In this document: positions 1-64,000 of the stretch, one piece after another
Position numbering within the stretch: position 1 is the first letter of the stretch
How the letters are laid out: every line of letters starts with the position of its first letter
From: Singulisphaera acidiphila DSM 18658
Lineage (GTDB): Bacteria; Planctomycetota; Planctomycetia; Isosphaerales; Isosphaeraceae
Direction of reading: 5' to 3'
Length of the DNA: 64,000 nucleotides
Assembly (NCBI RefSeq): GCF_000242455.2
Contig: NC_019892.1
Coordinates: 7,574,744-7,638,743, forward strand
The notes under the pieces: generated by a model
Told to the model about the DNA's origin: nothing
Database searches by the model: none
The model's input: only the letters and a program-made list of their open reading frames with translations
Made by a program: the position numbers and the translations under genes

Positions 1-3000
1 CTTGCGTTCGCAGAACATGCAGGTGGCAACCGGGCAGATCGGTCAACCCCCGGTGGCAGCCGGCCAACGAACGCAGTTAACGCTAAGCACGATGGGCCGG
101 CTCATCGAAGTCGAACAATTCGAGAACGTCATCGTCCGGGCCACGCCTGAAGGCCGAGTCGTCCGGATCAAGGATGTCGCCCGCGTCGAGCTCGGCTCCA
201 AGAATGAGGACGTCAGCGGCCGAGTCAACGGCAATCCCACCGTGAGCCTGGCAGTCTTTCAGCTCCCCGATGCCAATGCCCTCGACGTCGCCGACGTCGT
301 GAAAGCGAAAATCGCGGAGCTCGCTGCCGATTTCCCGCCGGGTGTGGGTTATGAAATCCGCTACGACACCACACCGTTCATTCGGGAGTCGATTGAGGAA
401 GTTTTCAAAACCTTGCGAGAGGCCATCGTCCTCGTCGCAATCGTCGTTCTCTTATTCTTACAGAGCTGGCGATCGTCGATCATTCCGCTGATCGCCGTTC
501 CGGTAGCGATCGTCGGCACGTTTGCCGTCCTGATTGCGATGGGCTTCACACTCAACAACCTGACCCTCTTCGGGCTCGTCCTGGCCATCGGCATCGTGGT
601 TGACGACGCCATCGTGGTGGTCGAGGCGGTTGAGCACCACATCGAGCGCGGGTTGAAACCACGGGCGGCGACGATCAAGGCGATGGAAGAGGTTTCGGGG
701 CCGGTCATCGCGATCGGCCTGGTCCTCTCGGCCGTCTTCGTCCCTTGCGCCTTCATCAGCGGCATCGTCGGCCAGTTCTTCCGCCAGTTCGCGCTCACGA
801 TCGCGACCTCCACCTTGATCTCAACGTTTAACTCGTTGACCCTCAGCCCGGCACTGGCCGCGATGTTGCTGCGACCGAAAGGGCACGGGGGAAACGAGGC
901 CTTACCTCGGCAAGCCTACGCGCTGTTGGGAGGATGGCTCGGCTGGAAATATCTCACGCCCCTGTTCGCGCCTCGGCTCGTTCATCAAGACACTGCGGCG
1001 GCGTGGGCCGTGGTGTTGCTGGCCATTGCGGCCGGCCTGACGGTCGGCTGGCTCGTCTCCAAGATCCTGAATCGGCTGTTCGGTGGTTTTTTCGGGTTGT
1101 TCAACTGGGGCTTCCGTCGTGGCACGGGAGCCTATACACGTGTTGTGGGCTGGATGCTCAGGGTCTCCTTCATCGTCTTGCTGGGCTATGGCGGCCTGCT
1201 CTATCTGACCTACTGGGGGCTGAGCCATACCCCCTCGGGATTCATCCCGTCGCAGGACATGGGATACCTGCTCGTCAATGTCCAACTCCCCGACTCGGCC
1301 GCGTCGGAGCGAAGCGCCGCGGTCATGAATCGGCTTGAGAAGATTGCGCACGAGGTCCCTGGGGTCAAGCACACGCAGTCGACAAGCGGTATGTCGCTCT
1401 TGCTGAGCGCCAACGGATCGAACTTCGGTTCGATGTTTGTGATCCTTGATGAGTTCTCCAAACGCAGAGCCCCGAATCTCTCGAGCGACGCCATCGCCAA
1501 GCAACTCCGCGAGCGTTACGAGAACGACGTTCCCGAGGCGATCATGACGGTCCTCGGGCCGCCTCCGGTACGTGGAGTCGGTCGTGCGGGCGGTTTCAAG
1601 CTCATGGTCGAGGATCGCGGTGACCTCGGGTCGCGAACCTTGCAGGGGCAGACCGAGAACCTGGTCGATCAAGCGAAGAACGTCAAGGTTGAGGCCAAGG
1701 CCGATTCGCCCTGGGACGCCTTGAAAACCTTGCTCGGTTCCTCGAAAGTCCCCCAGAAAGAGGGGGTTCAAAAAGAGGGGGCCCAAAAACCGGCGTTTGT
1801 CGGGCTCACCTCGGTCTTTCGCGCCAATGTCCCGCAGCTCTACGCCGAGGTCAACCGCAAGGAGTGCATGGCGAAAGAAGTCCAGTTGCAAGACTTATTC
1901 GACACACTCCGGATCTATCTCGGCTCACTCTATGTGAATGACTTCAACCGATTCGGCCGCACCTGGCAGGTCATCGTCCAGGCGGACGCCAAGTTCCGCA
2001 ACACGATTGATGATGCCAAGCGGCTCAAGGTCCGGAATGCCAAGGGCACCATGGTCCCGGTGGCCGCGCTCGCGGATATCCGCGAGGACACCGGCCCTCT
2101 CGTCCTCACTCGATACAACATGTACCCCGCCGCGCCCGTGAATGGAAGCTCGGCACCGGGAGTAAGTTCGGGCACCGGCATCGAACTCATGGAGCGCCTG
2201 GCCAAGGCCGAGTTACTGCCGTCGATGGCCACCGAGTGGACCGAACTGGCCTATCTGGAGATCCAGGCGGGCAATACCGCCATGATCGTCTTTGGCTTCG
2301 CCGTAGTTATGGTCTTCCTGGTGCTCGCCGCCCAGTATGAGAGCTGGTCGTTGCCACTGGCCGTCATCCTCGTCGTTCCGATGTGCCTGCTCGGCTCGAT
2401 CATCGGCGTTCGTTATTCCGGCTCGGACATCAACATCTTTACGCAGATCGGATTCGTCGTGCTGGTCGGCCTGGCGAGCAAAAACGCGATCCTGATCGTC
2501 GAGTTCTCAAAGTCGTTGCGTGAGCAAGGGGAAACGCCGCGTGAAGCGACCTTGCAAGCCTGCCGGTTGCGGCTACGACCGATCGTGATGACCTCCCTCG
2601 CCTTCATCCTAGGGGTCGTCCCGCTGATCACTTCGCACGGGGCAGGTGCGGAGATGAGGCGGATCCTCGGGACGACCGTGTTCAGCGGGATGATCGGAGT
2701 GACCTTCTTCGGGATCTTCCTGACCCCGGTCTTCTTCTACGTCATCGACCGCCTGAGCGAGTCCCGGCTGCTTCATCTGAAGTGGATCGAGCGGGTGAGC
2801 GACGCTTTGCTCGGGCTTCTCTCCTTGCGGTTTCTCAGAAAACTCGGCCGACGCACCAGGCCGCTCGCCATCACCGCGCCGAGCTCGAATGGGCACGGCA
2901 CCAATGGTCATGTTCCCCTTTCGCTCAAGCCCGATTTGAAGGAGCCGGCCACAATCGCGCCGACGCCGACAAATGGAGCGGGCCTCCATACGGAGCAGGC

Positions 3001-3109
3001 GTTGGTGGAATCCAAGGGGGGGAACAGCTCCACCCACCCGCAAACCGTCACGCCGACCAACGGAATGGCCCCCCACGTACACGAGACTCCGCCGACCTCG
3101 AACGGCTAA
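1..3109 (+). CDS. RND efflux permease, HAE1 type (5' partial)
   Basis: Inner-membrane permease of a tripartite, proton-driven drug or hydrophobic-compound efflux pump. The gene is cut by the left window edge. Alignment by eye with the paralogue that follows (AxQIGQPPV region) suggests about 207 N-terminal residues are missing. Visible family features are the TM4 motif GIVVDDAIVVVEAVEHH, a second repeat ending in the TM10-12 block (VGLASKNAILIVEFSKS, EMRRILGTTVFSGM), and paired porter domains. Between the TM6 and TM7 blocks there is an extra stretch of about 75 residues with one hydrophobic segment, shared with the next gene. The last 90 residues form a Pro/Thr/Asn-rich tail absent from the paralogue. 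It lies 57 bp upstream of the second permease in the same direction, so co-transcription is likely. Substrate cannot be read from sequence. Confidence 0.93.
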   Translation, partial: LRSQNMQVATGQIGQPPVAAGQRTQLTLSTMGRLIEVEQFENVIVRATPEGRVVRIKDVARVELGSKNEDVSGRVNGNPTVSLAVFQLPDANALDVADVVKAKIAELAADFPPGVGYEIRYDTTPFIRESIEEVFKTLREAIVLVAIVVLLFLQSWRSSIIPLIAVPVAIVGTFAVLIAMGFTLNNLTLFGLVLAIGIVVDDAIVVVEAVEHHIERGLKPRAATIKAMEEVSGPVIAIGLVLSAVFVPCAFISGIVGQFFRQFALTIATSTLISTFNSLTLSPALAAMLLRPKGHGGNEALPRQAYALLGGWLGWKYLTPLFAPRLVHQDTAAAWAVVLLAIAAGLTVGWLVSKILNRLFGGFFGLFNWGFRRGTGAYTRVVGWMLRVSFIVLLGYGGLLYLTYWGLSHTPSGFIPSQDMGYLLVNVQLPDSAASERSAAVMNRLEKIAHEVPGVKHTQSTSGMSLLLSANGSNFGSMFVILDEFSKRRAPNLSSDAIAKQLRERYENDVPEAIMTVLGPPPVRGVGRAGGFKLMVEDRGDLGSRTLQGQTENLVDQAKNVKVEAKADSPWDALKTLLGSSKVPQKEGVQKEGAQKPAFVGLTSVFRANVPQLYAEVNRKECMAKEVQLQDLFDTLRIYLGSLYVNDFNRFGRTWQVIVQADAKFRNTIDDAKRLKVRNAKGTMVPVAALADIREDTGPLVLTRYNMYPAAPVNGSSAPGVSSGTGIELMERLAKAELLPSMATEWTELAYLEIQAGNTAMIVFGFAVVMVFLVLAAQYESWSLPLAVILVVPMCLLGSIIGVRYSGSDINIFTQIGFVVLVGLASKNAILIVEFSKSLREQGETPREATLQACRLRLRPIVMTSLAFILGVVPLITSHGAGAEMRRILGTTVFSGMIGVTFFGIFLTPVFFYVIDRLSESRLLHLKWIERVSDALLGLLSLRFLRKLGRRTRPLAITAPSSNGHGTNGHVPLSLKPDLKEPATIAPTPTNGAGLHTEQALVESKGGNSSTHPQTVTPTNGMAPHVHETPPTSNG

Positions 3110-3166
3110 GGGCCAAGCTTTGCCTCCCGCCCCGAGGGGTCATTGACGCAGAGGTAATATCTCGCC

Positions 3167-6100
3167 ATGTTCTCACGTTTCTTTATCGATCGGCCCATCT
3201 TCGCCACGGTCCTCTCGATCGTGATCACGCTGGCCGGCGGAATCGCCGTGTTCACGCTGCCGATCGCGCAGTACCCCGACATCGCGCCGCCAACGGTGGA
3301 AGTGTCGGCCTACTACCCCGGCGCAAACGCGCAGGTCGTGGCCGACACTGTGGCGGCGCCGATCGAACAGCAGATCAACGGCGTGGAGAACATGCTGTAC
3401 ATGTCGTCGCAATGCACGAACGACGGCATGTACAAGCTGACGATCACTTTCCGGATCGGCGTCGACCTGAACATGGCGCAAGTGCTGGTGCAGAATCGGG
3501 AGTCACTGGCCGAACCGATCCTGCCCGACCTGGTCAAACGACGAGGCGTGACAGTCAAGAAGAAGTCGCCCAGTATCCTCATGATCGTCAACCTGTTCTC
3601 TTCGGACGGAACCCGGGAGAACCTCTACCTGAGCAACTACGCCACGATTCAGCTCCGCGACGAACTGGCTCGCCTCGAGGGCGTCGGCGACATCACCTAC
3701 ATGGGCCAGCGCGACTACAGCATGCGGGTCTGGCTCGATCCCGGCAAAATGTCGTTCCGCAACCTGACCTCGAGCGACGTGACCCGCGCAATCGAACAGC
3801 AGAACGCCCAGGTTGCCGCCGGCCAGATCGGCCAGCCACCGGTCCCGACCGGGCAAGTGTTTCAATACACGATGAGTACCCTCGGCCGGTTGACCGACGC
3901 CGACCAGTTCGCCGATATGATCTTAAAAACGGATGCCGAAGGGCGAATCGTTCGGCTCAAGGACGTCGCCCGAATCGAGCTCGGGGCCCAAGGGTATGAC
4001 CAGAGCTGTACCCTGGACGGCAAGCCGTCGGTGGCCCTCTCGATTTACCAGCGGCCCGGCTCCAACGCGCTGGAAACCGCCCGGCTCGTCCGGCTCAAAA
4101 TGGAAGAGCTCAAGGGCCGGTTTCCGACCGGGCTCGACTATGCGATCGTCTATGACACGACGCCGTTCATCACCGAGTCCGTCAATGAAGTGTTCAAGAC
4201 CCTCCGCGATGCCGTGATCTTGGTGGCGGTGGTTGTTCTCCTCTTTCTTCAGAACTGGCGGTCGGCCGTGATTCCGCTGATCGCCGTTCCGGTGGCGATC
4301 GTCGGTACGTTTGCCATCATGGCGGCGCTCGGGTTCAGCCTGAACAACCTGACGCTGTTCGGCCTTGTCCTGGCCATCGGCATCGTGGTCGACGATGCGA
4401 TCGTCGTCGTCGAGGCGGTGGAACACCACATCGAGTCCGGTCTCTCACCGCGTGACGCGACGGCCAAGGCGATGGAGGAGGTCTCCGGACCGGTCATCGC
4501 CATCGGCCTGGTCCTCACGGCCGTCTTCGTCCCTTGTGCCTTCATCGGGGGGATCGTCGGCCAGTTCTTCCGCCAGTTCGCGCTCACGATCGCGACCTCC
4601 ACCTTGATCTCGACGTTCAACTCGTTGACACTCAGCCCTGCCCTGGCCGCCCTTCTCCTGCGATCGCGAGAGCATGGGGGCGGTGAAGCCCTGCCTCGCC
4701 CGGCCTACGGCCTGCTCGGCGGCTGGCTCGGCTGGAAGTTCCTCACGGCCCCAATCGCCGCCTACCTGAAAACCCACCCGACACTGGCCAACGGTATCGA
4801 TCCCGCCTGGCTGGCAATCGCTGCGGCGATTACGAGTGGTGCCCTCGGCGGCCTGATCGTGAGCCGAATCCTGAACGGGATCTTGGGCGGGATCTTCCGA
4901 GGGTTCAATGCGGGATTTCGGGCAGCCACCGGTGCTTACACAAGGGTTGTGGGCGTGATGCTCCGCGGTTCCTTCATCGTCCTCCTCGGCTATGGCGGCC
5001 TGCTCTATCTGACCTACTTCGGCTTCGCCCATACCCCCACCGGCTTCATCCCGACCCAAGACAAGGGGTATCTGCTGGTCAACGTACAGATGCCGGACTC
5101 GACCTCGCTGGAACAGACCCAGCGCGTGATGCAGCAGATCGAGATCGCATCGGCCAAGGTGAAGGGGGTCAACCATACCGTCGCGATTGCCGGCCAGTCG
5201 ATCTTACTCAATGCCAACGCGCCCAACTTCGGCGCGATGTATGTCATGCTTGATGACTTCTCACACCGTGAATCCCACGAACTCTCGGGCAATGCGATTG
5301 CCGCCAAGCTTCAAACGGTGCTCCAGGATGAGATCCAGGACGGCCTCATCAACATCTTCGGAGCCCCCCCAATCGAGGGCCTTGGCACGGCGGGCGGATT
5401 CAAGCTCGTGGTCGAAGATCGCGGTGATACCGGTCTCGACTCGCTCCAATCCGCGGCCGATCGGATCGTGGGCGAGGGCAACAACACGACAGGTCTTGAA
5501 GGTCTCTTCACCAGCTTCCGGGCGAATACCCCTTGGCTCTTCCTCGACATCGACCGGAACAAGGTTGAGACCATGGGTGTCGCGACAAGCGAAGTATTCA
5601 ACACGCTGCAAGTCTACCTGGGTTCGCTCTACGTCAACGACTTCAACAAGTTCGGCCGCACCTGGCAGGTTAACGTCCAGGGAGATTCCAACTACCGCAA
5701 GCAGATCTCCGACCTCAAACAGCTCAAGATCCGCAACAGGAGCGGAGGCATGGCTCCGCTCGGGGCGATGGCGGAAATCCGCGATATGAACGGGCCGGTC
5801 CTGGTCATGCGGTACAATATGTATCCGGCCGCCGCCATCAATGGCAACCCGGCTCCCGGAGTCAGTTCCGGCCAGGCCATCGGCCTGATGGAAAAGGTCG
5901 CCAAAGCCGAACTCCCACAAACGATGCGTTCCGAATGGACCGAGCTTGCCCTCTTACAGCTTGAGACAGGGTCCACGGCGATGATGGTGTTCGTGCTCGC
6001 CGTTGTGCTCGTCTTCCTGGTCCTCGCCGCGCAGTACGAGAGTTGGTCGCTCCCCTTCTCCGTGATCCTGGTCGTGCCGATGTGTTTGCTCTGCTCGGTC

Positions 6101-6544
6101 GCGGGCGTGCTTTTCACAAAGATGGACATCAACATCTTTACCCAAGTCGGCTTCGTCGTCCTTGTCGGCCTGGCCTGCAAAAATGCCATTTTGATCGTCG
6201 AGTTCGCCAAATCCAGACGTGATGCGGGAGTGCCCCGCCGCCAGGCGACCCTCGAGGCCTGCGCCTTGCGGCTCCGCCCGATCATGATGACCTCGTTCGC
6301 GTTCATCCTGGGCGTCGTGCCCTTGGTCCTCTCCGAGGGAGCGGGAGCCGAGATGCGCCGAACGTTGGGCACGGCCGTGTTCAGCGGTATGCTCGGCGTC
6401 ACGCTCTTCGGGATCTTCCTCACCCCCGTCTTCTATTTCGTGATCCAGTGGTTCAACGACCGTTTCTCCAAGGCGGAGAGTCTGCTCGATCCCGAAGAGA
6501 ACGGGACCGAAGAAGCCGGCATGGTGGAAGCTCACCCTCACTGA
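3167..6544 (+). CDS. RND efflux permease, HAE1 type
   Basis: Complete 1125-residue resistance-nodulation-division permease, at the long end for HAE1 proteins (usually 1020-1060). The start is supported by the typical N-terminus MFSRFFIDRPIFATVLSIV (TM1) and an AGAGG upstream. The proton-relay TM4 motif GIVVDDAIVVVE is at about residue 405, the TM10 region is VGLACKNAILIVEFAKS, and the C-terminal EMRRTLGTAVFSGMLGVTLF block is present. Extra length comes mainly from about residues 500-585, where a loop with one membrane-like segment separates the TM6 block from the GIFRGFNAGFRA block. It is a clear paralogue of the truncated gene upstream. No adaptor or TolC-like gene follows; they may lie left of the window. 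Confidence 0.96.
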   Translation: MFSRFFIDRPIFATVLSIVITLAGGIAVFTLPIAQYPDIAPPTVEVSAYYPGANAQVVADTVAAPIEQQINGVENMLYMSSQCTNDGMYKLTITFRIGVDLNMAQVLVQNRESLAEPILPDLVKRRGVTVKKKSPSILMIVNLFSSDGTRENLYLSNYATIQLRDELARLEGVGDITYMGQRDYSMRVWLDPGKMSFRNLTSSDVTRAIEQQNAQVAAGQIGQPPVPTGQVFQYTMSTLGRLTDADQFADMILKTDAEGRIVRLKDVARIELGAQGYDQSCTLDGKPSVALSIYQRPGSNALETARLVRLKMEELKGRFPTGLDYAIVYDTTPFITESVNEVFKTLRDAVILVAVVVLLFLQNWRSAVIPLIAVPVAIVGTFAIMAALGFSLNNLTLFGLVLAIGIVVDDAIVVVEAVEHHIESGLSPRDATAKAMEEVSGPVIAIGLVLTAVFVPCAFIGGIVGQFFRQFALTIATSTLISTFNSLTLSPALAALLLRSREHGGGEALPRPAYGLLGGWLGWKFLTAPIAAYLKTHPTLANGIDPAWLAIAAAITSGALGGLIVSRILNGILGGIFRGFNAGFRAATGAYTRVVGVMLRGSFIVLLGYGGLLYLTYFGFAHTPTGFIPTQDKGYLLVNVQMPDSTSLEQTQRVMQQIEIASAKVKGVNHTVAIAGQSILLNANAPNFGAMYVMLDDFSHRESHELSGNAIAAKLQTVLQDEIQDGLINIFGAPPIEGLGTAGGFKLVVEDRGDTGLDSLQSAADRIVGEGNNTTGLEGLFTSFRANTPWLFLDIDRNKVETMGVATSEVFNTLQVYLGSLYVNDFNKFGRTWQVNVQGDSNYRKQISDLKQLKIRNRSGGMAPLGAMAEIRDMNGPVLVMRYNMYPAAAINGNPAPGVSSGQAIGLMEKVAKAELPQTMRSEWTELALLQLETGSTAMMVFVLAVVLVFLVLAAQYESWSLPFSVILVVPMCLLCSVAGVLFTKMDINIFTQVGFVVLVGLACKNAILIVEFAKSRRDAGVPRRQATLEACALRLRPIMMTSFAFILGVVPLVLSEGAGAEMRRTLGTAVFSGMLGVTLFGIFLTPVFYFVIQWFNDRFSKAESLLDPEENGTEEAGMVEAHPH

Positions 6545-6653
6545 GGCCGAAACCTATGAGGCGAGCGGAGAACGTCGAGAGTTCCTCTCAGAAGCTTCGC
6601 CCGCCTCAGAAGTTTCCCTCACCTTCATTGTTATCCCGGACGCCCCGTTCTGC

Positions 6654-7298
6654 TCACTCCGGAACCACAGCCCCGTTCTCGACCCATTCACGCATCTTCT
6701 TCACGAACTGAGCGTGCGAGAGTGGCGGCTTGGTACGGCCATCGCCCGGCTCCCAGCCTCCGAGCACCAGCTTGTCTTCCGAGACGTGGTGAAGCAACTG
6801 CTCCAGCGTCTTGTTCCCATTCGTCTTCGGATCTTTCAGTTGACGAGCAAGCTCGCCGGGAGACTTGCCTTGGAAGACGAGAGGCATCTCGGGAGGCGGG
6901 AGTTGCCAGTGCGGGTTTCCAGGGGGCATGTTTTCACCCGGCAGATTGCTCTCTTGATGACAGTTGGCACACTTGAGTGCATAGAGCCCTTTACCGTCAG
7001 GGCCGCGCTTGACGTTCTGGGCGTGCAGGTGGCTGTCGTCCCCCTGGAGGGGAATGTCGCCCGCCGGGTGGCAGTTCATGCAACGGGGGTGCATGAGAAC
7101 CTTGTAGGCCTCCAGAAACGCTTCACGCGAGCCCGCCTTATCCACCTTGCTATTGCCGTCACCAACACCGGGGCCAGCCGCTTTCAACTTGCTCATGTGC
7201 TGAAAAATAATCGTCCCGCACAATAAGGCGGCGAGAGTCAACGTTGAGCTGAAAAGTCGCCTCAGCCGATCGTGCATTGGGTAGTCGGGCGGCTCCAT
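6654..7298 (-). CDS. di-haem c-type cytochrome-like protein
   Basis: 214-residue exported protein with an N-terminal membrane or signal segment (about residues 15-33) and two haem c attachment motifs, CMNCH at residue 73 and CANCH at residue 110. The start was placed at an ATG (7298) because a strong GGAGGAG lies 8 nt upstream; a GTG one codon earlier is the alternative. The gene begins 22 nt after the stop of the molybdopterin subunit and is in the same direction. It is therefore the likely electron acceptor of that dehydrogenase, which is the usual arrangement for periplasmic IorAB-type enzymes. The protein contains several further HxH and His residues but no third CxxCH. Confidence 0.85.
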
Positions 7299-7320
7299 CA
7301 CAAGTCTCCTCCCGCCGAGG

Positions 7321-9489
7321 TTAGGCTCTTTTCAGGTCTTCGGGACGGATCGGCAGCCGGCGCACACGCTTGCCCGTGGCGGCGAAAATGGCGTTCGTCA
7401 ACGCAGGAGCGACCGGCGGTACGCCCGGTTCGCCCACGCCCCCCATCTTGTCCGTCGTGGGGACGATGTGGACTTCCACAACGGGCATTTCGTTCATTCG
7501 CAGGATCGGGTAGTCATGAAAGTTGCGCTGCTGCACCCGGCCGTTTACGAACGTGAGTTCACCGTAGAGAGCCGCAGTGAGACCAAATGCGATGCAGCCT
7601 TCCATCTGAGCCCGGACGGCGTCCGGGTTCACGGTTGGGCCACAATCGATCCCGCAAACGACCCGATGGACGCGGATCTTGCCATCATCAGATACCGAGA
7701 CTTCCGCCACATGAGCGACGAAGCTTCCGAACGACTCATGCACCGCCAAGCCGCGCCCGTGCCCCTCGGGGAGTGGCTGCCCCCAGCCCGCCTTCTCGGC
7801 GGCGAGTTCGAGCACCCGCTTGTGTCGCGGATGGTTTCCGAGCAGCGAGCGCCTGAGTTCCAGTGGGTCTTGGCCCACAGCATGGGCAAGCTCATCCAAG
7901 AAGCTCTCGACCACAAACGCAGTGTGCGTATGCCCCACCGAGCGGAACCAGAGTGTCGGGACGCCCCCAGGCGCGATTTGCCAGTCGACGAGCAGGTTAG
8001 GAACCTCGTAGGGCAGGTCGGCGGCCCCTTCCACGGCGGTATCGTCGACCCCATCCTTGACGATGGCCGTCTCAAACGGCGTACCCATGATGAAGGACTG
8101 ACAGACGATCCGATGTTCCCAGGCGACCGGTTGACCGGCCGCGGTCAGACCGCCTCGAATCGAGTGCGAAGCGGCGGGCCGATAGTATCCGCCTCGGATA
8201 TCATCTTCACGCGTCCAGATGACTTTGACCGGGGCTTTGACGGCCTTCGAGAGTTGCACGGCTTCCAGGACGAAGTGGCTGTCGAGAACCGCACGCCGGC
8301 CAAATCCGCCTCCGAGCAACGTCGTGTGGATCTTGACCTGCGACGGCTTAAGACCGGTCGCCTTCGCCGTGGCGTCACGGTCAAACGTCTGGGCTTGCGT
8401 TCCCGTCCAGACGTCGCAGCCGTCCGCGCGCACGTCGGCGACGCAGTTGAGCGGCTCCATCGTCGCGTGGGCGAGGTAGGGTAATTCGTAGAACGCGTCG
8501 AGCGTCTTCGCGGCCCCGGCCATTCCAGCGGCGACATCACCGGTTTTCTTGGCCACCGCCCCAGGCCGTTTGGCGAGCTCTGCATAGTGGGCGCGCTGGG
8601 TCCGGCTGTCGAGTTCCGCCAGCGGCCCCTCGTCCCAAACCACTTCCAGGGCCGCACGTCCGCGCTTGGCGGCCCAGAAGCCGTCAGCCACGACCGCGAC
8701 CCCACGATCGATCTCGACGACGTGCCGCACTCCAGGCACGCCTTTGGCCTTGTCGCCGTTCCAGCTCTTCGCCTTGCCACCGAAAACAGGAGGGCGAAGC
8801 ACGACCGCGACCAGCATCCCCGGAACGCTGACGTCGAGACCGAAAACTGCGGTCCCATTTGTCTTTTCAGGGGTATCCAGCCGCTTCGTCGCCTTGCCGA
8901 TGAGCTTGAAGTTCTTGGGATCTTTGAGCGCGACCTCTTTCGGCGGAGTCAGCCGCGAGGCCGGGGCTACAAGCTGTCCGAACGAGAGGCGCCGACCCGA
9001 GTCCCCGTGAACCACCTGGCCGTTTTCGGCGTGGCAGGACGAGGCGTTGACCTTCCAGGTCTCGGCGGCTGCGGCAATCAGCATCGCCCGGGCGGTCGCT
9101 CCGGCTTTGCGAAGTCGTTCCCACTCCGTCCACGTGCTCGTGCTGCCTCCCGTCATTTGTGTGCCGTAGAGCGTATGGTTATAAACCGGGTCAACCGGCG
9201 CGGCCTCAGCGCGCACCTTGCTCCAGTCGGCGTCGAGCTCCTCGGCCACGATCATCGACAGCCCGTTATAGATCCCCTGCCCCATCTCGGCATGATTGAT
9301 GAGCACGGTGACCGACTCATCGGCCCCGATCCGGACGAACGCATTGGCCTCGAAGGTAGCAACCTGATCCTCGGCCGCTTCCGATGGGTTGGGCGATGAC
9401 GGTAGGTAGACGCCCAAGATCAGGCCACCGCCCGCCAGGACGCTCGTTTTCAGAAAGCCACGCCGGCTGAGGTTGAGGACCTCGCTCAT
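7321..9489 (-). CDS. molybdopterin-binding (IorB-like) dehydrogenase large subunit
   Basis: Xanthine-oxidase-family large subunit, resembling isoquinoline 1-oxidoreductase beta and aldehyde dehydrogenase subunits, which hydroxylate N-heterocycles or oxidise aldehydes at a Mo-cytosine-dinucleotide centre. The 722-residue start is fixed by the ATGA overlap with the upstream [2Fe-2S] gene. It gives a Tat signal ([20 protein letters not shown]), so the enzyme should be periplasmic. Family features include [18 protein letters not shown], the Gly-rich [11 protein letters not shown] segment, and the C-terminal [20 protein letters not shown] block with the expected conserved Glu. Order is [2Fe-2S] subunit, this subunit, cytochrome c. 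The physiological substrate is unknown. Confidence 0.93.
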
Positions 9490-9956
9490 TTGCCCTCCTC
9501 CTTGACCGTGATCTCGGCCGCCCGATGAATGGCGCGGCGGATCCGTGGATAGGTTCCGCATCGGCAGAGATTGCCGGTCATAGAATCGTCGATATCCGCG
9601 TCGGTCGGATGGGGATTCTCGCGGAGTAAAACGGCGGCGGACATGATCTGTCCCGACTGGCAATACCCGCACTGCGGCACGTCTTCCGCGATCCAGGCCG
9701 CTTGCAGCGGGTGACTGAGATCGGCCGACAGACCTTCAATCGTGACCACCTCTTTGCCGACGGCGCGGGAAACAGGTGTAACGCACGAGCGGATCGCCTC
9801 GCCGTCAAGGTGGACGGTGCAGACGCCGCAAAGCGCCATCCCACAACCAAACTTGGTCCCCGTCAGGCCAAGTGTCTCGCGAATCACCCAGAGCAGCGGC
9901 GTTTCCGGGCTGACGTCAACCGAGTGGAGCTTGCCGTTCACCTTGAGTTCGAGCAT
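9486..9956 (-). CDS. [2Fe-2S] (IorA-like) dehydrogenase small subunit
   Basis: 156-residue iron-sulfur subunit of the molybdenum hydroxylase. It has a plant-ferredoxin-type cluster (Cys 38, 43, 46 and 58, in CGMALCGVC and RSC) and a second cluster in the helical C-terminal domain (Cys 96, 99, 131 and 133, in CGYCQSGQ and CRCG). Length is normal for the family. The start at MLELKVNGK matches homologues; longer upstream readings look like untranslated sequence. The stop overlaps the next gene's start as ATGA, implying translational coupling. It passes electrons from the Mo centre, presumably to the cytochrome encoded at the end of the operon. It has no signal peptide, as expected if the complex is exported with the Tat-signal partner. 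Confidence 0.93.
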
Positions 9957-10337
9957 CGCCACGCCCCCTTCTCGAGTCGATTCGCAAGAACATCCTTGGG
10001 AAGTCACGTCCCGGGGCGACGGTCCCATGTTCCAAGTGTTCCCAAAAGGAAATTCTAATCGACACCGAAGGGTCACCGCCACACTTCTTAGTAAGGTGAT
10101 GAAGCCGCAGCTGAAATCTCCCTGCATTCTTGCAGTTCACTCACTCCAACCCCGTGACGAACCAGTCAGCCCCAAGGTGTGTCCAAAAACAAGGCTTTGG
10201 ACAGAGGAGAGCACCATGAGCCCCATCCAAAGGGTTAAGAAGATCGACTGATATCAGCATCAATCTTCCATATCCTTGAATCTCAATGCACAGCCAGGGC
10301 CAACCTGAGCGTCACACGACACGACTCAACGCAGGCT
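9957..10337. other. intergenic region with a small hairpin
   Basis: About 380 bp upstream of the IorA-like gene, which must carry its promoter. One perfect 8-bp inverted repeat (TGTCCAAA / TTTGGACA, 10180-10203) is visible. It is followed by GAGGAGAGCACC and a possible 11-codon ORF at 10216. There is no T-run, so it is not a clear terminator. I see no gene or RNA here. Confidence 0.4.
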
Positions 10338-10817
10338 TCAGTCGTTCGGAAGTGGCCGATGATTCGCCCACAGGTCGTGCAAGTTGGTGAGATCACCTTG
10401 CATAGCGCCGATGAAACCGGTGGTGCCGGCGCGGGACTTGGGCCACTGGATATGAATATGGCTTGTGTGCGGGTCAGGGCCCGTGTGAGGCTTGGGGCCC
10501 CCGTAGTCGTCAATCGTGGCGTGATTATAGACCACCGCGCTCCAGCCCATGGCAGCCTTGTAGTAGACGAAGATATCGACCAAGTTCTCCGCAAGTTTGC
10601 GTTCCTGTTCCACCCACGCGAGCAGGATAATATCGAGGGCGAGTCCCGCGACGTGAGGGTCGGTCGACGACTTGTAATTCGGATTGGTGGAGTGATCCCC
10701 TGGGGCGGCTTGCAGCCTGGGCATCATCTTTTTTGTGGTTGGATCCTGGCCCGGGAAAATCTCCGGAAAGGTCGCGGCCAGGGCGTTCCTCAATTCCATG
10801 ATGGCGGCTTCGGCCAT
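10338..10817 (-). CDS. putative zinc DD-peptidase (M15-like) protein
   Basis: 159-residue protein without a signal peptide. Two spaced metal-ligand-like motifs, DPHVAGLALDI (about residues 58-68) and HTSHIHIQW (about 118-126), resemble the SxHxxGxAxD and HxH elements of the M15/VanY and hedgehog-type zinc peptidase fold. That would make it a cell-wall peptide hydrolase or a divergent member without activity. The start MAEAAIMEL was chosen because AGAGAG precedes it and the longer reading adds an unlikely charged leader. It stands alone, with gaps of about 400 bp on both sides. The family assignment rests on motif spacing only; a structural search would be decisive. Confidence 0.5.
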   Translation of the reverse strand: MAEAAIMELRNALAATFPEIFPGQDPTTKKMMPRLQAAPGDHSTNPNYKSSTDPHVAGLALDIILLAWVEQERKLAENLVDIFVYYKAAMGWSAVVYNHATIDDYGGPKPHTGPDPHTSHIHIQWPKSRAGTTGFIGAMQGDLTNLHDLWANHRPLPND

Positions 10818-11224
10818 GTCAGACTCTCTTTTCGCTCGTGGTCGATCGTCCAACTCGGTATGTAGCAATCGCTTCGATGGGGCGCATCATTCACGCGCAC
10901 TCACGCATTTGCAAGCAGTTTTTGCTCGTCGCCGACTCGCTCGGGTTTGAGCCGCCGCGACCTCGCGCAAAGCGGGTCCTGGACCGACGGGCCCACGCTT
11001 TGAGGTCAAACGGAGTTCAAGAGGCCCAAGGATTGGCTCCCCCTTCCGGCGACTTGATTCAAGTGATCCAGGCCAGACGACCGATACAACAAACAGGCGA
11101 GGCTTTGACCCGCCCAAAACAAAAGGCGTGCGGCTCGATGGACCATGGAAGGCCCTTCGGGCCGTTCGTCATTTCGAACGAACGAGGCGATGAAGAGAGA
11201 CAATCGCAACCGCGGTCCTGATCG
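10818..11224. other. intergenic, no feature seen
   Basis: About 400 bp between the M15-like gene and mgtE, both read leftward. The ORFs here have composition and codon use unlike neighbouring genes. I see no RNA, hairpin terminator or repeat. Confidence 0.5.
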
Positions 11225-12604
11225 TTACAGGAGCGTCCCCCGAAGGACAACCACAGCAACGGTGAAGTAGATGATCAGCCCCGTAACATCCACCAGCGTG
11301 GCCACGAAGGGGGCCGAGGAGGTGGCTGGGTCGAGCCCCAAACGCTTCAAGAGAAAGGGGAGCATCGACCCGGCAAGCGTCCCCCACATCACGATGGCGA
11401 GAAGCGTGATACCGACCGTGAGCCCGACCAGGGCCCAATGGGGGCCGTACATCCCGGAGAAGGCGCTCCAGACGGCAATCCGCATGAAGCCGATCGTCCC
11501 CAGGATCGCCCCGAGCATGAAACCGGACGCAAGCTCGCGGCGCATCACCATCCACCAGTCGCGAAGCTTGACCTCACCCAAAGCCAGGGCCCGAATGATC
11601 AGCGTTGCGGCCTGGGAGCCGGAATTGCCTCCGCTCGAAATGATGAGCGGGATGAACAGGGCCAAAACAACCGCCTTCGCAATCTCGTGCTCGTAGAATC
11701 CCATCGCGGTCGCGGTGAGCATTTCGCCCAAAAAGAGGACGACGAGCCAGGAGGCCCGCTTCCTCACCAGGGCGAAGAACGGCGTGGCCACGTAGGGTTC
11801 GTCCAGGGCCTCGAGACCGCCGAACCGCTGGATCTCCTTCGTGGCTTCCTCCTCTGCCACGTCCAGAACGTCGTCGATGGTCACGATTCCCACCAAGGCA
11901 CCATGCGCGTCGACGACGGGCAGCGCGGTGCGGTCGTACTTCCGGAAGACTTCGACCGCGTCCTTCTTCTCATCCGTTACGTGGAGGGCGATGAACCGAT
12001 TGTCCATGATGTCACGGACGTTCACCTGAAGCGGGGCGAGCAGAACTTCCCGGATTCGAATGTCGTCAACGAGCTTGCCCTGGTCGTCAACAACGTAGAG
12101 GACGTTGAGGGTCTCGCTGTCCTTGCCATGCGCTCTGACATAGTCGAGGACCCGGCTGACGGTCCAGTCCTTCCGAACCGCGACGTAGTCCGGCGTCATG
12201 AGCCGGCCGATGGAGTCCTCGCCGTAGGTCAGCAGTCGCTGCGCAACCGCGCGCTGCTCCGGGCTTAGCAAGGCGAGCAACCGGCCAACCAGTTCCTGGG
12301 GCAACTCCTCAAGCAGGGCAGTCCGGTCGTCCGGGGCCATGTCGTCGACGATGGCCGCCGCTGCGGACTCCGGAAGCGACTCCAGCAGCCGTTCTTGCGT
12401 TGCCAGGTCGAGGTACTCGAAGGTCGTCGCCGCAAGCGAAGGCGTCAGATACCTGAAAATCGAGACCTGCTCGTTCGGGCTGAGGTCGGCAAGAAGTTCG
12501 GCAAGGTCGGCGGGGAGCCAGCGATTCAGCACCTCGCCGAGGGTTACGAAGTCCCCGGCGTCGATCAGTTCCCGGACTTCCGGCAAGGCCAGCTTTCCCA
12601 GCAT
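11225..12604 (-). CDS. mgtE: magnesium transporter MgtE
   Basis: 459-residue Mg2+ channel of normal length. Cytoplasmic N-domain, about residues 1-125: repeated Asp/Leu helices such as LADLSPNEQVSIFRYL and AAAIVDDMAPDDRTALLEEL. Paired CBS domains, about 130-255: IGRLMTPDYVAV; VRDIMDNRFIAL with GIVTIDDVLDV. Five-helix membrane domain, about 285-455: GNSGSQAATLIIRALALGE is the signature pore segment and DPATSSAPFVATLVDVTG the TM5 region. CBS and N-domains sense intracellular Mg2+ and gate the pore in characterised homologues. It is monocistronic in appearance. Start at MLGKLALPEV fits the family; no strong ribosome site is obvious. Confidence 0.95.
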   Translation of the reverse strand: MLGKLALPEVRELIDAGDFVTLGEVLNRWLPADLAELLADLSPNEQVSIFRYLTPSLAATTFEYLDLATQERLLESLPESAAAAIVDDMAPDDRTALLEELPQELVGRLLALLSPEQRAVAQRLLTYGEDSIGRLMTPDYVAVRKDWTVSRVLDYVRAHGKDSETLNVLYVVDDQGKLVDDIRIREVLLAPLQVNVRDIMDNRFIALHVTDEKKDAVEVFRKYDRTALPVVDAHGALVGIVTIDDVLDVAEEEATKEIQRFGGLEALDEPYVATPFFALVRKRASWLVVLFLGEMLTATAMGFYEHEIAKAVVLALFIPLIISSGGNSGSQAATLIIRALALGEVKLRDWWMVMRRELASGFMLGAILGTIGFMRIAVWSAFSGMYGPHWALVGLTVGITLLAIVMWGTLAGSMLPFLLKRLGLDPATSSAPFVATLVDVTGLIIYFTVAVVVLRGTLL

Positions 12605-13143
12605 GTCGAGCGACTCGTTCTCAAGTTCGGATTCAGGTCATCGAGGGGTATCATGCCATAGGGCTCTTCGACTTCGCAGCCCTCGACCTGAAACATCATA
12701 GGGCAAACGTCGAACGGCCGCTTCCACATTTCGCCCCTGGCAAAGGGAACGTCACCCGACCCGCCACCGGCATTGATCCGGATTCGGGACAAGTCCAAAC
12801 GCTGAGAAATGGGCTGAGGAGTATCTCCGAGTTCTTGGAACGGGGGCCGGCGCAAAGAGAGACAAGTCCCGGCATGTGAAGGCCGGTGATTCCGGGCTTC
12901 GCGCTCGCGTTCCCAGAGAATCACAAAGGACAAACTGGCCCTGTTCCGTACCCACCACCTCAGCCAACGACCCCCACCGAGCCGCCGAAGACCTCTTCCG
13001 GCTCCTCCTGCCCCCCCGGAAGTCTTGTTCCAGGATTCGAGGCGGTCCCCCAGCCCAAGGTGATGGCCCTTCGTGGTAGAAAGGGCCTCATCACCTCACA
13101 TAAAATCCAAAAACCTGATCACATTTTCAATTCAAGAAAATAA
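12605..13143. other. intergenic, no gene recognised
   Basis: About 540 bp upstream of mgtE. Short ORFs exist on both strands but are rich in Arg/Pro/Ser and match nothing I recognise. The last 70 bp before 13143 become A-rich. It probably contains the mgtE promoter. I could not identify an Mg2+ riboswitch. Confidence 0.4.
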
Positions 13144-13992
13144 CTAATCTTTCTTTGCCACAATGGGTCGGATTCGTAGGTTCCGGTAGGCAACCGGCCC
13201 ATGATCGCCTTGGAGTAGGATCGGGCCGGGGCGGTCGGGACCATCCAGGCCAGCGCGAGTGCCCCCTTCGCCGAAAGAGCCGACGAATTTGCCCTTCTCC
13301 TCGCGAAGCTTGACTTGCAGTTCGGGCGGCTTGCCGATGCTTTCCTGGGTCAGCCGCTCGAACGCCGCGCGGTCAGTCTCGCCGTAACGGACGTCATGGT
13401 TCAAGTAGATTGTCTTACCATTCCAGACGAGGGTGAGTGATTTCCCGACGAGCTTGATGTCGAAAGACTGCCAGACACCGGGGGGTTTGGCGAGGTTTTC
13501 TTTCGGGAAAGCGCGCTCGTAGAGGGCGCCACAGTCGTGAAATGAAGGTTGTTCGACTCCGTAGCTGTCAAAGACCTGGATCTCGAAGAGCCCACGGTTG
13601 TAGACGCCCGAGTTGCTTCCCTTGGGAACCGTGAACTCGACGTGGAGTTCATAGTCTGTGAACTTCTCGGCGGTCATGATGTCGGTCCCACGTCCGTCGT
13701 CACCGCAGAGCAACACGGCTCCTGGCCCCCCTCCTCGCCCGACGGGCAGGAGTCGCGCGGGGTTGGCCGGATCGAGCTTGACGTCGTCACAGACGACCCA
13801 GACTCTTTTTGCCCTGGGGTTGCGATCGGTCCACCCGGTAAGGTCTTTCCCGTTGAACAAGGGCTGCCATCCCTCGGTCGGCTCGCGGTCGTCCCCCGCG
13901 AAACTGGACGAAGCACCGAATGGAAGGCTTCCCCCAAGACCAAGGCCGAAGGTCAGAGCAGTAAGAGCCGAGCGGCGGGTCAGTTCTGGCAT
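13144..13992 (-). CDS. secreted DUF1080 (3-keto-disaccharide hydrolase-like) protein
   Basis: 282-residue protein of the DUF1080 family, a concanavalin-like beta-sandwich expanded in Planctomycetota and linked to carbohydrate breakdown. A Tat-like signal follows the start (LTRRSALTALTFGLGLGGS). The domain opens with the characteristic WQPLFNGKDLTGW. Later family blocks are FTDYELHVEFTVPKGSNSGV, YNRGLFEIQVFDSYG and a C-terminal ILLQGDHGPVAYRNLRIRPI. The start was set at MPELTRR, directly before the twin-Arg signal; upstream in-frame sequence lacks protein character. It stands alone on the minus strand. Substrate cannot be inferred. Confidence 0.9.
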   Translation of the reverse strand: MPELTRRSALTALTFGLGLGGSLPFGASSSFAGDDREPTEGWQPLFNGKDLTGWTDRNPRAKRVWVVCDDVKLDPANPARLLPVGRGGGPGAVLLCGDDGRGTDIMTAEKFTDYELHVEFTVPKGSNSGVYNRGLFEIQVFDSYGVEQPSFHDCGALYERAFPKENLAKPPGVWQSFDIKLVGKSLTLVWNGKTIYLNHDVRYGETDRAAFERLTQESIGKPPELQVKLREEKGKFVGSFGEGGTRAGLDGPDRPGPILLQGDHGPVAYRNLRIRPIVAKKD

Positions 13993-14425
13993 GCTGAGTC
14001 GGGCTCCACGATGGATCAGTCGAAGTCGCGATCGATTCTCGATCTTAATTTCCGCACATCTCGGCCACAATGTCTCCAAATTTCCGGAGATCCTCCGACC
14101 CAAAAGGCGAAGATTTTTCAGTCACCAAGGTCCTGAAGTCGAGCGCAATTTCGCCTCTGATTCCATTGGATTTCTTTGATGCCCAGGTTCGGATCAGCAA
14201 TCGCCCCCCCGGGCATCGATCGTTGTGCAAGTCAACCTAAAATCGGATCACAAGGCAACTGAGAACGCCTCGACCACAAAATCGCTTGGGCCACCCTCCT
14301 CTCGTTTCATTGCTCAACCAAGAATCAGCGTGTACCGTACCGATTGCATAAAATGGCTCGGAAACTTACGAACCTCGATTCAGGCAATCACGTTAACGGA
14401 ATCGAAGATTCGTCGGAGGCAAGTC
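13993..14425. other. intergenic between divergent genes
   Basis: About 430 bp separating the leftward DUF1080 gene from a rightward small gene, so promoters for both should lie here. I recognise no RNA, repeat or further gene. Confidence 0.4.
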
Positions 14426-14761
14426 ATGCGGCAAGCCCAATTCCAGCTTCGATCACTCACAGCGTTGATCACCGTAGCTGCCCTCGCAATGGCTTTCCAT
14501 CAATCGTGGGCAAGAGCTCAGCGAAATTCGATGGGACTGAGCCATCGCATTGTCTCAACCGTTTTCACCACGAGAGCGGCCCAACGGCCCCCGACAACCT
14601 CAAAGGTAGGCAATCCTCTACCCCTCGCCGGGATGTTGGCTGTCTCCCTGGCCTTCTCCCGCCTGGACCGCAGGTCCTCGGAAGATCGCATCGTCTCCCG
14701 CCCCTCACCCAGCCAGGAGGTGAAGCGTCTTGAGAGAGAAAGGCTTCAGGTCCTTCGTTGA
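14426..14761 (+). CDS. small 'FQ-LRSL' leader-type planctomycete protein
   Basis: 111-residue hypothetical protein. GGAGGC sits 5 nt before the ATG, which decides the start. The N-terminus MRQAQFQLRSLTALITVAAL has the 'xxFQFSLRSLLxLVTxxAL' form that begins many small Planctomycetota proteins: a positively charged stretch, then one hydrophobic helix that may be a membrane anchor. The rest is basic, Ser/Arg-rich and shows no domain. A second hydrophobic patch (LPLAGMLAVSLAFS) lies near residue 75. Function unknown. It could be a truncated member, since relatives often continue with further membrane or charged regions. Confidence 0.55.
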   Translation: MRQAQFQLRSLTALITVAALAMAFHQSWARAQRNSMGLSHRIVSTVFTTRAAQRPPTTSKVGNPLPLAGMLAVSLAFSRLDRRSSEDRIVSRPSPSQEVKRLERERLQVLR

Positions 14762-14983
14762 AAAGAGCGAAACCCCATTCGAAAATTCGGGGTTTGACGA
14801 GTCTCACTCGATCCGGGTCGATGGCAAGCTTTGCCGGGGCCAAAGTTCCCACTCATAGTCACAAAAATGTGCCAGAACCCTGCCCGTGACGCACTGCCCA
14901 GCGACGCCACGATAACTTTCCGGGAGATTCTCAGAACTGCCCTTGAGCAGGGCGGTCCCGGTCGCTATGCTCAGTGGGCCGAT

Positions 14984-15056
14984 TCCCCGATAGCTCAATC
15001 GGTAGAGCGAGCGGCTGTTAACCGCTAGGTTCTAGGTTCGAGTCCTAGTCGGGGAG
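14984..15056 (+). tRNA. tRNA-Asn (GTT)
   Basis: A complete cloverleaf can be folded: acceptor TCCCCGA/TCGGGGA, D stem GCTC/GAGC, anticodon stem AGCGG/CCGCT with loop CTGTTAA (anticodon GTT), T stem CTAGG/CCTAG with TTCGAGT, discriminator G. CCA is not encoded. It marks the left side of the accessory region. Confidence 0.97.
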
Positions 15057-15076
15057 CTTTGCTAAAGTTCCGAAGC

Positions 15077-15112
15077 AAAAAGGGTTACGCCGAAAACGGC
15101 GTAACCCTTTTT
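15077..15112 (+). terminator. intrinsic terminator after tRNA-Asn
   Basis: An AAAAAGGGTTACGCCG stem, AAAA loop and matching CGGCGTAACCCTTTTT arm form a 16-bp perfect hairpin ending in a T-run, about 20 bp beyond the tRNA. The A-tract makes it potentially bidirectional. Confidence 0.9.
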
Positions 15113-15671
15113 CGTCGGCTACCAACATCCCACACGGATTTGCTCATTGGCTTGCATCTGCACATTTTATGAATTCCAGCTCGTTGGTGAGCCGCGCAAA
15201 CAGACCAAGCCTGTCCCCCCGCTTCACGGCACTTGCTCAGAACTCTCGTACTCCCGGCACGGTATGTTTTTTCTCCCGTTTGATCGCTCGAGAGATGCCA
15301 CCTGCATGGCCGGAATGTCGATTCAGCGCAAGCCCAATTGGGTTCTCCAAACCCCAGGGGAAACCTCACACCACAGCTCAGCAAACCGGCCCGCCGGGAT
15401 GAGCCAAGGATCACAGCCAAGCGATTGGTAAAGACCAAGTGCACCGGCCTGTGGGCTGTGGTGAATCGCTAGCAATTGTTGGCAATCACGCCAACTCCCA
15501 CGGACACTTTCACTCTCGTGACCACCCGCCCAAGCTCGCACTTTGCCGTTTGGTTGCACCTTGAAACCATGGGCCACCGGAAACGACGGAAGGGCGAGAG
15601 CCGCCCAACGGTTCCCGTATGACGAAATCGGTGTGGTGCCTGCCGCACCGTATAACGAGAGGCCACTTGGA
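15113..15671. other. intergenic, no gene recognised
   Basis: About 560 bp. Several overlapping ORFs exist on both strands but none has coherent protein character or a ribosome site. It may be decayed sequence at the edge of the accessory region. Confidence 0.4.
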
Positions 15672-15845
15672 TTATGAAGCCATCGAGCTATTCGTCGCGT
15701 TAAACGTCGAGTTCGCGGTGGTGCCAAGATTTGAGACGATCGCAATGCACGCCACCAAGATCAGGGCAAGCATGACCGCATACTCGACAGCGGTCGGTCC
15801 GTCTTCGTTGGCCAGAAATCGGCGAACCTTGTTCATGGCATTCAT
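15672..15845 (-). CDS. Flp/Fap-type pilin subunit
   Basis: 57-residue pilin-like protein. AGGAG 8 nt before the ATG supports MNAMNKVRRFLANEDG as start. Next come the class IVb processing region and N-terminal helix, EDGPTAVEYAVMLALILVA, with the invariant Glu of type IV pilins, and an Asn/Ser/Thr-rich tail. The usual Gly-(A/S)-T-A-VEY of Flp pilins is matched by DGPTAVEY, so the prepilin peptidase site would lie after Gly at about residue 15. None of the tad/cpa assembly genes is nearby, so this is an orphan copy that would depend on machinery elsewhere. Confidence 0.85.
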   Translation of the reverse strand: MNAMNKVRRFLANEDGPTAVEYAVMLALILVACIAIVSNLGTTANSTFNATNSSMAS

Positions 15846-16316
15846 GGCTCTCTCCTGATGCTCTGCGTCGAGTCTCGGACGCACACAGGAAGGCTAGGCC
15901 ACGGATTTAATGAATGTCAAATTTAATGAAACATTTTTCTGTTAAATGTGTCGAGTTTGCCACAAGATCAGGTTGACTCGAGGCGATTCGGCGAATCGCT
16001 TCGAAATTGCGAGACTTCTCGCCGATCTCCACCAAGCCGATGACCAGTCGTAAGACATTTTGTTCTTGAAAGATAGGGTTCGTGCCCTGGTAAATGAAGT
16101 CAGCCACAACACTCATCACCAGGGACACAAGCATAGGCGCCGAAGCACCCACACCGATTGCTATACCCGTTCACTCCGCACTCAAGAAGGCTTCGTGCCC
16201 GGGATGCGGAAAACCAGGCCGACGCAAGCGAACTCTGACCCGGACCGTACGCACTGTCGCCTACAATGCAGCACCATCACACATAAAATATAGATCATAA
16301 AAAAAACTTGTAAAAT
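15846..16316. other. intergenic, AT-richer than surroundings
   Basis: About 470 bp. An 81-codon leftward ORF (15907-16152) has a fairly natural composition but no ribosome site and no family I know. The stretch near 16270-16320 is A/T-rich. It may be decayed or transferred DNA. Confidence 0.3.
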
Positions 16317-16435
16317 TTATTCCGCGCCAATCACGTAGGACATCATCTTTTTCCTGAGGCTATCCTTGTCGGGATGGCGATTCAGGAGCGTCATGGCGCA
16401 CCGTCGCAGCCAACTCAAGATTGTTGCCCAAGGTC
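16317..16435 (-). pseudogene. ISAs1-like transposase C-terminal remnant
   Basis: A leftward reading ending at the TAA at 16317 gives LSWLRRCAMTLLNRHPDKDS followed by LRKKMMSYVIGAE. This resembles the extreme C-terminus of ISAs1-family transposases (compare LSVVRRAALGLLKNE... in the intact copy at 47.9-49.0 kb). It is cut by the left end of the IS3 element at about 16436, so the IS3 element landed in, or joined to, an older element. Confidence 0.45.
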
Positions 16436-17432
16436 TATAGTGGACCCCAGATTTCGGACCGCGAGTTAAGCTACCCTGATGGCCCGGAAGAGGGGAACGA
16501 ATGGCGGGCAAGCGGAAGGTCCACACAGCGGCTTTCAAGGCCCAGGTCGCCCTGGCGGCCTTGAAGGGTGACCGCACGATCAACGAGTTGGCCGGACAGT
16601 ACGACGTCCATCCGACTCTGATCCACGGCTGGAAGAAGCAACTCGTCACCGGAGCGGAAGAGGTTTTGGGGAGCCCGGCCAGGGTGGCCTCGGCTGACGC
16701 CGAGGCCCGCCAGACCGAACTCTTCGAGCAGATCGGCCGACTCAAGATGGAGCTCGAGTGGATGAAAAAAAGTTGTCCCCTTCGGCTGAGGACCGAAGGT
16801 CATTGGTCGAGGCCGATCATCCCGAGCTGAGCGTCCGTCGTCAGTGCGAGTTGCTGGGCCTGAGCCGATCGAGCCTCTACTACCAGCCCACCGGTGAGAC
16901 GCCTGAGAACTTGCGACTGATGCAGTTGATCGACGAGCAATACACGGCCTGTCCGTTCTACGGTAGTCGCAAGATGACCCCCTGGCTGGACCAACACGGG
17001 GAGAAGGCCAATCGAAAGCGAGTGCGGCGGCGGATGCGGAAGATGGGCCTGGAAGCGATCGATCCCAAGCCGAGGCTGAGCACGGCCGGGAGGGGACATA
17101 AGGTCTCCCCGTATCTCTTGCGAGGCGTGAAAGTCGAGCGCCCGAACCACGTGTGGAACACCGATATCACCTATGTGCCGATGCGAGAGGGGTTCATGTA
17201 CCTGGCGGCGGTGCTCGATTGGTACAGCCGGTACGTGATCGGCTGGCGGCTGTCGAACACGCTGGACGGCTCGTTCTGCCTGGAGGTGCTGGAAGACGCC
17301 TTGAGATCGGGAAAGCCGGAGGTGTTCAACACCGACCAAGGGGTGCAGTTCACGGCGGAGGCGTGCACCGGGAGGCTGGAGGCGGCCGAGGTGGCGGTGA
17401 GCATGGACGGCTGTGGGAGGGCGTTGGACAAC
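16436..17432 (+). mobile_element. IS3-family element, copy 1, 3'-truncated
   Basis: The left terminal repeat TATAGTGGACCCCAGATTTC (16436 onward) pairs imperfectly with the right end of copy 2 at 30969-30992 (TGAGGTGGCCCCCATCGTCT). Both transposase frames begin normally. Similarity to copy 2 stops abruptly at about 17431, so the 3' third of orfB and the right end are gone. It cannot transpose on its own. Confidence 0.85.
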
Positions 17433-17438
17433 GTGTAA
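16501..17438 (+). pseudogene. IS3-family transposase, orfA plus truncated orfB
   Basis: OrfA (16501-16830, 109 residues) is an intact helix-turn-helix protein: AFKAQVALAALKGDRTINEL, then HPTLIHGWKKQL and a leucine-zipper-like end. OrfB starts in the -1 frame at a run of seven A (16765-16771, A_AAA_AAG), the classic IS3 programmed frameshift site. The OrfAB product has the HTH_21-like region, then the rve integrase core with the first Asp in NTDITYVPM and the second in FNTDQGVQFT. It ends at RALDNV before the catalytic Glu, which in copy 2 lies in VERLWKTVEYENIY. OrfA could still be made; an active transposase could not. Confidence 0.92.
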
Positions 17439-17602
17439 ACATTCGACATGCGGCGGTAGATCCGGTGTCGACGGCGAGTGCAACGTCCAGAACAACCCCG
17501 TGTGGCCCTGACGTCCAATCTAATAAATCTCCAGGACGGGAACTCGGCTACGATAACGGACGAACAGAGACAAGCCCTACTGAAACCAGGAGCAGAAGAT
17601 CA

Positions 17603-18301
17603 ATGCGACGGCAAGACCTCGTGGGCCTGGATGTCCTGGTCGGCCTAACTTACTTCAACGCCGAAGGAGAGGTGCTCCGGCAAGAGCAGTTCCACGGCTT
17701 GATTGAGGAGTCCGAGGGCGGCATGGCGTGGGTCCGTCCCTCGGACGGCGGCGAGCGACGTTGGGTTCCAGCAAAGGTATCGGCCTTCCGCCCCGCCCCC
17801 GGCGGCACATACCGCCTGGCCTCGACGGGACAGGTCGTGGTCGAACCGACCCTCCTGACCTCCTGGATGCTCACCTTGCTGAACAAGGACGAGGACGGAA
17901 AATTGCACTACAAGGTCGAACCCAATTTCGCCCCACTGTCACACTCCCGAGTGCCCTTGGAGTGGAAAGTGAACTACACCATGGACGATGGCCGCATCCG
18001 CCGGACAATCGAGGCGTTCGGGGACGAGTACGTCGGACGGACGCTGCTGCTTGGAATCAACTACACCGGGCCGGACGGCGGACTCCGACGCCAGGAACAA
18101 ATCGTCGGGACGATCATGGTGGTCGATCTCGTTGAAGGCATCGTCGTCAGTTGCGACCCCGATGGACGCACCGTCGTGCTGCCAAGCGATCCCACCTGGG
18201 TCGAGAAGGCCCCGCCCGCCCAGTATCGGCTCCGCTCGACCGGGCAGGTCGTCACAAACCCCGACTACCTCGCCGACATTACCATCCGTCAACCCGACTG
18301 A
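17603..18301 (+). CDS. hypothetical protein with two tandem ~80-residue domains
   Basis: 232 residues, no signal peptide or membrane segment. Two halves align by eye. Unit 1 starts LVGLDVLVGLTYFNAEGEVL and ends GTYRLASTGQVVVEPTLL. Unit 2 starts YVGRTLLLGINYTGPDGGLR and ends AQYRLRSTGQVVTNPDYL. Each unit shares the pattern VGxxxLxGxxYxxxxGxLRxQEQxxGxI, an acidic middle and YRLxSTGQVV near its end. A linker of about 35 residues (PLEWKVNYTMDDGRIRR) joins them. Single-domain relatives are known to me only as uncharacterised proteins. An AGGAG lies 11 nt upstream. It follows the truncated IS3 copy by about 170 bp. No function is proposed. Confidence 0.75.
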   Translation: MRRQDLVGLDVLVGLTYFNAEGEVLRQEQFHGLIEESEGGMAWVRPSDGGERRWVPAKVSAFRPAPGGTYRLASTGQVVVEPTLLTSWMLTLLNKDEDGKLHYKVEPNFAPLSHSRVPLEWKVNYTMDDGRIRRTIEAFGDEYVGRTLLLGINYTGPDGGLRRQEQIVGTIMVVDLVEGIVVSCDPDGRTVVLPSDPTWVEKAPPAQYRLRSTGQVVTNPDYLADITIRQPD

Positions 18302-18409
18302 CAAAGCCGTACTTGCCGTCCCACTCCCTCTGGCGGGCGGTCCGTTGGTGGAGCCCACCGGCACGCCCGATCTTCCTCTCGACCACACGCCAGGGCATCG
18401 TTATGCTCC

Positions 18410-19156
18410 TCATGTACCTGGATTGACGACCGTTGCCGCGCGCAGAACCTCCAGCACGTCCCGTGGGTCGCAGCCGTAGATGCCTGCCCCTGACGCCTCA
18501 TTAGCCTCCACGACCGCCGGGCCGACGCCTCGGATGACCCCGGCGTCGATGACTAGTGCAGGCAGCAGATCCACACGTGGGTCGGCGAGCAGCCGATCCA
18601 CCAGGCTCCTTGTCGTCGCCGCCATCTCGGGCTCGATGACCCAATCGTCGCCTTCCCTAGCCAAGGCTCCGCTCAGCCAGTAAGGCGACCAGGCGTGAAC
18701 CCGACGGTCCCGTACGAAGAAGCGGAACTCGGCGAGCCATTCGACCGGCTCGGAAGCCAGAACCGAGTCGTCGTCGGACATCTCGGGCAATTCGGAGCCG
18801 CTGGCGTAAACCTTGGCCGGGAACGTCTTCCGGTTGGGCGGCTTGAGGAATACCGGGCCAGGGAGCGTCCGGGCCTCTGCGGATGTCGTCAGCCGTATGT
18901 CTCTGAGGACGTACTCCCGTGGCAGCTTGATGAGGAAGTCCTCGGACGGCTCGATCACGGCCAGCCCAAGTTGCTCGGCGACCGCCGCGTTGAACAGCGG
19001 CTCGGCGAAGAGGACGGGTTCTGCGGGCTCGAAGTCCTCGGTGCACCGCCAACTCGCCAGCCGCATCACGCCCCAGCCAAGGGCGATCGCCGCCCGCCGC
19101 AGCTTGATCGAGTCGTCAGAATATCGTGGGGACAGAATGAGGGTCGGCATTATCAT
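18410..19156 (-). CDS. ATP-grasp domain protein (DUF4343-like)
   Basis: About 248 residues. It resembles single-domain ATP-grasp proteins, which ligate a carboxylate to an amine or thiol through an acyl-phosphate. Visible features are a substrate-side N-terminal half (LFAEPLFNAAVAEQLGLAVI), PVFLKPPNRKTFPAKVY where the ATP-binding Lys is expected, EFRFFVRDRRVHAWSPYWL, and a C-terminal metal-binding block (ALVIDAGVIRG, VVEANEASGAGIYGCDP) with the expected Asp and Glu/Asn pair. The start is uncertain: two ATGs six bases apart (19156, 19150) both precede the conserved PTLILSPRY. No ligase partner gene is adjacent, so the substrate is unknown. Confidence 0.8.
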   Translation of the reverse strand: MIMPTLILSPRYSDDSIKLRRAAIALGWGVMRLASWRCTEDFEPAEPVLFAEPLFNAAVAEQLGLAVIEPSEDFLIKLPREYVLRDIRLTTSAEARTLPGPVFLKPPNRKTFPAKVYASGSELPEMSDDDSVLASEPVEWLAEFRFFVRDRRVHAWSPYWLSGALAREGDDWVIEPEMAATTRSLVDRLLADPRVDLLPALVIDAGVIRGVGPAVVEANEASGAGIYGCDPRDVLEVLRAATVVNPGT

Positions 19157-19258
19157 GCTTTCGCCGATCTCCAAATCGTTCGAGACACACATTTCATGCA
19201 TCAACAGAATTGGAGTTCATTCACTCCCAAATTTGCTACACGGGTTCCAAGGGTATGG

Positions 19259-19546
19259 TCAACCTATCGCTCGTAGTGGTCCCGCTCCACTCCGTCGAAA
19301 CCAGCCCGTGTTGCGGCAGCACTTCTTGAACAACAAGCCGCTACCGCACGGGCAAGGGTCGTTGCGGCCGAGCCGCTCCTGGAGTTCCTTGTTGCCGTGG
19401 ACGATCCTGTGGCCCCGCTTGACGTGGGTCTCGCTCAGAATACCCCCGACGCCGCTTGGACATGACCTCGAAAGCAGGGCGTGTCGTCGAAATCCGGTCG
19501 CATGGGACACCTCCAGTTGATTGTCGATAGATCGTGTCGTGAGCAT
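19259..19546 (-). CDS. small SEC-C zinc-motif protein
   Basis: About 95 residues with a C-terminal SEC-C motif, [19 protein letters not shown] (four Cys), a zinc-binding tail best known from SecA and found alone in many small proteins. The conserved part starts near [19 protein letters not shown]. The N-terminus is uncertain: 50 residues upstream the frame looks unnatural, while a +1 frame gives MSKRRRG just before a GGGGG run, so either a shorter start or a one-base frameshift is possible. It lies about 100 bp upstream of the ATP-grasp gene on the same strand. Confidence 0.6.
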
Positions 19547-19717
19547 GGACGAGAAGCATGCCCCCCATCCTCAAAGGAGACAAGGGCCGGTCCGATCAGG
19601 TTCGGGGCCGGTCGGTAGACCTCCCTGTGGGCAAGTCCATCTCGCCTCGGCCAGCGCCCGAAGGGGTCCTGTGGCGAACGACTCATCGGCATGCGCCGCA
19701 AACGGTCCAACGCCAAG

Positions 19718-20761
19718 TCAATCTCGAATGCCATCGGGAAGGAGGTCTTCGAGCGGGACGACCTCGACCACGGCTTCCAGGTTGAGTGGGCCGTAGACGT
19801 GCGGGAACTTCTCCCATGAGTCGGGCGGGCTCTCCCACTTCAGCGGCGAGGTCAACTTGCTCGGCTCGATTCGCAGAACAACCAGCCTGGTCCGCCCTTT
19901 GTAGAACGTCTCGGCGACCCAGGGCAGTTGCTTCGGCGTCGAGCAGTGAATGAACCCCTCGGCCTCCAGAGTGTCGCCCCGATACCCGCCCCCGGCCTGA
20001 GCCTTCTCCCACTCCGATCGGGTTGTGATGCGCAGGATCTCGCCGGGCCTCGCTGTGGCCTTGCGCACCTGCTCGCCCGGCTCCAACTGCCGGATGCGGA
20101 CGTTCCGCCAGCGGACCTGATACGGCCCCTGGCCCTTGGCGATGCCATGGACCTGGAGGCCGATGAAGCCACTCTTGTCCACGTCGTCGGTGTAGTCAGA
20201 AGCGGCGACCCCGTTGACCCACGAGCGGTAGCGGTTGCCTTGCACGGCGATTTCGTAGCGGTTCCAATCCTCGTCCTTGAATGCCTTGCGGGCTTCAGCT
20301 CTCTTGGCGAAGTCATCGAGCCAGCGGGTGCGGCGGGCCTCGTCCCAGAAGTTGCCCGAGACGCCCTTTGCCGATTCAGCGATCTCGCACTGCGGGCCGT
20401 ACACGGTCCCGGCCTTGCGGACCTTTTTCGGGTCGGACTCCTGGGGCGTGTCCTTTTCGTACACATGGCTGCGGACCTGGACGCCCGAGTTCAGCCGGGG
20501 GTCGCACCTGACCTCCAGTTCGAGCACGAAGTCCTTGTAGTCCCCCCTGCAAAGGAACGTATTGGGACTGCCTTCCACGGTCGTGCCGACGATTGCCCCA
20601 TCCTCGACCTTGTACGAGGCGAACCCACCGTTGACCTTCCAGCCGTCGAGGGTCTTCCCGTCGAAGAGTGAGACCCAGCCCTCGTCGGCGAATACGGTCG
20701 TCGAGTAGAACGACAGGACCAAGGCGATGGCCGTGAGCACGGTTCTCGATCTCGAAGTCAT
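19718..20761 (-). CDS. secreted DUF1080-DUF952 fusion protein
   Basis: 347 residues. AGGAG 8 nt upstream fixes the start, giving a Sec signal (VLTAIALVLSFYSTTVFADE). Residues about 25-230 are a DUF1080 domain: WVSLFDGKTLDGWKVNGG, then FVLELEVRCDPRLNSGVQVR, GFIGLQVHGIAKGQGPYQVR and WRNVRIRQL. Residues about 245-340 are a DUF952 domain: EAEGFIHCSTPKQLPWVAET, LVVLRIEPSKLTSPLKWE, then FPHVYGPLNLEAVVEVVPLE. A carbohydrate-type beta-sandwich joined to DUF952 is unusual to me. A free-standing DUF952 gene occurs at 29.3 kb in the same window. Function unknown; probably periplasmic. Confidence 0.85.
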   Translation of the reverse strand: MTSRSRTVLTAIALVLSFYSTTVFADEGWVSLFDGKTLDGWKVNGGFASYKVEDGAIVGTTVEGSPNTFLCRGDYKDFVLELEVRCDPRLNSGVQVRSHVYEKDTPQESDPKKVRKAGTVYGPQCEIAESAKGVSGNFWDEARRTRWLDDFAKRAEARKAFKDEDWNRYEIAVQGNRYRSWVNGVAASDYTDDVDKSGFIGLQVHGIAKGQGPYQVRWRNVRIRQLEPGEQVRKATARPGEILRITTRSEWEKAQAGGGYRGDTLEAEGFIHCSTPKQLPWVAETFYKGRTRLVVLRIEPSKLTSPLKWESPPDSWEKFPHVYGPLNLEAVVEVVPLEDLLPDGIRD

Positions 20762-21189
20762 GGCAACTCTCCTGGATTCCCTCGGCATTGACATGGCTGG
20801 CGACAATCAAGTAAGTCAGGCTGGGCAGCAACGGACGTCTGGGCATCTGAGCAACCAACCTTAACGTTGAGCCTCATCCTAGACGACGACCAAGGGAAAT
20901 CGAGCATCTTGTTTCGAATCGCCATCCGCCCCTGCCGCTGGTGGTATCAGTTGGGGCTCGCCCCGACGCCGACAACATCTCGCTGCCGCCCCTAAATCTC
21001 AGTCCCCGCCCGCCAAGGCGGTTGCGATGGCACGAACTCTCGACCAAAAATGCCGAGGGTAAGGTTCCTCCCCTGGAAATCGGAGCCCGGCAACTGGAGA
21101 ATCAGTGCTTGCGGCGACGGCAAACCAGGCCAAGAAGGTTATGACCTGCGGTTATCAGTTCCATTCTCTTCCGGCATAGGACATTACTC
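20762..21189. other. intergenic between divergent genes
   Basis: About 430 bp carrying the upstream regions of the leftward DUF1080-DUF952 gene and the rightward DUF6678 gene. I see no coherent ORF, RNA or terminator. Confidence 0.4.
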
Positions 21190-21504
21190 GTGAACCCGGT
21201 CATGAACAACACGAAATGGGACGAGCTACGACTGGCGATGTACGGATTAGGGAATCTGAGCCCAAGCTGGAGCACCAAGGACCTATCGGGTTACATCTGT
21301 CCATACGATAAAGATTGGTTCTATCACTTCCGGAATGGGGGTTACGACTCGATCGAGTGGGTCCATATCCGGCTAGACTCACCGGAGCAGGATCGGGCGG
21401 TCGAGATGGCCCTGCGTCGGGTCCATGTCCCCGGCCACCGGGTTGAAGGTGGCTTCAGGGTCTACGGATACACCCAGGCCGCTGCGACAATAGACTACAT
21501 CTGA
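21190..21504 (+). CDS. DUF6678-family protein
   Basis: 104-residue soluble protein matching the DUF6678 pattern as I remember it: MNNTKWDELRLAMYGLGNLS, a WSTKD...GY segment, DKDWFYHF, YDSIEWVHI, a C-terminal VHVPGHRVEGGFRVYGY and an end in IDYI. Length is normal. GTG at 21190 is chosen because AGGA lies 8 nt upstream; the ATG four codons later corresponds to the usual family start and is the alternative. Family function is unknown. It is convergent with the small leftward ORF that follows. Confidence 0.75.
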   Translation: MNPVMNNTKWDELRLAMYGLGNLSPSWSTKDLSGYICPYDKDWFYHFRNGGYDSIEWVHIRLDSPEQDRAVEMALRRVHVPGHRVEGGFRVYGYTQAAATIDYI

Positions 21505-21752
21505 ATGTACGACGATTGGGAGTAAAAGTCATTGAATTGGCAGGAACTATTGCATCTGAAGAGCAATGGGCAAATTGCCAGCGAGGCTGCAACCTGCCAC
21601 CCCCTCGTCCTTATCCTTCGGATATTCTCCTGCCGGTGCATCTCAACATCCTCGGGTACTTCGTCTTCGTAGATGCCGGGATCGAACGGCTCCGTCTTTC
21701 GTGCGATCTCCAGGCATCCGGCCAGTTGCCTGCGTTCAAAGATCGTCCTCAT
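21495..21752 (-). CDS. small hypothetical protein, displaced by IS630
   Basis: 85 codons, acidic N-terminal half (MRTIFERRQLAGCLEIARKT, then YEDEVPEDVEMHRQENIRRI). The ATG lies immediately beside the IS630 target-site TA. If the element is removed, the ATG overlaps the stop of another reading frame as ATGA, which is what a two-gene operon would look like. It has therefore probably lost its natural upstream region. No family recognised. Confidence 0.35.
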   Translation of the reverse strand: MRTIFERRQLAGCLEIARKTEPFDPGIYEDEVPEDVEMHRQENIRRIRTRGWQVAASLAICPLLFRCNSSCQFNDFYSQSSYIQM

Positions 21753-22925
21753 CTAAATAGAAACTTTCAAATGGGAAAGTAGATCAGGCGGCCCTGGCTT
21801 TTGGGTAAGCCGAACCCTCGATCTGGAAAGGGTTTGCCTGTCCCAGCCAGGTGAAGACTCGATCCAATAATTCCTCCAGATCCTTGCACCGATGATTCCG
21901 GGTGATGTTCTCGTGCAAATGCCACCATACCCGCTCGATCGGGTTCAGGTCCGGGGAGTATGCGGGGAGCAGATGGACTTCGATTCGACCCTCGTGCTTC
22001 CAGAGGTACTGGATCACCTCCAGGCTGGTGTGGCTCCCCGCGTTGTCGCAGATCACGTGGATCTTGCGGTAGCGTCGCAGCCTGCGGCGCAGGTCGTCGA
22101 GGTGCTTGATGAACAACGCTCCGTCGCGCCCTTGCTTGGGGGCCGCCTCGGTGACGAACACCTGGCCGGTCCGCCAGTGGATTGAGCCGGAGATGTGCCG
22201 CTTCTTGTTCGTCCCGGGGGTCTCGACCTTCGCTTGTCGGCCTTTGAACATCCACATCCGGCCGATCTTTGGGTTGGTGTGAACCTCGACTTCGTCCTGC
22301 CAGACGGCCGTCTCGTCCTCGGGCAGCTCTTCCAGGAGCTTCCGCAGTTCAGCCAGCTTGACCTGCCTCTCGTCTTCGTCCGGCTTCAGGGTCGGCCGGG
22401 GTCGCCGGTACACCAGGTGGCCGCGATGGAGCCAGCGACGGACGGTCTCCCGGCTGACGCGAACGCCTTCTCTTTCTCGCAAGAGCAGGGCCAACAACAC
22501 ACACGACCAGCGACTGCGGAGGAAACCGAAGTCGCTGGGGGTCGTGGTGGTCACCCAGTTCACGAGGATGGCGACCCAGCCGAAGCCCAGCCGAAAGGGC
22601 CGGCCCCGTTTCCTCCCAGTCAACCCTTCGAGGCCCTCGGCCTGGAACCGCTTCAGCCAGCGGTCGACAGTGCGTGAGCTGCAGAAGAGCATGGACTCGA
22701 TGTTGTCCCAGGGATGGCCGTCAGCCAACAGGAGGATAATGTGGGCGCGAAAGCGGAGTTCGGGATCAGAATCCTTGCGGTAGATCGCCAAGAGTTCGTC
22801 GCGCTGAGTCGTCGAAAGGGAGAGCATGGGCGTCGTTAATGTTCGTCCGTGTTGAGTCGTCGGTGCAGTCCTCTGCATGAATTATAGGGGCAGGGCTACT
22901 TTCCCTTTGGCAGGGAACTATTTAG
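21753..22925 (-). mobile_element. complete IS630-family element
   Basis: About 1.17 kb. Ends are imperfect 30-bp inverted repeats: CTAAATAG...GGGAAAGTAG at 21753-21782 and its complement at 22896-22925. The outer cTA/TAg fits the TA target duplication of IS630/Tc1-type elements. One intact transposase gene lies between them. Confidence 0.88.
21784..22878 (-). CDS. IS630-family transposase, intact
   Basis: 364 residues, single frame. N-terminal winged-helix DNA-binding part: MLFCSSRTVDRWLKRFQAEG, then LEGLTGRKRGRP. Second HTH: VRVSRETVRRWLHRGHLVY. DDE core with Asp in AVWQDEVEVHTNPKIGRMW, Asp in IHVICDNAGSHTS and Glu in YSPDLNPIERVWWHLHENIT. All three catalytic residues are present and the terminal repeats are intact, so it may be mobile. 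A start at MLSLSTTQ (22827) is an alternative; neither has a clear ribosome site. Confidence 0.93.
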   Translation of the reverse strand: MQRTAPTTQHGRTLTTPMLSLSTTQRDELLAIYRKDSDPELRFRAHIILLLADGHPWDNIESMLFCSSRTVDRWLKRFQAEGLEGLTGRKRGRPFRLGFGWVAILVNWVTTTTPSDFGFLRSRWSCVLLALLLREREGVRVSRETVRRWLHRGHLVYRRPRPTLKPDEDERQVKLAELRKLLEELPEDETAVWQDEVEVHTNPKIGRMWMFKGRQAKVETPGTNKKRHISGSIHWRTGQVFVTEAAPKQGRDGALFIKHLDDLRRRLRRYRKIHVICDNAGSHTSLEVIQYLWKHEGRIEVHLLPAYSPDLNPIERVWWHLHENITRNHRCKDLEELLDRVFTWLGQANPFQIEGSAYPKARAA

Positions 22926-23106
22926 GCCACAAGGCGGGGATTTCGGCACGGAACTCGGCGTCGATCTCGGTGGCTTCGAGAAAGTTCAAGAACTTCTCCC
23001 CGACTGTTGGGTGGCGAGTAGGGCATACCCATCCTGGCACGGCTGGCCACCAAGCTCGATTGGGGATATCATTAACCTGTTCGGCGGGTCGATCCGCCGG
23101 GGTTGG
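22918..23106 (-). pseudogene. ORF interrupted at its 3' end by IS630
   Basis: A leftward open frame gives EKFLNFLEATEIDAEFRAEI followed by PALWP, then a stop created by the IS630 end. Joining the two flanks at the TA restores ...PALWPR-stop, overlapping the next ATG. No start codon is certain and no family is recognised. Composition is natural, but the upstream part (AWWPAVPGW) is odd. Confidence 0.3.
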
Positions 23107-23133
23107 TCATCAGGTAGCGGAGAGTCAAAGGCC

Positions 23134-23337
23134 ATGCGAGCCCCGGAGCGGATCGACCAAGTGCTGGCGGTGGTCCGAGAAGTGTGGTATCGCTACCCGG
23201 ACCTTCGGCTCGGACAGCTTATCGTCAACGCTGTGCAGCCGGACGAACCCTGCTCTCAGGTCTATGCCGTGGAGGATACGGTGTTGGTCCGCAAGCTCGA
23301 ATCGTTAGCCAAGCGTTGGGGCCGCATCGACGCCTGA
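23134..23337 (+). CDS. small hypothetical protein
   Basis: 67-residue soluble protein: MRAPERIDQVLAVVREVWYR, then YPDLRLGQLIVNAVQPDEPC and YAVEDTVLVRKLESLAKRW. The 'ERIDxVLxxVRxxWxxxPDLRLGQLIVNA' pattern recurs in small uncharacterised bacterial proteins, which supports this as a real gene and fixes the start at 23134 rather than further upstream. A GCGGAGAG lies about 8 nt upstream. Function unknown. Confidence 0.6.
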   Translation: MRAPERIDQVLAVVREVWYRYPDLRLGQLIVNAVQPDEPCSQVYAVEDTVLVRKLESLAKRWGRIDA

Positions 23338-23491
23338 ACCCGTATCTCAGCGGCCTCGGCCCGCCAAGACTACTGCACCAACTAACGTCTACCCTTTCTG
23401 ACACATATCACAGGATGCCGACACGGCAGATTTCGCCGTGTCAGAAGGCTCGCTCGTCGGGAGCCCCTATTCGACACGGGAACGGAGCGAC

Positions 23492-23680
23492 TTACGCCGG
23501 TTCTCTTTTCCATTGATACTCACAGGCCAACCCAAACAGACCTTCGGGGGCCTGCCATTCGCCATAGCAATATCCTCCCGCCTCGAAGGTGGCGAGGAAC
23601 GGGAGGATAGCGTCGATCTGCTTGATGGTAACTGGTGGTTCGGTCGGCAGAAGACCATCCGAACCAGTATCATTCTCCAT
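23492..23680 (-). CDS. small protein, weakly DUF6508-like
   Basis: 62 residues: PPVTIKQIDAILPFLATFEA, then GGYCYGEWQAPEGLFGLACEY. The 'ILxFLxxFExxGFxFGEW' style recalls DUF6508 proteins, but this one is shorter than the roughly 110 residues usual there and may be truncated. Its ATG lies 11 nt inside the end of the upstream repeat-protein gene, so the two are probably translationally coupled. Confidence 0.5.
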   Translation of the reverse strand: MENDTGSDGLLPTEPPVTIKQIDAILPFLATFEAGGYCYGEWQAPEGLFGLACEYQWKREPA

Positions 23681-24449
23681 GACTGCGAACCAGTAGACGA
23701 CGGGCTGCCCGTAGCGCCTCCTGCACCTCGGCGAAGCCTCCCAGGCTTTTGAGCCGGAACATCAGTTCGTCGATCTCGCCCTCAATCTCATCCAAGACCC
23801 GGCCATGGCCGTTATCCTGGCTCATCAACGTGGCAGTCGTCTTTGGCGAGGCGTGCTCACCTTTGGATTGCGAACGAGTCGCTTCGACTGCACTCGCCAC
23901 CCTCTCGGGTTTCGATGCATTGGGCGAGGACTTCAATTTGGGAACGGCGGCACTGATCTTACCAAAGGATCGCTTTCCGGTGTTGCCCTGTTCTCGCTTG
24001 ACCTTGTAGAAGATCGAATCGCTGATCGTCCCCTCGTTTCCGGCCGTCAACCACGCCCGGTTGATCGCCTTCACATTGGCCTTGGGGTCTTGCCCGAGCA
24101 TCTCTTGGACGAAAGCCGCCTTGCCCATGCCCGTGCTTCCCCCACGACTAGCGGTGGGCGATTGAACCTCTTTGGCCTTAGAAGCCCCCCTGCTCTTCGT
24201 CCCCTTTGGTGGCTTGCTCTGGGCCACTGAACCTGTGATTGCTTCGGAGGACCCTCCATTGGTCCCCATTTTGCCGGTCGACTTGAGCTTGGATCGGGTC
24301 TTGCCCACCAGGCTCTCGCTGACCGTCCCCTCGTTTCCCGCCGACTTCCACGCCTCATTGACGGTAGCGAGGGTGGCGTCAGGATTGACGGACAGGAACT
24401 CTGCGACGAAAGGTGTCTTGCCCTGATTGACGCCGGGACCGATCGCCAT
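23670..24449 (-). CDS. two-repeat protein with C-terminal helix
   Basis: 259 residues, no signal. Two ~47-residue repeats align closely. Repeat A (about 10-56): GKTPFVAEFLSVNPDATLAT, NEAWKSAGNEGTVSESLVGK. Repeat B (about 115-161): GKAAFVQEMLGQDPKANVKA, NRAWLTAGNEGTISDSIFYK. Each is followed by a basic, Ser/Lys/Gly-rich linker, giving a histone-tail-like composition. The last 45 residues form an acidic amphipathic helix (LDEIEGEIDELMFRLKSLGG). Each repeat could be a small helical bundle that binds nucleic acid or peptide; that is inference from composition. Start MAIGPGVNQ was chosen because repeat A follows directly. Coupled to the downstream gene. Confidence 0.7.
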   Translation of the reverse strand: MAIGPGVNQGKTPFVAEFLSVNPDATLATVNEAWKSAGNEGTVSESLVGKTRSKLKSTGKMGTNGGSSEAITGSVAQSKPPKGTKSRGASKAKEVQSPTASRGGSTGMGKAAFVQEMLGQDPKANVKAINRAWLTAGNEGTISDSIFYKVKREQGNTGKRSFGKISAAVPKLKSSPNASKPERVASAVEATRSQSKGEHASPKTTATLMSQDNGHGRVLDEIEGEIDELMFRLKSLGGFAEVQEALRAARRLLVRSHGE

Positions 24450-24571
24450 GTTCTGTTCTCCAAATGCAGTGTGTGACAGGACACTATTCCTGTAGCTTAT
24501 CTCAAGTTCTGTCACATTCGAGGCAATCGCTACCTTTTTCCTGAGCAGCACAGTCAATTTCAGGTGGGACA

Positions 24572-25132
24572 ATGGCAAAGAAAGCGAGAGGAACGAGGAC
24601 TAAACAAAGTAGAGGTGAGGAGGTCCAACCGACTTCCTTCGACCGGCTGTACCCCACCATCGCCCGTTGGATCACGCAGGAGGAGGGCTGGGTCGAGATC
24701 GGGGCCGACGATTACAGCCATTCGCTTGTCAGGGCTCTGTACGGGGGCGGAATGGTCTGGGAAGGGACTGATGTGTACGGGTCAATCGACGCAGCATTAC
24801 GAGCAATGGAGGCGGGTATCACCGCATGGCTGGAAAAGTATCGCCCCGAAGAACTACGTACTGTTGGAACCGGACCAGGAATCGTCGGAACTCAGACTCG
24901 ATCCGGTCAAGCCAGTCCGAAAGGAAACCTCAGAGGCATGAAACGAACCAAGGCAAAAGCTCCTCTTACCACCCTCGATCGATCACGACTGGGAAAGCGG
25001 AAACACACGCCGAAGGCCACGGCACAGTCGAAACCTGATGACCAAATGAAGGGAGATGCAGACTCATCGGTCCCACGACCCATCGCCGAGAAAGCCGTAA
25101 TCGCTCGAAATAACCAGTCTTGTGTCGCCTGA
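24572..25132 (+). CDS. hypothetical protein with small N-terminal domain
   Basis: 186 residues. A basic leader is followed by a well-formed domain at about 22-90: FDRLYPTIARWITQEEGWVE, IGADDYSHSLVRALYGGGM and an amphipathic helix DAALRAMEAGITAWLEKY. Similar 'GWIEIGxDEYSxSFVRALxxGGxVWEG' proteins are known to me as uncharacterised. The tail after residue 95 is Lys/Thr/Ser-rich with no domain and may be disordered or spurious, since a leftward gene overlaps its end. It is divergent from the repeat-protein gene, about 120 bp apart. Confidence 0.6.
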   Translation: MAKKARGTRTKQSRGEEVQPTSFDRLYPTIARWITQEEGWVEIGADDYSHSLVRALYGGGMVWEGTDVYGSIDAALRAMEAGITAWLEKYRPEELRTVGTGPGIVGTQTRSGQASPKGNLRGMKRTKAKAPLTTLDRSRLGKRKHTPKATAQSKPDDQMKGDADSSVPRPIAEKAVIARNNQSCVA

Positions 25133-25418
25133 TAGCCTGGCAGACTGACCTTTTTTGTTCGTCCTCCGGAGTCAGACAATGCCACGTACTGATAGTCGGA
25201 CGCCTCCAGCCCCGAGCGAGGCATGCCTCGAGGTGGGAGCAAGCTTCTCCCGGTAGGATAGCCAGACAATGGGGGATGACCCGATCCGCATCGGCATTAG
25301 CGATCTCGTCGAGCAGGCCGTTCACGAGTTCCTCCAGTGTGATCAATTCCCACTGATACAAGCAGAGCTTCCGCTGGACCACGCCAATCAGCTTTAGCTC
25401 CCGATTCGAGAAATCCAT
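24966..25418 (-). CDS. hypothetical protein, 3' end uncertain
   Basis: 150 codons. The N-terminal 75 residues look genuine and helical: MDFSNRELKLIGVVQRKLCL, then ITLEELVNGLLDEIANADAD. After about residue 68 (LEACLARGW) another frame reads SDYQYVALSDSGGRTKKVSL, which looks equally natural, so a one-base frameshift near 25210 is possible. The 3' end overlaps the rightward gene above. No family recognised. Confidence 0.45.
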   Translation of the reverse strand: MDFSNRELKLIGVVQRKLCLYQWELITLEELVNGLLDEIANADADRVIPHCLAILPGEACSHLEACLARGWRRPTISTWHCLTPEDEQKRSVCQAIRRHKTGYFERLRLSRRWVVGPMSLHLPSFGHQVSTVPWPSACVSAFPVVIDRGW

Positions 25419-25580
25419 CGCTCTTGACTCCCCTCATGCCAGCCGCATCAGCAGCCCCGCCATTACGGTGGAGATCCTAATATCGCCGATGTGGCCTTTT
25501 CACGGTCATCCATTCGCCTCTGTCCACGAGGGGCACCCGTGCGATGTTCGCAGACCAATTACGTCCGATCGTGCCCCACA

Positions 25581-25985
25581 CTAAATGTCCTCATATAGCA
25601 CGGCCTTCTCGGGGCGATAGCTCGCCGCCAGAACCGTGGCTCTGACCACATGCTTGACCCGAAGCTCCAAGGGGCGGCCCCCAGCCAGCTTGACCGCCTC
25701 ATCGATCACAGAGGAGTCGAAAACCACCTTGCCCTCGAATGGCTGCTCCACCTCGATGATGTAGCCCAACCAGTCGAGGCTGTCCCAAAATGGCAGTTGC
25801 ACGAGATCGTGGGCGAACCTGTCGTCGGGTCGAATAGTCTCCGTGGGCACCGTCCCCAATTGGGCGATGGCCCGACGAGCAGCGAGCGCCACCTGAGCCT
25901 TCAGCGGCTCATCGGGGATTTTGCACCGCATCAGGAACTCGCCGTCGCACATCGTCGCCCGCATGCCACCGGATCGCCGCTGCAC
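25581..25985 (-). CDS. acyl-carrier-protein-like protein
   Basis: About 134 residues with an ACP-like four-helix pattern: LKAQVALAARRAIAQLGTVP, IRPDDRFAHDLVQLPFWDSLDW split around the DSLD motif, then LGYIIEVEQPFEGKVVF. In true ACPs the Ser of DSL carries phosphopantetheine; here the Ser is present in FWDSLDW. A C-terminal extension of about 35 residues (LRVKHVVRATVLAASYR) is not typical. No acyltransferase, ketosynthase or adenylation gene is nearby. Start is uncertain among several Met/GTG codons. Family assignment is by motif only. Confidence 0.5.
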   Translation of the reverse strand: MQRRSGGMRATMCDGEFLMRCKIPDEPLKAQVALAARRAIAQLGTVPTETIRPDDRFAHDLVQLPFWDSLDWLGYIIEVEQPFEGKVVFDSSVIDEAVKLAGGRPLELRVKHVVRATVLAASYRPEKAVLYEDI

Positions 25986-26126
25986 GCATCGCCCGATGGT
26001 GATTTCAGAGCGAGCGAATAAACCAGATCATGACGGCGACACAGAATAGCCAAGCTAGAGTTTCTAGACCCTTCGGCGGAATTACCGCTAGAATCGACAC
26101 TGTAGCAAGGAAATCGGCTTCATGTC

Positions 26127-27459
26127 TCATGCGGCCCGCGCCTTGTGGAGGGATTGGGTCGTTGCCGAGCGGCCGTCTCCTTGACGTTCCCGTTGCAGGT
26201 CCAACGCCAACCTGCCCTCGATCCCGCGTTTCGTCCGCACCCGATAGACCGACTTCTGCATCTTCCGATAACGCCGGTTGCCTCGCTCCACCGCATTCGA
26301 CGTCGCTCCCAGCAGCCGCTCATCCAGGAACACCAGCGCCTTCTCCAGGCCCGGCGTCTGCAACTTCTTCAGCGCCTCGCGCAAGCGACCGAATCGACGC
26401 AACCGCGCCCGCAGCCGCGCCAGCTTGGCTAACGCCGTGGCCAGGCGACAGCGCCGGTCGAAGAGGCGGTAGACCTCGTCCATCAGGTCCCAGAGCGTGC
26501 GGAGTTGCGGCTGCCCGCGACTGATCCGCCGCAGCGTCGCCCGCTCCGACGCGTTGAGCCGACGCTTGACGAACAGGTACCGATGCTCGAACAGCGCACC
26601 GACCTTAGACTCGATCCGCTTCTTGAGCCGCACCGCGCGTCTCGCGGCTGCGGTACCGGGGCGGCCGCGACCGACCTTGGGGGCAGCGGCCTTCAGTCCT
26701 TTGCGCACCTTGGCCACGGCGGAGAGGACCGCATTGGTAATCTCGCGGAGCACGTGGAATGTGTAGACCTGATGGGGGATCGCGCCGAAGACGGTGGCGA
26801 TCGGCTCCGGGTAGAGCGACGAACCATCGGTGGTGATCCCGCGGAGGGTCAACCCGCGCGCCTGCAACGCCTTGTGGAATCGGCGGAAAAACCTCTCGAT
26901 GTCCTTGTGCTTCGGGGCACCACTCAGGACGTGGTAGGAGAGCCGCTTGAAGGTGTGGTTATCGACGATCGAGAGGATGCAGAACGGCCCGTCATACAGC
27001 TCGTCGGCCGCGATGTAACCCGAGAAGTCGGCCAGGGCCCAGTCGAGATGAGTGGTGTGGGCGGCTCGCGCCGCCTTTTTCCCCCCCGGCCTCGACCCAA
27101 TTCTGGATCGTGGCATAGGGGACGAAGACGCGGTGGTCGCGCCACAAGGTCCAGCCCGCGGTGCGATAAGGGAGGCCGTCCTCGACGACCAGTCGGACCG
27201 CGGTGTCGACGCCCCGGCGCGTGTAGTGGCTCCCCGGTTCGGCCAGGTCGGCCATGTTGGCGTTGAAGTACTTGCGACAGCGGGTGCAGTAGTGCTGGGA
27301 GTAGAGCACGACGATGTCGCGCGGTCGTCCCGTGAGGGGAGCGCCGAGGTCGTGGAGGGAGCGACGCGCCCTGCGATCGCGGTAGGAACTGTGTCCACAA
27401 TGAGGACAGGGCCGCCGGCGGTAATTGCGACTGCGGAGACTGAGATTGGGCTTAGGCAA
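26127..27459 (-). pseudogene. zinc-ribbon DDE transposase, frameshifted
   Basis: Read leftward from 27459, the first frame gives a zinc ribbon (CPHCGHSSYRDRRARR...CTRCRKYF) and an HTH-like part ending TIQNWVEAGG. The product then continues only in the +1 frame: HTTHLDWALADFSGYIAADE, GITTDGSSLYPEP and AVERGNRRYRKMQKSVYRVR, giving a plausible Asp-Asp-Glu set. The shift falls on a G7-A5 run at about 27080-27092, so the cause is either an indel or slippage at that tract. Total length would be about 440 residues. The layout resembles ISL3/ISNCY-type transposases. Terminal repeats were not found. Confidence 0.75.
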
Positions 27460-27800
27460 GTCCTCGATGCGAGTGATGCCCTCGATGGGGTCGGGTCGGT
27501 ATTCGCCGGGCCCTGGTATGACAAACCTCCTGGAAGAGTCCTACCAGGCAATACGTCAGGCGATGGGGTTTTGTTCATCGAATCCGCCCGGTAATCGTGC
27601 TATAGACTCAAAAATGTGGCCTATTCGTTGCGAGAGAACGTCATCAAAAGCGATTCGATAAATGCTATATATAATTCAAACATTTAATTTCGTGACACTT
27701 TCGACTATCCGACAGAAAACGACACAGCCCAAGGTCTTCCGAGGGGAATATCCTGGGCTGGGAGTGCTATGCCGAAAAATATTTCAGACATGCTTATATA
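27460..27800. other. AT-rich intergenic stretch
   Basis: About 340 bp. From 27600 onward G+C falls clearly below that of the window, with tracts such as TATATAATTC. No coherent gene. This may be the ragged left edge of transferred DNA that contains the following broken gene. Confidence 0.4.
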
Positions 27801-29041
27801 ATGTGCCATGCCAAAAATTCAAAAAATCCCATTTGTTCTTTTATCAGAAAATTAATCAGCCCCTACGGGTACGGCTCGAAAGACGACTTCGGCTATCGAC
27901 GACCCACTAATAAGGCTCTCGTCAACGATTACAATCGCAGGAGCTATATCCGGGGACTGACCAACGCCCAGATGTGCGATCACTTCGACGGGGAGAGCAC
28001 GTTCTACTTCTGGGCCGACGGACGCATCAAGACTCACAAGTCATTAATATGCATTAATATTTACAACAACAATTTTGTCAGTCTGAACGCCGCTCTGGCA
28101 TTTGCCAAGCACCTTCGGGACCGTTTCTTCCCCGATCTCTACTTCGAGCCGTCCACGGGCGGCAAGGGCGTCCACGGCTACGTGATCATCGACAAGCGGG
28201 GTTCGGCGACGAGCGGCTCCACGGCCTCTGCAAGATGCTCGACCGGTCACTCAAGACGATCCACAGGCGATGGCAGGCCCAAAATCCGGATCAAGTCGTC
28301 GAGGGAGTTGAGATCAAGGGTCATCCGCCCCGGATCACTTGGTCCAGGGACGGCCAGATGAACGACCTGATCTCGGGGCAGTTCGCCAAATTGCCCAGGG
28401 AGATGTTGTCCAAGTTCGAGGAGTTCGAGAAGACGACCGTCCAGGGCGATCGCCAGATCAGCCAACTCTCGCTTCAGTACAAAGAGGACACGATTGTCTT
28501 GGACGTACCTACCGCCCTGCCTCGCAAGCCGTCTTCCTCGCTGACCGGTTGCGTGGTCAAGCAGACCAACCTCGATCAGTTCGATGCTTACAGGAATTTT
28601 GCCCGAAGGATTATCCCCAGCTCGCTCAAGACCACGGGTAGAGAAGTTGCCACTGACGACGACATGGCCGTTCTCCTGATTATTTTGGAAGCCTGCACCA
28701 ACAACATGAATGCTGATAGATCGATGCCGACGGCCCGCATCCGTCAGAACTGGGAAATTCTCTTCGCCAACACCGACGTCATGCGTCCCTGGTGTCCACG
28801 CAGCTATACAGCATTACGAGACAGATTGTCCGAAAAGGACTACATCGACTGGGGCGACACCCATTACTTACCCGGTTCGATGAGCCCAGATGGCAAGGGT
28901 AAGACGGCCAGGCGGAGGGCGTCGGAGGCGTTGATGAACTTGTTGGACAACGAGAAACGGCGATTGCAGAGCGGTAAGGCTGTTGTCGAGCCGAAAATGC
29001 CTGATGACGAACGTGTTTTTGCGGTGGCGTTTCTGGAATAA
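27801..29041 (+). pseudogene. primase/polymerase-like protein, frameshifted
   Basis: The first frame (to about 28200) contains STFYFWADGRIKTHKSLICI, then FAKHLRDRFFPDLYFEPSTG and GKGVHGYVIIDKRG. The reading then continues in another frame as GFGDERLHGLCKMLDRSLKT through ...PDDERVFAVAFLE. Adding one base in the G-run near 28200 joins them (KRGFGDERL), so a single-base deletion broke the gene. STGGKGVHGY matches the GG(K/R)GxH motif of archaeo-eukaryotic primase-like domains. Where the metal-binding hDhD motif should lie, the text is ICINIYNNN, so both acidic residues look replaced. Further in-frame-like sequence (DKIILLPAEEPKPSWFIGL) at 29070-29190 may be the original C-terminus after a second shift. 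Confidence 0.6.
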
Positions 29042-29322
29042 GGGAGAGGGAGGAGGATCTTTATTATGACAAGATCATTCTTCTGCCCGCCGAGGAGCCT
29101 AAACCATCCTGGTTCATCGGCCTGAGGCAATACAACTACGTCCGACCGCTCCTTGATGTGGGTGCCGGGCGTTTGAGAATGGCGACATGAGCCCGACAAC
29201 CCAAGACAACAGCCCCGAACTTGACAATCACCGGATCGTTCCCCGTCCACCGCCTGTAAATCAAGCGTCCCGGACCTTCAGGGCAATGAGAACCAACCCT
29301 CCCTGGTTCAGGACAATCTCTT

Positions 29323-29667
29323 TTACTCGGAGAGGATGGTTTCGAGAGGCACGACCTCGACTACGGCGTCCAAGTTCAGGGGGCCGTAGAGGTGCGGAAA
29401 CGCTTCGTCCGAGCCGGGAGGGCATTCCCACCTCAGTGGTGACGTCAGTCGCCCGGAGTCAATCCTGAGCACGAGCAGGTCGGACTGGCCCGTGAAGTAC
29501 CTACCATAGACCCCGGAAACTTGCTCGGGCGTGCAGAAGTGGATGAACCCCTTTGTCGCCAAATTGTCTCCCCGGTACTCGCTGTTAACCTGGGACTCTT
29601 CCCACGTCGTCCGGGCCGTGATGTGCAAGATTTTGTCGGTCATCGGGGCCTCTTCGATTTCACTCAT
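29323..29667 (-). CDS. DUF952 family protein
   Basis: 114-residue stand-alone DUF952 protein: ILHITARTTWEESQVNSEYR, ATKGFIHFCTPEQVSGVY, LLVLRIDSGRLTSPLRWECP and FPHLYGPLNLDAVVEVVPLE. It covers the complete domain and closely resembles the C-terminal domain of the DUF1080 fusion at 19.7 kb. The start at 29667 is fixed by the ATGA overlap with the upstream DUF4291 gene. The family is cytoplasmic and of unknown function; conserved His/Cys/Glu could form an active site. Confidence 0.88.
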   Translation of the reverse strand: MSEIEEAPMTDKILHITARTTWEESQVNSEYRGDNLATKGFIHFCTPEQVSGVYGRYFTGQSDLLVLRIDSGRLTSPLRWECPPGSDEAFPHLYGPLNLDAVVEVVPLETILSE

Positions 29668-30305
29668 TCTCGTGACACTCCCAGTCGTACGGCGACAACG
29701 GGATCAACGACCGGGTAAACCGCTTCCCGAGGCGTGACCAAGCGGTCATACGTAGTCGTCGCATTCGCCCGCTGCTCGGCCACAAACCCGGAGATATCCT
29801 GAATGTCGAGCAGCCACTCCTTGGCATATTTGGAGAGGACTTTTCCCCTCAGCCCGAGTTGGATCGCTCTCCGTTCGACCGGGTTGCCAGACGGCCCGTG
29901 GTCGGGATCCCATTGAAGCCGCACGTCAGAATCGGCGACGGCTTGCTTCCAATCCCTCTGACTTCCGTAGGCGTCAGGATCGAAAGACGAGTGGACCGCC
30001 AGCCGGAGGATCTCGTTGAAGGCGTCTCGCTTGAGCCGGACGGCCAGCGTCACCTCCTGATTCTCTTTGGTGCCCCAGCCGGAGCGGTACATCATCCAGA
30101 GGAAGTTCGGCTTGATCCAGGTCATCCGGCTCGTGCTGAAGTCGCCACCGAAGTAGCCGTGCCTGGCGGCGAAGTGGCCAATGGCGGGGTTGTACGCCTG
30201 ATAGACGACGACAGATTCGTCGTCGAACTGGGCCAGGATATGGCGACCGAGCCTGGGCCAACGGTCCTTCTGAGTGAGGTAGGGTTCGATGATCAGATTC
30301 ATCAT
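29664..30305 (-). CDS. DUF4291 family protein
   Basis: 213 residues, matching DUF4291 along its length: VVVYQAYNPAIGHFAARHGY, FSTSRMTWIKPNFLWMMYRS, GWGTKENQEVTLAVRLKRDA, then VRLQWDPDHGPSGNPVERRA and a C-terminal ISGFVAEQR. The RMTWIKPNFLWMMYRSGW core is diagnostic. Function is unknown. The stop overlaps the DUF952 start. The GNAT gene lies 90 bp upstream on the same strand, so the three may form one transcription unit. Confidence 0.92.
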   Translation of the reverse strand: MMNLIIEPYLTQKDRWPRLGRHILAQFDDESVVVYQAYNPAIGHFAARHGYFGGDFSTSRMTWIKPNFLWMMYRSGWGTKENQEVTLAVRLKRDAFNEILRLAVHSSFDPDAYGSQRDWKQAVADSDVRLQWDPDHGPSGNPVERRAIQLGLRGKVLSKYAKEWLLDIQDISGFVAEQRANATTTYDRLVTPREAVYPVVDPVVAVRLGVSRE

Positions 30306-30394
30306 ATTCCCGTTCGGATCGAGAGGTGCCGAAGTTGCTCACGATCCGACCGTGACGGACCGGCGACAAGCCCTAGAGTTCTGGCCCATCGAAC

Positions 30395-30865
30395 TCAGGT
30401 GAGATCCTTCTTGAACAGCACGAGGCGGGCTGTCTCACGGTAACCGATCGCCCCGTGGGCCTGATAACTGATGTCGTTCCAAAGCTCGGCGTCCGAGGCC
30501 ATCTGGCGGCAACCCTTCGACCGAGCCCAATCTTCGGCTGCCTCGACCAAGGCCCTCCCGACTCCTTGACGCCTAGAATCGGGATCAACATACCAGCCTT
30601 CGATATAGCCGACCGGCGTCGTTTCGCAGCCATCGGCCCTGGAGCGGAGGGCCACTTCCAGGAAGCCGCAGAGCTTGCCTCCTGGCCACTCGGCAAAGAA
30701 GACCTCCTCCAAGTCACTTTCGAGGATCTCGTCCATCTCCCGGACTTGCTCATCGTCGGGGCAGTCATCCCATAAGGTTCGCCGCATACCAAGCCAATCG
30801 GCCCGGTCTTGCGGCCCGCCCTTCCTTACATTGACGTTTATCAAGCCGTACCTCCCAGCCGTCAA
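30395..30865 (-). CDS. GNAT acetyltransferase, AAC(6')-like
   Basis: 156 residues with the GNAT fold. Motif A with the acetyl-CoA pyrophosphate loop is IEGWYVDPDSRRQGVGRALV. The preceding strand is KLCGFLEVALRSRADGCETT, and the ending is HGAIGYRETARLVLFKKDL. This layout, including the WYVDPxxRRQGVGRAL and GYRETxxxVxFxKxL blocks, is that of aminoglycoside 6'-N-acetyltransferases, although the true substrate may differ. The first conserved part is INVNVRKGGPQDR, so the start may be a few codons inside. First gene of the GNAT-DUF4291-DUF952 series. Confidence 0.85.
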   Translation of the reverse strand: MTAGRYGLINVNVRKGGPQDRADWLGMRRTLWDDCPDDEQVREMDEILESDLEEVFFAEWPGGKLCGFLEVALRSRADGCETTPVGYIEGWYVDPDSRRQGVGRALVEAAEDWARSKGCRQMASDAELWNDISYQAHGAIGYRETARLVLFKKDLT

Positions 30866-30968
30866 CCCGGCGTCAATCTGTTCTGGTCACCTCCAGCCAT
30901 CTTGCCTCGTTCACCGTCATCTGGTCCAGATGGCGGCGAACATCGTCGCCCAGGCTCGCACTTCACTC

Positions 30969-31886
30969 TGAGGTGGCCCCCATCGTCTAGACCAAAAAAC
31001 GGCGATCCTTAGCTATTCCCCTATCAGCCCGTGGTGGCCCCGATGCCACGGTAAACCGTCCCTGGAGTCTGATACCCCAGCGATTCGTGGAGCCGGTCCT
31101 CGTTATAGAAGCCAAAGTAACGCCTCGGGCCTCGCTGCAACTCGGACACCGTTTCGTAGCCTTGAATGTAAATGTTCTCGTATTCCACGGTCTTCCAGAG
31201 CCGCTCGACGAACAGTTTGTCCAACGCCCTCCCACGGCCGTCCATGCTCACCGCCACCTCGGCCGCCTCCAACCTCCCGGTGCACGCCTCCGCCGTGAAC
31301 TGCACCCCTTGGTCGGTGTTGAACACCTCCGGCTTTCCCGATCTCAAGGCGTCTTCCAGCATCTCCAGGCAGAACGAGCCGTCCAGCGTGTTCGACAGCC
31401 GCCAGCCGATCACGTACCGGCTGTACCAGTCGAGCACCGCCGCCAGGTACAGGCACATGAACCCCTCTCGCATCGGCACATAGGTGATATCGGTGTTCCA
31501 CACGTGGTTCGGCCGCTCGACTTTCACGCCTCGCAAGAGATACGGGGAGACCTTATGTCCCCTCCCGGCCGTGCTCAGCCTCGGCTTGGGATCGATCGCT
31601 TCCAGGCCCATCTTCCGCATCCGCCGCTGCACTCGCTTTCGATTGACCTCCTCCCCGTGTTGGTCCAGCCAGGGGGTCATCTTGCGACTACCGTAGAACG
31701 GACAGGCCGTGTATTGCTCGTCGATCAACTGCATCAGTCGCAAGTTCTCAGGCGTCTCACCGGTGGGCTGGTAGTAGAGGCTCGATCGGCTCAGGCCCAG
31801 CAACTCGCACTGACGACGGACGCTCAGCTCGGGATGATCGGCCTCGACCAACGACCTTCGGTCCTCAGCCGAAGGGGACAACTTTT
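30969..31886 (-). mobile_element. IS3-family element, copy 2, 5'-truncated
   Basis: Nearly identical at the protein level to copy 1 where they overlap, but inverse in what is kept. The right terminal repeat (30969-30992) and complete orfB end are present, while orfA and the left end are missing. Similarity to copy 1 stops exactly at the poly-A frameshift site (about 31886), where the terminal repeat of another IS begins. Confidence 0.88.
31024..31886 (-). pseudogene. IS3-family transposase orfB, start lost
   Basis: Read from the A-run, this frame encodes KKLSPSAEDRRSLVEADHPE through the whole integrase core: NTDITYVPM (Asp 1), FNTDQGVQFT (Asp 2), VERLWKTVEYENIY (Glu), and the family C-terminus FYNEDRLHESLGYQTP. 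All three catalytic residues remain. Normal expression needs orfA and the -1 frameshift, both lost, so it is only an unexpressed fragment or depends on a chance start upstream. Confidence 0.9.
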
Positions 31887-33124
31887 TTCTGACCGTCACG
31901 GATTTTGAGGGGATCGTCCGCCTGCTGACATGATCCGACAAAACGGCCATGATCCACGGTGCACGGAAGGAGGTGGATCATGGCCGACGGGACCGTGGCG
32001 CGGTCCTCGCGGGCGCACCGTACCATTTGCTTACCCATCTCGGAAGAGGCCTACACGCTCGCCGTCGACGCGCGGGACGCCGATCCGACGCATCCGCTTG
32101 CGCGACGGTGCCGCCTTCAGCGTCCGGCCCTCGTTCCTCACGCCCTACATGACCGCCCGCGTCGCCGACGTCGAAGGCCCGCTGTTCCTGCGGACCTTCG
32201 GCGTCCCTTTCTGGGCCCTGGCCCGCGTCTTCGGCCGCGATCCGATGTACTGGTACCGGCTGACGTGCGGCCTGGGGCGGGCGAACGTCGCGGGGACGAC
32301 CATCCGGCGGGCCGAGATCCCGGCCCACCTCCTGGCCGACGAGCATCACCAGACGATCGACGGCACGAAGGTCTACGTCGCCACGGTCGTCGGAGAGGGC
32401 TGCGTCCTGGGGGCCGAGCCGGCGGCGACGGCCGGGGCTGCCGAGCTGACGGCCGCCTACGGCGTCTTCAAGGCCGAGGCCCGCGACGTCGAGCCGGGAT
32501 ATGCCCCCCGGACGGTGAGCGTCGACGGCTGGGCCTCGACGCATCAGGCATGGCTGGCCCTGTTCCCGCTGGTCGTCCTGCTCCGATGCTTCCTGCACGG
32601 ATGGCTGAACATCCGCAGCCGGGGCAAGCTGAGCGAGTCGTTCCGGGAGCTGTCGAGACGGGCCTGGGAGGCGTATCGCGCGCCGTCCCGCAGGGGCTTC
32701 TCGCAGCGACTCCGGCGGCTCCGCGAGTGGGCCCGAGGGAGGGGGATGTCGGCGTGGCTGCTGGAGCAGGTCGAGAAGCTCTGCGGCCGATCGAGGGACT
32801 ACGCCAAGGCGTACTCGCACCCGGGCGGCCATCGGACGAGCAGCATGCTCGACCGGATGATGCGTGGGATGAACCGCTACTTCGACCGCGGCCAGCACCT
32901 GCACGGCTCGCCCGCCGCCTGCCGACTCCACTGCCGCGCCTGGGCCCTGCTGGCGAACTACGCCCCCTGGCATCCGGCGGTCACGCTCGAGAACGAGGGA
33001 TGGCGACGCCCCGCCGAACGCCTCAACCGCCATCGCTACCACGACGATTGGCTCCAGAACCTCTTGATCTCCGCCTCCCTCGGAGGCTACCGCTCGAATC
33101 CCCCCCAAAATCCGTGACGGTCAG
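31887..33124 (+). mobile_element. IS element with ~25-bp inverted repeats
   Basis: Bounded by CTGACCGTCACGGATTTT (31887-31904) and its exact complement at 33107-33124. Similarity extends inward (GAGGGGAT / GGGGGGAT) and outward into T/A runs. About 1.24 kb, one transposase region. It sits exactly between the cut ends of an IS3 element and an IS630 remnant, so its insertion was accompanied by loss of flanking DNA, or two insertions recombined. Confidence 0.8.
31980..33117 (+). pseudogene. transposase of the terminal-repeat IS, frameshift/deletion
   Basis: GGAAGGAGG precedes an ATG giving MADGTVARSSRAHRTICLPI and SEEAYTLAVDAR. From about 32072 the natural sequence continues in another frame: TPIRRIRLRDGAAFSVRPSF, VEGPLFLRTFGVPFWALARV, LLADEHHQTIDGTKVYVATV and SVDGWASTHQAWLALFPLVV, ending in LNRHRYHDDWLQNLLISASL. 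Relatives that I remember have roughly 60 more residues between the two parts, so a deletion removed them and shifted the frame. Probable catalytic Asp residues lie in TIDGTK and SVDGWAS. The long leftward frame across this gene is not real. Confidence 0.7.
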
Positions 33125-33715
33125 AAAAAAAAATTTGCCGGACAACTCAATGACATTGCCGACAAGCACGCCAGCAAACGGATTGAAGTCTGGTTCGAAG
33201 ACAAGGCCCGGTTCGGCCAAAAAGGGACGTTAACCACGGTCTGGGCTCGCAAGGGTTCGCGACCGACAGCCGTACGTCAGACGGAGTACGAATCCCTCTG
33301 GGTGATCGCCGCGGCTTGCCCAGCCACGAGGGCCACCACAGGACTGATCATGCCCAAGCTCAACACCGAGGTGATGAGCCTGTTTCTCGAAGAGTTCTCC
33401 CGTCAGCTCGCTCCTGACGTGCATGCGGTGCTGGTCTGAGATGGCGCGGGCTTTCATACGAGCCCCTCTCTCGTCGTGCCCGGGAACGTGACGATCCTCC
33501 GACTCCCGCCGTATGCGCCGGAACTCAATCCGATCGAGAACCTTTGGCACGATCTACGGTCGCACTACTGGTCGAACCGGTTCTCTCCCGATTGGGAGGC
33601 GCTGAAGGAAGCGACCGTCACAAGCCTGCTGGCCGTCGGGAATGACGCGAAACGCATCAAAACCGTGTGCGCCGCCCCCTACACCACTGGCTGGGAAAGC
33701 GCAGGAACTAATTAG
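33125..33715 (+). pseudogene. IS630-family transposase remnant with in-frame stop
   Basis: The C-terminal half of a different IS630 transposase: DKHASKRIEVWFEDKARFGQ, RPTAVRQTEYESLWVIAAAC, then VHAVLV-stop-DGAGFHTSPS, and PPYAPELNPIENLWHDLRSH. The stop (TGA at 33437) stands where a Trp (TGG) would give the usual VLVWDGAGFH, so one substitution ended the gene. The 5' half is missing at the edge of the upstream IS. Confidence 0.85.
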
Positions 33716-33993
33716 AGTCCGTATCAGTTACCTCGAGTCCATGAAAAAATCTCTCGATGTCATGGCTGCGGCCGGCGTGCTTAACGTGAGGATCAAGAAA
33801 AACTAATAAGCACGATTGCCAACTCGCCAGCCGTCCCGTTGGCGTAACCTACCCGTTTGCAAGATCGAGAGGGCCGGGGGCTGCAAACCCGGCCGAGTCC
33901 ACCTGTGGCTCCAGTCTAACCTGGCTCGAGCCGGGGCCAGCCACCGCCTCGTCCTTGGGTAGCCTGAACCTACACCCCTTTGAGGATCACGAC
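33716..33993. other. intergenic with a short coding fragment
   Basis: About 280 bp. A frame at 33717-33806 (YLESMKKSLDVMAAAGVLNV, then RIKKN and stop) looks like the tail of some protein but has no beginning. The remainder precedes a small gene. No RNA or repeat seen. Confidence 0.3.
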
Positions 33994-34323
33994 ATGATCG
34001 CTACCAGCATCTCACCTGACACCACCACCCCTGGCATCGGTTCCCAGGCCGCCATCTCGGACGACGTCCTGGAAGGGCTGGCCGAGGGGATTGCCCAACT
34101 TGTCCGACAGGGATTTGACGCCGAACTGATCGTTGAACGAATCGACCGGGCCGCCGACGCCTTGGGGTTGCCCGCAAGCCATCCAGCCTGCCAAGCGTTC
34201 CGGGAGGCTACCAGAGCGATGACGATCGAGGCGACGGATGCGATGAAGCGTAGGACGGCCGCTCCAGTTCGGGTGGGCAGTGTGAACGAAGTTGCCAAGG
34301 GTCGTTGGTCATACGCTCCGTGA
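33994..34323 (+). CDS. small helical hypothetical protein
   Basis: 109 residues. GAGGA lies about 9 nt before the ATG. Acidic and helical: SDDVLEGLAEGIAQLVRQGF, then AELIVERIDRAADALGLPAS and FREATRAMTIEATDAMKRR. No signal peptide, membrane segment or known motif. Two short helical units of similar length suggest a small alpha-helical fold. Function unknown. Confidence 0.55.
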   Translation: MIATSISPDTTTPGIGSQAAISDDVLEGLAEGIAQLVRQGFDAELIVERIDRAADALGLPASHPACQAFREATRAMTIEATDAMKRRTAAPVRVGSVNEVAKGRWSYAP

Positions 34324-34899
34324 ACCCGCAATCAGCCAACCAACCATGCCGCCATGCCACCGCAGACCGCACGCCTGACACCAGTGCAAGCCAACTGCGA
34401 GCGGGATCGCCTACCACCCAGGCTCGATGCACAATCGCTGTCGTCCGCTCCCGAGGCCATGATCGGGCCAACCACCTCGCCTGCCACCTGGGTGGCGAAT
34501 CGCACAAATCCCCGATTCTCGGGATCGTCTTGTTACCTTTCCGGTGCGGCTTGCAGGATTAGAGGAAGAGATCGTCCAGGCTTACCCAATAGCCACCCTG
34601 TCGAGTCGCATGTACCGACCCTGCTAGACGGTTGCGTATAGCCTTCCCCCACTCTGGAATGCGTCTGATTTAGCCAGATCGCGGCCCTATCACGGGCAGC
34701 CACATCATTGCGCCATAGAAACTATTTCGTGCATTCGTGATCGCAAAGTAATTTAATAGCAAATCAATCAACCCCAATTGCATGCCGGACATAAATTAGC
34801 CATGATCTCCCTTCCGGTCCAGGCGAAGCCGCCCCCCCGGTTCATGTTGAACCCACGCTAGCAGGCTTCGGCCGAGCCTGGCTGGACAGGAGTCATTCG
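34324..34899. other. intergenic upstream of the PEP-CTERM gene
   Basis: About 575 bp. The first half shows only shadow ORFs. The part at about 34690-34800 is AT-rich (AATAGCAAATCAATC and similar) and probably holds the promoter of the following gene. Confidence 0.4.
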
Positions 34900-35601
34900 A
34901 TGAAGATTATAACGAAGCGGTTAGGGCTTGCGGTTGCGGTGCTGGGACTCTTAACCGTGGCGGCGGGACAGGCGAGGGCGACCCTAATCGTCGACCAATC
35001 ATTTGTGGGCTATTCAAACCTCGGTGCCGCGTTGGCGGAAGGGTATGCGTTCGTAGGGCAGACCGTCACTACAGGTGTCACGGGTAGCCTGGTCGCAGTC
35101 GAATTGGAAGCATCGCGCAGCGAAAGTTTTTTGACGCCCTGGATCCTGGACATTCAGGTCGTGAGCGGCGGACTGCCGACCGGGGTGGTACTGTCGACGA
35201 CGACGATCAATCCGAGTAACTTCCCGACATCGCGGCCGTTCCCGCCGACTACACCGCTCCCGCTGGTTGTGAACCTGGCGACATCGGTATTCTTGAATGC
35301 GGGCGACCAATTCGCCATCGTTCTTCACCCTCAAGGCGCGACTGGCAGTCCGAGCTTGTGGGCCGGCACCTGGTCCGGGACAACGGGCAACGCCTATGCA
35401 GGCGGGACGATGGTGCTGGGGATGCAAGCGAACAGCCTCACGTCTGTGGGGAGCGACCTCGACCTCTACTTCCGTACCATTGTCGACACGACCCCCCTCG
35501 TCCCCACCCCCGAACCCTCCACCCTGGCCCTGGTCTTCACCGCCCTCCCGATGGGCCTGGGCCTCGCCTGGAAGCGTCGTCGCAAGGCCGTGACTGCCTG
35601 A
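34900..35601 (+). CDS. PEP-CTERM exported protein
   Basis: 233 residues with an N-terminal Sec signal (LGLAVAVLGLLTVAAGQARA) and a C-terminal sorting signal, PTPEPSTLALVFTALPMGLG then a short KRRRK tail. PEP-CTERM proteins are processed by exosortase and usually reach the cell surface or extracellular matrix. The body is a beta-rich, Thr/Ser/Gly-rich domain (WILDIQVVSGGLPTGVVLST, FLNAGDQFAIVLHPQGAT, DLYFRTI). AGGAG 8 nt upstream fixes the start, and a strong terminator follows. No exosortase gene is in the window. Confidence 0.9.
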   Translation: MKIITKRLGLAVAVLGLLTVAAGQARATLIVDQSFVGYSNLGAALAEGYAFVGQTVTTGVTGSLVAVELEASRSESFLTPWILDIQVVSGGLPTGVVLSTTTINPSNFPTSRPFPPTTPLPLVVNLATSVFLNAGDQFAIVLHPQGATGSPSLWAGTWSGTTGNAYAGGTMVLGMQANSLTSVGSDLDLYFRTIVDTTPLVPTPEPSTLALVFTALPMGLGLAWKRRRKAVTA

Positions 35602-35658
35602 AGTCTGATGAGCCCTGGCAAGCTACCCTGGCGAACCATCCTATCCCCCCCCACTACC

Positions 35659-35701
35659 AAAGCCCCGTCGCTCCGCATGATCGCGGGTTGGCGGGGCTTT
35701 T
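35659..35701 (+). terminator. intrinsic terminator after the PEP-CTERM gene
   Basis: AAAGCCCCG and CGGGGCTTT form a 9-bp stem around a 25-nt loop, followed by TTT. It isolates the PEP-CTERM gene from the integrase remnant. Confidence 0.75.
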
Positions 35702-35760
35702 GTATGCGCGGGTTTTCTCGGGGAGCGTGAGGAGGCCACGGGCGTCCACGTGGCAGATTC

Positions 35761-36702
35761 TTGCCAGGCGACCAACGTTTCCCCCGGCCGCTTAGTTCCG
35801 CTGATCTGTTCAAGCTGTTTGCCACTGCTGCAACCGGACCCGTTCACCTCAAGATGACCGGGCCTGACAGAGCCGCCTTGTACCAGATTGCCGCCGGCAC
35901 GGGATTTCGGGCCAATGAGATCCGGTCGTTGACTCCGGAGAACTTCCTGCTAGACCGGGATGATCCGGTCGTCAGAGTGAATGCGGCGTACGCCAAGGAT
36001 CGCAAGGAGGTGGACCAGCCGATCCGTCAGGATCTGGCCTTGCTGCTCAGCAATTGGCTCAAAGGGAAGACCGCCGGCCTCCCCGTGTTCCCGAAGCTCA
36101 CTAAGCATACGAATCTTCTAATTCGAGGGGATCTTGCCCGCGCCGGCATCGCCTATCGCGATTCATCGAAGCTGAAACTCGTCGCGGACTTCCACAGTTT
36201 ACGCCACACGTACGTCACGATGGTGGTCCAGAGCGGTGCGACCGTGAAGGCGTGCCAGACATTGGCGAGGCACAGCACACCGGTCCTGACTATCGGTCGT
36301 TATGCCAAGGCCAGTTCCGAGGAACTTCGAGGGGCGATGGACCGACTACCCAGCACGTTGGATGAGCGAAGTACAGTCAAGACCGGCCCACAGGGGCTTG
36401 CCACTCATTTGCCACTTCCAGGGGACGGATCGGGGCGGGATATGGCGGACGCTGACGCAATCCCTAACGGTGGCGAGCTTCAAGCCCTAGACGAGTGGAA
36501 AGGCTGCAAAGCCTTGAGCGAAGCGGAATTAGACGCCTTGTGTCGGTTACTGGCGGTCACTGACGGAACGGAGGGGGTGGGATTCGAACCCACGGTAGGT
36601 TTGACCCTACTACGGTTTTCAAGACCGTCCCAATCGGCCACTCTGGCACCCCTCCTCGGATCAAACGAGCTTCAAACGATCAGTGACCCACTTCGTCGAT
36701 GA
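35761..36702 (+). pseudogene. tyrosine recombinase (integrase) catalytic-domain remnant
   Basis: The open frame begins at the catalytic domain: KMTGPDRAALYQIAAGTGFR, ANEIRSLTPENF, then a Lys-containing YAKDRKEVDQPI, ADFHSLRHTYVTMVVQSG and LARHSTPVLTIGRYAKAS. All expected active-site residues (Arg, Lys, His-x-x-Arg, His, Tyr) are present. The N-terminal arm-binding/SAM-like domain of about 150 residues is absent and no start codon with a ribosome site is seen, so it is a 5'-truncated fragment. The frame runs on through the antisense of tRNA-Ser, so the last 50 codons are probably not original. Confidence 0.8.
36569..36655 (-). tRNA. tRNA-Ser (TGA)
   Basis: 87-nt class II tRNA: acceptor GGAGGGG/CCCCTCC, anticodon stem ACGGT/ACCGT with loop CTTGAAA (anticodon TGA), a long variable arm, T stem GTGGG/CCCAC with TTCGAAT, discriminator G. 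CCA is not encoded. Its 3' end faces the integrase remnant, the usual orientation for an attachment site. It marks the right border of the accessory region. Confidence 0.96.
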
Positions 36703-37075
36703 TATCTTCCGCGACGTAAATCGGCACGTCAACTGTCACCGCCACGGCAATAGCATCGCTGGGTCGTGAGTCGACCTCGACGATCTCGCCGTTGTGGCGG
36801 ATCCGGAGCTTGGCGAAATAGGTGTGATCACGGAGCTCGCTAATGAATATATCTTGCAGCTCGCCGCTAAGCAACTCGATCGTGTTGGCGAGCAGGTCAT
36901 GGGTCAGGGGACGCGGAACGGGAAGGCCCTTCACGCGGCGGTCGATGCTCGTCGCTTCGAAGATGCCGATGACGATCGGGAAGGTCCGATCCCCCTCGAC
37001 TTCCTTGAGGAAGATGATCTGCTGCTCGTTGTTCTCGTTGATGATGATCCGCGTAAGTTCCATCTGCACGGGCAC
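36680..37075 (-). CDS. bifunctional nuclease (BFN/DUF151) family protein
   Basis: 131 residues, a typical single BFN domain: ELTRIIINENNEQQIIFLKE, then RTFPIVIGIFEATSIDRRVK, RPLTHDLLANTIELLSGELQ and a C-terminal VDSRPSDAIAVAVTVDVPIY. Members have been described with RNase/DNase activity. The conserved DSRPSDAIALA block and length are normal. It lies downstream of valS on the same strand, a few dozen bases before tRNA-Ser. Confidence 0.92.
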   Translation of the reverse strand: MPVQMELTRIIINENNEQQIIFLKEVEGDRTFPIVIGIFEATSIDRRVKGLPVPRPLTHDLLANTIELLSGELQDIFISELRDHTYFAKLRIRHNGEIVEVDSRPSDAIAVAVTVDVPIYVAEDIIDEVGH

Positions 37076-37222
37076 GGCGGTCGTCTCCCCTGGCGCACTT
37101 CTCGCGGGTCCGCCGCATCCGCCTTCGGCGGTTGCGCTTGCCGGTCTGCCCGTCGGTTCACGACGGGCGTTCTTCCATGATAATAAAGAGGGCGGCGGAC
37201 CCCGTCAACGCAGCCATTGGGA

Positions 37223-40027
37223 TCAAGGCTTCGCTTCGGCCTTCGCCAGTAAGGCCGCAACCATCTCGCGCTGAGCGACGAGCTCCGCGTCCTTCGCTCG
37301 CTGTTGCTCGACGACGGCGACCGGCGCCTTGCTGACAAAGGCTTCATTGCCCAGCTTGCTGCGGATCGACGCCAGTTGTCGGTCGATGTCGGACAGGGAC
37401 TTGCGATGGCGCGCGGCCTCGGCCTCCAGGTCGATCACGTCTTCCAGAGGCAGAATAATACGGACGTCGGATCCGACCGCAACCACGCTGCCCGGCGGCT
37501 CCTCGCTCTCGGTGACGATCGTCACCGACTCACACGGTGTGATCGCCCTGAGGAACGGTTCGCCCAGGCGGACCCGAGAGGCGACCCCTTCATTGGCGGC
37601 GACAATGATCGGGTGAATCTTCGCCGCCTTGGGGACATTGTTCTCGGCCAGCAGGTTGCGAATGACGGTGATCGGGCCTTGCCAGTTCTCGACCACGATG
37701 GCCGTGGCCTGTGCGTCGTCCCACGAGTCGGGATAGTTCGGCCAAGGGGCGATGCAAACGCTCTCGGCCGCAGGACCAGGCTCGGGGAGTCCACGGCTGG
37801 GGGCGACCTGGGCGAGCGCCTGCCAGACTTGCTCGGTCACGAACGGCATGATCGGATGGAGCAAGCGGCAGAGGCCGTCAAGGACGGCTGCCACGACCCG
37901 CTGGGCGGTGGGGCGTGACTGCGGGTCACGGAGCCGGCCCTTGGCGAACTCGAGATACCAGTCGCAGAACTCGTTCCAGGTGAAGTCGCGCAGACCCTTA
38001 GTCGCCTCGGCGAAGTGGAACGTCTCCAGGTCACGGGTGGTCGCGTCCTGGACCTCACGCAACCGGCTCAAAATCCAGCGGTCTTCGACGGGGAGCGAGC
38101 GCACGTCGACGCGCTCCGGTTCGTAGCCTTCCAAATTCAAGAGGACGAGGCGGGCGGCATTCCAGAACTTGTTCGGGAACGTTCGTCCCTGTTCGAACCG
38201 CTCCGACGTGTTGACCTGCCGGCCATCGGGCAATTTGGCCTTGTCGACCGGCATCCGCAAATCCTGGGTCTCCGTGGCCGAATAGGCGAGCGTGTACCGC
38301 AGCGCATCGGCACCGTAGAGATCGATGATGTCGACAGGGTCGATGCCGTTGCCGGCCGACTTCGACATCCGCTGCCCTTTGCCGTCCTGGATCACCGGGT
38401 GGATGAAGACGTCCTTGAACGGAACCTCATTGCGATTGAACAGGCCGAACATCACCATCCGGGCCACCCAGAGCGTGATGATGTCGCGGGCGGTCGACAG
38501 CACGTTGGTCGGATAATACTTCGCGAGTTCAGGAGTTTCCTCGGGCCATCCCAGGGTGGAATGCGGCCAGAGGGCGGAGCTGAACCAGGTGTCGAGAACG
38601 TCCGGGTCCTGGCGAAGCTCGAATTGAGGACCGAGAGCATCAGCCGGGAGGTCCGTCTCGGCGCAGATGAGCCAGCCTCCGGCCTCCGCCTTCCGCCACG
38701 AGACGTCGGTACGCCCCGCGAACGCGCGTTCGAGGTCCGCCTCCGTCGCCTCGTCGCAATGCCAGATCGGGATTCGGTGCCCCCACCAGAGCTGCCGGCT
38801 GATGCACCAATCTCGCTTTTCACCCAGCCAGTCGAGATAGCTCTTTGCATAACGCTCGGGATGGATCTTGACCCGGCCCGAGATCACAGCATCCATCGCG
38901 CTCTGGGCAAGGTCGTCCATCCGGACGAACCATTGGTCGGAAAGATAAGGTTCGATCGGAGTCTTGCTCCGATCCGAATAGTTCAGGCGAGTCGCGTAGG
39001 GTTCGGTCTTCTCGAGCAACCCTTGCGCTTCCAGGTCGGCCACCACCCGTTTGCGGACGATCCGCCGGTCGAGGCCGGCGTAGGCGCCTGCGTTCTCGTT
39101 GAACGTACCGTCGGGGTTGAGCAGGTTGATCATCGGCAGGGCGTGCCGAAGGCCGGTCTGATAGTCGTTGGGGTCGTGAGCGGGCGTCACCTTGACACAG
39201 CCGGTGCCGAACTTGGGATCGACGAGCAGGCCGTCGGCGATGATCGGGATTTCGCGACCGGTCAAGGGGAGCGAGACCGATCGACCGATCAGGTGCTGGT
39301 AGCGCGGGTCGTCGGGATGGACGGCCACCGCGGTATCGCCGAGCAAAGTTTCGGGACGGGTCGTCGCGACGTGAAGCGCCTCACCGGTCGTCGAGCCGGC
39401 CACCGGATACCTGATCGTCCAGAGCTGGCCCTTGACGTCCTCGTAGTAGATCTCGTCGTCGGCCACCGCAGTCCGGAGGTGGGCGTCCCAGTTGACCAGC
39501 CGTTTCCCCCGGTAGATCTTGTCGGCCTGGAAGAGCCGGAAGAACGTGACGCGGACGGCCCGGGCACATATTTCATCAAGCGTGAACCGGGTGCGCTCCC
39601 AGTCGCACGAACAGCCCATGAGCCGCAACTGACTCAAAATGCGTTTTTCGTATTCGTCTTTCCAGGCCCAGATTCGTTCGACCAGCGCTTCGCGGCCCAA
39701 GTCATGTCGCGTCTTCTTCTCTTCCTCGAGCAGGCGTCGCTCGACGACGGCCTGCGTGGCGATCCCCGCGTGATCGGTCCCGGGCATCCAGAGGGCGTCA
39801 TACCCTTGCATCCGCTTCCAGCGAATCAAAATATCTTGCAGCGTATTATTGAGCGCATGCCCCAGGTGCAAGGCCCCGGTGACGTTGGGTGGGGGGATGA
39901 CGATCGTATAAGGGGGCTTCTTGCTCGACGGATCGGCGTGGAAGTAACCCTTTTGGAGCCAGAAGTCGTACCAACGGCGCTGGGCGTCTTGCGGGTCGTA
40001 TTGCTTGGGCAGGTCGGCAGTGCTCAT
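37223..40027 (-). CDS. valS: valyl-tRNA synthetase
   Basis: 934-residue class I aminoacyl-tRNA synthetase that charges tRNA-Val. HIGH motif as PPPNVTGALHLGHAL (His 54-His 57). A CP1 editing domain follows (ATTRPETLLGDTAVAVHPDD). The KMSKS motif is present as RMSKS in GQRMSKSAGNGIDPVDI (about residue 555), then the anticodon-binding helices and a C-terminal coiled-coil (RHRKSLSDIDRQLASIRSKL) typical of ValRS. The start at MSTADLPKQYDPQDAQ matches homologues; the longer reading adds 35 unsupported residues. It lies between a DinB-like gene and the BFN gene. Confidence 0.98.
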   Translation of the reverse strand: MSTADLPKQYDPQDAQRRWYDFWLQKGYFHADPSSKKPPYTIVIPPPNVTGALHLGHALNNTLQDILIRWKRMQGYDALWMPGTDHAGIATQAVVERRLLEEEKKTRHDLGREALVERIWAWKDEYEKRILSQLRLMGCSCDWERTRFTLDEICARAVRVTFFRLFQADKIYRGKRLVNWDAHLRTAVADDEIYYEDVKGQLWTIRYPVAGSTTGEALHVATTRPETLLGDTAVAVHPDDPRYQHLIGRSVSLPLTGREIPIIADGLLVDPKFGTGCVKVTPAHDPNDYQTGLRHALPMINLLNPDGTFNENAGAYAGLDRRIVRKRVVADLEAQGLLEKTEPYATRLNYSDRSKTPIEPYLSDQWFVRMDDLAQSAMDAVISGRVKIHPERYAKSYLDWLGEKRDWCISRQLWWGHRIPIWHCDEATEADLERAFAGRTDVSWRKAEAGGWLICAETDLPADALGPQFELRQDPDVLDTWFSSALWPHSTLGWPEETPELAKYYPTNVLSTARDIITLWVARMVMFGLFNRNEVPFKDVFIHPVIQDGKGQRMSKSAGNGIDPVDIIDLYGADALRYTLAYSATETQDLRMPVDKAKLPDGRQVNTSERFEQGRTFPNKFWNAARLVLLNLEGYEPERVDVRSLPVEDRWILSRLREVQDATTRDLETFHFAEATKGLRDFTWNEFCDWYLEFAKGRLRDPQSRPTAQRVVAAVLDGLCRLLHPIMPFVTEQVWQALAQVAPSRGLPEPGPAAESVCIAPWPNYPDSWDDAQATAIVVENWQGPITVIRNLLAENNVPKAAKIHPIIVAANEGVASRVRLGEPFLRAITPCESVTIVTESEEPPGSVVAVGSDVRIILPLEDVIDLEAEAARHRKSLSDIDRQLASIRSKLGNEAFVSKAPVAVVEQQRAKDAELVAQREMVAALLAKAEAKP

Positions 40028-40162
40028 GCGAAGTTCGGGTCCATGATGGGGAACATAAAGGCGAATGAAGGTCGGCCTGAGTGTCCACGATGGCGGTCGT
40101 GAAATCCAGTCGAAGCCCCGGCATTGTTCCACGCGGCCGTTCGAATTGACTGTCTCAGGGGC

Positions 40163-40663
40163 TCACCAACTGGGAGGCTCTTCGGTGTTGTGCCCCAAGG
40201 CCTGGACGAGATAACTCATCTGCCCGATGTGGTTGTTCAAGTGGGCGGTGCAGATCAAGAATAACCCGAACCGCGTCTCAATCGGCATTTGAGCGCCAGC
40301 AGGACTCATCAATCCAGAGGCATCCTGCGCCTGGATCGTTTTCACGGTCATTTCGACCGCCTCGTGAAACCGAGCCAGGATCGCCTCGGCCGGTTCGTGT
40401 CGAGGGTCGCTGAATTCTTGCGGACGATCCCGGACGTAGCCCGTACCGGCAACGATCGAGCCCACAAAATGGTTGAGGTTCCCCGTCAGGTGAAGTACAA
40501 GGTGGCCGACGCTATTGCCGAACGAGAACGGCTTGTCCCAGGTTTTCTCACGCGGCAAGCAACGAACTGCGCGCTCGACCCGAGTCGCAAGATGGCGGAA
40601 ATAACGGACGAACTCGTCGTCGACGACCGTGGCCAGCGTCGGTTCTGAGGCGGAAGCGTCCAT
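40163..40663 (-). CDS. DinB-like four-helix protein
   Basis: 166 residues of the DinB/DUF1572 superfamily, four-helix bundles that often bind a metal through three His and include thiol-dependent transferases. Likely ligands are His in FGNSVGHLVLHLTGNLNHFV and in ICTAHLNNHIGQMSYLVQAL. Start MDASASEP was chosen because the conserved helix FVRYFRHLATRVERAVRCLP follows and the upstream extension would overlap cimA. It begins 28 nt after the cimA stop, so it is probably co-transcribed with it. Confidence 0.85.
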   Translation of the reverse strand: MDASASEPTLATVVDDEFVRYFRHLATRVERAVRCLPREKTWDKPFSFGNSVGHLVLHLTGNLNHFVGSIVAGTGYVRDRPQEFSDPRHEPAEAILARFHEAVEMTVKTIQAQDASGLMSPAGAQMPIETRFGLFLICTAHLNNHIGQMSYLVQALGHNTEEPPSW

Positions 40664-40691
40664 GAGGTCTCCCCGCGTGTCGAGGGTCGGA

Positions 40692-42287
40692 TCAGGTCTG
40701 GGCAAGGGCGACACGAGAGCGAGACGACCTTGCATCCTTGGTGAGCTTGTGATCGAAGGCGTCGATCAAGGCGAGCCAGCTTGCCTCGATCACGTTCTCG
40801 GAGACGCCGACGGTCCCCCAGACCGAATCGTCGTCCTGGCTCTCGATCACGACGCGAACGCGCGCTGCGGTCCCCTCGCGGCCGTTGATCACGCGAACCT
40901 TGTAATCGAAAAGCCGCATTTCCATGAGCCGGGGATAGTGATGCTCGAGCGCTTTTCGGAGTGCCCCGTCGAGAGCATTGACCGGACCGTCCCCTTCGCT
41001 GACCGTATGCTCGATCGCATCGCCGGCTTTCAGCTTCACAGTGGCCTCGGTGACCGCCGCCCCGTCGGGGCGACCCGAAACGCTCACGTGATAACCGAGG
41101 CTGGAGAACCAGGAGGTCTCACGGCCCGCAAGTCGCTCGACCAGGAGGACGAATGACGCTTCGGCGGCCTCGAACTGGTAGCCTTCGTTTTCGAGGTCCT
41201 GTACGCGGTCGAGAACCTTGGTCAACAATGCGGAATCTTGCTCGAGGCCGTACTCTGCCAGCTTCTCGGCGATGTTCGACTTGCCCGAGAGTTCAGACAC
41301 AAGGACTCTGCGCTCGTTGCCGACCAGCGCGGGGTCGATGTGCTCGTAGCTGGCCGCGTTCTTGCGGATGCCGTGGACGTGCATCCCCCCTTTGTGGGCG
41401 AACGCGCTGGTGCCGACGAACGGCTGCCCCGGCCGAAAGTTCATGTTGGCCGTTTCATGAACGTAGCGGGAAACCTCGGTGAGGTGAACCAGGCTACCGG
41501 GCAAAAGGACCTCGTAGCCCTTAAGCTTGAGCGAAAGGTTCGCCACGACGCTACAGAGGTCGACGTTGCCGCACCGTTCGCCGATTCCGTTGATCGTCCC
41601 TTGGACCTGCCTGGCCCCTTGGGCGACCGCGGCCAAGGTGTTGGCCACCGCAAGCTCGCAATCATTGTGGGTGTGAATACCGACGGGCACCTTGATATTC
41701 GCTACAACGTCGGCCACGGCCTTCGAGACCTCGTCCGGCAGGCTGCCACCGTTGGTATCACAGAGCACGAGCCAGGCTGCGCCGGCGTCTGCGGCTGCTT
41801 GGAGAGTCCGAAGCGCGTACTCCGGGTTTTTCTTGTAACCGTCGAAGAAGTGCTCGGCGTCGTAGACGACCTCGGGAGTGTGGGCCGCGCAGAAGGCGAC
41901 GGAGTCGGTGATCATGCTCAGGTTCTCGGCAAGCGAGACCCCGAGAACTTCGAGCACCTGAAAATCCCAACTCTTGCCGACGATCGTCACGGCCGGCATC
42001 GCCACGCCGACGAGCGCCTTCATTCCGATATCATCCTCGGCGGCGACGTCCTTTCTGCGGGTCATCCCGAAGGCCGTAACGCGGGCGTGCTTCAGGTCGA
42101 GGTCGCGAACCGCGCGGAAGTAGGCGGCATCCTTCGGGTTGGAGAGTGGGTAACCCCCTTCAATATAGTCGACACCCAGCAAGTCGAGCTGAGTGGTAAT
42201 CAAAAGCTTGTCCTGGAGCGAGAAGTTGACCCCCTCCCCCTGGCTGCCATCCCGCAACGTCGTATCGTAGATCGCAATCCGCGTCAT
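40692..42287 (-). CDS. cimA: citramalate synthase (CimA-type)
   Basis: 531 residues of the DRE-TIM metallolyase family. CimA condenses pyruvate and acetyl-CoA to (R)-citramalate, a route to 2-oxobutyrate and isoleucine. The catalytic domain opens with [19 protein letters not shown] and includes [19 protein letters not shown] (metal-binding His) and [12 protein letters not shown]. The C-terminal LeuA-type regulatory domain covers about 410-515. Length and the [16 protein letters not shown] form match CimA rather than 2-isopropylmalate or homocitrate synthase, though the three are hard to separate by eye. First gene of a leftward series; 180 bp separate it from a divergent gene. Confidence 0.92.
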
Positions 42288-42468
42288 GACCGACCCTTTT
42301 CGCCGCCCAAATGAGGAGAGAATCTCCCCCTGGTTTCGCCGTCGTTCCGCCAGGTTATGATCTTAGCAGAAAGCCCCCAACTCGCGACACCCAGACACCG
42401 CGTCCCGGCTCAGGTTCACCCAAGGACGGTCCACCCCACCCACAACCCAAGGCCCGAAGAGACTCGCA

Positions 42469-43155
42469 ATGCGCACGATTCCGCAGTTGGTCGATTCCAT
42501 CCATCAAGAAGCGCAGCGCGAACCTTTTCCGATTGACACTCCGATCTACGAAAAGGCCGGCAAGGATCCGTTGCAGCCGATCCTCTTCGCCGGCTCGCTC
42601 ACAGCTCCCCCTTGTGTCTTCGGTCGCGACCTGGGCAAGGACGAGGTCGCCGCCGGCCAACCGCTGATCGGCGCGGGGGGGCGGCTTGTCCGCTCAGGAA
42701 TCTATCAGGCACGCCATGGGGAGCCGCCGCCGAAGTCGGATCGCAACCTGGAGTCGGTCCTCTCCGACGTCCTCTTGACGAACACGGTCCCCTACAAACC
42801 CCCTGGCAATAAAGCGTACACAACGGCGGTCAAGGAACGCTTCCGCCCCTTCGTCGCGGAACTCCTCGCCGTCCACTGGCAAGGAAACCACGTCATCACC
42901 CTCGGGAACGAAGCCTTCCAATGGTTTCTCCCTTACACCAATCCCAGCGCATTCGAGGAGTTCTGGAATCGAGAGGATCGCTACGAAGCCGAAATCGAAT
43001 GCGACCTGACCCTGCCAGGCAAAAACGAGTCGATCCACAAAGCTTTGGTCCTCTTGCCTTTACCTCACCCATCCCCGCTCAACGCGCGATGGTATAAGCG
43101 ATTTCCCGAGTTGCTGGCCAAGCGACTGGAACGTCTGGCGACCCCTCCTGAGTGA
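42469..43155 (+). CDS. uracil-DNA glycosylase superfamily protein
   Basis: 228 residues. Motif 1 is FGRDLGKDEVAAGQPLIGAG, comparable to the GExPGxxEdxxGxPFVG block of family 4/5 enzymes. A middle segment VLLTNTVPYKPPGNKAY corresponds to the xxNxVKCxPPxNR block. The C-terminal catalytic loop is VLLPLPHPSPLNARW, with the typical HPS-P motif. The Cys residues that bind the [4Fe-4S] cluster of family 4 are not evident. It probably excises a damaged base from DNA, but the substrate may not be uracil. Divergent from cimA. Confidence 0.85.
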   Translation: MRTIPQLVDSIHQEAQREPFPIDTPIYEKAGKDPLQPILFAGSLTAPPCVFGRDLGKDEVAAGQPLIGAGGRLVRSGIYQARHGEPPPKSDRNLESVLSDVLLTNTVPYKPPGNKAYTTAVKERFRPFVAELLAVHWQGNHVITLGNEAFQWFLPYTNPSAFEEFWNREDRYEAEIECDLTLPGKNESIHKALVLLPLPHPSPLNARWYKRFPELLAKRLERLATPPE

Positions 43156-43318
43156 AGGATTTACACGCATGGATGAGAGATGACGTGAAGTGCCGCTTGA
43201 TTCTGTAAACGTAACCTGATCGGGACACTCAGGATAAGTCGAGCCCACTTCCCCTAAATAAATCGTTGAAATGAGTCCGAATTCCGATAGGCTTAGGGTT
43301 GCCGATTGCCATACTGAG

Positions 43319-43337
43319 CGTTAAGTTACGTTAACGA
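43319..43337 (+). promoter_or_regulatory. possible BlaI-type operator
   Basis: Direct repeats CGTTAA(G/C) with an internal GTTAAC palindrome lie about 40 bp before the repressor gene's GTG. BlaI-type repressors bind short dyads in their own promoters. The position fits; the sequence is not the classic TACA/TGTA operator, so this is a weak call. Confidence 0.3.
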
Positions 43338-43375
43338 TCATCCCAATCGTACGTCTTACCTGAGGGAGAACCGCC

Positions 43376-43807
43376 GTGCGTAAAGTCCAGATGGTGACTG
43401 ACCGCGAACTGGAGATCCTGAAGATCTTGTGGGCGCGGGAGAAGGCAAGCGTACGAGAGGTCCAGGACGACCTCAACAAGTCGGCGGGGCCGGTCGCCTA
43501 CAGCACCGTGCAAACGCTGCTCAACATCATGGAAGACAAGAAGGGGCTCGTCCGCCATGTTGTCGAGGGGCGTACTTTTATCTACATCCCCAAGAAATCA
43601 TCGGATCGGACGATTCACGAACTAACCAAGCGGTTCGTCGACCGCGTGTTCGATGGAGCGCTCGACCGGGTGATGGTCGCTCTGCTCGATTCTCGGTCGC
43701 CGACCCCGGCGGAGTTCGACCGCCTCCGCGCCATGATTGACGAAGCGGAACGCCAGACGGCCGTGAAGGCCGAGACCGCCGAAGTGGGATCCGTTGAAGA
43801 ATTCTGA
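43376..43807 (+). CDS. BlaI/MecI/CopY-family repressor
   Basis: 143 residues. Winged-helix DNA-binding N-terminus: MVTDRELEILKILWAREKAS, then VREVQDDLNKSAGPVAYSTV, TLLNIMEDKKGLVRHVVEGR and FIYIPKKSS. A C-terminal dimerisation helix follows (TKRFVDRVFDGALDRVMVAL). The GTG start is supported by GAGGGAGA about 8 nt upstream; an ATG five codons later is possible. In known systems the repressor is cleaved when the partner membrane metallopeptidase senses a signal. The partner gene follows 190 bp downstream. Confidence 0.93.
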   Translation: MRKVQMVTDRELEILKILWAREKASVREVQDDLNKSAGPVAYSTVQTLLNIMEDKKGLVRHVVEGRTFIYIPKKSSDRTIHELTKRFVDRVFDGALDRVMVALLDSRSPTPAEFDRLRAMIDEAERQTAVKAETAEVGSVEEF

Positions 43808-43996
43808 AGAGCGAAGCCGGCCGCTCCCGATGCGATTCCTCCGGCCTTCCGCTCCCTCCGACCTGGACGTTCTGCTGTTGAGAGGTGCAGATCCGGCCGT
43901 CGAGAGGTTGGGGTTTACGCTTGCTTCTCGATGGCCGTGTCTCGCTGCTGACTTTGATCGGACTCCGTGTTTCTCGCGATTCGAGAGGCCAACTTC

Positions 43997-45493
43997 ATGG
44001 CCCACTGGATCGATCGACTGGGTGAATTGCTCCTTGACTCATCCCTTGCGGCCACGGCTCTGCTGAGCTTAGTCGCCTTGGCGATGATCGGCTGCCGTCA
44101 ACCCGTGCGCCGGATCTGCCTGGCTCGCGCGGCCATCCTCAGCGTTTTGGCACTGATTCCACTGGTGATTTTTGCTCCATTTCCCCGGATCTCTTTGAAT
44201 CGGGTCGCGCACCAATCGGGCCTTCTCTCCCACCCGATCTTCGCCTCTCACCTTCGCCATCTTTCGAATGAGACGAAGGCTCCCACTCCCGCCCCCGGTT
44301 CGGGTCTCACGCCCTCGGCTCCGGACGCCCCCCGCCCCCTTCACATGCTGATCGGGCCACCGCCGCGTTGGTTGATCGTCGCTTATCTGGTTGGGACGGC
44401 CTCCGCCCTTGCCTGGCTGCTACTGGGACACTGGGGATTGAGTTGGCTCACATCACGTTCCGATGAGGTCACACCACTTTCGGCCGAGCTCTACAACCGC
44501 TTGCCGGTCCAGGGGCACCGGCCTCGCCTTCGGGTCAGCGCCCGGGTCCGCCGCCCCGCACTCGTGGGCTTATACCGCCAGACGATCCTGATCCCGGTGG
44601 TCCTCGACCTGCCTGAGTCTGCCGACAAGCTGCGATTGAGCCTCTTGCACGAACTGGCCCACACCGAACGAAAGGACTCTTGGTTCGGCTTAGCCAGCAG
44701 CCTCGCCCAAGCGTTCTGGTTCTTCATTCCGCCACTCTGGTGGATCCGGGCGCAGATGCGGCTCGATCAAGAGTTCATGGCCGACCGTGGAGCGGCCCGG
44801 GCCTACGGTCCATTCCAATCCTACGCAGCCAGCCTTGTGAAAATCGCCAGCGGCGAGGGCGATACGGAGTTGAAATCCACTGGAGTACCGCAACAAACCA
44901 CCCCGCAAGTGACCAACACCTCGGCTCTCTTTCAGCGCGTGCTAATGCTCGTTCAATGCCCCTTCTCGCTCGAATCTCACCCCCCGCGCTGGTGGGCCTA
45001 TACGCTACCAAGTCTCATCCTGCTCGGAACGATGGTCGCCTCGTGCTTGACCCTTCGGATTTCCGACCTGACCACTTCCTCCAAGCTTCCTCCCAAGGCA
45101 ACCACCCCAAGAAGCCACTCCTTTCGGATGTCGCACTTGGTCGCAAATCCATCGTCGCAATCCCCGGTAGGGTTTCCCCTGGTGTATGACTTGCCCCTCC
45201 CCCTTCCCAGGTCGTTCGATCTGAGCGTGGACGTCTGGGGCGATGAAGACACGCTTCCCCTGACGAAAGTGGTGGGAATTCGACTGCACCCACCGGGATT
45301 GCGTGCCGGGTCCCCTTCGGCTCCGATGGGCTGGCATCGCGTCCAGATCCGCCGCATGGCCGACGAAATCACCGTGGACCTCGATCAACTCCCCCTCCCC
45401 ACGAGCACCGACCAGGAGACGACGCCCTCGCTCACCTTCGAAAGCCCTGCGGGGTATCCGGTCCATTTCCGAAACCTTCTTCTGACCTGGTAA
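43997..45493 (+). CDS. BlaR1-like M56 membrane metallopeptidase
   Basis: 498 residues. Membrane helices at the N-terminus (LLLDSSLAATALLSLVALAM; AAILSVLALIPLVIFAPF), a further pair around WLIVAYLVGTASALAWLLLG, and one near residue 340 (TLPSLILLGTMVASCLTLRI). The zinc site is LLHELAHTERKDSWFG (HExxH, about residue 218), with downstream acidic LDQEFMADRGAARAYGP as third ligand. The C-terminal extracytoplasmic part (about 150 residues) is short, Pro/Ser-rich and lacks the penicillin-binding SxxK module of BlaR1, so it probably senses something else. Start at MAHWIDRL, where similarity to the family begins. Confidence 0.88.
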   Translation: MAHWIDRLGELLLDSSLAATALLSLVALAMIGCRQPVRRICLARAAILSVLALIPLVIFAPFPRISLNRVAHQSGLLSHPIFASHLRHLSNETKAPTPAPGSGLTPSAPDAPRPLHMLIGPPPRWLIVAYLVGTASALAWLLLGHWGLSWLTSRSDEVTPLSAELYNRLPVQGHRPRLRVSARVRRPALVGLYRQTILIPVVLDLPESADKLRLSLLHELAHTERKDSWFGLASSLAQAFWFFIPPLWWIRAQMRLDQEFMADRGAARAYGPFQSYAASLVKIASGEGDTELKSTGVPQQTTPQVTNTSALFQRVLMLVQCPFSLESHPPRWWAYTLPSLILLGTMVASCLTLRISDLTTSSKLPPKATTPRSHSFRMSHLVANPSSQSPVGFPLVYDLPLPLPRSFDLSVDVWGDEDTLPLTKVVGIRLHPPGLRAGSPSAPMGWHRVQIRRMADEITVDLDQLPLPTSTDQETTPSLTFESPAGYPVHFRNLLLTW

Positions 45494-45693
45494 GAACTTC
45501 GCGACCGCGTCCCTGCCAAAACGACAGCGTCCTGATTCTCCTGCCACTTTGACCCGATCGGTCCTTCGGTTTTGGCACCCACGCTCGGCTCGGGGAGAGG
45601 GTCCAAATCCAGTCGAATCAGACCCATCAAACGCAACTTCTTCCCAGGCATTGGCTAACGTCACCCCAAATTGGCAGTCCACGGAAAAAGGGG

Positions 45694-45739
45694 CTTCCGG
45701 CACGTTCTCTGCAATACTTCCGGCACGTTCTCTGCAATA
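45694..45739 (+). promoter_or_regulatory. two tandem sigma-54-type promoters
   Basis: A 23-bp sequence is repeated exactly, head to tail (45694-45716 and 45717-45739). Each copy contains CGGCACGTTCTCTGCA, with GG and GC separated by 10 bp as in the -24/-12 consensus TGGCACG-N4-TTGCW. The downstream copy would start transcription near 45747, about 40 nt before the first small heat-shock gene. This is the only such site I found. Confidence 0.7.
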
Positions 45740-45785
45740 GTTGAAGTTATCCTCCGAACTACCCTTTCAAGGGGAGGTCACTTCG

Positions 45786-46226
45786 ATGAGCGGACTGAAC
45801 TGGCAGCGGCGTTGGGATCCGTTTCGCGACCTACAACGCGAAGTGGGGCGACTGTTTGAGAGCTTTGAGCCACTCCATTCCTGGCGGCTGAGTCGGCACG
45901 ATCCGTCGATCAATCTCTACGATGGCGGAGACAAATATTTTCTTACCGCGCAGTTGCCGGGAATGGCCCCGGAAGACCTCGACCTGTCAATCACAGGGGA
46001 GGCCCTCACCCTGAGGGGGGAACGGAAGCGGCCGGAAGGGGTGGCGGACGAGAGTTACCGTCGTCAAGAGCGCCAGTTCGGGCGCTGGACTCGAACGGTC
46101 TCGCTGCCTGATCGTGTGGACAGCGGCCAGGTCACGGCCACGTTCGCTCAAGGTCTGCTCACGATCACGCTTCCGAAGGCAGAGAGTGCCAAGCCACGAC
46201 AGATCCCCATCAAGGCGACCACCTGA
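45786..46226 (+). CDS. small heat-shock protein (Hsp20), first of three
   Basis: 146-residue alpha-crystallin-domain chaperone that holds unfolding proteins. GGGGAGG about 8 nt before the ATG fixes the start and removes a longer unsupported reading. N-terminal arm WDPFRDLQREVGRLFESF, then the domain: LYDGGDKYFLTAQLPGMAPE, LDLSITGEALTLRGERKRPE, RQFGRWTRTVSLPDRVD and the C-terminal strand TFAQGLLTITLPKAESAKPR, ending with the I-x-I-like IPIK. Two more sHSP genes follow at 29 bp and 158 bp. The tandem sigma-54-type promoter lies just upstream. Confidence 0.95.
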   Translation: MSGLNWQRRWDPFRDLQREVGRLFESFEPLHSWRLSRHDPSINLYDGGDKYFLTAQLPGMAPEDLDLSITGEALTLRGERKRPEGVADESYRRQERQFGRWTRTVSLPDRVDSGQVTATFAQGLLTITLPKAESAKPRQIPIKATT

Positions 46227-46255
46227 AGCCCCCCCGGCCATCCTGGAGCCCAGCG

Positions 46256-46687
46256 ATGAGCGTCAGCAACCACTCGATCCCGGTCGCGGTCGATCGGCCA
46301 GTCTCCCGCGACTCGGGCAACCGGCAAGCTTCCACCTCCGAATCCTTGAAGCCTCCGGCCGCCTATTTCACACCGCCGATCGATATTCACGAGAGTCCGG
46401 ACGGCCTGATCCTCGAGGCCGACCTGCCGGGCGCGACCGAAAACCAGGTGAGCATTCAGCTCGAGGACAACGTCCTGAGCCTCTCTGCTCAGGTCAACAC
46501 TTCAACCCCCGAAGGATCGCGGATCCTTCATCAGGAATATCAGGTTGGCGACTTCTACCGCTCGTTCATCCTGAGCGATGAGGTAGATCGGAGCCGGATC
46601 ACGGCCGAGCTGCGCAACGGCGTTCTGCGATTGATCCTCCCGAAGGCCGAGCGGGTCAAGACCCATCGCATCGAGATCAAATCGTAG
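46256..46687 (+). CDS. small heat-shock protein (Hsp20), second of three
   Basis: 143 residues. After a 38-residue arm, the alpha-crystallin domain: YFTPPIDIHESPDGLILEAD, LPGATENQVSIQLEDNVLSL, YQVGDFYRSFILSDEVDRSR and LRNGVLRLILPKAERVKTHR, ending IEI. The domain is more diverged from the first protein than the first and third are from each other, with the shorter GDFYRSF form instead of RQFG. It starts 29 bp after the first gene, so the two are probably on one transcript. Confidence 0.94.
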   Translation: MSVSNHSIPVAVDRPVSRDSGNRQASTSESLKPPAAYFTPPIDIHESPDGLILEADLPGATENQVSIQLEDNVLSLSAQVNTSTPEGSRILHQEYQVGDFYRSFILSDEVDRSRITAELRNGVLRLILPKAERVKTHRIEIKS

Positions 46688-46845
46688 TCGCCTCGAATCA
46701 CTCTCTCTTTGCGAGGCTCAGCCACCTTTTTTTCTTTGTACTTCGGGTCGCGGCGCCGATCCAAAGGTCGAGTGGCATGATCGCGTCGGCTCGACGGCTC
46801 TTGAAACGTCTCCAACCTTTTGCACCACTTTGAAGGAGTTCACCC

Positions 46846-47316
46846 ATGGCACGACCGATCCCCTGGCGGCGGGAGATCTCCGCCCCGTTTCACGTCATCC
46901 AGAACGAGCTCAACCGGCTGATGGAGGAATACTGGAACCCCGCGCGATTGGGTCCATCTGAGCCGGCTCCGATGGACCTCGAACCTACCGGTTGGAGTCC
47001 CGCGGTCGACATGTTCGAGACCGTCGACGAAATCATCCTCGTCGCCGAACTCCCGGGCGTTGACCCGGCTTCGATCGACCTCTCGGTGACCGGCAATGTT
47101 CTCAGCCTGCGCGGAGTCAAGAATCCCGATGCTTCGATTGAAGGGCAGACTCCGCTCCATGAGCGGCAGTTCGGAACCTTTCACCGGCAGATCGTGCTCT
47201 CGAACCAGGTCAACTTCGACGCGGCCCAGGCTGAGGCTCGTCTCGGCGTTTTGAGGGTCAAGCTCCCCAAACAGGACGTGGCCAAACCACGAACCATCCC
47301 GGTTCAGAACGTCTAA
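46846..47316 (+). CDS. small heat-shock protein (Hsp20), third of three
   Basis: 156 residues. N-terminal arm FHVIQNELNRLMEEYWNPAR, then WSPAVDMFETVDEIILVAEL, PGVDPASIDLSVTGNVLSLR, RQFGTFHRQIVLSNQVNFDA and LGVLRVKLPKQDVAKPR, ending IPV. AAGGAG about 8 nt upstream supports the start. The 158-bp gap after the second gene contains a T-run (CCTTTTTTTCTTTG) and may hold a separate promoter, so this member might be controlled independently. Confidence 0.95.
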   Translation: MARPIPWRREISAPFHVIQNELNRLMEEYWNPARLGPSEPAPMDLEPTGWSPAVDMFETVDEIILVAELPGVDPASIDLSVTGNVLSLRGVKNPDASIEGQTPLHERQFGTFHRQIVLSNQVNFDAAQAEARLGVLRVKLPKQDVAKPRTIPVQNV

Positions 47317-47452
47317 TCTCATCGAATCTCGACCAAACGCGCGGCGATGGAACTCCGCGCTTATGGTACACTAAACAGGCTCGGCACTCTTTATGTGATA
47401 AGCTGGAGCAATGTTGTCGATTACCACGACCGACCCAAGGAGCGTTTGGACG

Positions 47453-47635
47453 ATGGAGACGCCGAAGGTCCTTTGTTACGCCGCGATGATCGTCGCCGGC
47501 CTGGTCTGTTTGATCTTTCTTCTCGACGCGGCGGCAGGCATCCTCGGACGGAATGTCCCTTTGGACATATTGTTCATCTTAGGAGGAGCCTTCATCCTCT
47601 GGCAAGGGTTTGAGACCTCACGCGAGCTTCGATGA
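47453..47635 (+). CDS. small two-helix membrane protein
   Basis: 60 residues, nearly all membrane: VLCYAAMIVAGLVCLIFLLD and IPLDILFILGGAFILW-like second helix (LDILFILGGAFILWQGFET). Start METPKVLCYA is chosen over an upstream ATG because the added 14 residues are polar and without a ribosome site. No known family. It is the last chromosomal gene before the transposon. Confidence 0.6.
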   Translation: METPKVLCYAAMIVAGLVCLIFLLDAAAGILGRNVPLDILFILGGAFILWQGFETSRELR

Positions 47636-47690
47636 TGCAACGAAGAAGAATGCTGTGGTCTTAACCTCCTGTCTTCCGAAAAAGCAGATC

Positions 47691-47766
47691 ATGATGGTGG
47701 GCCGCGCCCACCCTACAAGCTGAGAATCGATTCGAATTCTCTTGTAGGATAGGCACGGCCCATCAT
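47691..47766. repeat. 76-bp inverted-repeat (MITE-like) element
   Basis: Both ends read ATGATGGG(...)CCTACAAG inward: ATGATGGTGGGCCGCGCCCA on the left, complement ATGATGGGCCGTGCCTATCC on the right, with a short AT-rich centre. It would fold into one long hairpin. Size and form are those of a REP/MITE element, or of a hairpin terminator for the preceding gene. Confidence 0.7.
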
Positions 47767-47797
47767 GGATTTGGCTTGAGGGTGAAGCGGAAGAGAG

Positions 47798-49039
47798 CAG
47801 GGCGATTGCGCCACAATACGCAATCTGCGACACTTGAGACACAGTAACTCGTGATCTCGTCAGGGCTGAACACGCCGAGCGTTTTGCCCAGCCTTCTCGG
47901 GATCGACCTCTCGTGGCCAATGATCTCTACGCTTTCATCGAAGATCACTTCGCGACTTTGACTGACCCACACCGACGTAAGCTCGTCTACCCGCTCACCA
48001 ACATCCTGACCAGCGCCCTCTGTCCAGTCATCTCGGGGGGCGACGATTTCGTCTCGATCGCCGAATGGGGACGCCAGAAACGGGCATGCCTGGTCAGATT
48101 CCTCCAGTTGATCAACGGCATCCCCTCTCATGACCCATTCAATGCTATCTTCAGGGACATCAAGCCCGCCGAGTTCGAGCGTTGCCTGCTCAGTGGGGTC
48201 ACCTCACTTCACGAGGTGACCGCCGGGCAGGTCGTCGCCATCGACGGCAAGACCCTCCGCCAGAACTACGACAAGGCCAATGCCAAGTCGGCCATCCATA
48301 GGGTCAGCGCCTGCGCCACTGCCAATCACGTCAGCCGGGGGCAAGTCGTCGTCGATGCCAAGAGCAACGAGATCACCGCAATCCCCAAGTTGCTGGAGAT
48401 CCTGGACGTGTCGGGCTGTCTGGTGACCATCGACGCCATGGGGGAGCAGACCGAGATCGCCGAGAAGATCGTCGCGGGGGGCGCCGACTACGTGCTGGCG
48501 GTGAAGGGAAATCAGCCCACCCTATTCGTGAGCCACATGGACGATGACTTCGCCCGGGTGAAGGCGAGCCGACATGAATCGGACGATAAAGGCCATGGTC
48601 GCACGGAGCACCGGAGTTACTACGTCTGCGACGTGCCCGACGACCTGACCGATCGGGTCCGCTGGAAAGGCTTGAAGCAGATCGGGGTGGCGATCAGTGA
48701 GACGATGCGGGGTAGCAAGTCGTGCGATGAAGTGCGCGACTCTATCCTGAGTAAGAAGATGAGCGCCAAGCAGTTTGGTGCGGCAATGCGCGGGCACTGG
48801 GGGATCGAGAATTCGCTGCACTGGCAACTCGACGTCACCTTCGGCGAGGACGCCTGCCGCGTCCGCCTGGGCCTGGCCGACGCCAACCTCAGCGTCGTCC
48901 GCCGGGCCGCTCTCGGCCTGCTCAAGAACGAGACCTCCGAGAAGATCGGCGTGAAGAACAAACGCCTCGCCGCCGCATGCAATACACGCTATATGGAGAA
49001 AGTGCTCACCGGATCCTGACTTATGGTGCAATCGCCCTG
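47798..49039 (+). mobile_element. ISAs1-family insertion sequence, complete
   Basis: Inverted repeats CAGGGCGATTGCGCCACA (47798 on) and the complement of TATGGTGCAATCGCCCTG (to 49039) enclose one full transposase gene. Its own flanks show no short direct repeat, consistent with the outer target duplication belonging to the larger unit. Confidence 0.85.
47913..49019 (+). CDS. ISAs1-family transposase, intact
   Basis: 368 residues, one frame. N-terminal DDE_Tnp_1-associated region (HFATLTDPHRRKLVYPLTNI, then ALCPVISGGDDFVSIAEWG). Catalytic part: VVAIDGKTLRQNYDKANAKS (first Asp), VTIDAMGEQTEIAEKIVAGG (second Asp), then YVLAVKGNQPTL and RGHWGIENSLHWQLDVTFGE (Glu in the YREK-like region). It ends NLSVVRRAALGLLKNETSEK with the usual family tail. 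It appears competent for transposition and could have mobilised the flanking cargo. Confidence 0.93.
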   Translation: MANDLYAFIEDHFATLTDPHRRKLVYPLTNILTSALCPVISGGDDFVSIAEWGRQKRACLVRFLQLINGIPSHDPFNAIFRDIKPAEFERCLLSGVTSLHEVTAGQVVAIDGKTLRQNYDKANAKSAIHRVSACATANHVSRGQVVVDAKSNEITAIPKLLEILDVSGCLVTIDAMGEQTEIAEKIVAGGADYVLAVKGNQPTLFVSHMDDDFARVKASRHESDDKGHGRTEHRSYYVCDVPDDLTDRVRWKGLKQIGVAISETMRGSKSCDEVRDSILSKKMSAKQFGAAMRGHWGIENSLHWQLDVTFGEDACRVRLGLADANLSVVRRAALGLLKNETSEKIGVKNKRLAAACNTRYMEKVLTGS

Positions 49040-49424
49040 GTTTGTCCAGGCCCTCGAAGTACACCAGCCGGATCTTCGCCGTGTGTTTGGCGTCGACCGG
49101 ATGGTTCGGCGTACCAACTAACAGCGCCGGTCGCGAGTAACCCGGAGCAAGCGGTTCCAGATGGGCCTCGCAATCGAACCCCTCTTCGCTGTATTCGTCG
49201 CCAGCCTGACTCTTGATCAATCCCACGTCGAGCCGCGTGTCCTTGTCGATCGCGAAGGTCAATATGCCCGCCACGTTGATTGCCCGGATCGCCTCGTCGC
49301 TTGCGATGTCGTATCGGACCGTGTGTCCTTCGCGAACGAGTACACGAGCGCCCGCGCCGGGCCCGCGCCCTTCTTCCCATATCGCCGCAGCCGACCACGG
49401 CCCAGAGCGAGCAGAACGAATCAC
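49040..49424 (-). pseudogene. G8-domain protein fragment, 3' end lost at ISAs1
   Basis: A leftward frame gives SARSGPWSAAAIWEEGRGPG, ARVLVREGHTVRYDIASDEA, IRAINVAGILTFAIDKDTRL and DVGLIKSQAGDEYSEEGFDC, matching the beta-strand repeats and conserved Gly of the G8 domain seen in extracellular carbohydrate-binding proteins. It runs straight into the ISAs1 end at 49039 with no own stop. A GTG at 49424 overlaps the previous stop (GTGA) but gives no signal peptide; the fragment may instead be a frameshifted continuation of the previous gene. The missing C-terminal part was probably removed by IS-mediated deletion. Confidence 0.6.
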
Positions 49425-50800
49425 CGCAGTGGTACGGGGACGGGACTCGCCGCTGGCATCTTGAATGCCGCCCATGCCGTACACCATTGCCGATCGACTT
49501 TGCTGTTCGCGTAGCCCTGGTAGGTCCATAAGAGATCACGATCCGAAGGATCAATGCATGTGGTGCTATAGTTGCTGAAGTTCATCCCAGGCATGCCGGA
49601 GTACCGAAACGCAGTGGTCCCTTTGACTGCGACTACCGGCGGCTGCATCGAGCCTGCGGGATCGCCAGCGGCGTGCATCATGACGCAGACAGACGGGTAA
49701 TCCTTAGCTGACGTGCGAGTGCAGCCGATGCCGATGTTTCCTCGACTGTCCACGGCGATCGACGGATAGAGATAGTCACAGTCCGGGCTATCGACAAAGC
49801 CCTCCTGCAGTAACGCGCCGTCCTCGATCCGCACTTCGTACCACAGAATTCCGGGGCGCGAGTCGGCCGTGCGCTGTGCTCCGTTGCAACTGAATACACT
49901 CCCGCCGTGCACGAAGGCGCAGTTGTTCCGTCGCCCCCCAGCCTGCAAGAGTTTGACGCCCTCATCGGGCTGAACCCCCTCCATCCTCGGCACGGCATAC
50001 TCGCGACTCAGACGAATGGTCTGGGCCTTGGAGATATCGGCGCGAATTCCGGTCCACGTTATACGATACAGATACAGTTCAGAGCACGTCGGCGCGCCGA
50101 ACGCATTATTGATCAGGACCGCCGGCGTCTCAGGTTTTTGATCCGCCCCAACATGGACAGCCGGAAACGCGGCATAGATCAGCTTGCCAACGATCCGCCC
50201 GCGCGCCAGTGAGGGTCCGTCACTGGCGATCACGTCGGCCTTCGGGATCACATACATATCCAGCGCTTCGCGCGGATTCTCCGAGCCATTTGCGCACGAG
50301 ATGTATACGCCGTTGCGATCGACGCCGATTTTCAGGCCGGGGTCGACGCGCGGCAGCGGGAGCGAAACTCCCTTCCAGGGCTGCAACGGATCAGCGGATG
50401 TGGAGACGGCCAGGTACGATTCTCCCGTCCCGGTTCCCGCAATGGTGGCAAACCAGCGTTCCGACAACGGGTCGTAAACCATCCATGGATCATTGGCATG
50501 CGGACTCGGATCAAGCGACTTGGCCGGCTGCACTTGTCGCCAGAATTCGAGCTGCGACTGATGCCGCAGGGACTTGCCCGTCGTCTTGTCACGGACCGTG
50601 AAGCCCATGATGGTGAAGTCGACGAGGTGTTTTGGCCCGACCGCCCCCATCACGTTGGCGGCTGGCTTGAAGCCCGGTCCTTTGTCGCCTTCGATGACGG
50701 AGACGACTTGGATATTCGCTTCCGCCGCGAAGGCAATTCGCCCGACTGTTGAACCGGCGAGGGCCACGAGTGTCATGAATAGGGTCAACAGACGATGCAT
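49421..50800 (-). CDS. secreted protein of unknown function
   Basis: 459 residues with a Sec signal (LFMTLVALAGSTVGRIAFAA). The body looks like a beta-propeller or similar all-beta fold: HLVDFTIMGFTVRDKTTGKS, DPWMVYDPLSERWFATIAGT, YLAVSTSADPLQPWKGVSLP, KIGVDRNGVYISCANGSENP and YLYPSIAVDSRGNIGIGCTR recur with similar spacing of D-x-x-G and W/F-A-T motifs. No catalytic motif is evident. It precedes the G8 fragment and follows the beta-helix gene on the same strand, 36 bp apart, so the three may once have been an extracellular polysaccharide unit. Confidence 0.8.
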   Translation of the reverse strand: MHRLLTLFMTLVALAGSTVGRIAFAAEANIQVVSVIEGDKGPGFKPAANVMGAVGPKHLVDFTIMGFTVRDKTTGKSLRHQSQLEFWRQVQPAKSLDPSPHANDPWMVYDPLSERWFATIAGTGTGESYLAVSTSADPLQPWKGVSLPLPRVDPGLKIGVDRNGVYISCANGSENPREALDMYVIPKADVIASDGPSLARGRIVGKLIYAAFPAVHVGADQKPETPAVLINNAFGAPTCSELYLYRITWTGIRADISKAQTIRLSREYAVPRMEGVQPDEGVKLLQAGGRRNNCAFVHGGSVFSCNGAQRTADSRPGILWYEVRIEDGALLQEGFVDSPDCDYLYPSIAVDSRGNIGIGCTRTSAKDYPSVCVMMHAAGDPAGSMQPPVVAVKGTTAFRYSGMPGMNFSNYSTTCIDPSDRDLLWTYQGYANSKVDRQWCTAWAAFKMPAASPVPVPLR

Positions 50801-50836
50801 TGCTGCCGTTCCTTTCCGGATAGTGACTACTCGCCG

Positions 50837-52477
50837 CTACTTGTCCGACAGAACTGCGCCGGGATGAAGGGTCAGATCGATGAAGAGTTCGGAGCGATAG
50901 CCCGAGACTTGGTTACGGTAAATCACATGCTTGCCGGCGTTCGGCTTCTCGGGTGAGGCCACATAGATTCCATGCGCACCCGCGCCATTAATTGTATTAT
51001 CAGTGATCGTCGATCCGTCGATACGCGAGCTGGCGATCATGATTGCGGTTCCCGTCCCCATCGAGATCATGTTGTCCTTGATCGTTAGCCGTTGCGGTGG
51101 CGGACCTTCAGCGCGCACGCCGAGCGCGGGGCCTTTCACATTCAGCGTATTGCCTGTGAAGCTCGTATCAGCGGCCACGAGATGGATCGTGTTGTTGCCG
51201 TCCCCCTGGTAGTTGAACGTGTTGTCGTCGATGGCGATGTTGCCGACGTAGCGCTCGTATCCGGGGCCAACGCAGTCCACCAGCAGGCTGCCCCAGCCGT
51301 CGCCGGCTGGGATGTTGTCGGACGTCACCGTGTTCCCGCTGAAGACGATGTCCTTGCCTCCGATCATGAGTCCAACGCTGGTGCGCTCGTTGGGATGAAG
51401 CTTGAACGTGTTGCTTGTAAACTGAATGTCTGCGGCGTACTCCCCCATGCCGCCTTGAACGATCTCAAACGCGTTGCTATCCCAAACGCCATGGCGGCTG
51501 TTGCGCTGGGGCATCTCCATGACTGCGTAACCAGGCCCCACCGAGGTAAAGACGTTCCTCGCAAAGCGGAATCCATTCAACGTATTCATGTTGTAGTCGA
51601 CCACATTCTTGCCCCCGATCGACGTGTCGTTGATGAAGCGGCAGTCCTCGGCGGTAAAACCGAAGGTCTCTGTGACGGTCAGAGGCTCCGACCCTTCGAC
51701 GATCAAATTCTTGACCGCCACGTTCGTGGTCGCGATTTTTGTGACGTTGGCGATCGAAGGTGTTTTGAATGAACGCGTCAGAGGCTCTTTGAGTTGCAGT
51801 TCGCCAGTGGTGGCGTTGACCACAGTGATCCGCCCGGTTTCCGTCGGAATGACATCGCCCTTCGTCGTCTCGTAGATTGCGACGTAGTCTCCGGGGAGAA
51901 ACTTCGACGACTCGGAAGCCATCTTGAGCGCGACCTTTGACGTGGACGCCTGCGTCACCTGCAGCTCGAAGAACCCTCCGTTGTAGTCACGATTCTGAAA
52001 GCGAATGATCTCATGGTCGGCGCCAAAGGCGAGCATCGTGTTGCGCACACCCTCCGCACCTTCAGGGAGAGGTTGCCGTCCCTCTGGACCTTGCAGCAGC
52101 TTCGCTCCCGTCTCTCCCAAGAGCGTGACGTTGGAATCGATGATCAGATTGTGAAAAGCCCACGGATGGCTGCTTGGGTACGCAGAGTTGAGGAGATACG
52201 TACTCTTGGGAAAATTGACCGTGCCGCCACCTTCGTTCTTGGTTGCGGCGTTGATCGCGGATTGGATGGCGGGGATGTCGTCCGCAACTCCATCACCCTT
52301 GGCTCCGAAGTCTTTGACATTGAAGCTCTCTGGCCGCTTCGTATGGGCTTGGCGAGATGCCGCGGTGGCCTGCCCCACGTCTGTTGCTTGCCCTGCAGAG
52401 GTGCATAGCACTCCAATCAATGCGAGCAAAGTGCTCCGAAACAGCAGCAAGTTCAGTCGCAGATGTTTAGTAGGCAT
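50837..52477 (-). CDS. secreted right-handed beta-helix (pectate-lyase-like) protein
   Basis: 546 residues. N-terminal signal (LLLFRSTLLALIGVLCTSAG), then the pectate-lyase-3 opening SFNVKDFGAKGDGVADDIPA with IQSAINAATKNEGGGTVNFP. Many beta-helix coils follow (VFSGNTVTSDNIPAGDGW, NIAIDDNTFNYQGDGNN, TSFTGNTLNVKGPALGV, LTIKDNMISMGTGTAIMIAS, STITDNTINGAGAHGIYVAS). Such proteins bind or cleave polysaccharides; no catalytic set is certain. Only 5 bp separate the ATG from an IS5 end, and no ribosome site is present there, so expression is probably impaired or the true start lost. Confidence 0.85.
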   Translation of the reverse strand: MPTKHLRLNLLLFRSTLLALIGVLCTSAGQATDVGQATAASRQAHTKRPESFNVKDFGAKGDGVADDIPAIQSAINAATKNEGGGTVNFPKSTYLLNSAYPSSHPWAFHNLIIDSNVTLLGETGAKLLQGPEGRQPLPEGAEGVRNTMLAFGADHEIIRFQNRDYNGGFFELQVTQASTSKVALKMASESSKFLPGDYVAIYETTKGDVIPTETGRITVVNATTGELQLKEPLTRSFKTPSIANVTKIATTNVAVKNLIVEGSEPLTVTETFGFTAEDCRFINDTSIGGKNVVDYNMNTLNGFRFARNVFTSVGPGYAVMEMPQRNSRHGVWDSNAFEIVQGGMGEYAADIQFTSNTFKLHPNERTSVGLMIGGKDIVFSGNTVTSDNIPAGDGWGSLLVDCVGPGYERYVGNIAIDDNTFNYQGDGNNTIHLVAADTSFTGNTLNVKGPALGVRAEGPPPQRLTIKDNMISMGTGTAIMIASSRIDGSTITDNTINGAGAHGIYVASPEKPNAGKHVIYRNQVSGYRSELFIDLTLHPGAVLSDK

Positions 52478-52482
52478 GGTTA

Positions 52483-53345
52483 GAGCGTGTTATGAACTCC
52501 ACTCAAATAGCGGAGCAGCCTTTCGGAGCATCAACAAGCTAAATGCGACGTAGTGCAACCCGGCGAGCGTCTCGGAGAGCCGCTCGTAATCCTTCGCCAA
52601 CCGGCGGAATCGCGCCGCCCAACCGAACGAACGTTCCACGACCCAGCGGCGCGGAAGCAGCACGAACCCGCGCTTCGCATCGTCCAGCTTCACAACTTCG
52701 AGGATGATCCCCTGGTGGGCCGCCGCATCGAATGCCTCCTCGCCGGTGTAACCTTGGTCGACATAGGCCAGTTCGACCGACTCGCCCGTCGCCTCTTGGA
52801 CGGCTTTGGCCAGCGTGTCGACCTGGGCCCGCTCTTGCTCGTTGGCTGGGGTCACGTGCAGCGCCAGCAGATGTCCGAGCGTATCCACGGCCATGTGGAC
52901 CTTGGCACCCCTTGCGACGCTTGTACCCGTCGTAGCCTGCACGGCCACCACTCTCGGGGGTCGACTGGATGGTTCGTCCGTCGAAGATGACGGCCGTCGG
53001 CTCGGGTTCTCTCTTGTCAGCGAAGCGGAGCACGGCTCGAAGGTCGTGGACAATGGCCTCGAAACAGCCAGCGGCAAGCCAACGGCGGGTCTGCTGATCG
53101 ACCATCTCCCAAGGAGGGAAGTCGGCGGGCAGGTAACGCCATGGTGCTCCGCTTCGGACGAGCCAACGCAAGGCGTCGAAGACGTCGCGGAGGCTGTGGA
53201 CTCGCTGGCCGGCATCTTCAGGGAGCAGGCAAATATCAGGGAGAACGAACTCCCATTCGGCATCGGTGACGTCGCTGGGGTAGGGTTGGTGCGTGGTCAT
53301 TCCCTAAACTACGTTCGCCACTGAACTACAGTCCACAACACGCTC
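52483..53345 (-). mobile_element. IS5-family insertion sequence
   Basis: Ends are GAGCGTGTTATGAACT (52483 on) and the complement of AGTCCACAACACGCTC (to 53345), imperfect inverted repeats, with TA on both sides as target duplication. About 0.86 kb with a two-frame transposase. It lies against the beta-helix start codon and 11 bp from the right end of the composite transposon. Confidence 0.85.
52490..53300 (-). CDS. IS5-family transposase, two overlapping frames
   Basis: The first frame (from 53300) encodes [40 protein letters not shown], then [20 protein letters not shown] with the first catalytic Asp and YDGYKRRKG. The second frame continues [40 protein letters not shown] (second Asp) and [20 protein letters not shown] (Glu). 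The junction is at GGGGTGCC (about 52907): dropping one T restores KGAKVHM. IS427-type members of this family use frameshifting, so this may be natural rather than a mutation. Confidence 0.85.
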
Positions 53346-53356
53346 TAAGAACGAGA

Positions 53357-53379
53357 TGACTTATGGTGCAATCGCCCTG
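53357..53379. repeat. solitary ISAs1 right end
   Basis: 23 bases identical to 49017-49039, including the terminal repeat, with no transposase beside it. It forms the right boundary of the 5.6-kb unit. Confidence 0.85.
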
Positions 53380-53420
53380 CGGAAGTGAGTCGGCCGCATC
53401 CGCCCAGGTCGTGGGCAAGT

Positions 53421-54974
53421 TTATGGCTGCGCCGAAGTGTTCGTCCGTTCGGTGGCGACCGCTTCAACAATCGCATCGACAAGTCCACCCCAAGTGTAGA
53501 CCTTCGCCTCGGCAGCAACGTTCCACCCAAGCCGCCTGGCGGTCTCCGAGGTTACCGGGCTGAGGCTGGCGAGACGAATCTCACGGCCGACCCGGCTTCG
53601 AGCAGACTCGGTCAACAGGGAATGCAGCCGTTCGGTAATCGCGGAGCTGGTCAACGTGATCCAATCGAGCGAACCTTGCTCGATCCTTGCCGCCACGGCG
53701 GTTGGCAAGGCGTCGGCATCGGTATTGCGATAGACGGCAACCTGCTCGACGTCGGCGATCTTCTCGAGTTCATCCTTAAGCACGGTCCGACCTCGATCGG
53801 CCCGAGCGAGCAAGACTCGGCCCCCCCCGACAACAGGCCCGAGCGCCTCCGCCAGGTCCTCCGACCGGAACGAGCGAGGGACCAGGTCGGCCTTGAGATG
53901 AAATCGCCCGAGCGCTCCGGCCGTTGCCGGGCCGATCGCGGCCAGTTTCAGGTGCCCCAGGGCGCGAACGTCACGACCGAGGACGTTTAAGCGCTCAAGG
54001 AACCCCTCCACCCCGTTCGCGGACGTGAACACGAGCCAGCGAAACTCGGCCAGGCGGCCGATCGTGCGATCGAGTTCCTCGTACGACTCAAGTGGCTGGA
54101 TCTCCACGGTCGGCGCAATCAGGACCTCAGCCCCGTAGGACTCCAGGATCGCCGACGATGACTCGGCTTCACCAACCGGACGGGTCACGACGATGCGTTG
54201 GCCGAAGAGCGGAAGGTTCTCGAACCAGCGCAGAGCGGGCCGCCGGCTGACCACGTCTCCGACGACCAGGAGCGCGGGAGGTCCGAGCCCTTCCTCCGCG
54301 ACGCGCCTGTGGAGGTCGGCAAGCGTCCCGCTCACGGTGCGTTGCCGTGGCAAGGTGCCGGCCTCAACAAGTGCGGCGGGGGTCGTCGCCGGCTTGCCGA
54401 GACGGACCAGGGTCTTGCAAATGCTCTCGAGCCGGGTCACCCCCATGTAGATCACCAGGGTGCCCGGGAACGAAGCCAAAGCGGCCCAGTCGAGCCGACC
54501 ATGGGACGCCGACGCGTCGGGGTCGTTGTGGCCGGTGACGAAGGCGACCGCCGATGAGGCGTCGCGATGGGTGACCGGGACCCCGGCATAGGCCGTGACT
54601 CCGACGGCCGCCGTCACTCCCGGCACGACCTGAAACGCCACGCCCGAGTCGCGTAGATACTCCGCTTCCTCGGCCCCGCGACCGAAGACGTAGGGGTCGC
54701 CCCCCTTGAGCCGAACCACCGTACGCCCTGCCTTCGCGTGCTCAACGAGGAGTTCGTTGATCGCTCCTTGCGGCATGGTGTTATGACCGATCGACTTCCC
54801 CGCGCAGATCAGGAGTGCGGTCTTCGGAGCCAGGTCCAGAAGTCGAGAGCTGGCCAGGTGATCGTAGACGACCACCTCGGCCACTTTGAGCAAGGCTTCG
54901 CCGCGCCGGGTCAATAGGCCCGGGTCACCAGGCCCGGCACCAACCAGGTAAACGATCCCACGGTTCACAGCCAT
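53421..54974 (-). CDS. cobA-hemD: uroporphyrinogen-III methyltransferase / synthase fusion
   Basis: 517 residues joining two steps of tetrapyrrole synthesis. The N-terminal half (about 5-245) is the SAM-dependent uroporphyrinogen-III C-methyltransferase: VYLVGAGPGDPGLLTRRGEA, VRLKGGDPYVFGRGAEEAEY, VVPGVTAAVGVTAYAGVPVT and IYMGVTRLESICKTL. The C-terminal half (about 265-510) is HemD: RIVVTRPVGEAESSSAILES, RWLVFTSANGVEGFLERLN and GSLDWITLTSSAITERLHSL. Together they turn hydroxymethylbilane into precorrin-2 for sirohaem and cobalamin. The start was chosen where the family begins. The transposon lies 30 bp beyond the stop and leaves the gene intact. Confidence 0.95.
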   Translation of the reverse strand: MAVNRGIVYLVGAGPGDPGLLTRRGEALLKVAEVVVYDHLASSRLLDLAPKTALLICAGKSIGHNTMPQGAINELLVEHAKAGRTVVRLKGGDPYVFGRGAEEAEYLRDSGVAFQVVPGVTAAVGVTAYAGVPVTHRDASSAVAFVTGHNDPDASASHGRLDWAALASFPGTLVIYMGVTRLESICKTLVRLGKPATTPAALVEAGTLPRQRTVSGTLADLHRRVAEEGLGPPALLVVGDVVSRRPALRWFENLPLFGQRIVVTRPVGEAESSSAILESYGAEVLIAPTVEIQPLESYEELDRTIGRLAEFRWLVFTSANGVEGFLERLNVLGRDVRALGHLKLAAIGPATAGALGRFHLKADLVPRSFRSEDLAEALGPVVGGGRVLLARADRGRTVLKDELEKIADVEQVAVYRNTDADALPTAVAARIEQGSLDWITLTSSAITERLHSLLTESARSRVGREIRLASLSPVTSETARRLGWNVAAEAKVYTWGGLVDAIVEAVATERTNTSAQP

Positions 54975-55055
54975 CCCGCTCTCATTCCAAATAATCAGAG
55001 TCGAACCGAGCAAACCAGTCAGGCTCGGTTCGACAGACGATGACTCTTTGACGAC

Positions 55056-56075
55056 TCAGTCCGTTTGACGGACCGATGGTCCCAGCTTCTTCCGAGCGAC
55101 CATGAGAATGCCAAGCTCATAGAGAATGATCATCGGCACGGCGAGCATGAGCATGCTGAAGGGGTCCTGACTCGGCGTGAGAACCGCGCCGGCGACCACC
55201 ATGATCAGGATGGCGATCTTCCGCTTGGAGCGAAAGTCGTCGACGTTGAAGATCCCGATCAAGGCGAGGAAGACCATGATCAACGGGGTTTGAAAACAGA
55301 CCCCGAAGACGAGGGGCAAGATCGTCGCGAAGCTCATCCAGTCGGCCAAGCGCAGAGTCGGCTCGATGCCAAGCCAGACGTTGAATTCCAGGAGGAACTT
55401 CAAGGTGACCGGAAGGACGCCGAAGAAACAGAGGAAGACGCCGGACAGAAAGAGGCCGAGCGAAAACGGGAGAAACTTCGTCACGTAGTGGCGTTCGTGG
55501 CGATAGAGCCCTGCAGCAATGAACGCCCAGAGTTGATAGAAAACCCAAGGGCTGGCGATCACGAGCCCCGCGACCAGGCAGACCATGAAGAAGATCGTCA
55601 TCGTTTCCAAAGGCGCCAGGGAGATCAAGGCGTTGCTCGGCCTCATCCCTTGGTTAACGATCTTGATGATCCCCGACTCCATGTACCGGATCGGGAACGT
55701 CAGGTTCTTATTCTTGACGGTCTCCGCCTCAGGAAGCTTGAGCTCGGGGGCAATCTTGCCGAGTTCCATAATGAACGCATCGGCCGGAATGATGGCCTGG
55801 GCCGTCTCCGAGACCTCTCCCCCGGCATCGGCGACCTCGGCCCGCCTCACCGCTTGATCGTTATAAAATAACGTCAGCGCTTCCTGGGCGGGCTCCACCA
55901 TCTTGTTCATGATCCGCTGTCCCAGGTTGATGCCAGGGACCAGGGTCAGGACCACGCCGATGACGAGACCATAGAGGGCGAGGATCAGCCGGAGGCGTAA
56001 TTCTTCGATGTGATCACCAAAACTCATGGTGACCATCGTCTGTTCTTCTGCGAAGAGATCGTTATCGGTCGGCAT
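55056..56075 (-). CDS. tatC: twin-arginine translocase subunit TatC, extended loop
   Basis: 339 residues (usual about 250). Core TatC features are present: SFGDHIEELRLRLILALYGL at the start of TM1, APLETMTIFFMVCLVAGLVI before TM2 with the conserved Glu, SPWVFYQLWAFIAAGLYRHE, and ADWMSFATILPLVFGVCFQT. The first periplasmic loop is stretched to about 105 residues (roughly 50-155), against roughly 45 in E. coli TatC, and contains charged helices (NKMVEPAQEALTLFYNDQAV). The window also encodes Tat substrates (IorB-like, a DUF1080 protein). No tatA/B nearby. Confidence 0.95.
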   Translation of the reverse strand: MPTDNDLFAEEQTMVTMSFGDHIEELRLRLILALYGLVIGVVLTLVPGINLGQRIMNKMVEPAQEALTLFYNDQAVRRAEVADAGGEVSETAQAIIPADAFIMELGKIAPELKLPEAETVKNKNLTFPIRYMESGIIKIVNQGMRPSNALISLAPLETMTIFFMVCLVAGLVIASPWVFYQLWAFIAAGLYRHERHYVTKFLPFSLGLFLSGVFLCFFGVLPVTLKFLLEFNVWLGIEPTLRLADWMSFATILPLVFGVCFQTPLIMVFLALIGIFNVDDFRSKRKIAILIMVVAGAVLTPSQDPFSMLMLAVPMIILYELGILMVARKKLGPSVRQTD

Positions 56076-56515
56076 TGGATGTGGACCACCCTAACAAAGC
56101 CTAGGGCTAAGCCGGTCGGCGGGCATGGTGAGGGGAGGAGACGCGGGTCGCGACGGCCGATCCCGAGGCCGGGACCCTTTTTTGGGGCGGCACCGCCGTG
56201 GGCCTCTCGGGGACGGCCGATTCGGGCGGGAGCGTTCCTTGAGCGATAAGTCTACCACACGCCGATCGTCGGTTTCCAGCACGAATCCGTTTCCCGTAAT
56301 TCCGCGACTCGGGTGGACATCGCCTCGCCGCTCTCGTTACAAAGAGGGCCCGGTCATCGTAAATTGTTTTTTGTGATGGAGTGTCCTCAGACCTCGGGTC
56401 GGACGGGCAACGCTCAGCGTCCGACGCCAAGACGAGAGTGGTGGGGTGGGGTTCCCACCCAGTAAAGCCCTTCGCCACGCCGGCGATAAGCGATGAGAAT
56501 CATCAAGGACTTTCG
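56076..56515. other. intergenic between divergent tatC and manA
   Basis: About 440 bp that must hold both promoters. No gene, RNA or terminator is clear. ORFs here are Arg/Pro/Ser-rich. Confidence 0.4.
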
Positions 56516-57499
56516 ATGCGGGATGCACCTCTCTACCCCTTGCGGTTCGAACCGATCCTCAAAGAGTTGATCTGGGGCGGCCGAAGGCTCGAGACAATCC
56601 TCAAAAAGCCGCTTGGCGAAGGGTCGCGCTACGCCGAGAGCTGGGAGATCGCCGATCACCGCGACGACGTCAGCCGGGTGGACGAGGGGGCCCTCGAGGG
56701 AGTCACGCTCCGCGACCTCATCCGGGAGCGGGGAATCGAGCTGCTCGGTCGGCACCTCGGTGCTTTGACCCAGTTCCCCTTACTGGTCAAATACATTGAT
56801 GCGCACCAGGTCCTCTCCGTGCAGGTTCATCCTGATGACGCGAAGGGCAAGGTCCTGGCCAACGACAACGGCAAGACCGAGGCCTGGGTCATCATCCATG
56901 CCGAACCCGGCAGCCTGATCTATGCCGGGCTGAATCCGGGGGTCACGCGCTCCGCATTCGCAAACGCCCTCGACACGGGCGCGGTTGAACCGCTCCTGCA
57001 CCGCTTCGAGGCGAAGCCGGGGGCCTGCATCATGATCCCCGCCGGCACTGTTCACGCGATTGGCGCGGGGGTCGTGCTGGCGGAAATTCAGCAGATGTCC
57101 GACGCCACGTTTCGCGTCCATGACTGGGGGCGAGTCGGAACCGATGGCCGGCCCCGACAGCTTCACCTTGCCGAAGCCCTCGAATCGATTGATTTTGAGG
57201 CAGGGCCGGTCAATCCCCTGGATCCGACTGCGGAGCCAATTGCCGGTGGGACTCGAGAACGACTCGCCCATTGTCCCTACTTCGCGCTCGAGCGGCTCCG
57301 TTTGAATGGCCCGACGACCGTGGGAAGCAGCGACCGTTTCACGATTCTCCTCGGACTCGAAGGCGACACCGAGATTCGAGATGGGGAAAGCGCGAAGCTC
57401 CTCGGGTTCGGCCAGACCCGACTCTTGCCTTCATCCCTTGGCGAATGTCAGCTTGTTCCACGGGGCGAGTCGGTCGTCCTGACCTGCGTCGTCCCTTGA
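56516..57499 (+). CDS. manA: class I mannose-6-phosphate isomerase
   Basis: 327-residue cupin enzyme interconverting fructose-6-phosphate and mannose-6-phosphate with Zn2+. Family features: LRFEPILKELIWGGRRLETI, AESWEIADHRDDVSRV, FPLLVKYIDAHQVLSVQVHP with the zinc-binding His, KTEAWVIIHAEPGSLIYAGL, IPAGTVHAIGAGVVLAEIQQ and TFRVHDWGR. Length matches the short bacterial type. ATG at 56516 is chosen because the conserved PLYPLRFEPI follows. A membrane-protein gene follows 22 bp later, so the two are probably co-transcribed. Confidence 0.94.
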   Translation: MRDAPLYPLRFEPILKELIWGGRRLETILKKPLGEGSRYAESWEIADHRDDVSRVDEGALEGVTLRDLIRERGIELLGRHLGALTQFPLLVKYIDAHQVLSVQVHPDDAKGKVLANDNGKTEAWVIIHAEPGSLIYAGLNPGVTRSAFANALDTGAVEPLLHRFEAKPGACIMIPAGTVHAIGAGVVLAEIQQMSDATFRVHDWGRVGTDGRPRQLHLAEALESIDFEAGPVNPLDPTAEPIAGGTRERLAHCPYFALERLRLNGPTTVGSSDRFTILLGLEGDTEIRDGESAKLLGFGQTRLLPSSLGECQLVPRGESVVLTCVVP

Positions 57500-57521
57500 A
57501 GTGGCCTTGGAGAGCCGTTGC

Positions 57522-58697
57522 ATGACTGTTGAACCGAGTTTGAGCGGAGAGATCCACTTCACACGGCTCTTTCCGTGGCTCCGCCTCTTCAGGGGGATCG
57601 GCGTCTCCATCGACCCAAAGAAGCTCTTCCTGGCAGCAATCGGGCTGGTTGCGTTGAATGCAGGTTGGGGTGCCTTGGATCGCGCCTTTCCCTCGTCGGA
57701 TCCTCGAATCCCGGCAGGGTTGAGCTCGTTCGCCACCGATTCGGTGGGAGGGGGGGGGAGCTTCGACCTCGGCCTCTCGCTCTGGCAATTGACCGAACCG
57801 ATTCAATGCCTGCTCACCCCCTTCCTGGTCGTCTTCTCATTGCGAAGCGGCGGCGGTCTGTCGATACTGCACGCCTTCCTTGCCGCAATCTGGGCGGTCA
57901 TCGTCTGGGGAATTATCGGGGGCGCAATCGCCAGGATCGCCACCGTCCAGGTGGCCGCAGGCGAGCGCATGGGGGTCAGAAAAGCCCTTGAGTTCGCCCT
58001 TGGTAAATCGATCCCGTTGGTCCTGGGACCGATCAGCCCTCTCCTGGGGGTCGCCATCCTGACCATCCCTTGTGCGTTATTCGGTCTTCTCTATCGGTTA
58101 CCGACGTCGATCGGTCCCGTCATCGCGGGCCTCTTCCTCGTCCTTCCCCTGCTGGCCGGTCTGGTCATGTCGCTAATTCTTGTGGGCCTCGCAACCGGTT
58201 GGCCCTTGATGCACGCGTCGGTCGCTGCGGAAGCGGAAGATGGATTCGACGCTCTGAGCCGGTCCTATGCCTATGTTTTCCAGCGTCCCCTCCGTTATGC
58301 GTTCTTCCTGATCCTGGCCTGGATCATCGGGCTCGCCGGACTGACCTTCGTTTCCCTCTTCGCGCAGCTCGTGGTCCAGATGGCGCATTGGGGTCTGAGC
58401 TTCGGCGCCCCTCACGATCAGCTCGAGGCGCTGCTCCAGAACGGTCGCGCGCCTCTGGACACGGTCCCCGCAAAGCTGCACACGTTCTGGCTGGCGGTCG
58501 TCGGGCTCTTGGCCCACGGCTGGGTCTACAGCTATTTCTGGTCGGCCGCATCGATCATTTACTTGCTCATTCGACAAGACGTCGACGGGACGGACTGGCG
58601 GCAGATCTCGCTCCCCCCTGCCCCGCCCAATCCGCTCATGCCCGAGGTCGAGCCGATTCCTCCCTCGGCCGACTTGAATCCTGAGGGGACAGAATAA
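57522..58697 (+). CDS. multi-spanning membrane protein of unknown function
   Basis: 391 residues with about six hydrophobic segments, among them LFLAAIGLVALNAGWGALDR, FLAAIWAVIVWGIIGGAIAR, PVIAGLFLVLPLLAGLVMSL, YAFFLILAWIIGLAGLTFVS and FWLAVVGLLAHGWVYSYFWS. A Gly-rich loop lies near residue 70 and a Pro-rich polar C-terminal tail after the last helix. Spacing of the helices and the FDALSRSYAYVFQRPLRY segment recall large uncharacterised planctomycete membrane proteins. Start MTVEPSLSGEIHFTRLF was preferred to one seven codons earlier that overlaps manA's stop. Confidence 0.75.
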   Translation: MTVEPSLSGEIHFTRLFPWLRLFRGIGVSIDPKKLFLAAIGLVALNAGWGALDRAFPSSDPRIPAGLSSFATDSVGGGGSFDLGLSLWQLTEPIQCLLTPFLVVFSLRSGGGLSILHAFLAAIWAVIVWGIIGGAIARIATVQVAAGERMGVRKALEFALGKSIPLVLGPISPLLGVAILTIPCALFGLLYRLPTSIGPVIAGLFLVLPLLAGLVMSLILVGLATGWPLMHASVAAEAEDGFDALSRSYAYVFQRPLRYAFFLILAWIIGLAGLTFVSLFAQLVVQMAHWGLSFGAPHDQLEALLQNGRAPLDTVPAKLHTFWLAVVGLLAHGWVYSYFWSAASIIYLLIRQDVDGTDWRQISLPPAPPNPLMPEVEPIPPSADLNPEGTE

Positions 58698-58962
58698 AGC
58701 CAAGGCCCAGCCTCCTTGGAACATCTCGACCTCCGAGGCCTGGTTCGCAACTGGGCCTCGGGGGAAGCCCCAGAGGGACTCCTTTCGAAGCTTGAAAGCG
58801 GGTGGCCTTCCCAAGGCCTCTGAAGAATCAGCAAGGTGGCATTGAAGCGGCAAGTCTGATTTTGCCGATAGTAAGGTTTTGGCGAATGCCGCCGAACTTG
58901 TTCTCCCCGCATCGAGTGATCGCGGGCCCTTTCCCCTCCCAAGCGTGGCAGGAGCCTTTTGT

Positions 58963-60651
58963 TTGGCCGATCAGCGAACTCACCGTCACCCGTGGGTTTA
59001 TGCCGCGGTCTTGCTCGCTTTCGGCGTCCCGCTCGCGGTCGCCCAGGAGCCGCGACCACCGGCCACGCCTCCGCCGCCTGCAACCAAGCTTGAGGACAGG
59101 CTCCAGCAGATGGAGGCACAGAACCTCAAGCTCGCCGAGCAACTCGAGAAGGCGCAACGCCGCCACGACGAGCAAATGCAGCAGGTCCTCCAGGAGATGA
59201 CCCAACTCCGCAAGCAGTTGGGATCGGGAAAGGCCACCTCGACTTCGAGTGGAGGCAATTCGAGTGGCGGTGGCGGAGCGGGCACTGCCGGTGGCGCAAG
59301 TGCGGGAGGAGGAGCAGGAGCGGCGAGACCCGGTGATGGGCCAAACATCGGGGGGGCCCCCGACACACCCGGTGGCCGGCGTTCCCCAATCCCAGGCTAC
59401 GGCATCTCCGGCGCGACGGCCGAGAAGAAGAGCCCGCTCAAGGCCAATTTCGGCCCCGGCTTTGAGCTGATGACCGAGGACAAGGAATTCCAGCTCCAGC
59501 TCCACCAAGAAACCCAGTTCGACGCCCGAACATTCATCCCCCATGGCGATGATTATGCGCGTTCCGGGTTCGTGTTCCCCCGCGTTCGACTCTTCTTCAA
59601 CGGTCGCATCACCCAGCCGATCGAGTACACCATTTCGCTCAACCGCGGATTCAGCGGACTCGACTTGCTGGACGGCTTCGTCAACTTCCGTTATGACGAC
59701 CGGGCGCAGCTCAAAGTCGGCCGGTTCATGACTCCGTTCAACTACGAGCAGTTCGCTATCCAGAATATGTGGCTGTTCGCCCCGGAACGCTCGTTGTTCA
59801 CGTCCAATCTGGGCCTGAACCGCCAGCTGGGGGTCCAGCTTTGGGGCAACCTCTTCGACAATCGGGTGGATTACGCCGTAGGCGCCTTCGACGGACCGCG
59901 GAACTCGTATGAGGACTACAACGAAGCGAAGGACGTCATCTCCTACCTGAACATTCGCCCGTTCGGAGATCAGGAGAAAGGCTCCCTCCTACGCGACCTC
60001 AACGTCGGCGGATCGTTCAGCTACGGAGAGCAAGACAACCCGGTCGTGCCCCGAGCGTTCCGGACCGCGTCGAATGCCTCGAACGCCAGCACGGCCGACC
60101 TCTTCAGCCCGCCCTTCCTCATCCTTGGAGACAGCACGCGCGAGCGCGGTCAGCGCACCCTCTGGTCCGCCCACGCGGCCTACTTCTACAAACAATTCTC
60201 GTTCTTCACCGACTACAACGGCGGCATCCTCCGCTACGCGGTCAACAAGAAGGCGGCTGAGTCGGTCGAAGTCCCCGTGAGCGGATACTCGGTCGCGATG
60301 GGATACTTCCTCACCGGCGAAAGCCAAGAACGGCGGACGATCCTCGAGCCCAAGCACCCGTTCAGCCTCCGCCGCGACAAGCTCGGCCCGGGGGCCTGGG
60401 AGCTCATCTTCCGCTACAGTTCCCTGGAGTTCGACCACAGCGTGTTCACCGGCGGTCTGGCCAACCCCGAACTCTGGAGCCAGCGTGCCTGGACCACCAA
60501 CCTCGGAATGAACTGGTACTTGAACCGCTACGTGAAGATCTACTTCGACTGGCAACATACCGAGTTCGGCAACCCGGTAATCTACCGCCAGCCCGACCTG
60601 AAGCAGCTCACAAATGAGCTCTTCTGGATCCGCATGCAGCTCTACTTCTAA
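58963..60651 (+). CDS. outer-membrane porin, OprP/OprO-like
   Basis: 562 residues. A TTG start is chosen because AGGAG lies 8 nt upstream and gives a clean signal peptide (WVYAAVLLAFGVPLAVAQEP). The N-terminal periplasmic part is Pro-rich, then a coiled coil (LEDRLQQMEAQNLKLAEQLE) and a Gly/Ala/Ser linker. The C-terminal barrel resembles phosphate-selective porins: FVFPRVRLFFNGRITQPIEY, DGFVNFRYDDRAQLKVGRFM, TPFNYEQFAIQN, YAVGAFDGPRNSYEDYNEAK, WTTNLGMNWYLNRYVKIYFD and a final strand ending QLYF, as expected for BAM recognition. The coiled coil may tether it to the periplasm. Confidence 0.88.
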   Translation: MADQRTHRHPWVYAAVLLAFGVPLAVAQEPRPPATPPPPATKLEDRLQQMEAQNLKLAEQLEKAQRRHDEQMQQVLQEMTQLRKQLGSGKATSTSSGGNSSGGGGAGTAGGASAGGGAGAARPGDGPNIGGAPDTPGGRRSPIPGYGISGATAEKKSPLKANFGPGFELMTEDKEFQLQLHQETQFDARTFIPHGDDYARSGFVFPRVRLFFNGRITQPIEYTISLNRGFSGLDLLDGFVNFRYDDRAQLKVGRFMTPFNYEQFAIQNMWLFAPERSLFTSNLGLNRQLGVQLWGNLFDNRVDYAVGAFDGPRNSYEDYNEAKDVISYLNIRPFGDQEKGSLLRDLNVGGSFSYGEQDNPVVPRAFRTASNASNASTADLFSPPFLILGDSTRERGQRTLWSAHAAYFYKQFSFFTDYNGGILRYAVNKKAAESVEVPVSGYSVAMGYFLTGESQERRTILEPKHPFSLRRDKLGPGAWELIFRYSSLEFDHSVFTGGLANPELWSQRAWTTNLGMNWYLNRYVKIYFDWQHTEFGNPVIYRQPDLKQLTNELFWIRMQLYF

Positions 60652-60689
60652 GAACGAAGGGCATTGAAAAGCTCGTTGGCCCTGTCTGT

Positions 60690-61964
60690 TCAGAAATGGT
60701 TCCAGGCCCCACTCACGAACTTTCCTTCGAACATGGTGGCTGCCACGGGCAAGTCGGATTCGAGCAGGAGATGATGAGGATCGGGGTCCTCTCGGTCGGG
60801 CAGATCGATCACGGCGAGGTCTGCGGATTTGCCAACCTTGAGGCTCCCTGTTGTCGTCTCAGCGCGGAGCGCCCAGGCTCCGAAGAGCGTCCCCATCGTC
60901 AGCAAGAGAGGTCCGTTGAGCGAGTCGTCACGGCGATGAAGAAAACGGATCTCGTCGAGCACGCTCAGCGTGGGGCTGGAGGCCAGGCTGTCCGTCCCCA
61001 AGCAGACCACGACGCCCCGTTCGAGCATGGCCCGATAGGGATGAGGAGCATGGCCGAAGCGTGCGTGAGTTCGTGGGCAAAAGGCGATCGCCACCCGGTG
61101 ATTATTCGGGGCCGCCTCCGGTCGAAATTGCCAGAATTCGGACGGCTCGAGATAGGTCCCGTGCGCGATCAGCCAGTCGGCATTACGGAGTTCACCCCGG
61201 CGGACGTAATCGGCAGGACGCGGACTGATGGGTTCCCACTCTTCGTCCCACGCCCCTAACGTCTCGAGGAAAGTCCGAAGCGCACCGCTGCCACGCTCCA
61301 ACAATTCGAGTTCTTCGGGCATCTCGGCCAGATGTGTCGAAAGCGGGAGGCGGCTCGCGGCGGCCTTGTGATAAAGCCAGCCCGCGGTCGAGTAGGGCGC
61401 GTGGGGACTCAGGCCGGGACGGGCGTTCGCGATCACCTGCGCTTCAGGACGAATCGAGCCGATCCAATCCCAGGCCTCGGCGCTGGTCTGAAGTCCGCGA
61501 GCCCGCTTCAGGCCGATCAACTCGGCAAAGACGACCGCCCGCAACGGAGCCTCGGCCACTTGGTCCCAGCTTAGGCCAGCCGTCGTCGTGTCGGCCAACG
61601 ACGTCGTCCCCGCCCGTATACTCGCCTCCACGTTTCGACCGACCGCGTCTTGGAGCACACCCGGTAATCCGCTCCTTCGCTGCTCCACCACACGATGCAA
61701 CCAGTTCACCTCGTCCTCAACCGGCTCCGGCTCCTCGGTGGCATGGTTCGGGCCCTCGAGCGCGGAGAGTTCGAGATGGGTATGTGCGTTGACGAAGCCG
61801 GGAACGATCGCGACGTTCCCCAAGTCAAGGTCGGCAACTCGTTCTCGTGCAGATCCGACCCAGGCAATCCGGCCATCCTGGATCGTGAGACATCCATCAG
61901 CGATCGGCGGTCCTTCGACCGGGAACACGAAGCGAGCCGACAAAGTCAACGAAGACGATTTCAT
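60690..61964 (-). CDS. amidohydrolase (deaminase-like)
   Basis: 424 residues of the metal-dependent amidohydrolase superfamily, in the SAH/MTA and aminodeoxyfutalosine deaminase group. Metal site: FVNAHTHLELSALEGPN (HxH); further His in SPHAPYSTAGWLYHKAA and STHLAEMPEELEL; Asp in VVCLGTDSLASSPTLSVLDE. The C-terminal composite beta-domain returns at VGKSADLAVIDLPDREDP. Aminodeoxyfutalosine deamination (menaquinone synthesis) is possible because many Planctomycetota use the futalosine route, but no other mqn gene is here, so the substrate is open. Confidence 0.88.
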   Translation of the reverse strand: MKSSSLTLSARFVFPVEGPPIADGCLTIQDGRIAWVGSARERVADLDLGNVAIVPGFVNAHTHLELSALEGPNHATEEPEPVEDEVNWLHRVVEQRRSGLPGVLQDAVGRNVEASIRAGTTSLADTTTAGLSWDQVAEAPLRAVVFAELIGLKRARGLQTSAEAWDWIGSIRPEAQVIANARPGLSPHAPYSTAGWLYHKAAASRLPLSTHLAEMPEELELLERGSGALRTFLETLGAWDEEWEPISPRPADYVRRGELRNADWLIAHGTYLEPSEFWQFRPEAAPNNHRVAIAFCPRTHARFGHAPHPYRAMLERGVVVCLGTDSLASSPTLSVLDEIRFLHRRDDSLNGPLLLTMGTLFGAWALRAETTTGSLKVGKSADLAVIDLPDREDPDPHHLLLESDLPVAATMFEGKFVSGAWNHF

Positions 61965-62012
61965 TCGTGAACCTGGACCACACGAAAAGAAGAGATTGAA
62001 ACCGGTCCATAC

Positions 62013-64000
62013 TCAGTTCAAAGAATGCAAGGCTTCGAGCGAATCGGCCTCGCCCAAACGCGGCTTCAGCTTGCCTTGCTCACCTCCACGTTTCAAGAGC
62101 GCGAGCAGGTAAACCGAAGCAATCCCACCCACCACGACAATCCAATAGTGGAAGAGTCCTTCCTTGGGCTCGCGGTAAACCCAGGCTGCGATTCCCTGAG
62201 CGGAAGGCTGGCTGATCCAGGAGCTGAGTAGAATCGCCATCCCATTATTGAGCATATGAAACACAATCCCGGGCACGATACTCCCGCTGCGAACCGCGAG
62301 AAGCCCCAGGACAATCCCCAGCAGCGTCGCGTTAAAGAGTTGCTGGAAGAGACTCAGCAGAACGTGAAGAAACCCGAACAACAAGGCCTGGAGCAAGATC
62401 GATGAACGCTCGCTATGCCCGGACTCGAGGCCGGCCAGAATGAACCCGCGAAACGCAAGTTCTTCACAGATCGCCGGAATGACGGCGAAGAGCAAGAGGG
62501 TCGCGCCCAGGCTCGGCACCTTGGACATCATCTGTTCGAGGGCTGCCTTGATCAATGGCGAGACCGGGAAGAGCCGCTCGACGACCGGGCGCAGCTCATT
62601 GATCAACGGGTTCAGCGTGAAGGCGAGGCCGATCGCGAGGAGCAGATAACGCGGCTTGGGCCGATAGAGACGGAGCGTTCGACGTGGCGACGAGGTGAGC
62701 AAAAAGGTCATTGCCAGAGGAGGAGTCAGAATGAACGCCACCTGACCGGCCGCCATGATGGCAGTCGAACTGCCCAGCCCCATCCCCGCGAGGTACTGAA
62801 TCAAGAACCAGGCCGAGGTCAGCATGAGAGCGAAGCAGAGGAGCGCTTCACCCCCGGTGGGAATCGGTCCTCTGTCCCGGATCAGGTGGCGGATCCAGCT
62901 CTTGAGCTCGAACCGCTCGGCCTCGCGGAACAGGACGTCCTCACGCTGAAACTGGTCGATTGCCCAGCGCAGGGCGATACCACCGTACACGATGGTCGGG
63001 ACCAACACCGGCAGGAAGAACCGCCAGGCGTTGTCGTAGTCGCCAAGGATCAGGGCACGCAGCAGCAGCGAAACTCCGGTCACCGGCACCAGGCTATAGA
63101 ACAGGTTGAGTTCGATCCCAGGCGCGAGCGTCAGGAAGATCAAAGGCAGGCAGACCAGGTAGAGGGGCGTCATGTAATACTGCCCCTCCTTCATGCTCTT
63201 GGCCAGAACCGCCAGGGACAGGCAGATCGCGCTGAAGAAAACAGACAGGGGGATCAGAATCAGAAGCATCCAGAACGCGGAGGTAAACGTAGGGGGAGCA
63301 ATCACCGACGAGAGCCGGCGATGGCCGGCACCAACGCCCCCTCCCGCCATGCCGCTCACCTGATTGGCAAGCTGGATGCCCGTTAACCCCATGCTGACCA
63401 GGTTCAAGAGCGCGGTCATCATGCTCGCCAGGACGACCGTGAAAAACTTGCCCATCACGATCTCAGCGCGTGAGGCAGGGCTGATCAGGAGCGTCTCCAT
63501 CGTGCCCCGTTCTTTCTCGCCTGCGCAAAGGTCAATCGCCGGGTAGAACGCCCCGGTTAGCGACATCATGACCAGCAGGAAAGGGAAAAGACGCGACCAA
63601 ACGCTCCCGCCAACTTCCGACTCGGTCGCAATATCGACCGACTTGATCGCGATCGGCTCGGTATAGCTCGCCGGCTTCTGGTCGCGCTGAAGCCGGGCCG
63701 ACACGATCTTTTTCTTCCAGCGGGAAAGGACCTCTTTGACCCGGAGGTTTGTGATCTGGCTCGGTTCGTCCGTGCTGTCGTAGAGGATCGGGGTTTCGAC
63801 GGACTCCGAGCTCTCCGCCTTCCCGAGGCGATCGATGAAGTCGGGAGGGATGACGACGACGGCCTCGGCATCGCGCTGGCGAATCGCCCGCTCGCGGACC
63901 GACTCATCGAGCCAGGGGGGCTTCGCCGGCTCGGCCCGGACCAGGAGCTTGGTGGCCTCGTCGGGCGAGTCGAAAAGCGAAACGTCGAATCCGTTTTTCT
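62013..64000 (-). CDS. ABC-2 permease fused to CPBP protease (5' partial)
   Basis: At least 662 residues; the frame stays open to the right edge, so the N-terminus is outside. The visible start is an extracytoplasmic part (FIDRLGKAESSESVETPILY). ABC-2 (NatB-like) helices follow: LFPFLLVMMSLTGAFYPAID, KERGTMETLLISPASRAEIV (the family's cytoplasmic signature) and more spans. The C-terminal third is a CPBP (Abi/Rce1-like) intramembrane domain: AVIPAICEELAFRGFILAGL, FGFLHVLLSLFQQLFNATLL and VFHMLNNGMAI with the Glu-Glu, His and His/Asn ligand set. A fused exporter-permease and protease may couple export to processing. The ATPase gene is probably just outside. Confidence 0.9.
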   Translation of the reverse strand, partial: KNGFDVSLFDSPDEATKLLVRAEPAKPPWLDESVRERAIRQRDAEAVVVIPPDFIDRLGKAESSESVETPILYDSTDEPSQITNLRVKEVLSRWKKKIVSARLQRDQKPASYTEPIAIKSVDIATESEVGGSVWSRLFPFLLVMMSLTGAFYPAIDLCAGEKERGTMETLLISPASRAEIVMGKFFTVVLASMMTALLNLVSMGLTGIQLANQVSGMAGGGVGAGHRRLSSVIAPPTFTSAFWMLLILIPLSVFFSAICLSLAVLAKSMKEGQYYMTPLYLVCLPLIFLTLAPGIELNLFYSLVPVTGVSLLLRALILGDYDNAWRFFLPVLVPTIVYGGIALRWAIDQFQREDVLFREAERFELKSWIRHLIRDRGPIPTGGEALLCFALMLTSAWFLIQYLAGMGLGSSTAIMAAGQVAFILTPPLAMTFLLTSSPRRTLRLYRPKPRYLLLAIGLAFTLNPLINELRPVVERLFPVSPLIKAALEQMMSKVPSLGATLLLFAVIPAICEELAFRGFILAGLESGHSERSSILLQALLFGFLHVLLSLFQQLFNATLLGIVLGLLAVRSGSIVPGIVFHMLNNGMAILLSSWISQPSAQGIAAWVYREPKEGLFHYWIVVVGGIASVYLLALLKRGGEQGKLKPRLGEADSLEALHSLN

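Follow-up and report, generated by a model that had tools for sequence, protein, structure and literature searches.

In the silencer Rok, oligomerization is N-terminal and DNA is bound by a winged-helix domain with a basic tail, the region between the two being less conserved (PMC6212790). The layout extends in outline to H-NS, Lsr2 and MvaT, each of which combines an oligomerization part and a small DNA-binding domain with a middle that is less conserved. In planctomycetes, bead-like particles of unknown identity have been described on the DNA of Gemmata obscuriglobus, for which no histone homologue was found and two HU sequences were reported (PMC3440768). The literature on planctomycete AT-hook and nucleoid-associated proteins that we covered, mostly that outside subscription journals, held no description of the module family considered here.

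This family is represented in Singulisphaera acidiphila DSM 18658 by P0001, a 259-aa protein whose duplication, family, predicted fold and architecture we establish here. It has the same kinds of part as the Rok-type silencers, the oligomerization part being putative, but differs from them in their order, with two candidate DNA-binding modules first and the helical part last. By layout alone, Rok would be the nearest functional analogy to P0001. Single parts of the protein may also recall the N-terminal domain of ArgR (PF01316), the PAX5/PAX6 paired domain, with its two linked helix-turn-helix (HTH) subdomains, and the pRiA4b ORF-3-like proteins (PF07929).

The gene was found in a window of 64,000 nucleotides, by which we mean the whole stretch of DNA that was analyzed (NC_019892.1, positions 7,574,744 to 7,638,743). 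Its start is the ATG at 24449, which is credible because a GGAG motif lies 8 nt upstream and because the relative in G033, a genome of another genus, begins likewise. That relative (L004) is co-linear with P0001 and 47% identical to it over residues 1-258. The features of the locus are as follows:

23670..24449, minus strand: P0001 gene, encoding the 259-aa tandem-module protein (translation and the 47%-identical relative in G033)
24270..24422, minus strand: module 1, residues 10-60 (predicted helices 11-21, 27-36 and 45-60)
24132..24269, minus strand: linker 1, residues 61-106, Lys/Ser-rich, net charge +5 (block pLDDT 47-65, low)
23979..24131, minus strand: module 2, residues 107-157 (predicted helices 110-120, 126-135 and 144-153)
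23808..23978, minus strand: linker 2, residues 158-214, net charge +6 (pLDDT mostly 45-54, low)
23673..23807, minus strand: C-terminal helical hairpin, residues 215-259, net charge −2 (helices 215-236 and 240-258)
23492..23680, minus strand: 62-aa ORF, most simply an N-terminal DUF6508 remnant (DUF6508 homology within 23531-23635)

A sequence-only reading of this DNA had proposed a duplicated module with basic linkers, closed by an acidic helix. The duplication is borne out: between the two modules of P0001, about 50 residues each, there is 45% identity in an ungapped alignment (E 4e-14). Comparing one half of the protein with the other gave a score of 135, which none of 5000 shuffles equalled, the best reaching 79. 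The linkers, 46 and 57 residues long, are indeed basic in P0001, but this does not hold as a constant of the family, since the protein has a pI of 10.0 and its closest relative, the one in G033, a pI of 5.9. Judged from the sequences, basic linkers are a variable rather than a fixed trait. The closing helix is predicted to be a two-helix hairpin, of net charge −2.

Neither Pfam nor NCBIfam gave a match to P0001 up to E 1, which agrees with the view that the module has no named domain, and in 22 relatives, too, no Pfam model covered it. With P0001 as query, 23 of the 45 genomes examined from its family gave matches, its own included; the module profile A2 again detected 23, and its 54 module matches include one that is partial. 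Two in-frame module matches were found with A2 in three genes only among these 45 genomes, namely those of S. acidiphila (G000), G033 and G003. In most of the aligned relatives a single module is followed by a linker and by the hairpin seen in P0001, these single-module proteins being 128-172 residues long, and the hairpin is conserved across the 22 aligned subfamily proteins. That alignment (A1) represents 22 of 32 loci, with start codons of our own choice; it omits L003 (a false match), L031 (the same gene as L010) and L014, L016, L018, L021 and L030 (close to kept rows), while the fusion proteins L002, L024 and L025 were placed in A2 only. The 27 rows of A2 leave out L027 and the same five close loci.

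In module identities computed per 51 positions, like-position modules of G000 and G033 are 49% (module 1) and 59% (module 2) identical and crosswise pairs 33-37%. Because like-position modules match better than crosswise ones, the sequences suggest that the tandem duplication predates the split of G000 and G033. A simple history is complicated by module 1 of G000, which is nearer to module 1 of G003 (55%) than to that of G033. The two modules of G003 are 71% identical to each other, and the sequences suggest that its duplication was separate or has been homogenized.

The module also occurs in another setting. In L002 (859-1722), a second gene of the S. acidiphila genome, it stands N-terminal to a PRiA4_ORF3 domain (Pfam E 7.4e-64), and L024, L025 and L060 look by eye like fusions of this type. 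P0001 shares this module with such pRiA4b ORF-3-like proteins and differs from them in having no PRiA4_ORF3 match in Pfam. Plasmids and phages yielded no match by tblastn, viral contigs no relative of the A3 subgroup in a search with two short patterns only, and the PHROGs collection weak matches to the 22 relatives (best E 0.012). Three candidates were dropped, these being L003 (E 0.8, in-frame stops), a sigma-factor-like ORF in L055 that matched solely via its C-terminal tail, and L105, from a Bacteroidia MAG, with a match of 17 residues only.

By profile comparison, the P0001 module is homologous to a module family found across the planctomycete class. We represented the latter by A4, a profile of 21 proteins from the 30 loci L063-L092, which omits L085 (another architecture) and L074, and also L069, L073, L077, L080, L083, L086 and L090 to keep the set short. 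With hhalign, A4 aligned to the Isosphaeraceae-type profile over its full length, module and hairpin, at E 1.7e-11 and to the subfamily module alone at E 1.3e-10, both single-comparison E-values. For the module profiles the score is 51, where 150 column shuffles reached 15.4 at most and reversal gave 6.9. On its own the hairpin scores 20.0 (maximum 16.5 in 150 shuffles, 16.1 reversed), which is weak; in the full-length profile alignment, hairpin and module come in the same order. On the local protein set, the A4 HMM detected P0001 at 6.9e-8 together with 18 of the 22 subfamily proteins, the reciprocal search recovered 16 of the 21 class-wide members, and neither search matched any of 43 reversed proteins.

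Within the class, A4 matches at least 148 of the 297 genomes sampled, with at least nine matches in the richest genome. Across 392 genomes of the phylum, at least 37 of which belong to the class, there are at least 19 matches, 17 within the class (own genome included) and two outside it. These counts are lower bounds because few candidates per genome were scored, up to 15 in the former search and up to 12 in the latter. In the S. acidiphila genome, where 12-15 of 72 candidates were scored, the match reported genome-wide is C1:9279046 (L109) and not P0001; L109 (954-1379) reads as a further divergent class-type paralogue in this genome, with an A4 match of 1.6e-5 genome-wide. Reading of G047 (three genes), G483 and G585 showed tandem members that have GRP cores, and the paired layout therefore recurs. 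A protein from another family of the class (L036/L063; module profile E 7.9e-5) likewise has two modules, basic linkers and a hairpin-like C-terminal stretch. P0001 and its relatives are an uncatalogued planctomycete family, whose fold is probably known.

Two further arrangements were noticed during this survey. One genome of the phylum, G396, has ten weak module matches (L035, L038, L040-L047) in proteins that read as a charged N-terminal helix followed by an HTH-like end; a GRP core was read by eye in 8 of the 10, and from their sequences these proteins may represent a second layout of silencer-like proteins. In L085, a class-type module starts a 469-aa frame; by eye, the C-terminal part of this frame resembles a nucleotide-processing effector domain.

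In the AlphaFold2 model of P0001 each module forms three helices, mostly with block pLDDT above 90; the linkers are of low confidence and the C-terminus has two helices. The first structural neighbor of a single module is the PAX6 paired domain (Z 5.9, rmsd 2.8 over 53 residues) and the second is PAX5 (Z 5.3); cullin winged-helix domains follow as third and fourth (Z 5.2 and 4.9), ahead of every bacterial regulator. LmrR/PadR, replication terminator protein, Lrp types and linker histone rank lower, and a dehydrogenase subunit scores Z 4.1. All of these Z scores are below 6, a level at which the arrangement may be shared, and Foldseek gave no significant fold match to the module (E of 2.4 or above). 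Absence of a family from such lists does not exclude that family. For the tandem model as a whole, PAX5 and PAX6 again head the neighbor list, with a chain-order alignment across both halves (Z 5.0 and 4.9); the rmsd exceeds 13, so this is no rigid-body superposition. P0001 differs from the paired domains in having only about 15% identity, a structural match below significance, and low-confidence linkers of 46 and 57 residues. Ribosome entries occur among the weak fold matches, and a viral fold library gave no match at E 0.001 or below.

Sequence profiles of the class-wide family point, weakly, in a similar direction. In Pfam searches of the 22 subfamily members there was no recurring HTH match (HTH_32 in 1 of 22, PIN_3 in 2 of 22), and PDB searches with two subfamily profiles returned no credible relative. 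Among the 21 class-wide members, weak HTH matches recur: Arg_repressor (PF01316) in six (best E 0.01), the Tc3 transposase HTH in five (best E 4.9e-4) and HTH_32 in three, as do the non-HTH models RHH_1 (four) and T4_MRH (three). In one class member the Arg_repressor match scores 15.2, below the curated cut-off of 27 bits. The second row of the A4 search against the PDB is the ArgR DNA-binding domain (2p5k, E 0.0093), matched over the module, as are RpoN, Sleeping Beauty and EspR, each individually weak; the top row is DHP1, a designed protein, matched over the hairpin. P0001 is unlike ArgR in that it has no PF01316 match and in that tandem copies, linkers and a hairpin stand in place of the ligand-binding domain. 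In the module alignment, position 46 is Lys or Arg in all 27 rows and position 44 in 19 of 27, and this conserved Lys/Arg sits in helix 3, where module 1 of P0001 has K50 and R52. On profile and model evidence that is weak but repeated, the module probably has a common HTH fold. Since both kinds of evidence point, weakly and repeatedly, to an HTH-like domain, binding of nucleic acid by the modules is a reasonable guess.

The linkers of several relatives carry a further motif. A GRP-type AT-hook-like core is absent from P0001, whose linkers are only Lys/Ser-rich. Such cores are present in 8 of the 22 aligned subfamily proteins, against a mean of 1.3 and a maximum of 6 in 1000 shuffles, and in 5 of the 21 class-wide proteins, against a shuffled mean of 0.36, the pattern having been chosen after the sequences had been viewed. 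GRP cores were read by eye in 5 of 5 tandem proteins taken from other lineages, and a subgroup of five members has an invariant G-K-x-x-G-R-K-P-K-S block in its linker.

We consider it fairly probable, on sequence and model grounds, that P0001 is a multivalent DNA-binding oligomer, be it a nucleoid-associated or silencing protein or a broad regulator. Its DNA contact, oligomerization and cellular role are what we infer from the architecture. Each three-helix HTH-like module would contact DNA via helix 3, with its conserved Lys/Arg; the flexible linkers between and after the modules would add non-specific or minor-groove contacts; and the C-terminal hairpin would join subunits. With DNA-binding modules, linkers and a joining hairpin combined in this way, we propose that one oligomer would hold several DNA segments. 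The DUF6508 fragment downstream would have no part in this function.

That fragment had been read as a small second gene whose translational coupling to P0001 suggested a functional pair. The overlap is real: the ATG of the 62-aa ORF begins at 23680 and the TGA of P0001 ends at 23670, so that the reading frames share 11 nt. The ORF itself looks like a remnant rather than an intact gene. No Shine-Dalgarno-like sequence was seen in the 30 nt before its ATG, and it has no match of its own in Pfam. It is 61% identical over 33 positions to L049 and 64% over 25 positions to L050, proteins of 132 and 144 aa that are clear DUF6508 (PF20118) members (Pfam E 1.3e-38 and 6.2e-41). It thus retains about 33 of the roughly 129 residues of the domain; for the remainder the window gave no significant match (best other E 0.24). 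Among the 45 family genomes, full-length DUF6508 was found in two: G032, which has no module match, and G022, which has the module on contig C93 but DUF6508 on C101. The pair was therefore found in none of the 45, and by the sequence-only reading's own criterion, loss of the pair in relatives, the pairing claim is refuted within these genomes. Because the match is partial, the window shows no significant match to the remainder and no pair was found in these genomes, the ORF is most simply, from its sequence, an N-terminal DUF6508 remnant lying by chance at the end of the gene. That P0001 and this ORF form a two-gene functional unit, as the overlap might suggest, is barely conceivable in view of the fragment's length and the missing pair.

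The surroundings of the gene were also compared. P0001 sits between two insertion-element genes. The IS630-type element (21753-22925) carries a DDE_3 transposase (21784-22878) and terminal inverted repeats of 30 nt that are 77% complementary. It lies farther downstream and does not abut the DUF6508 remnant; its right end has exact matches of 46-48 nt at 11 other genome sites. A second transposase ORF (26127-27578) matches DDE_Tnp_ISL3 at 30.1 against a cut-off of 23 bits. A single ORF at 19718-20806 combines a 3-keto-disaccharide hydrolase domain with a DUF952 domain and, in the neighborhood comparison, has a 21% identity match in L058. The divergent upstream gene (24572-25132), which has no match in Pfam or NCBIfam, was rejected as a conserved partner: matches occur in 5 of 45 genomes (own included), three of the four others have stops in frame, and the contig that carries the sole open one (G016:C39) has no module match.

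Across the 24 loci compared, apart from the module gene, the frames that overlap it and the L058 match, one other gene of the window has a homologue near a module gene, and in G040 only. ORFs 27801-28361 and 28235-29041 match successive parts (46% and 35% identity) of a single 479-aa ORF of G040 (L052, 3504-4943), itself without a Pfam family, and 27801-29041 is apparently, from this alignment, one gene split over two frames. In G040 some 0.4 kb separate the 479-aa ORF from a module gene downstream of it; in G000 the split counterpart is about 3.4 kb away. We rejected this gene as a partner as well: it occurs in 10 of 45 genomes and lies within 4 kb of a module gene only in G000 and G040, the other eight having it on other contigs or without a module match. 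Its presence near module genes leaves our weighing of the readings unchanged.

A narrower role can be drawn from the same architecture, in which P0001 would be a sequence-specific regulator of few targets and not a chromosome-wide architectural protein. The two HTH modules would read a bipartite operator, the halves acting as in a paired domain, and the hairpin would dimerize. The chain-order alignment to the bipartite PAX5/PAX6 domains speaks for such a protein, as do the patchy distribution among family genomes and the way in which the two modules have stayed distinct between G000 and G033. Set against this, no gene generally recurs beside module genes in the 24 loci, and the basic linkers are long and of low confidence, with AT-hook-like cores in relatives. 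Long basic linkers and AT-hook-like cores are more typical of low-specificity binders, and we regard the regulator of few targets as rather unlikely. Small basic modules could also bind RNA, making P0001 an RNA-binding or ribosome-associated protein. The ribosome entries among the weak fold matches point that way, and so do the single-module genes of L093, L095 and L096, which share their gene order and lie a few kb away from ORFs that look by eye like IF-2 and RbfA. However, HTH and winged-helix proteins predominate in the profile and fold lists and relatives carry AT-hook-like cores, which makes an RNA-binding role highly improbable. The multivalent DNA-binding oligomer remains the reading that we favor.

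It is possible, if doubtful, that this reading extends to the family as a whole, as a largely class-specific chromosome-organizing family whose members combine a single or double HTH module with AT-hook or basic linkers and with an oligomerizing hairpin, acting in nucleoid condensation or in the silencing of foreign DNA. No Pfam or NCBIfam model matches the module, yet the wider family occurs in about half or more of the class genomes sampled. The main interest of the family lies here, because planctomycete nucleoid proteins are little known (PMC3440768) and because the family is frequent in the class. As a common candidate DNA-binding family, it offers named proteins to test for the DNA-bound particles of planctomycetes. 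If the proposal is true, these proteins would be chromosome organizers in bacteria where little beyond HU-like proteins has been proposed.

Follow-up and report, generated by a model that had tools for sequence, protein, structure and literature searches.

Duplicated -24/-12 element upstream of an hsp20 cluster in Singulisphaera acidiphila and a predicted sigma-54 chaperone regulon in Planctomycetia

In textbook accounts, the heat-shock genes of bacteria are controlled by sigma-32 or by repressors of the HrcA type. In the HrcA/CIRCE system, inverted repeats are shared in front of dnaK and groE. Inverted repeats are also shared before dnaK in Planctomycetia and before groE in S. acidiphila, but there the repeats are located far upstream of a sigma-54 box, and no HrcA was found in 120 Planctomycetia genomes. 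Promoters that depend on sigma-54 and an enhancer-binding protein (EBP) of the NtrC family resemble the locus described here in their GG-N10-GC box, in their palindromic sites 100-210 bp upstream, and in the combination of one rpoN with many EBPs. They differ in that the targets here are the main cytosolic chaperones. The phage-shock response (PspF, sigma-54) is likewise a stress response that acts through sigma-54 and an EBP, although the Psp genes serve the inner membrane and not cytosolic folding. In Chlamydia, a member of the same superphylum, CtcB/CtcC (AtoS/AtoC) is a two-component sigma-54 activator, and hrcA-grpE-dnaK is listed as a sigma-54 target (PMC8762339).

Sigma-54 control of planctomycete Hsp20 has already been predicted and is not a new idea. 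A 2025 study predicted that sigma-54 promoters of Planctomycetia are enriched at COGs for chaperones, among them IbpA (PMC12316311). As here, IbpA/Hsp20, DnaK, and GroEL/ES of Planctomycetia (and also of Bacteroidota) are flagged, in that study by promoter matrices; the difference is that promoter enrichment is counted per COG. Its main text mentions no activator palindrome, upstream activating site, spacing, or activator. Hsp20, DnaK, and GroEL are heat-induced in Rhodopirellula (PMC2754498). In R. baltica, rpoH is reported to be present, and no regulation of rpoH, rpoE, or rpoN was seen on heat shock (PMC2754498). Chaperone induction of this kind would be compatible with an EBP as the activator. 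The unchanged rpoN mRNA of R. baltica neither supports nor excludes EBP control. RpoH is hard to separate from other sigma-70 paralogues by profile. Searches for literature precedent on Stigmatella hspA and sigma-54, on RpoN and small heat-shock proteins, and on the Desulfovibrio sigma-54 regulome found none.

The window analyzed here is the whole 64,000-nucleotide stretch from S. acidiphila DSM 18658, whose genome (9.76 Mb, four contigs) is referred to as the source genome. Three hsp20 genes are encoded on the plus strand of the window, at 45786..46226 (Pfam HSP20, E=2.6e-19; ATG at 45786), 46256..46687 (E=6e-17), and 46846..47316 (E=2.2e-11). A ribosome-binding site, AGGGGAGG, can be read from the sequence at 45770..45777 on the same strand. 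Since no additional -24/-12 box of at least 13 bits was found before hsp20 gene 3, this gene is probably co-transcribed with the cluster.

Upstream of the first gene, positions 45694-45739 form a single array with a period of 23, 2.0 copies, and a 100% match (Tandem Repeats Finder, with a second repeat search in agreement). The unit, CTTCCGGCACGTTCTCTGCAATA, occupies 45694..45716 and 45717..45739 on the plus strand. Each unit holds one plus-strand -24/-12 box, CGGCACGTTCTCTGCA, and these boxes are termed P1 (45698..45713) and P2 (45721..45736). The exact 23-bp tandem repeat, with two boxes in which GG and GC are separated by 10 bp, is as the preliminary description had reported it. P1 and P2 match TGGCACG-N4-TTGCW at 10/12 informative positions, and in both the GG-N10-GC lies in the TGGCAC/TTGC-like surroundings of a sigma-54 promoter. 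All leader lengths given here assume a start 12 nt past the C of GC. The predicted starts are then 45724 for P1 and 45747 for P2, with leaders of 62 and 39 nt to the first hsp20 ATG. A dinucleotide Markov model gives 4.25 chance matches of equal quality per 64 kb on both strands, so a lone -24/-12 box is not significant; a promoter could not be established from the window alone. Random matching does not account for the exact 23-bp duplication.

A match to hsp20 gene 1 is found in 40/45 genomes of the family, the Isosphaeraceae, and 30 loci were examined with up to 1.5 kb upstream of each. A plain-consensus scan of the coding strand from -150 to -50, done without a trained matrix and with a box cut-off of 13/16, located a -24/-12 box in 27/30 orthologues. 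The controls, which were stretches of the same loci and the opposite strand, gave 0-2/30. A good box is absent from two hsp20 loci (L044 and L066), and hsp20 of genome G004 has neither palindrome nor box. The comparison with related genomes that had been proposed as a check is therefore positive for the -24/-12 box, in the same place.

The hsp20 upstream regions also share a palindrome, CTGCCA-N3-TGGCAG, that has an AT-rich center and is usually present in two copies. Among the 26 hsp20 loci where each copy can be placed, the centers are at -203.9 and -155.8 relative to the predicted start, each with an SD of 4.6 bp. These genes have leaders of 33 to 147 nt, and for the distance between distal palindrome and ATG the SD is 23.4. 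Because the distance to the box varies so much less than the distance to the ATG, it is the promoter box, and not the gene, to which the palindromes are tied, in the manner of an enhancer. These palindromes near -204 and -156 also answer the proposed check for enhancer-binding-protein sites upstream. No earlier report of CTGCCA-N3-TGGCAG as an EBP site was found in the literature searched, with supplements and many subscription papers outside that search. Together, the box in 27/30 orthologues and the palindromes at a fixed distance from it strongly support the predicted sigma-54 control of hsp20.

In the window, the predicted distal activator palindrome is CTGCCAAAACGACAG at 45513..45527, with a matrix score of 18.3; palindromes scoring at least 18 were absent from 1.28 Mb of Markov sequence. 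The predicted second activator palindrome, CTGCCACTTTGACCC at 45541..45555, is degenerate and, at 9.1 bits, weak alone; its counterpart in the sister species is CTGCCAACTTGGTCC. The two are 204 and 176 bp from the P1 start. A promoter-adjacent palindrome, ACCCCAAATTGGCAG at 45663..45677, has one arm intact and scores 12.3, and its sister-species counterpart is GCCCCAAAATGGCAG. No strand is assigned to these three sites.

The palindrome matrix was trained on hsp20 and then tested on dnaK upstream regions that it had not seen. Palindromes are found before dnaK in 30/30 Isosphaeraceae (0.4 expected), almost always near -173 and -133. The same holds for the presence of palindromes in 23/25 genomes from 13 other Planctomycetia families (0.65 expected). 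The dnaK genes of G086 and G053 have no palindrome above threshold. A correctly placed -24/-12 box precedes dnaK in 29/30 Isosphaeraceae and in 23/25 of the other Planctomycetia. The view that control of hsp20 is an oddity of one cluster does not hold, since dnaK across the class and both groE operons of the source genome share its elements.

In the source genome, dnaK and the two groE operons (L095, G000:C1:1867000-1877000, minus strand; L093; L094) carry the palindrome and a -24/-12 box as at hsp20. The dnaK palindrome is paired with TGGCACTAGCCTTGCA upstream of the gene, and clpB lies further downstream. The groES-groEL operon is preceded by a palindrome and AGGCACGTCTCTTGCA, and the groEL-groES-groEL operon by a palindrome and CGGTATGCCAGTTGCA. 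The groE boxes are weaker, at 8.2 and 9.4 bits, and the groE palindrome and box are shown in the source genome only, where the dnaK elements are shown across the class. When up to one mismatch is allowed in the 12 positions, the source genome contains 24 palindromes, chaperone loci among them, and 3/24 of these sites fall in the 400 bp before four chaperone operons (P near 1e-8, a rough Poisson estimate). The perfect TGCCANNNTGGCA matches of this genome do not include hsp20 and have no -24/-12 box nearby. The predicted regulon is selective, for neither palindrome nor box is present at a second dnaK of the source genome or at two further hsp20 genes. Members were sought by pattern and family searches, and the list is partial.

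HrcA was found in 0/120 Planctomycetia genomes, while the same search was positive in 7/14 control genomes. The absence of HrcA from Planctomycetia agrees with PMC4989314. CIRCE, TTAGCACTC-N9-GAGTGCTAA, had no match above 13/18 before dnaK or groE in the loci scanned. On these two results, an HrcA/CIRCE regulon was discounted.

The same palindrome and box are present at hsp20, dnaK, and groE. From the sequence comparisons, the hsp20 cluster is very probably a member of a sigma-54/EBP chaperone regulon with dnaK and groE, and its doubled box a recent change. In the proposed mechanism, sigma-54 RNA polymerase would transcribe the cluster from the -24/-12 promoter. An EBP bound to CTGCCA-N3-TGGCAG sites, which in the family lie about 204 and 156 bp before the start, would activate it at a distance, presumably through DNA looping and ATP-driven opening of the closed complex, as is usual for EBPs. 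The signal may be heat or misfolded protein. The broader proposal stands at about even chances: that hsp20, dnaK, and groE of Planctomycetia are one sigma-54 regulon in which a dedicated enhancer and a conserved two-component EBP replace HrcA/CIRCE. If true, Planctomycetia would turn on heat-shock transcription by positive control that depends on an enhancer and is driven by ATP. A class-wide chaperone regulon that uses sigma-54 and a dedicated enhancer would represent an additional strategy, in a group where no HrcA is found.

The source genome encodes one rpoN (a single Sigma54_DBD match, E=7.7e-62) and about 20 EBPs whose sigma-54 interaction domain is intact, and no EBP gene was found near its hsp20 or dnaK. 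Orthology of the EBPs was assessed in four comparison genomes, two of only 3.0-3.3 Mb, and the widely conserved EBPs left by this comparison are L021, L026, and L025. L021 is a receiver-AAA+-Fis response regulator (Sigma54_activat, E=1.6e-70), and a gene for a 266-aa histidine kinase precedes it. Chlamydia CtcC is without a DNA-binding domain (PMC12282069), whereas a Fis-type DNA-binding domain is present in L021. In several genomes its neighborhood reads pnp, kinase, EBP, and mutL, where pnp and mutL are named from sequence. A conserved kinase-EBP pair between pnp-like and mutL-like genes can be seen at L189:3116-5293 (candidate EBP at 3923-5293), and this neighborhood was also examined at L199, L195, and L197; in L197 the EBP is not directly preceded by a kinase gene and has a perfect palindrome upstream.

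L021 is present in 119/120 Planctomycetia genomes. Its orthologue in G116 has a perfect palindrome 41-55 bp before the start codon, with no kinase gene directly before it, and the orthologue in G058 has CTGTCAAATTGGCAG about 188 bp upstream. Most L021 orthologues have no upstream palindrome of their own (two near-perfect among about 25 sampled). Because of this conservation and the palindromes in G116 and G058, L021 is favored as the candidate EBP of the chaperone regulon, a tentative assignment somewhat short of an even chance. It is quite possible that the regulon is right but is activated by a different EBP, either the receiver-less L026 or L025. L026 has reciprocal best hits in 4/4 comparison genomes and L025 in 3/4. 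PspF is an EBP held by its partner PspA, and a receiver-less EBP restrained by a partner, as L026 might be, would suit a misfolding signal. Against L026 and L025, no close upstream palindrome was present in the few orthologues read, versus two for L021, a weak comparison given the unequal sampling. For testing, the regulon supplies a precisely defined DNA motif and a few candidate activators.

Two further features are located near rpoN. A palindrome, CTGCCAAATTTGCAG, at L092:4863-4877, lies about 40 bp past the rpoN stop; it has no -24/-12 box nearby and was set aside as a probable chance match. An EBP-like response regulator at L092:6705-8210 seems to be missing the GAFTGA loop for sigma-54 contact and may be no activator.

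The doubling of the box is private to the source genome. Where the window has two copies, the sister species (G038, the only other member of the genus compared) has one, and a comparable tandem repeat is absent from all 29 other orthologous hsp20 upstream regions compared. The tandem doubling as a conserved design is thus not borne out. The distal palindrome is at -204 relative to P1, the family value, and at -227 relative to P2, and the 39-nt leader of P2 equals the leader of the single box in the sister species. By its spacing, copy 1 would retain the ancestral distance to the enhancer and copy 2 the ancestral distance to the ATG. One promoter at each of the old distances is exactly what a 23-bp tandem duplication produces. 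P2 had been put forward as the driver of hsp20 on account of its distance to the ATG; the 39-nt leader agrees with this, but enhancer spacing makes P1 the family-typical promoter.

The footprint of sigma-54 polymerase exceeds 23 bp, so P1 and P2 should compete. The two boxes would be too close for simultaneous polymerases, and the probable competition would lead to two start sites. Any change in promoter strength caused by the doubling would be modest at most. It is rather unlikely that the doubled box is a tandem promoter under selection, raising or tuning expression in S. acidiphila, as opposed to a neutral duplication. The copies are identical across all 23 bp and each keeps one ancestral distance, which would fit selection, but a very recent duplication would equally show identity, and the doubling is confined to one species and missing in the 29 other orthologues. 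The doubling is best read as a recent tandem duplication, and possibly a neutral one. As a private change, it is a natural experiment that sets enhancer spacing against leader length in the choice between identical sigma-54 boxes.

In hsp20 loci, a third palindrome frequently abuts or overlaps the -24 element. In 10 loci its center is at -28, and the -24 element itself serves as the right arm (e.g., L043, L050, L053, L055-L057, L060, L061, L063, and L069). This arrangement would be expected if the palindrome were the operator of an HrcA-like heat-shock repressor acting on a sigma-70 promoter, with the boxes as by-products of TGGCA half-sites. Such a repressor is very improbable, however. The distal palindromes are 130-210 bp from the start and fixed to the box, which is far for repression, and the GC half is present at the exact spacing where no palindrome overlaps it (the window, L042, and most dnaK loci). 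Under sigma-54/EBP control, overlap of the palindrome with the -24 element might mean competition between activator and polymerase, and feedback is possible. A chance resemblance to -24/-12, with hsp20 under a different sigma factor (of the sigma-32 type or ECF), is barely credible: matches of equal quality do arise by chance about 4 times per 64 kb, but conservation is position-specific in 27/30 orthologues, and the dnaK set is independent evidence.

The surroundings of the cluster contain several other features. Genes for a BlaI-type repressor (Penicillinase_R) and a BlaR1-type M56 peptidase are located directly upstream of the hsp20 cluster, at 43376-45493 on the same strand. A complete DDE transposase gene (DDE_Tnp_1 and DDE_Tnp_1_assoc) lies immediately 3' of the cluster, at 47913-49019. 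The interval from hsp20 gene 3 to the transposase gene holds an inverted repeat, GTGGGCCGCGCCCACCCTACAAG ... CTTGTAGGATAGGCACGGCCCATC, at 47690-47770, which resembles a small mobile repeat. Elsewhere in the window, a further -24/-12-like sequence, TGGAACGAGTTCTGCG, is present on the minus strand at 37978, with 15.8 bits.
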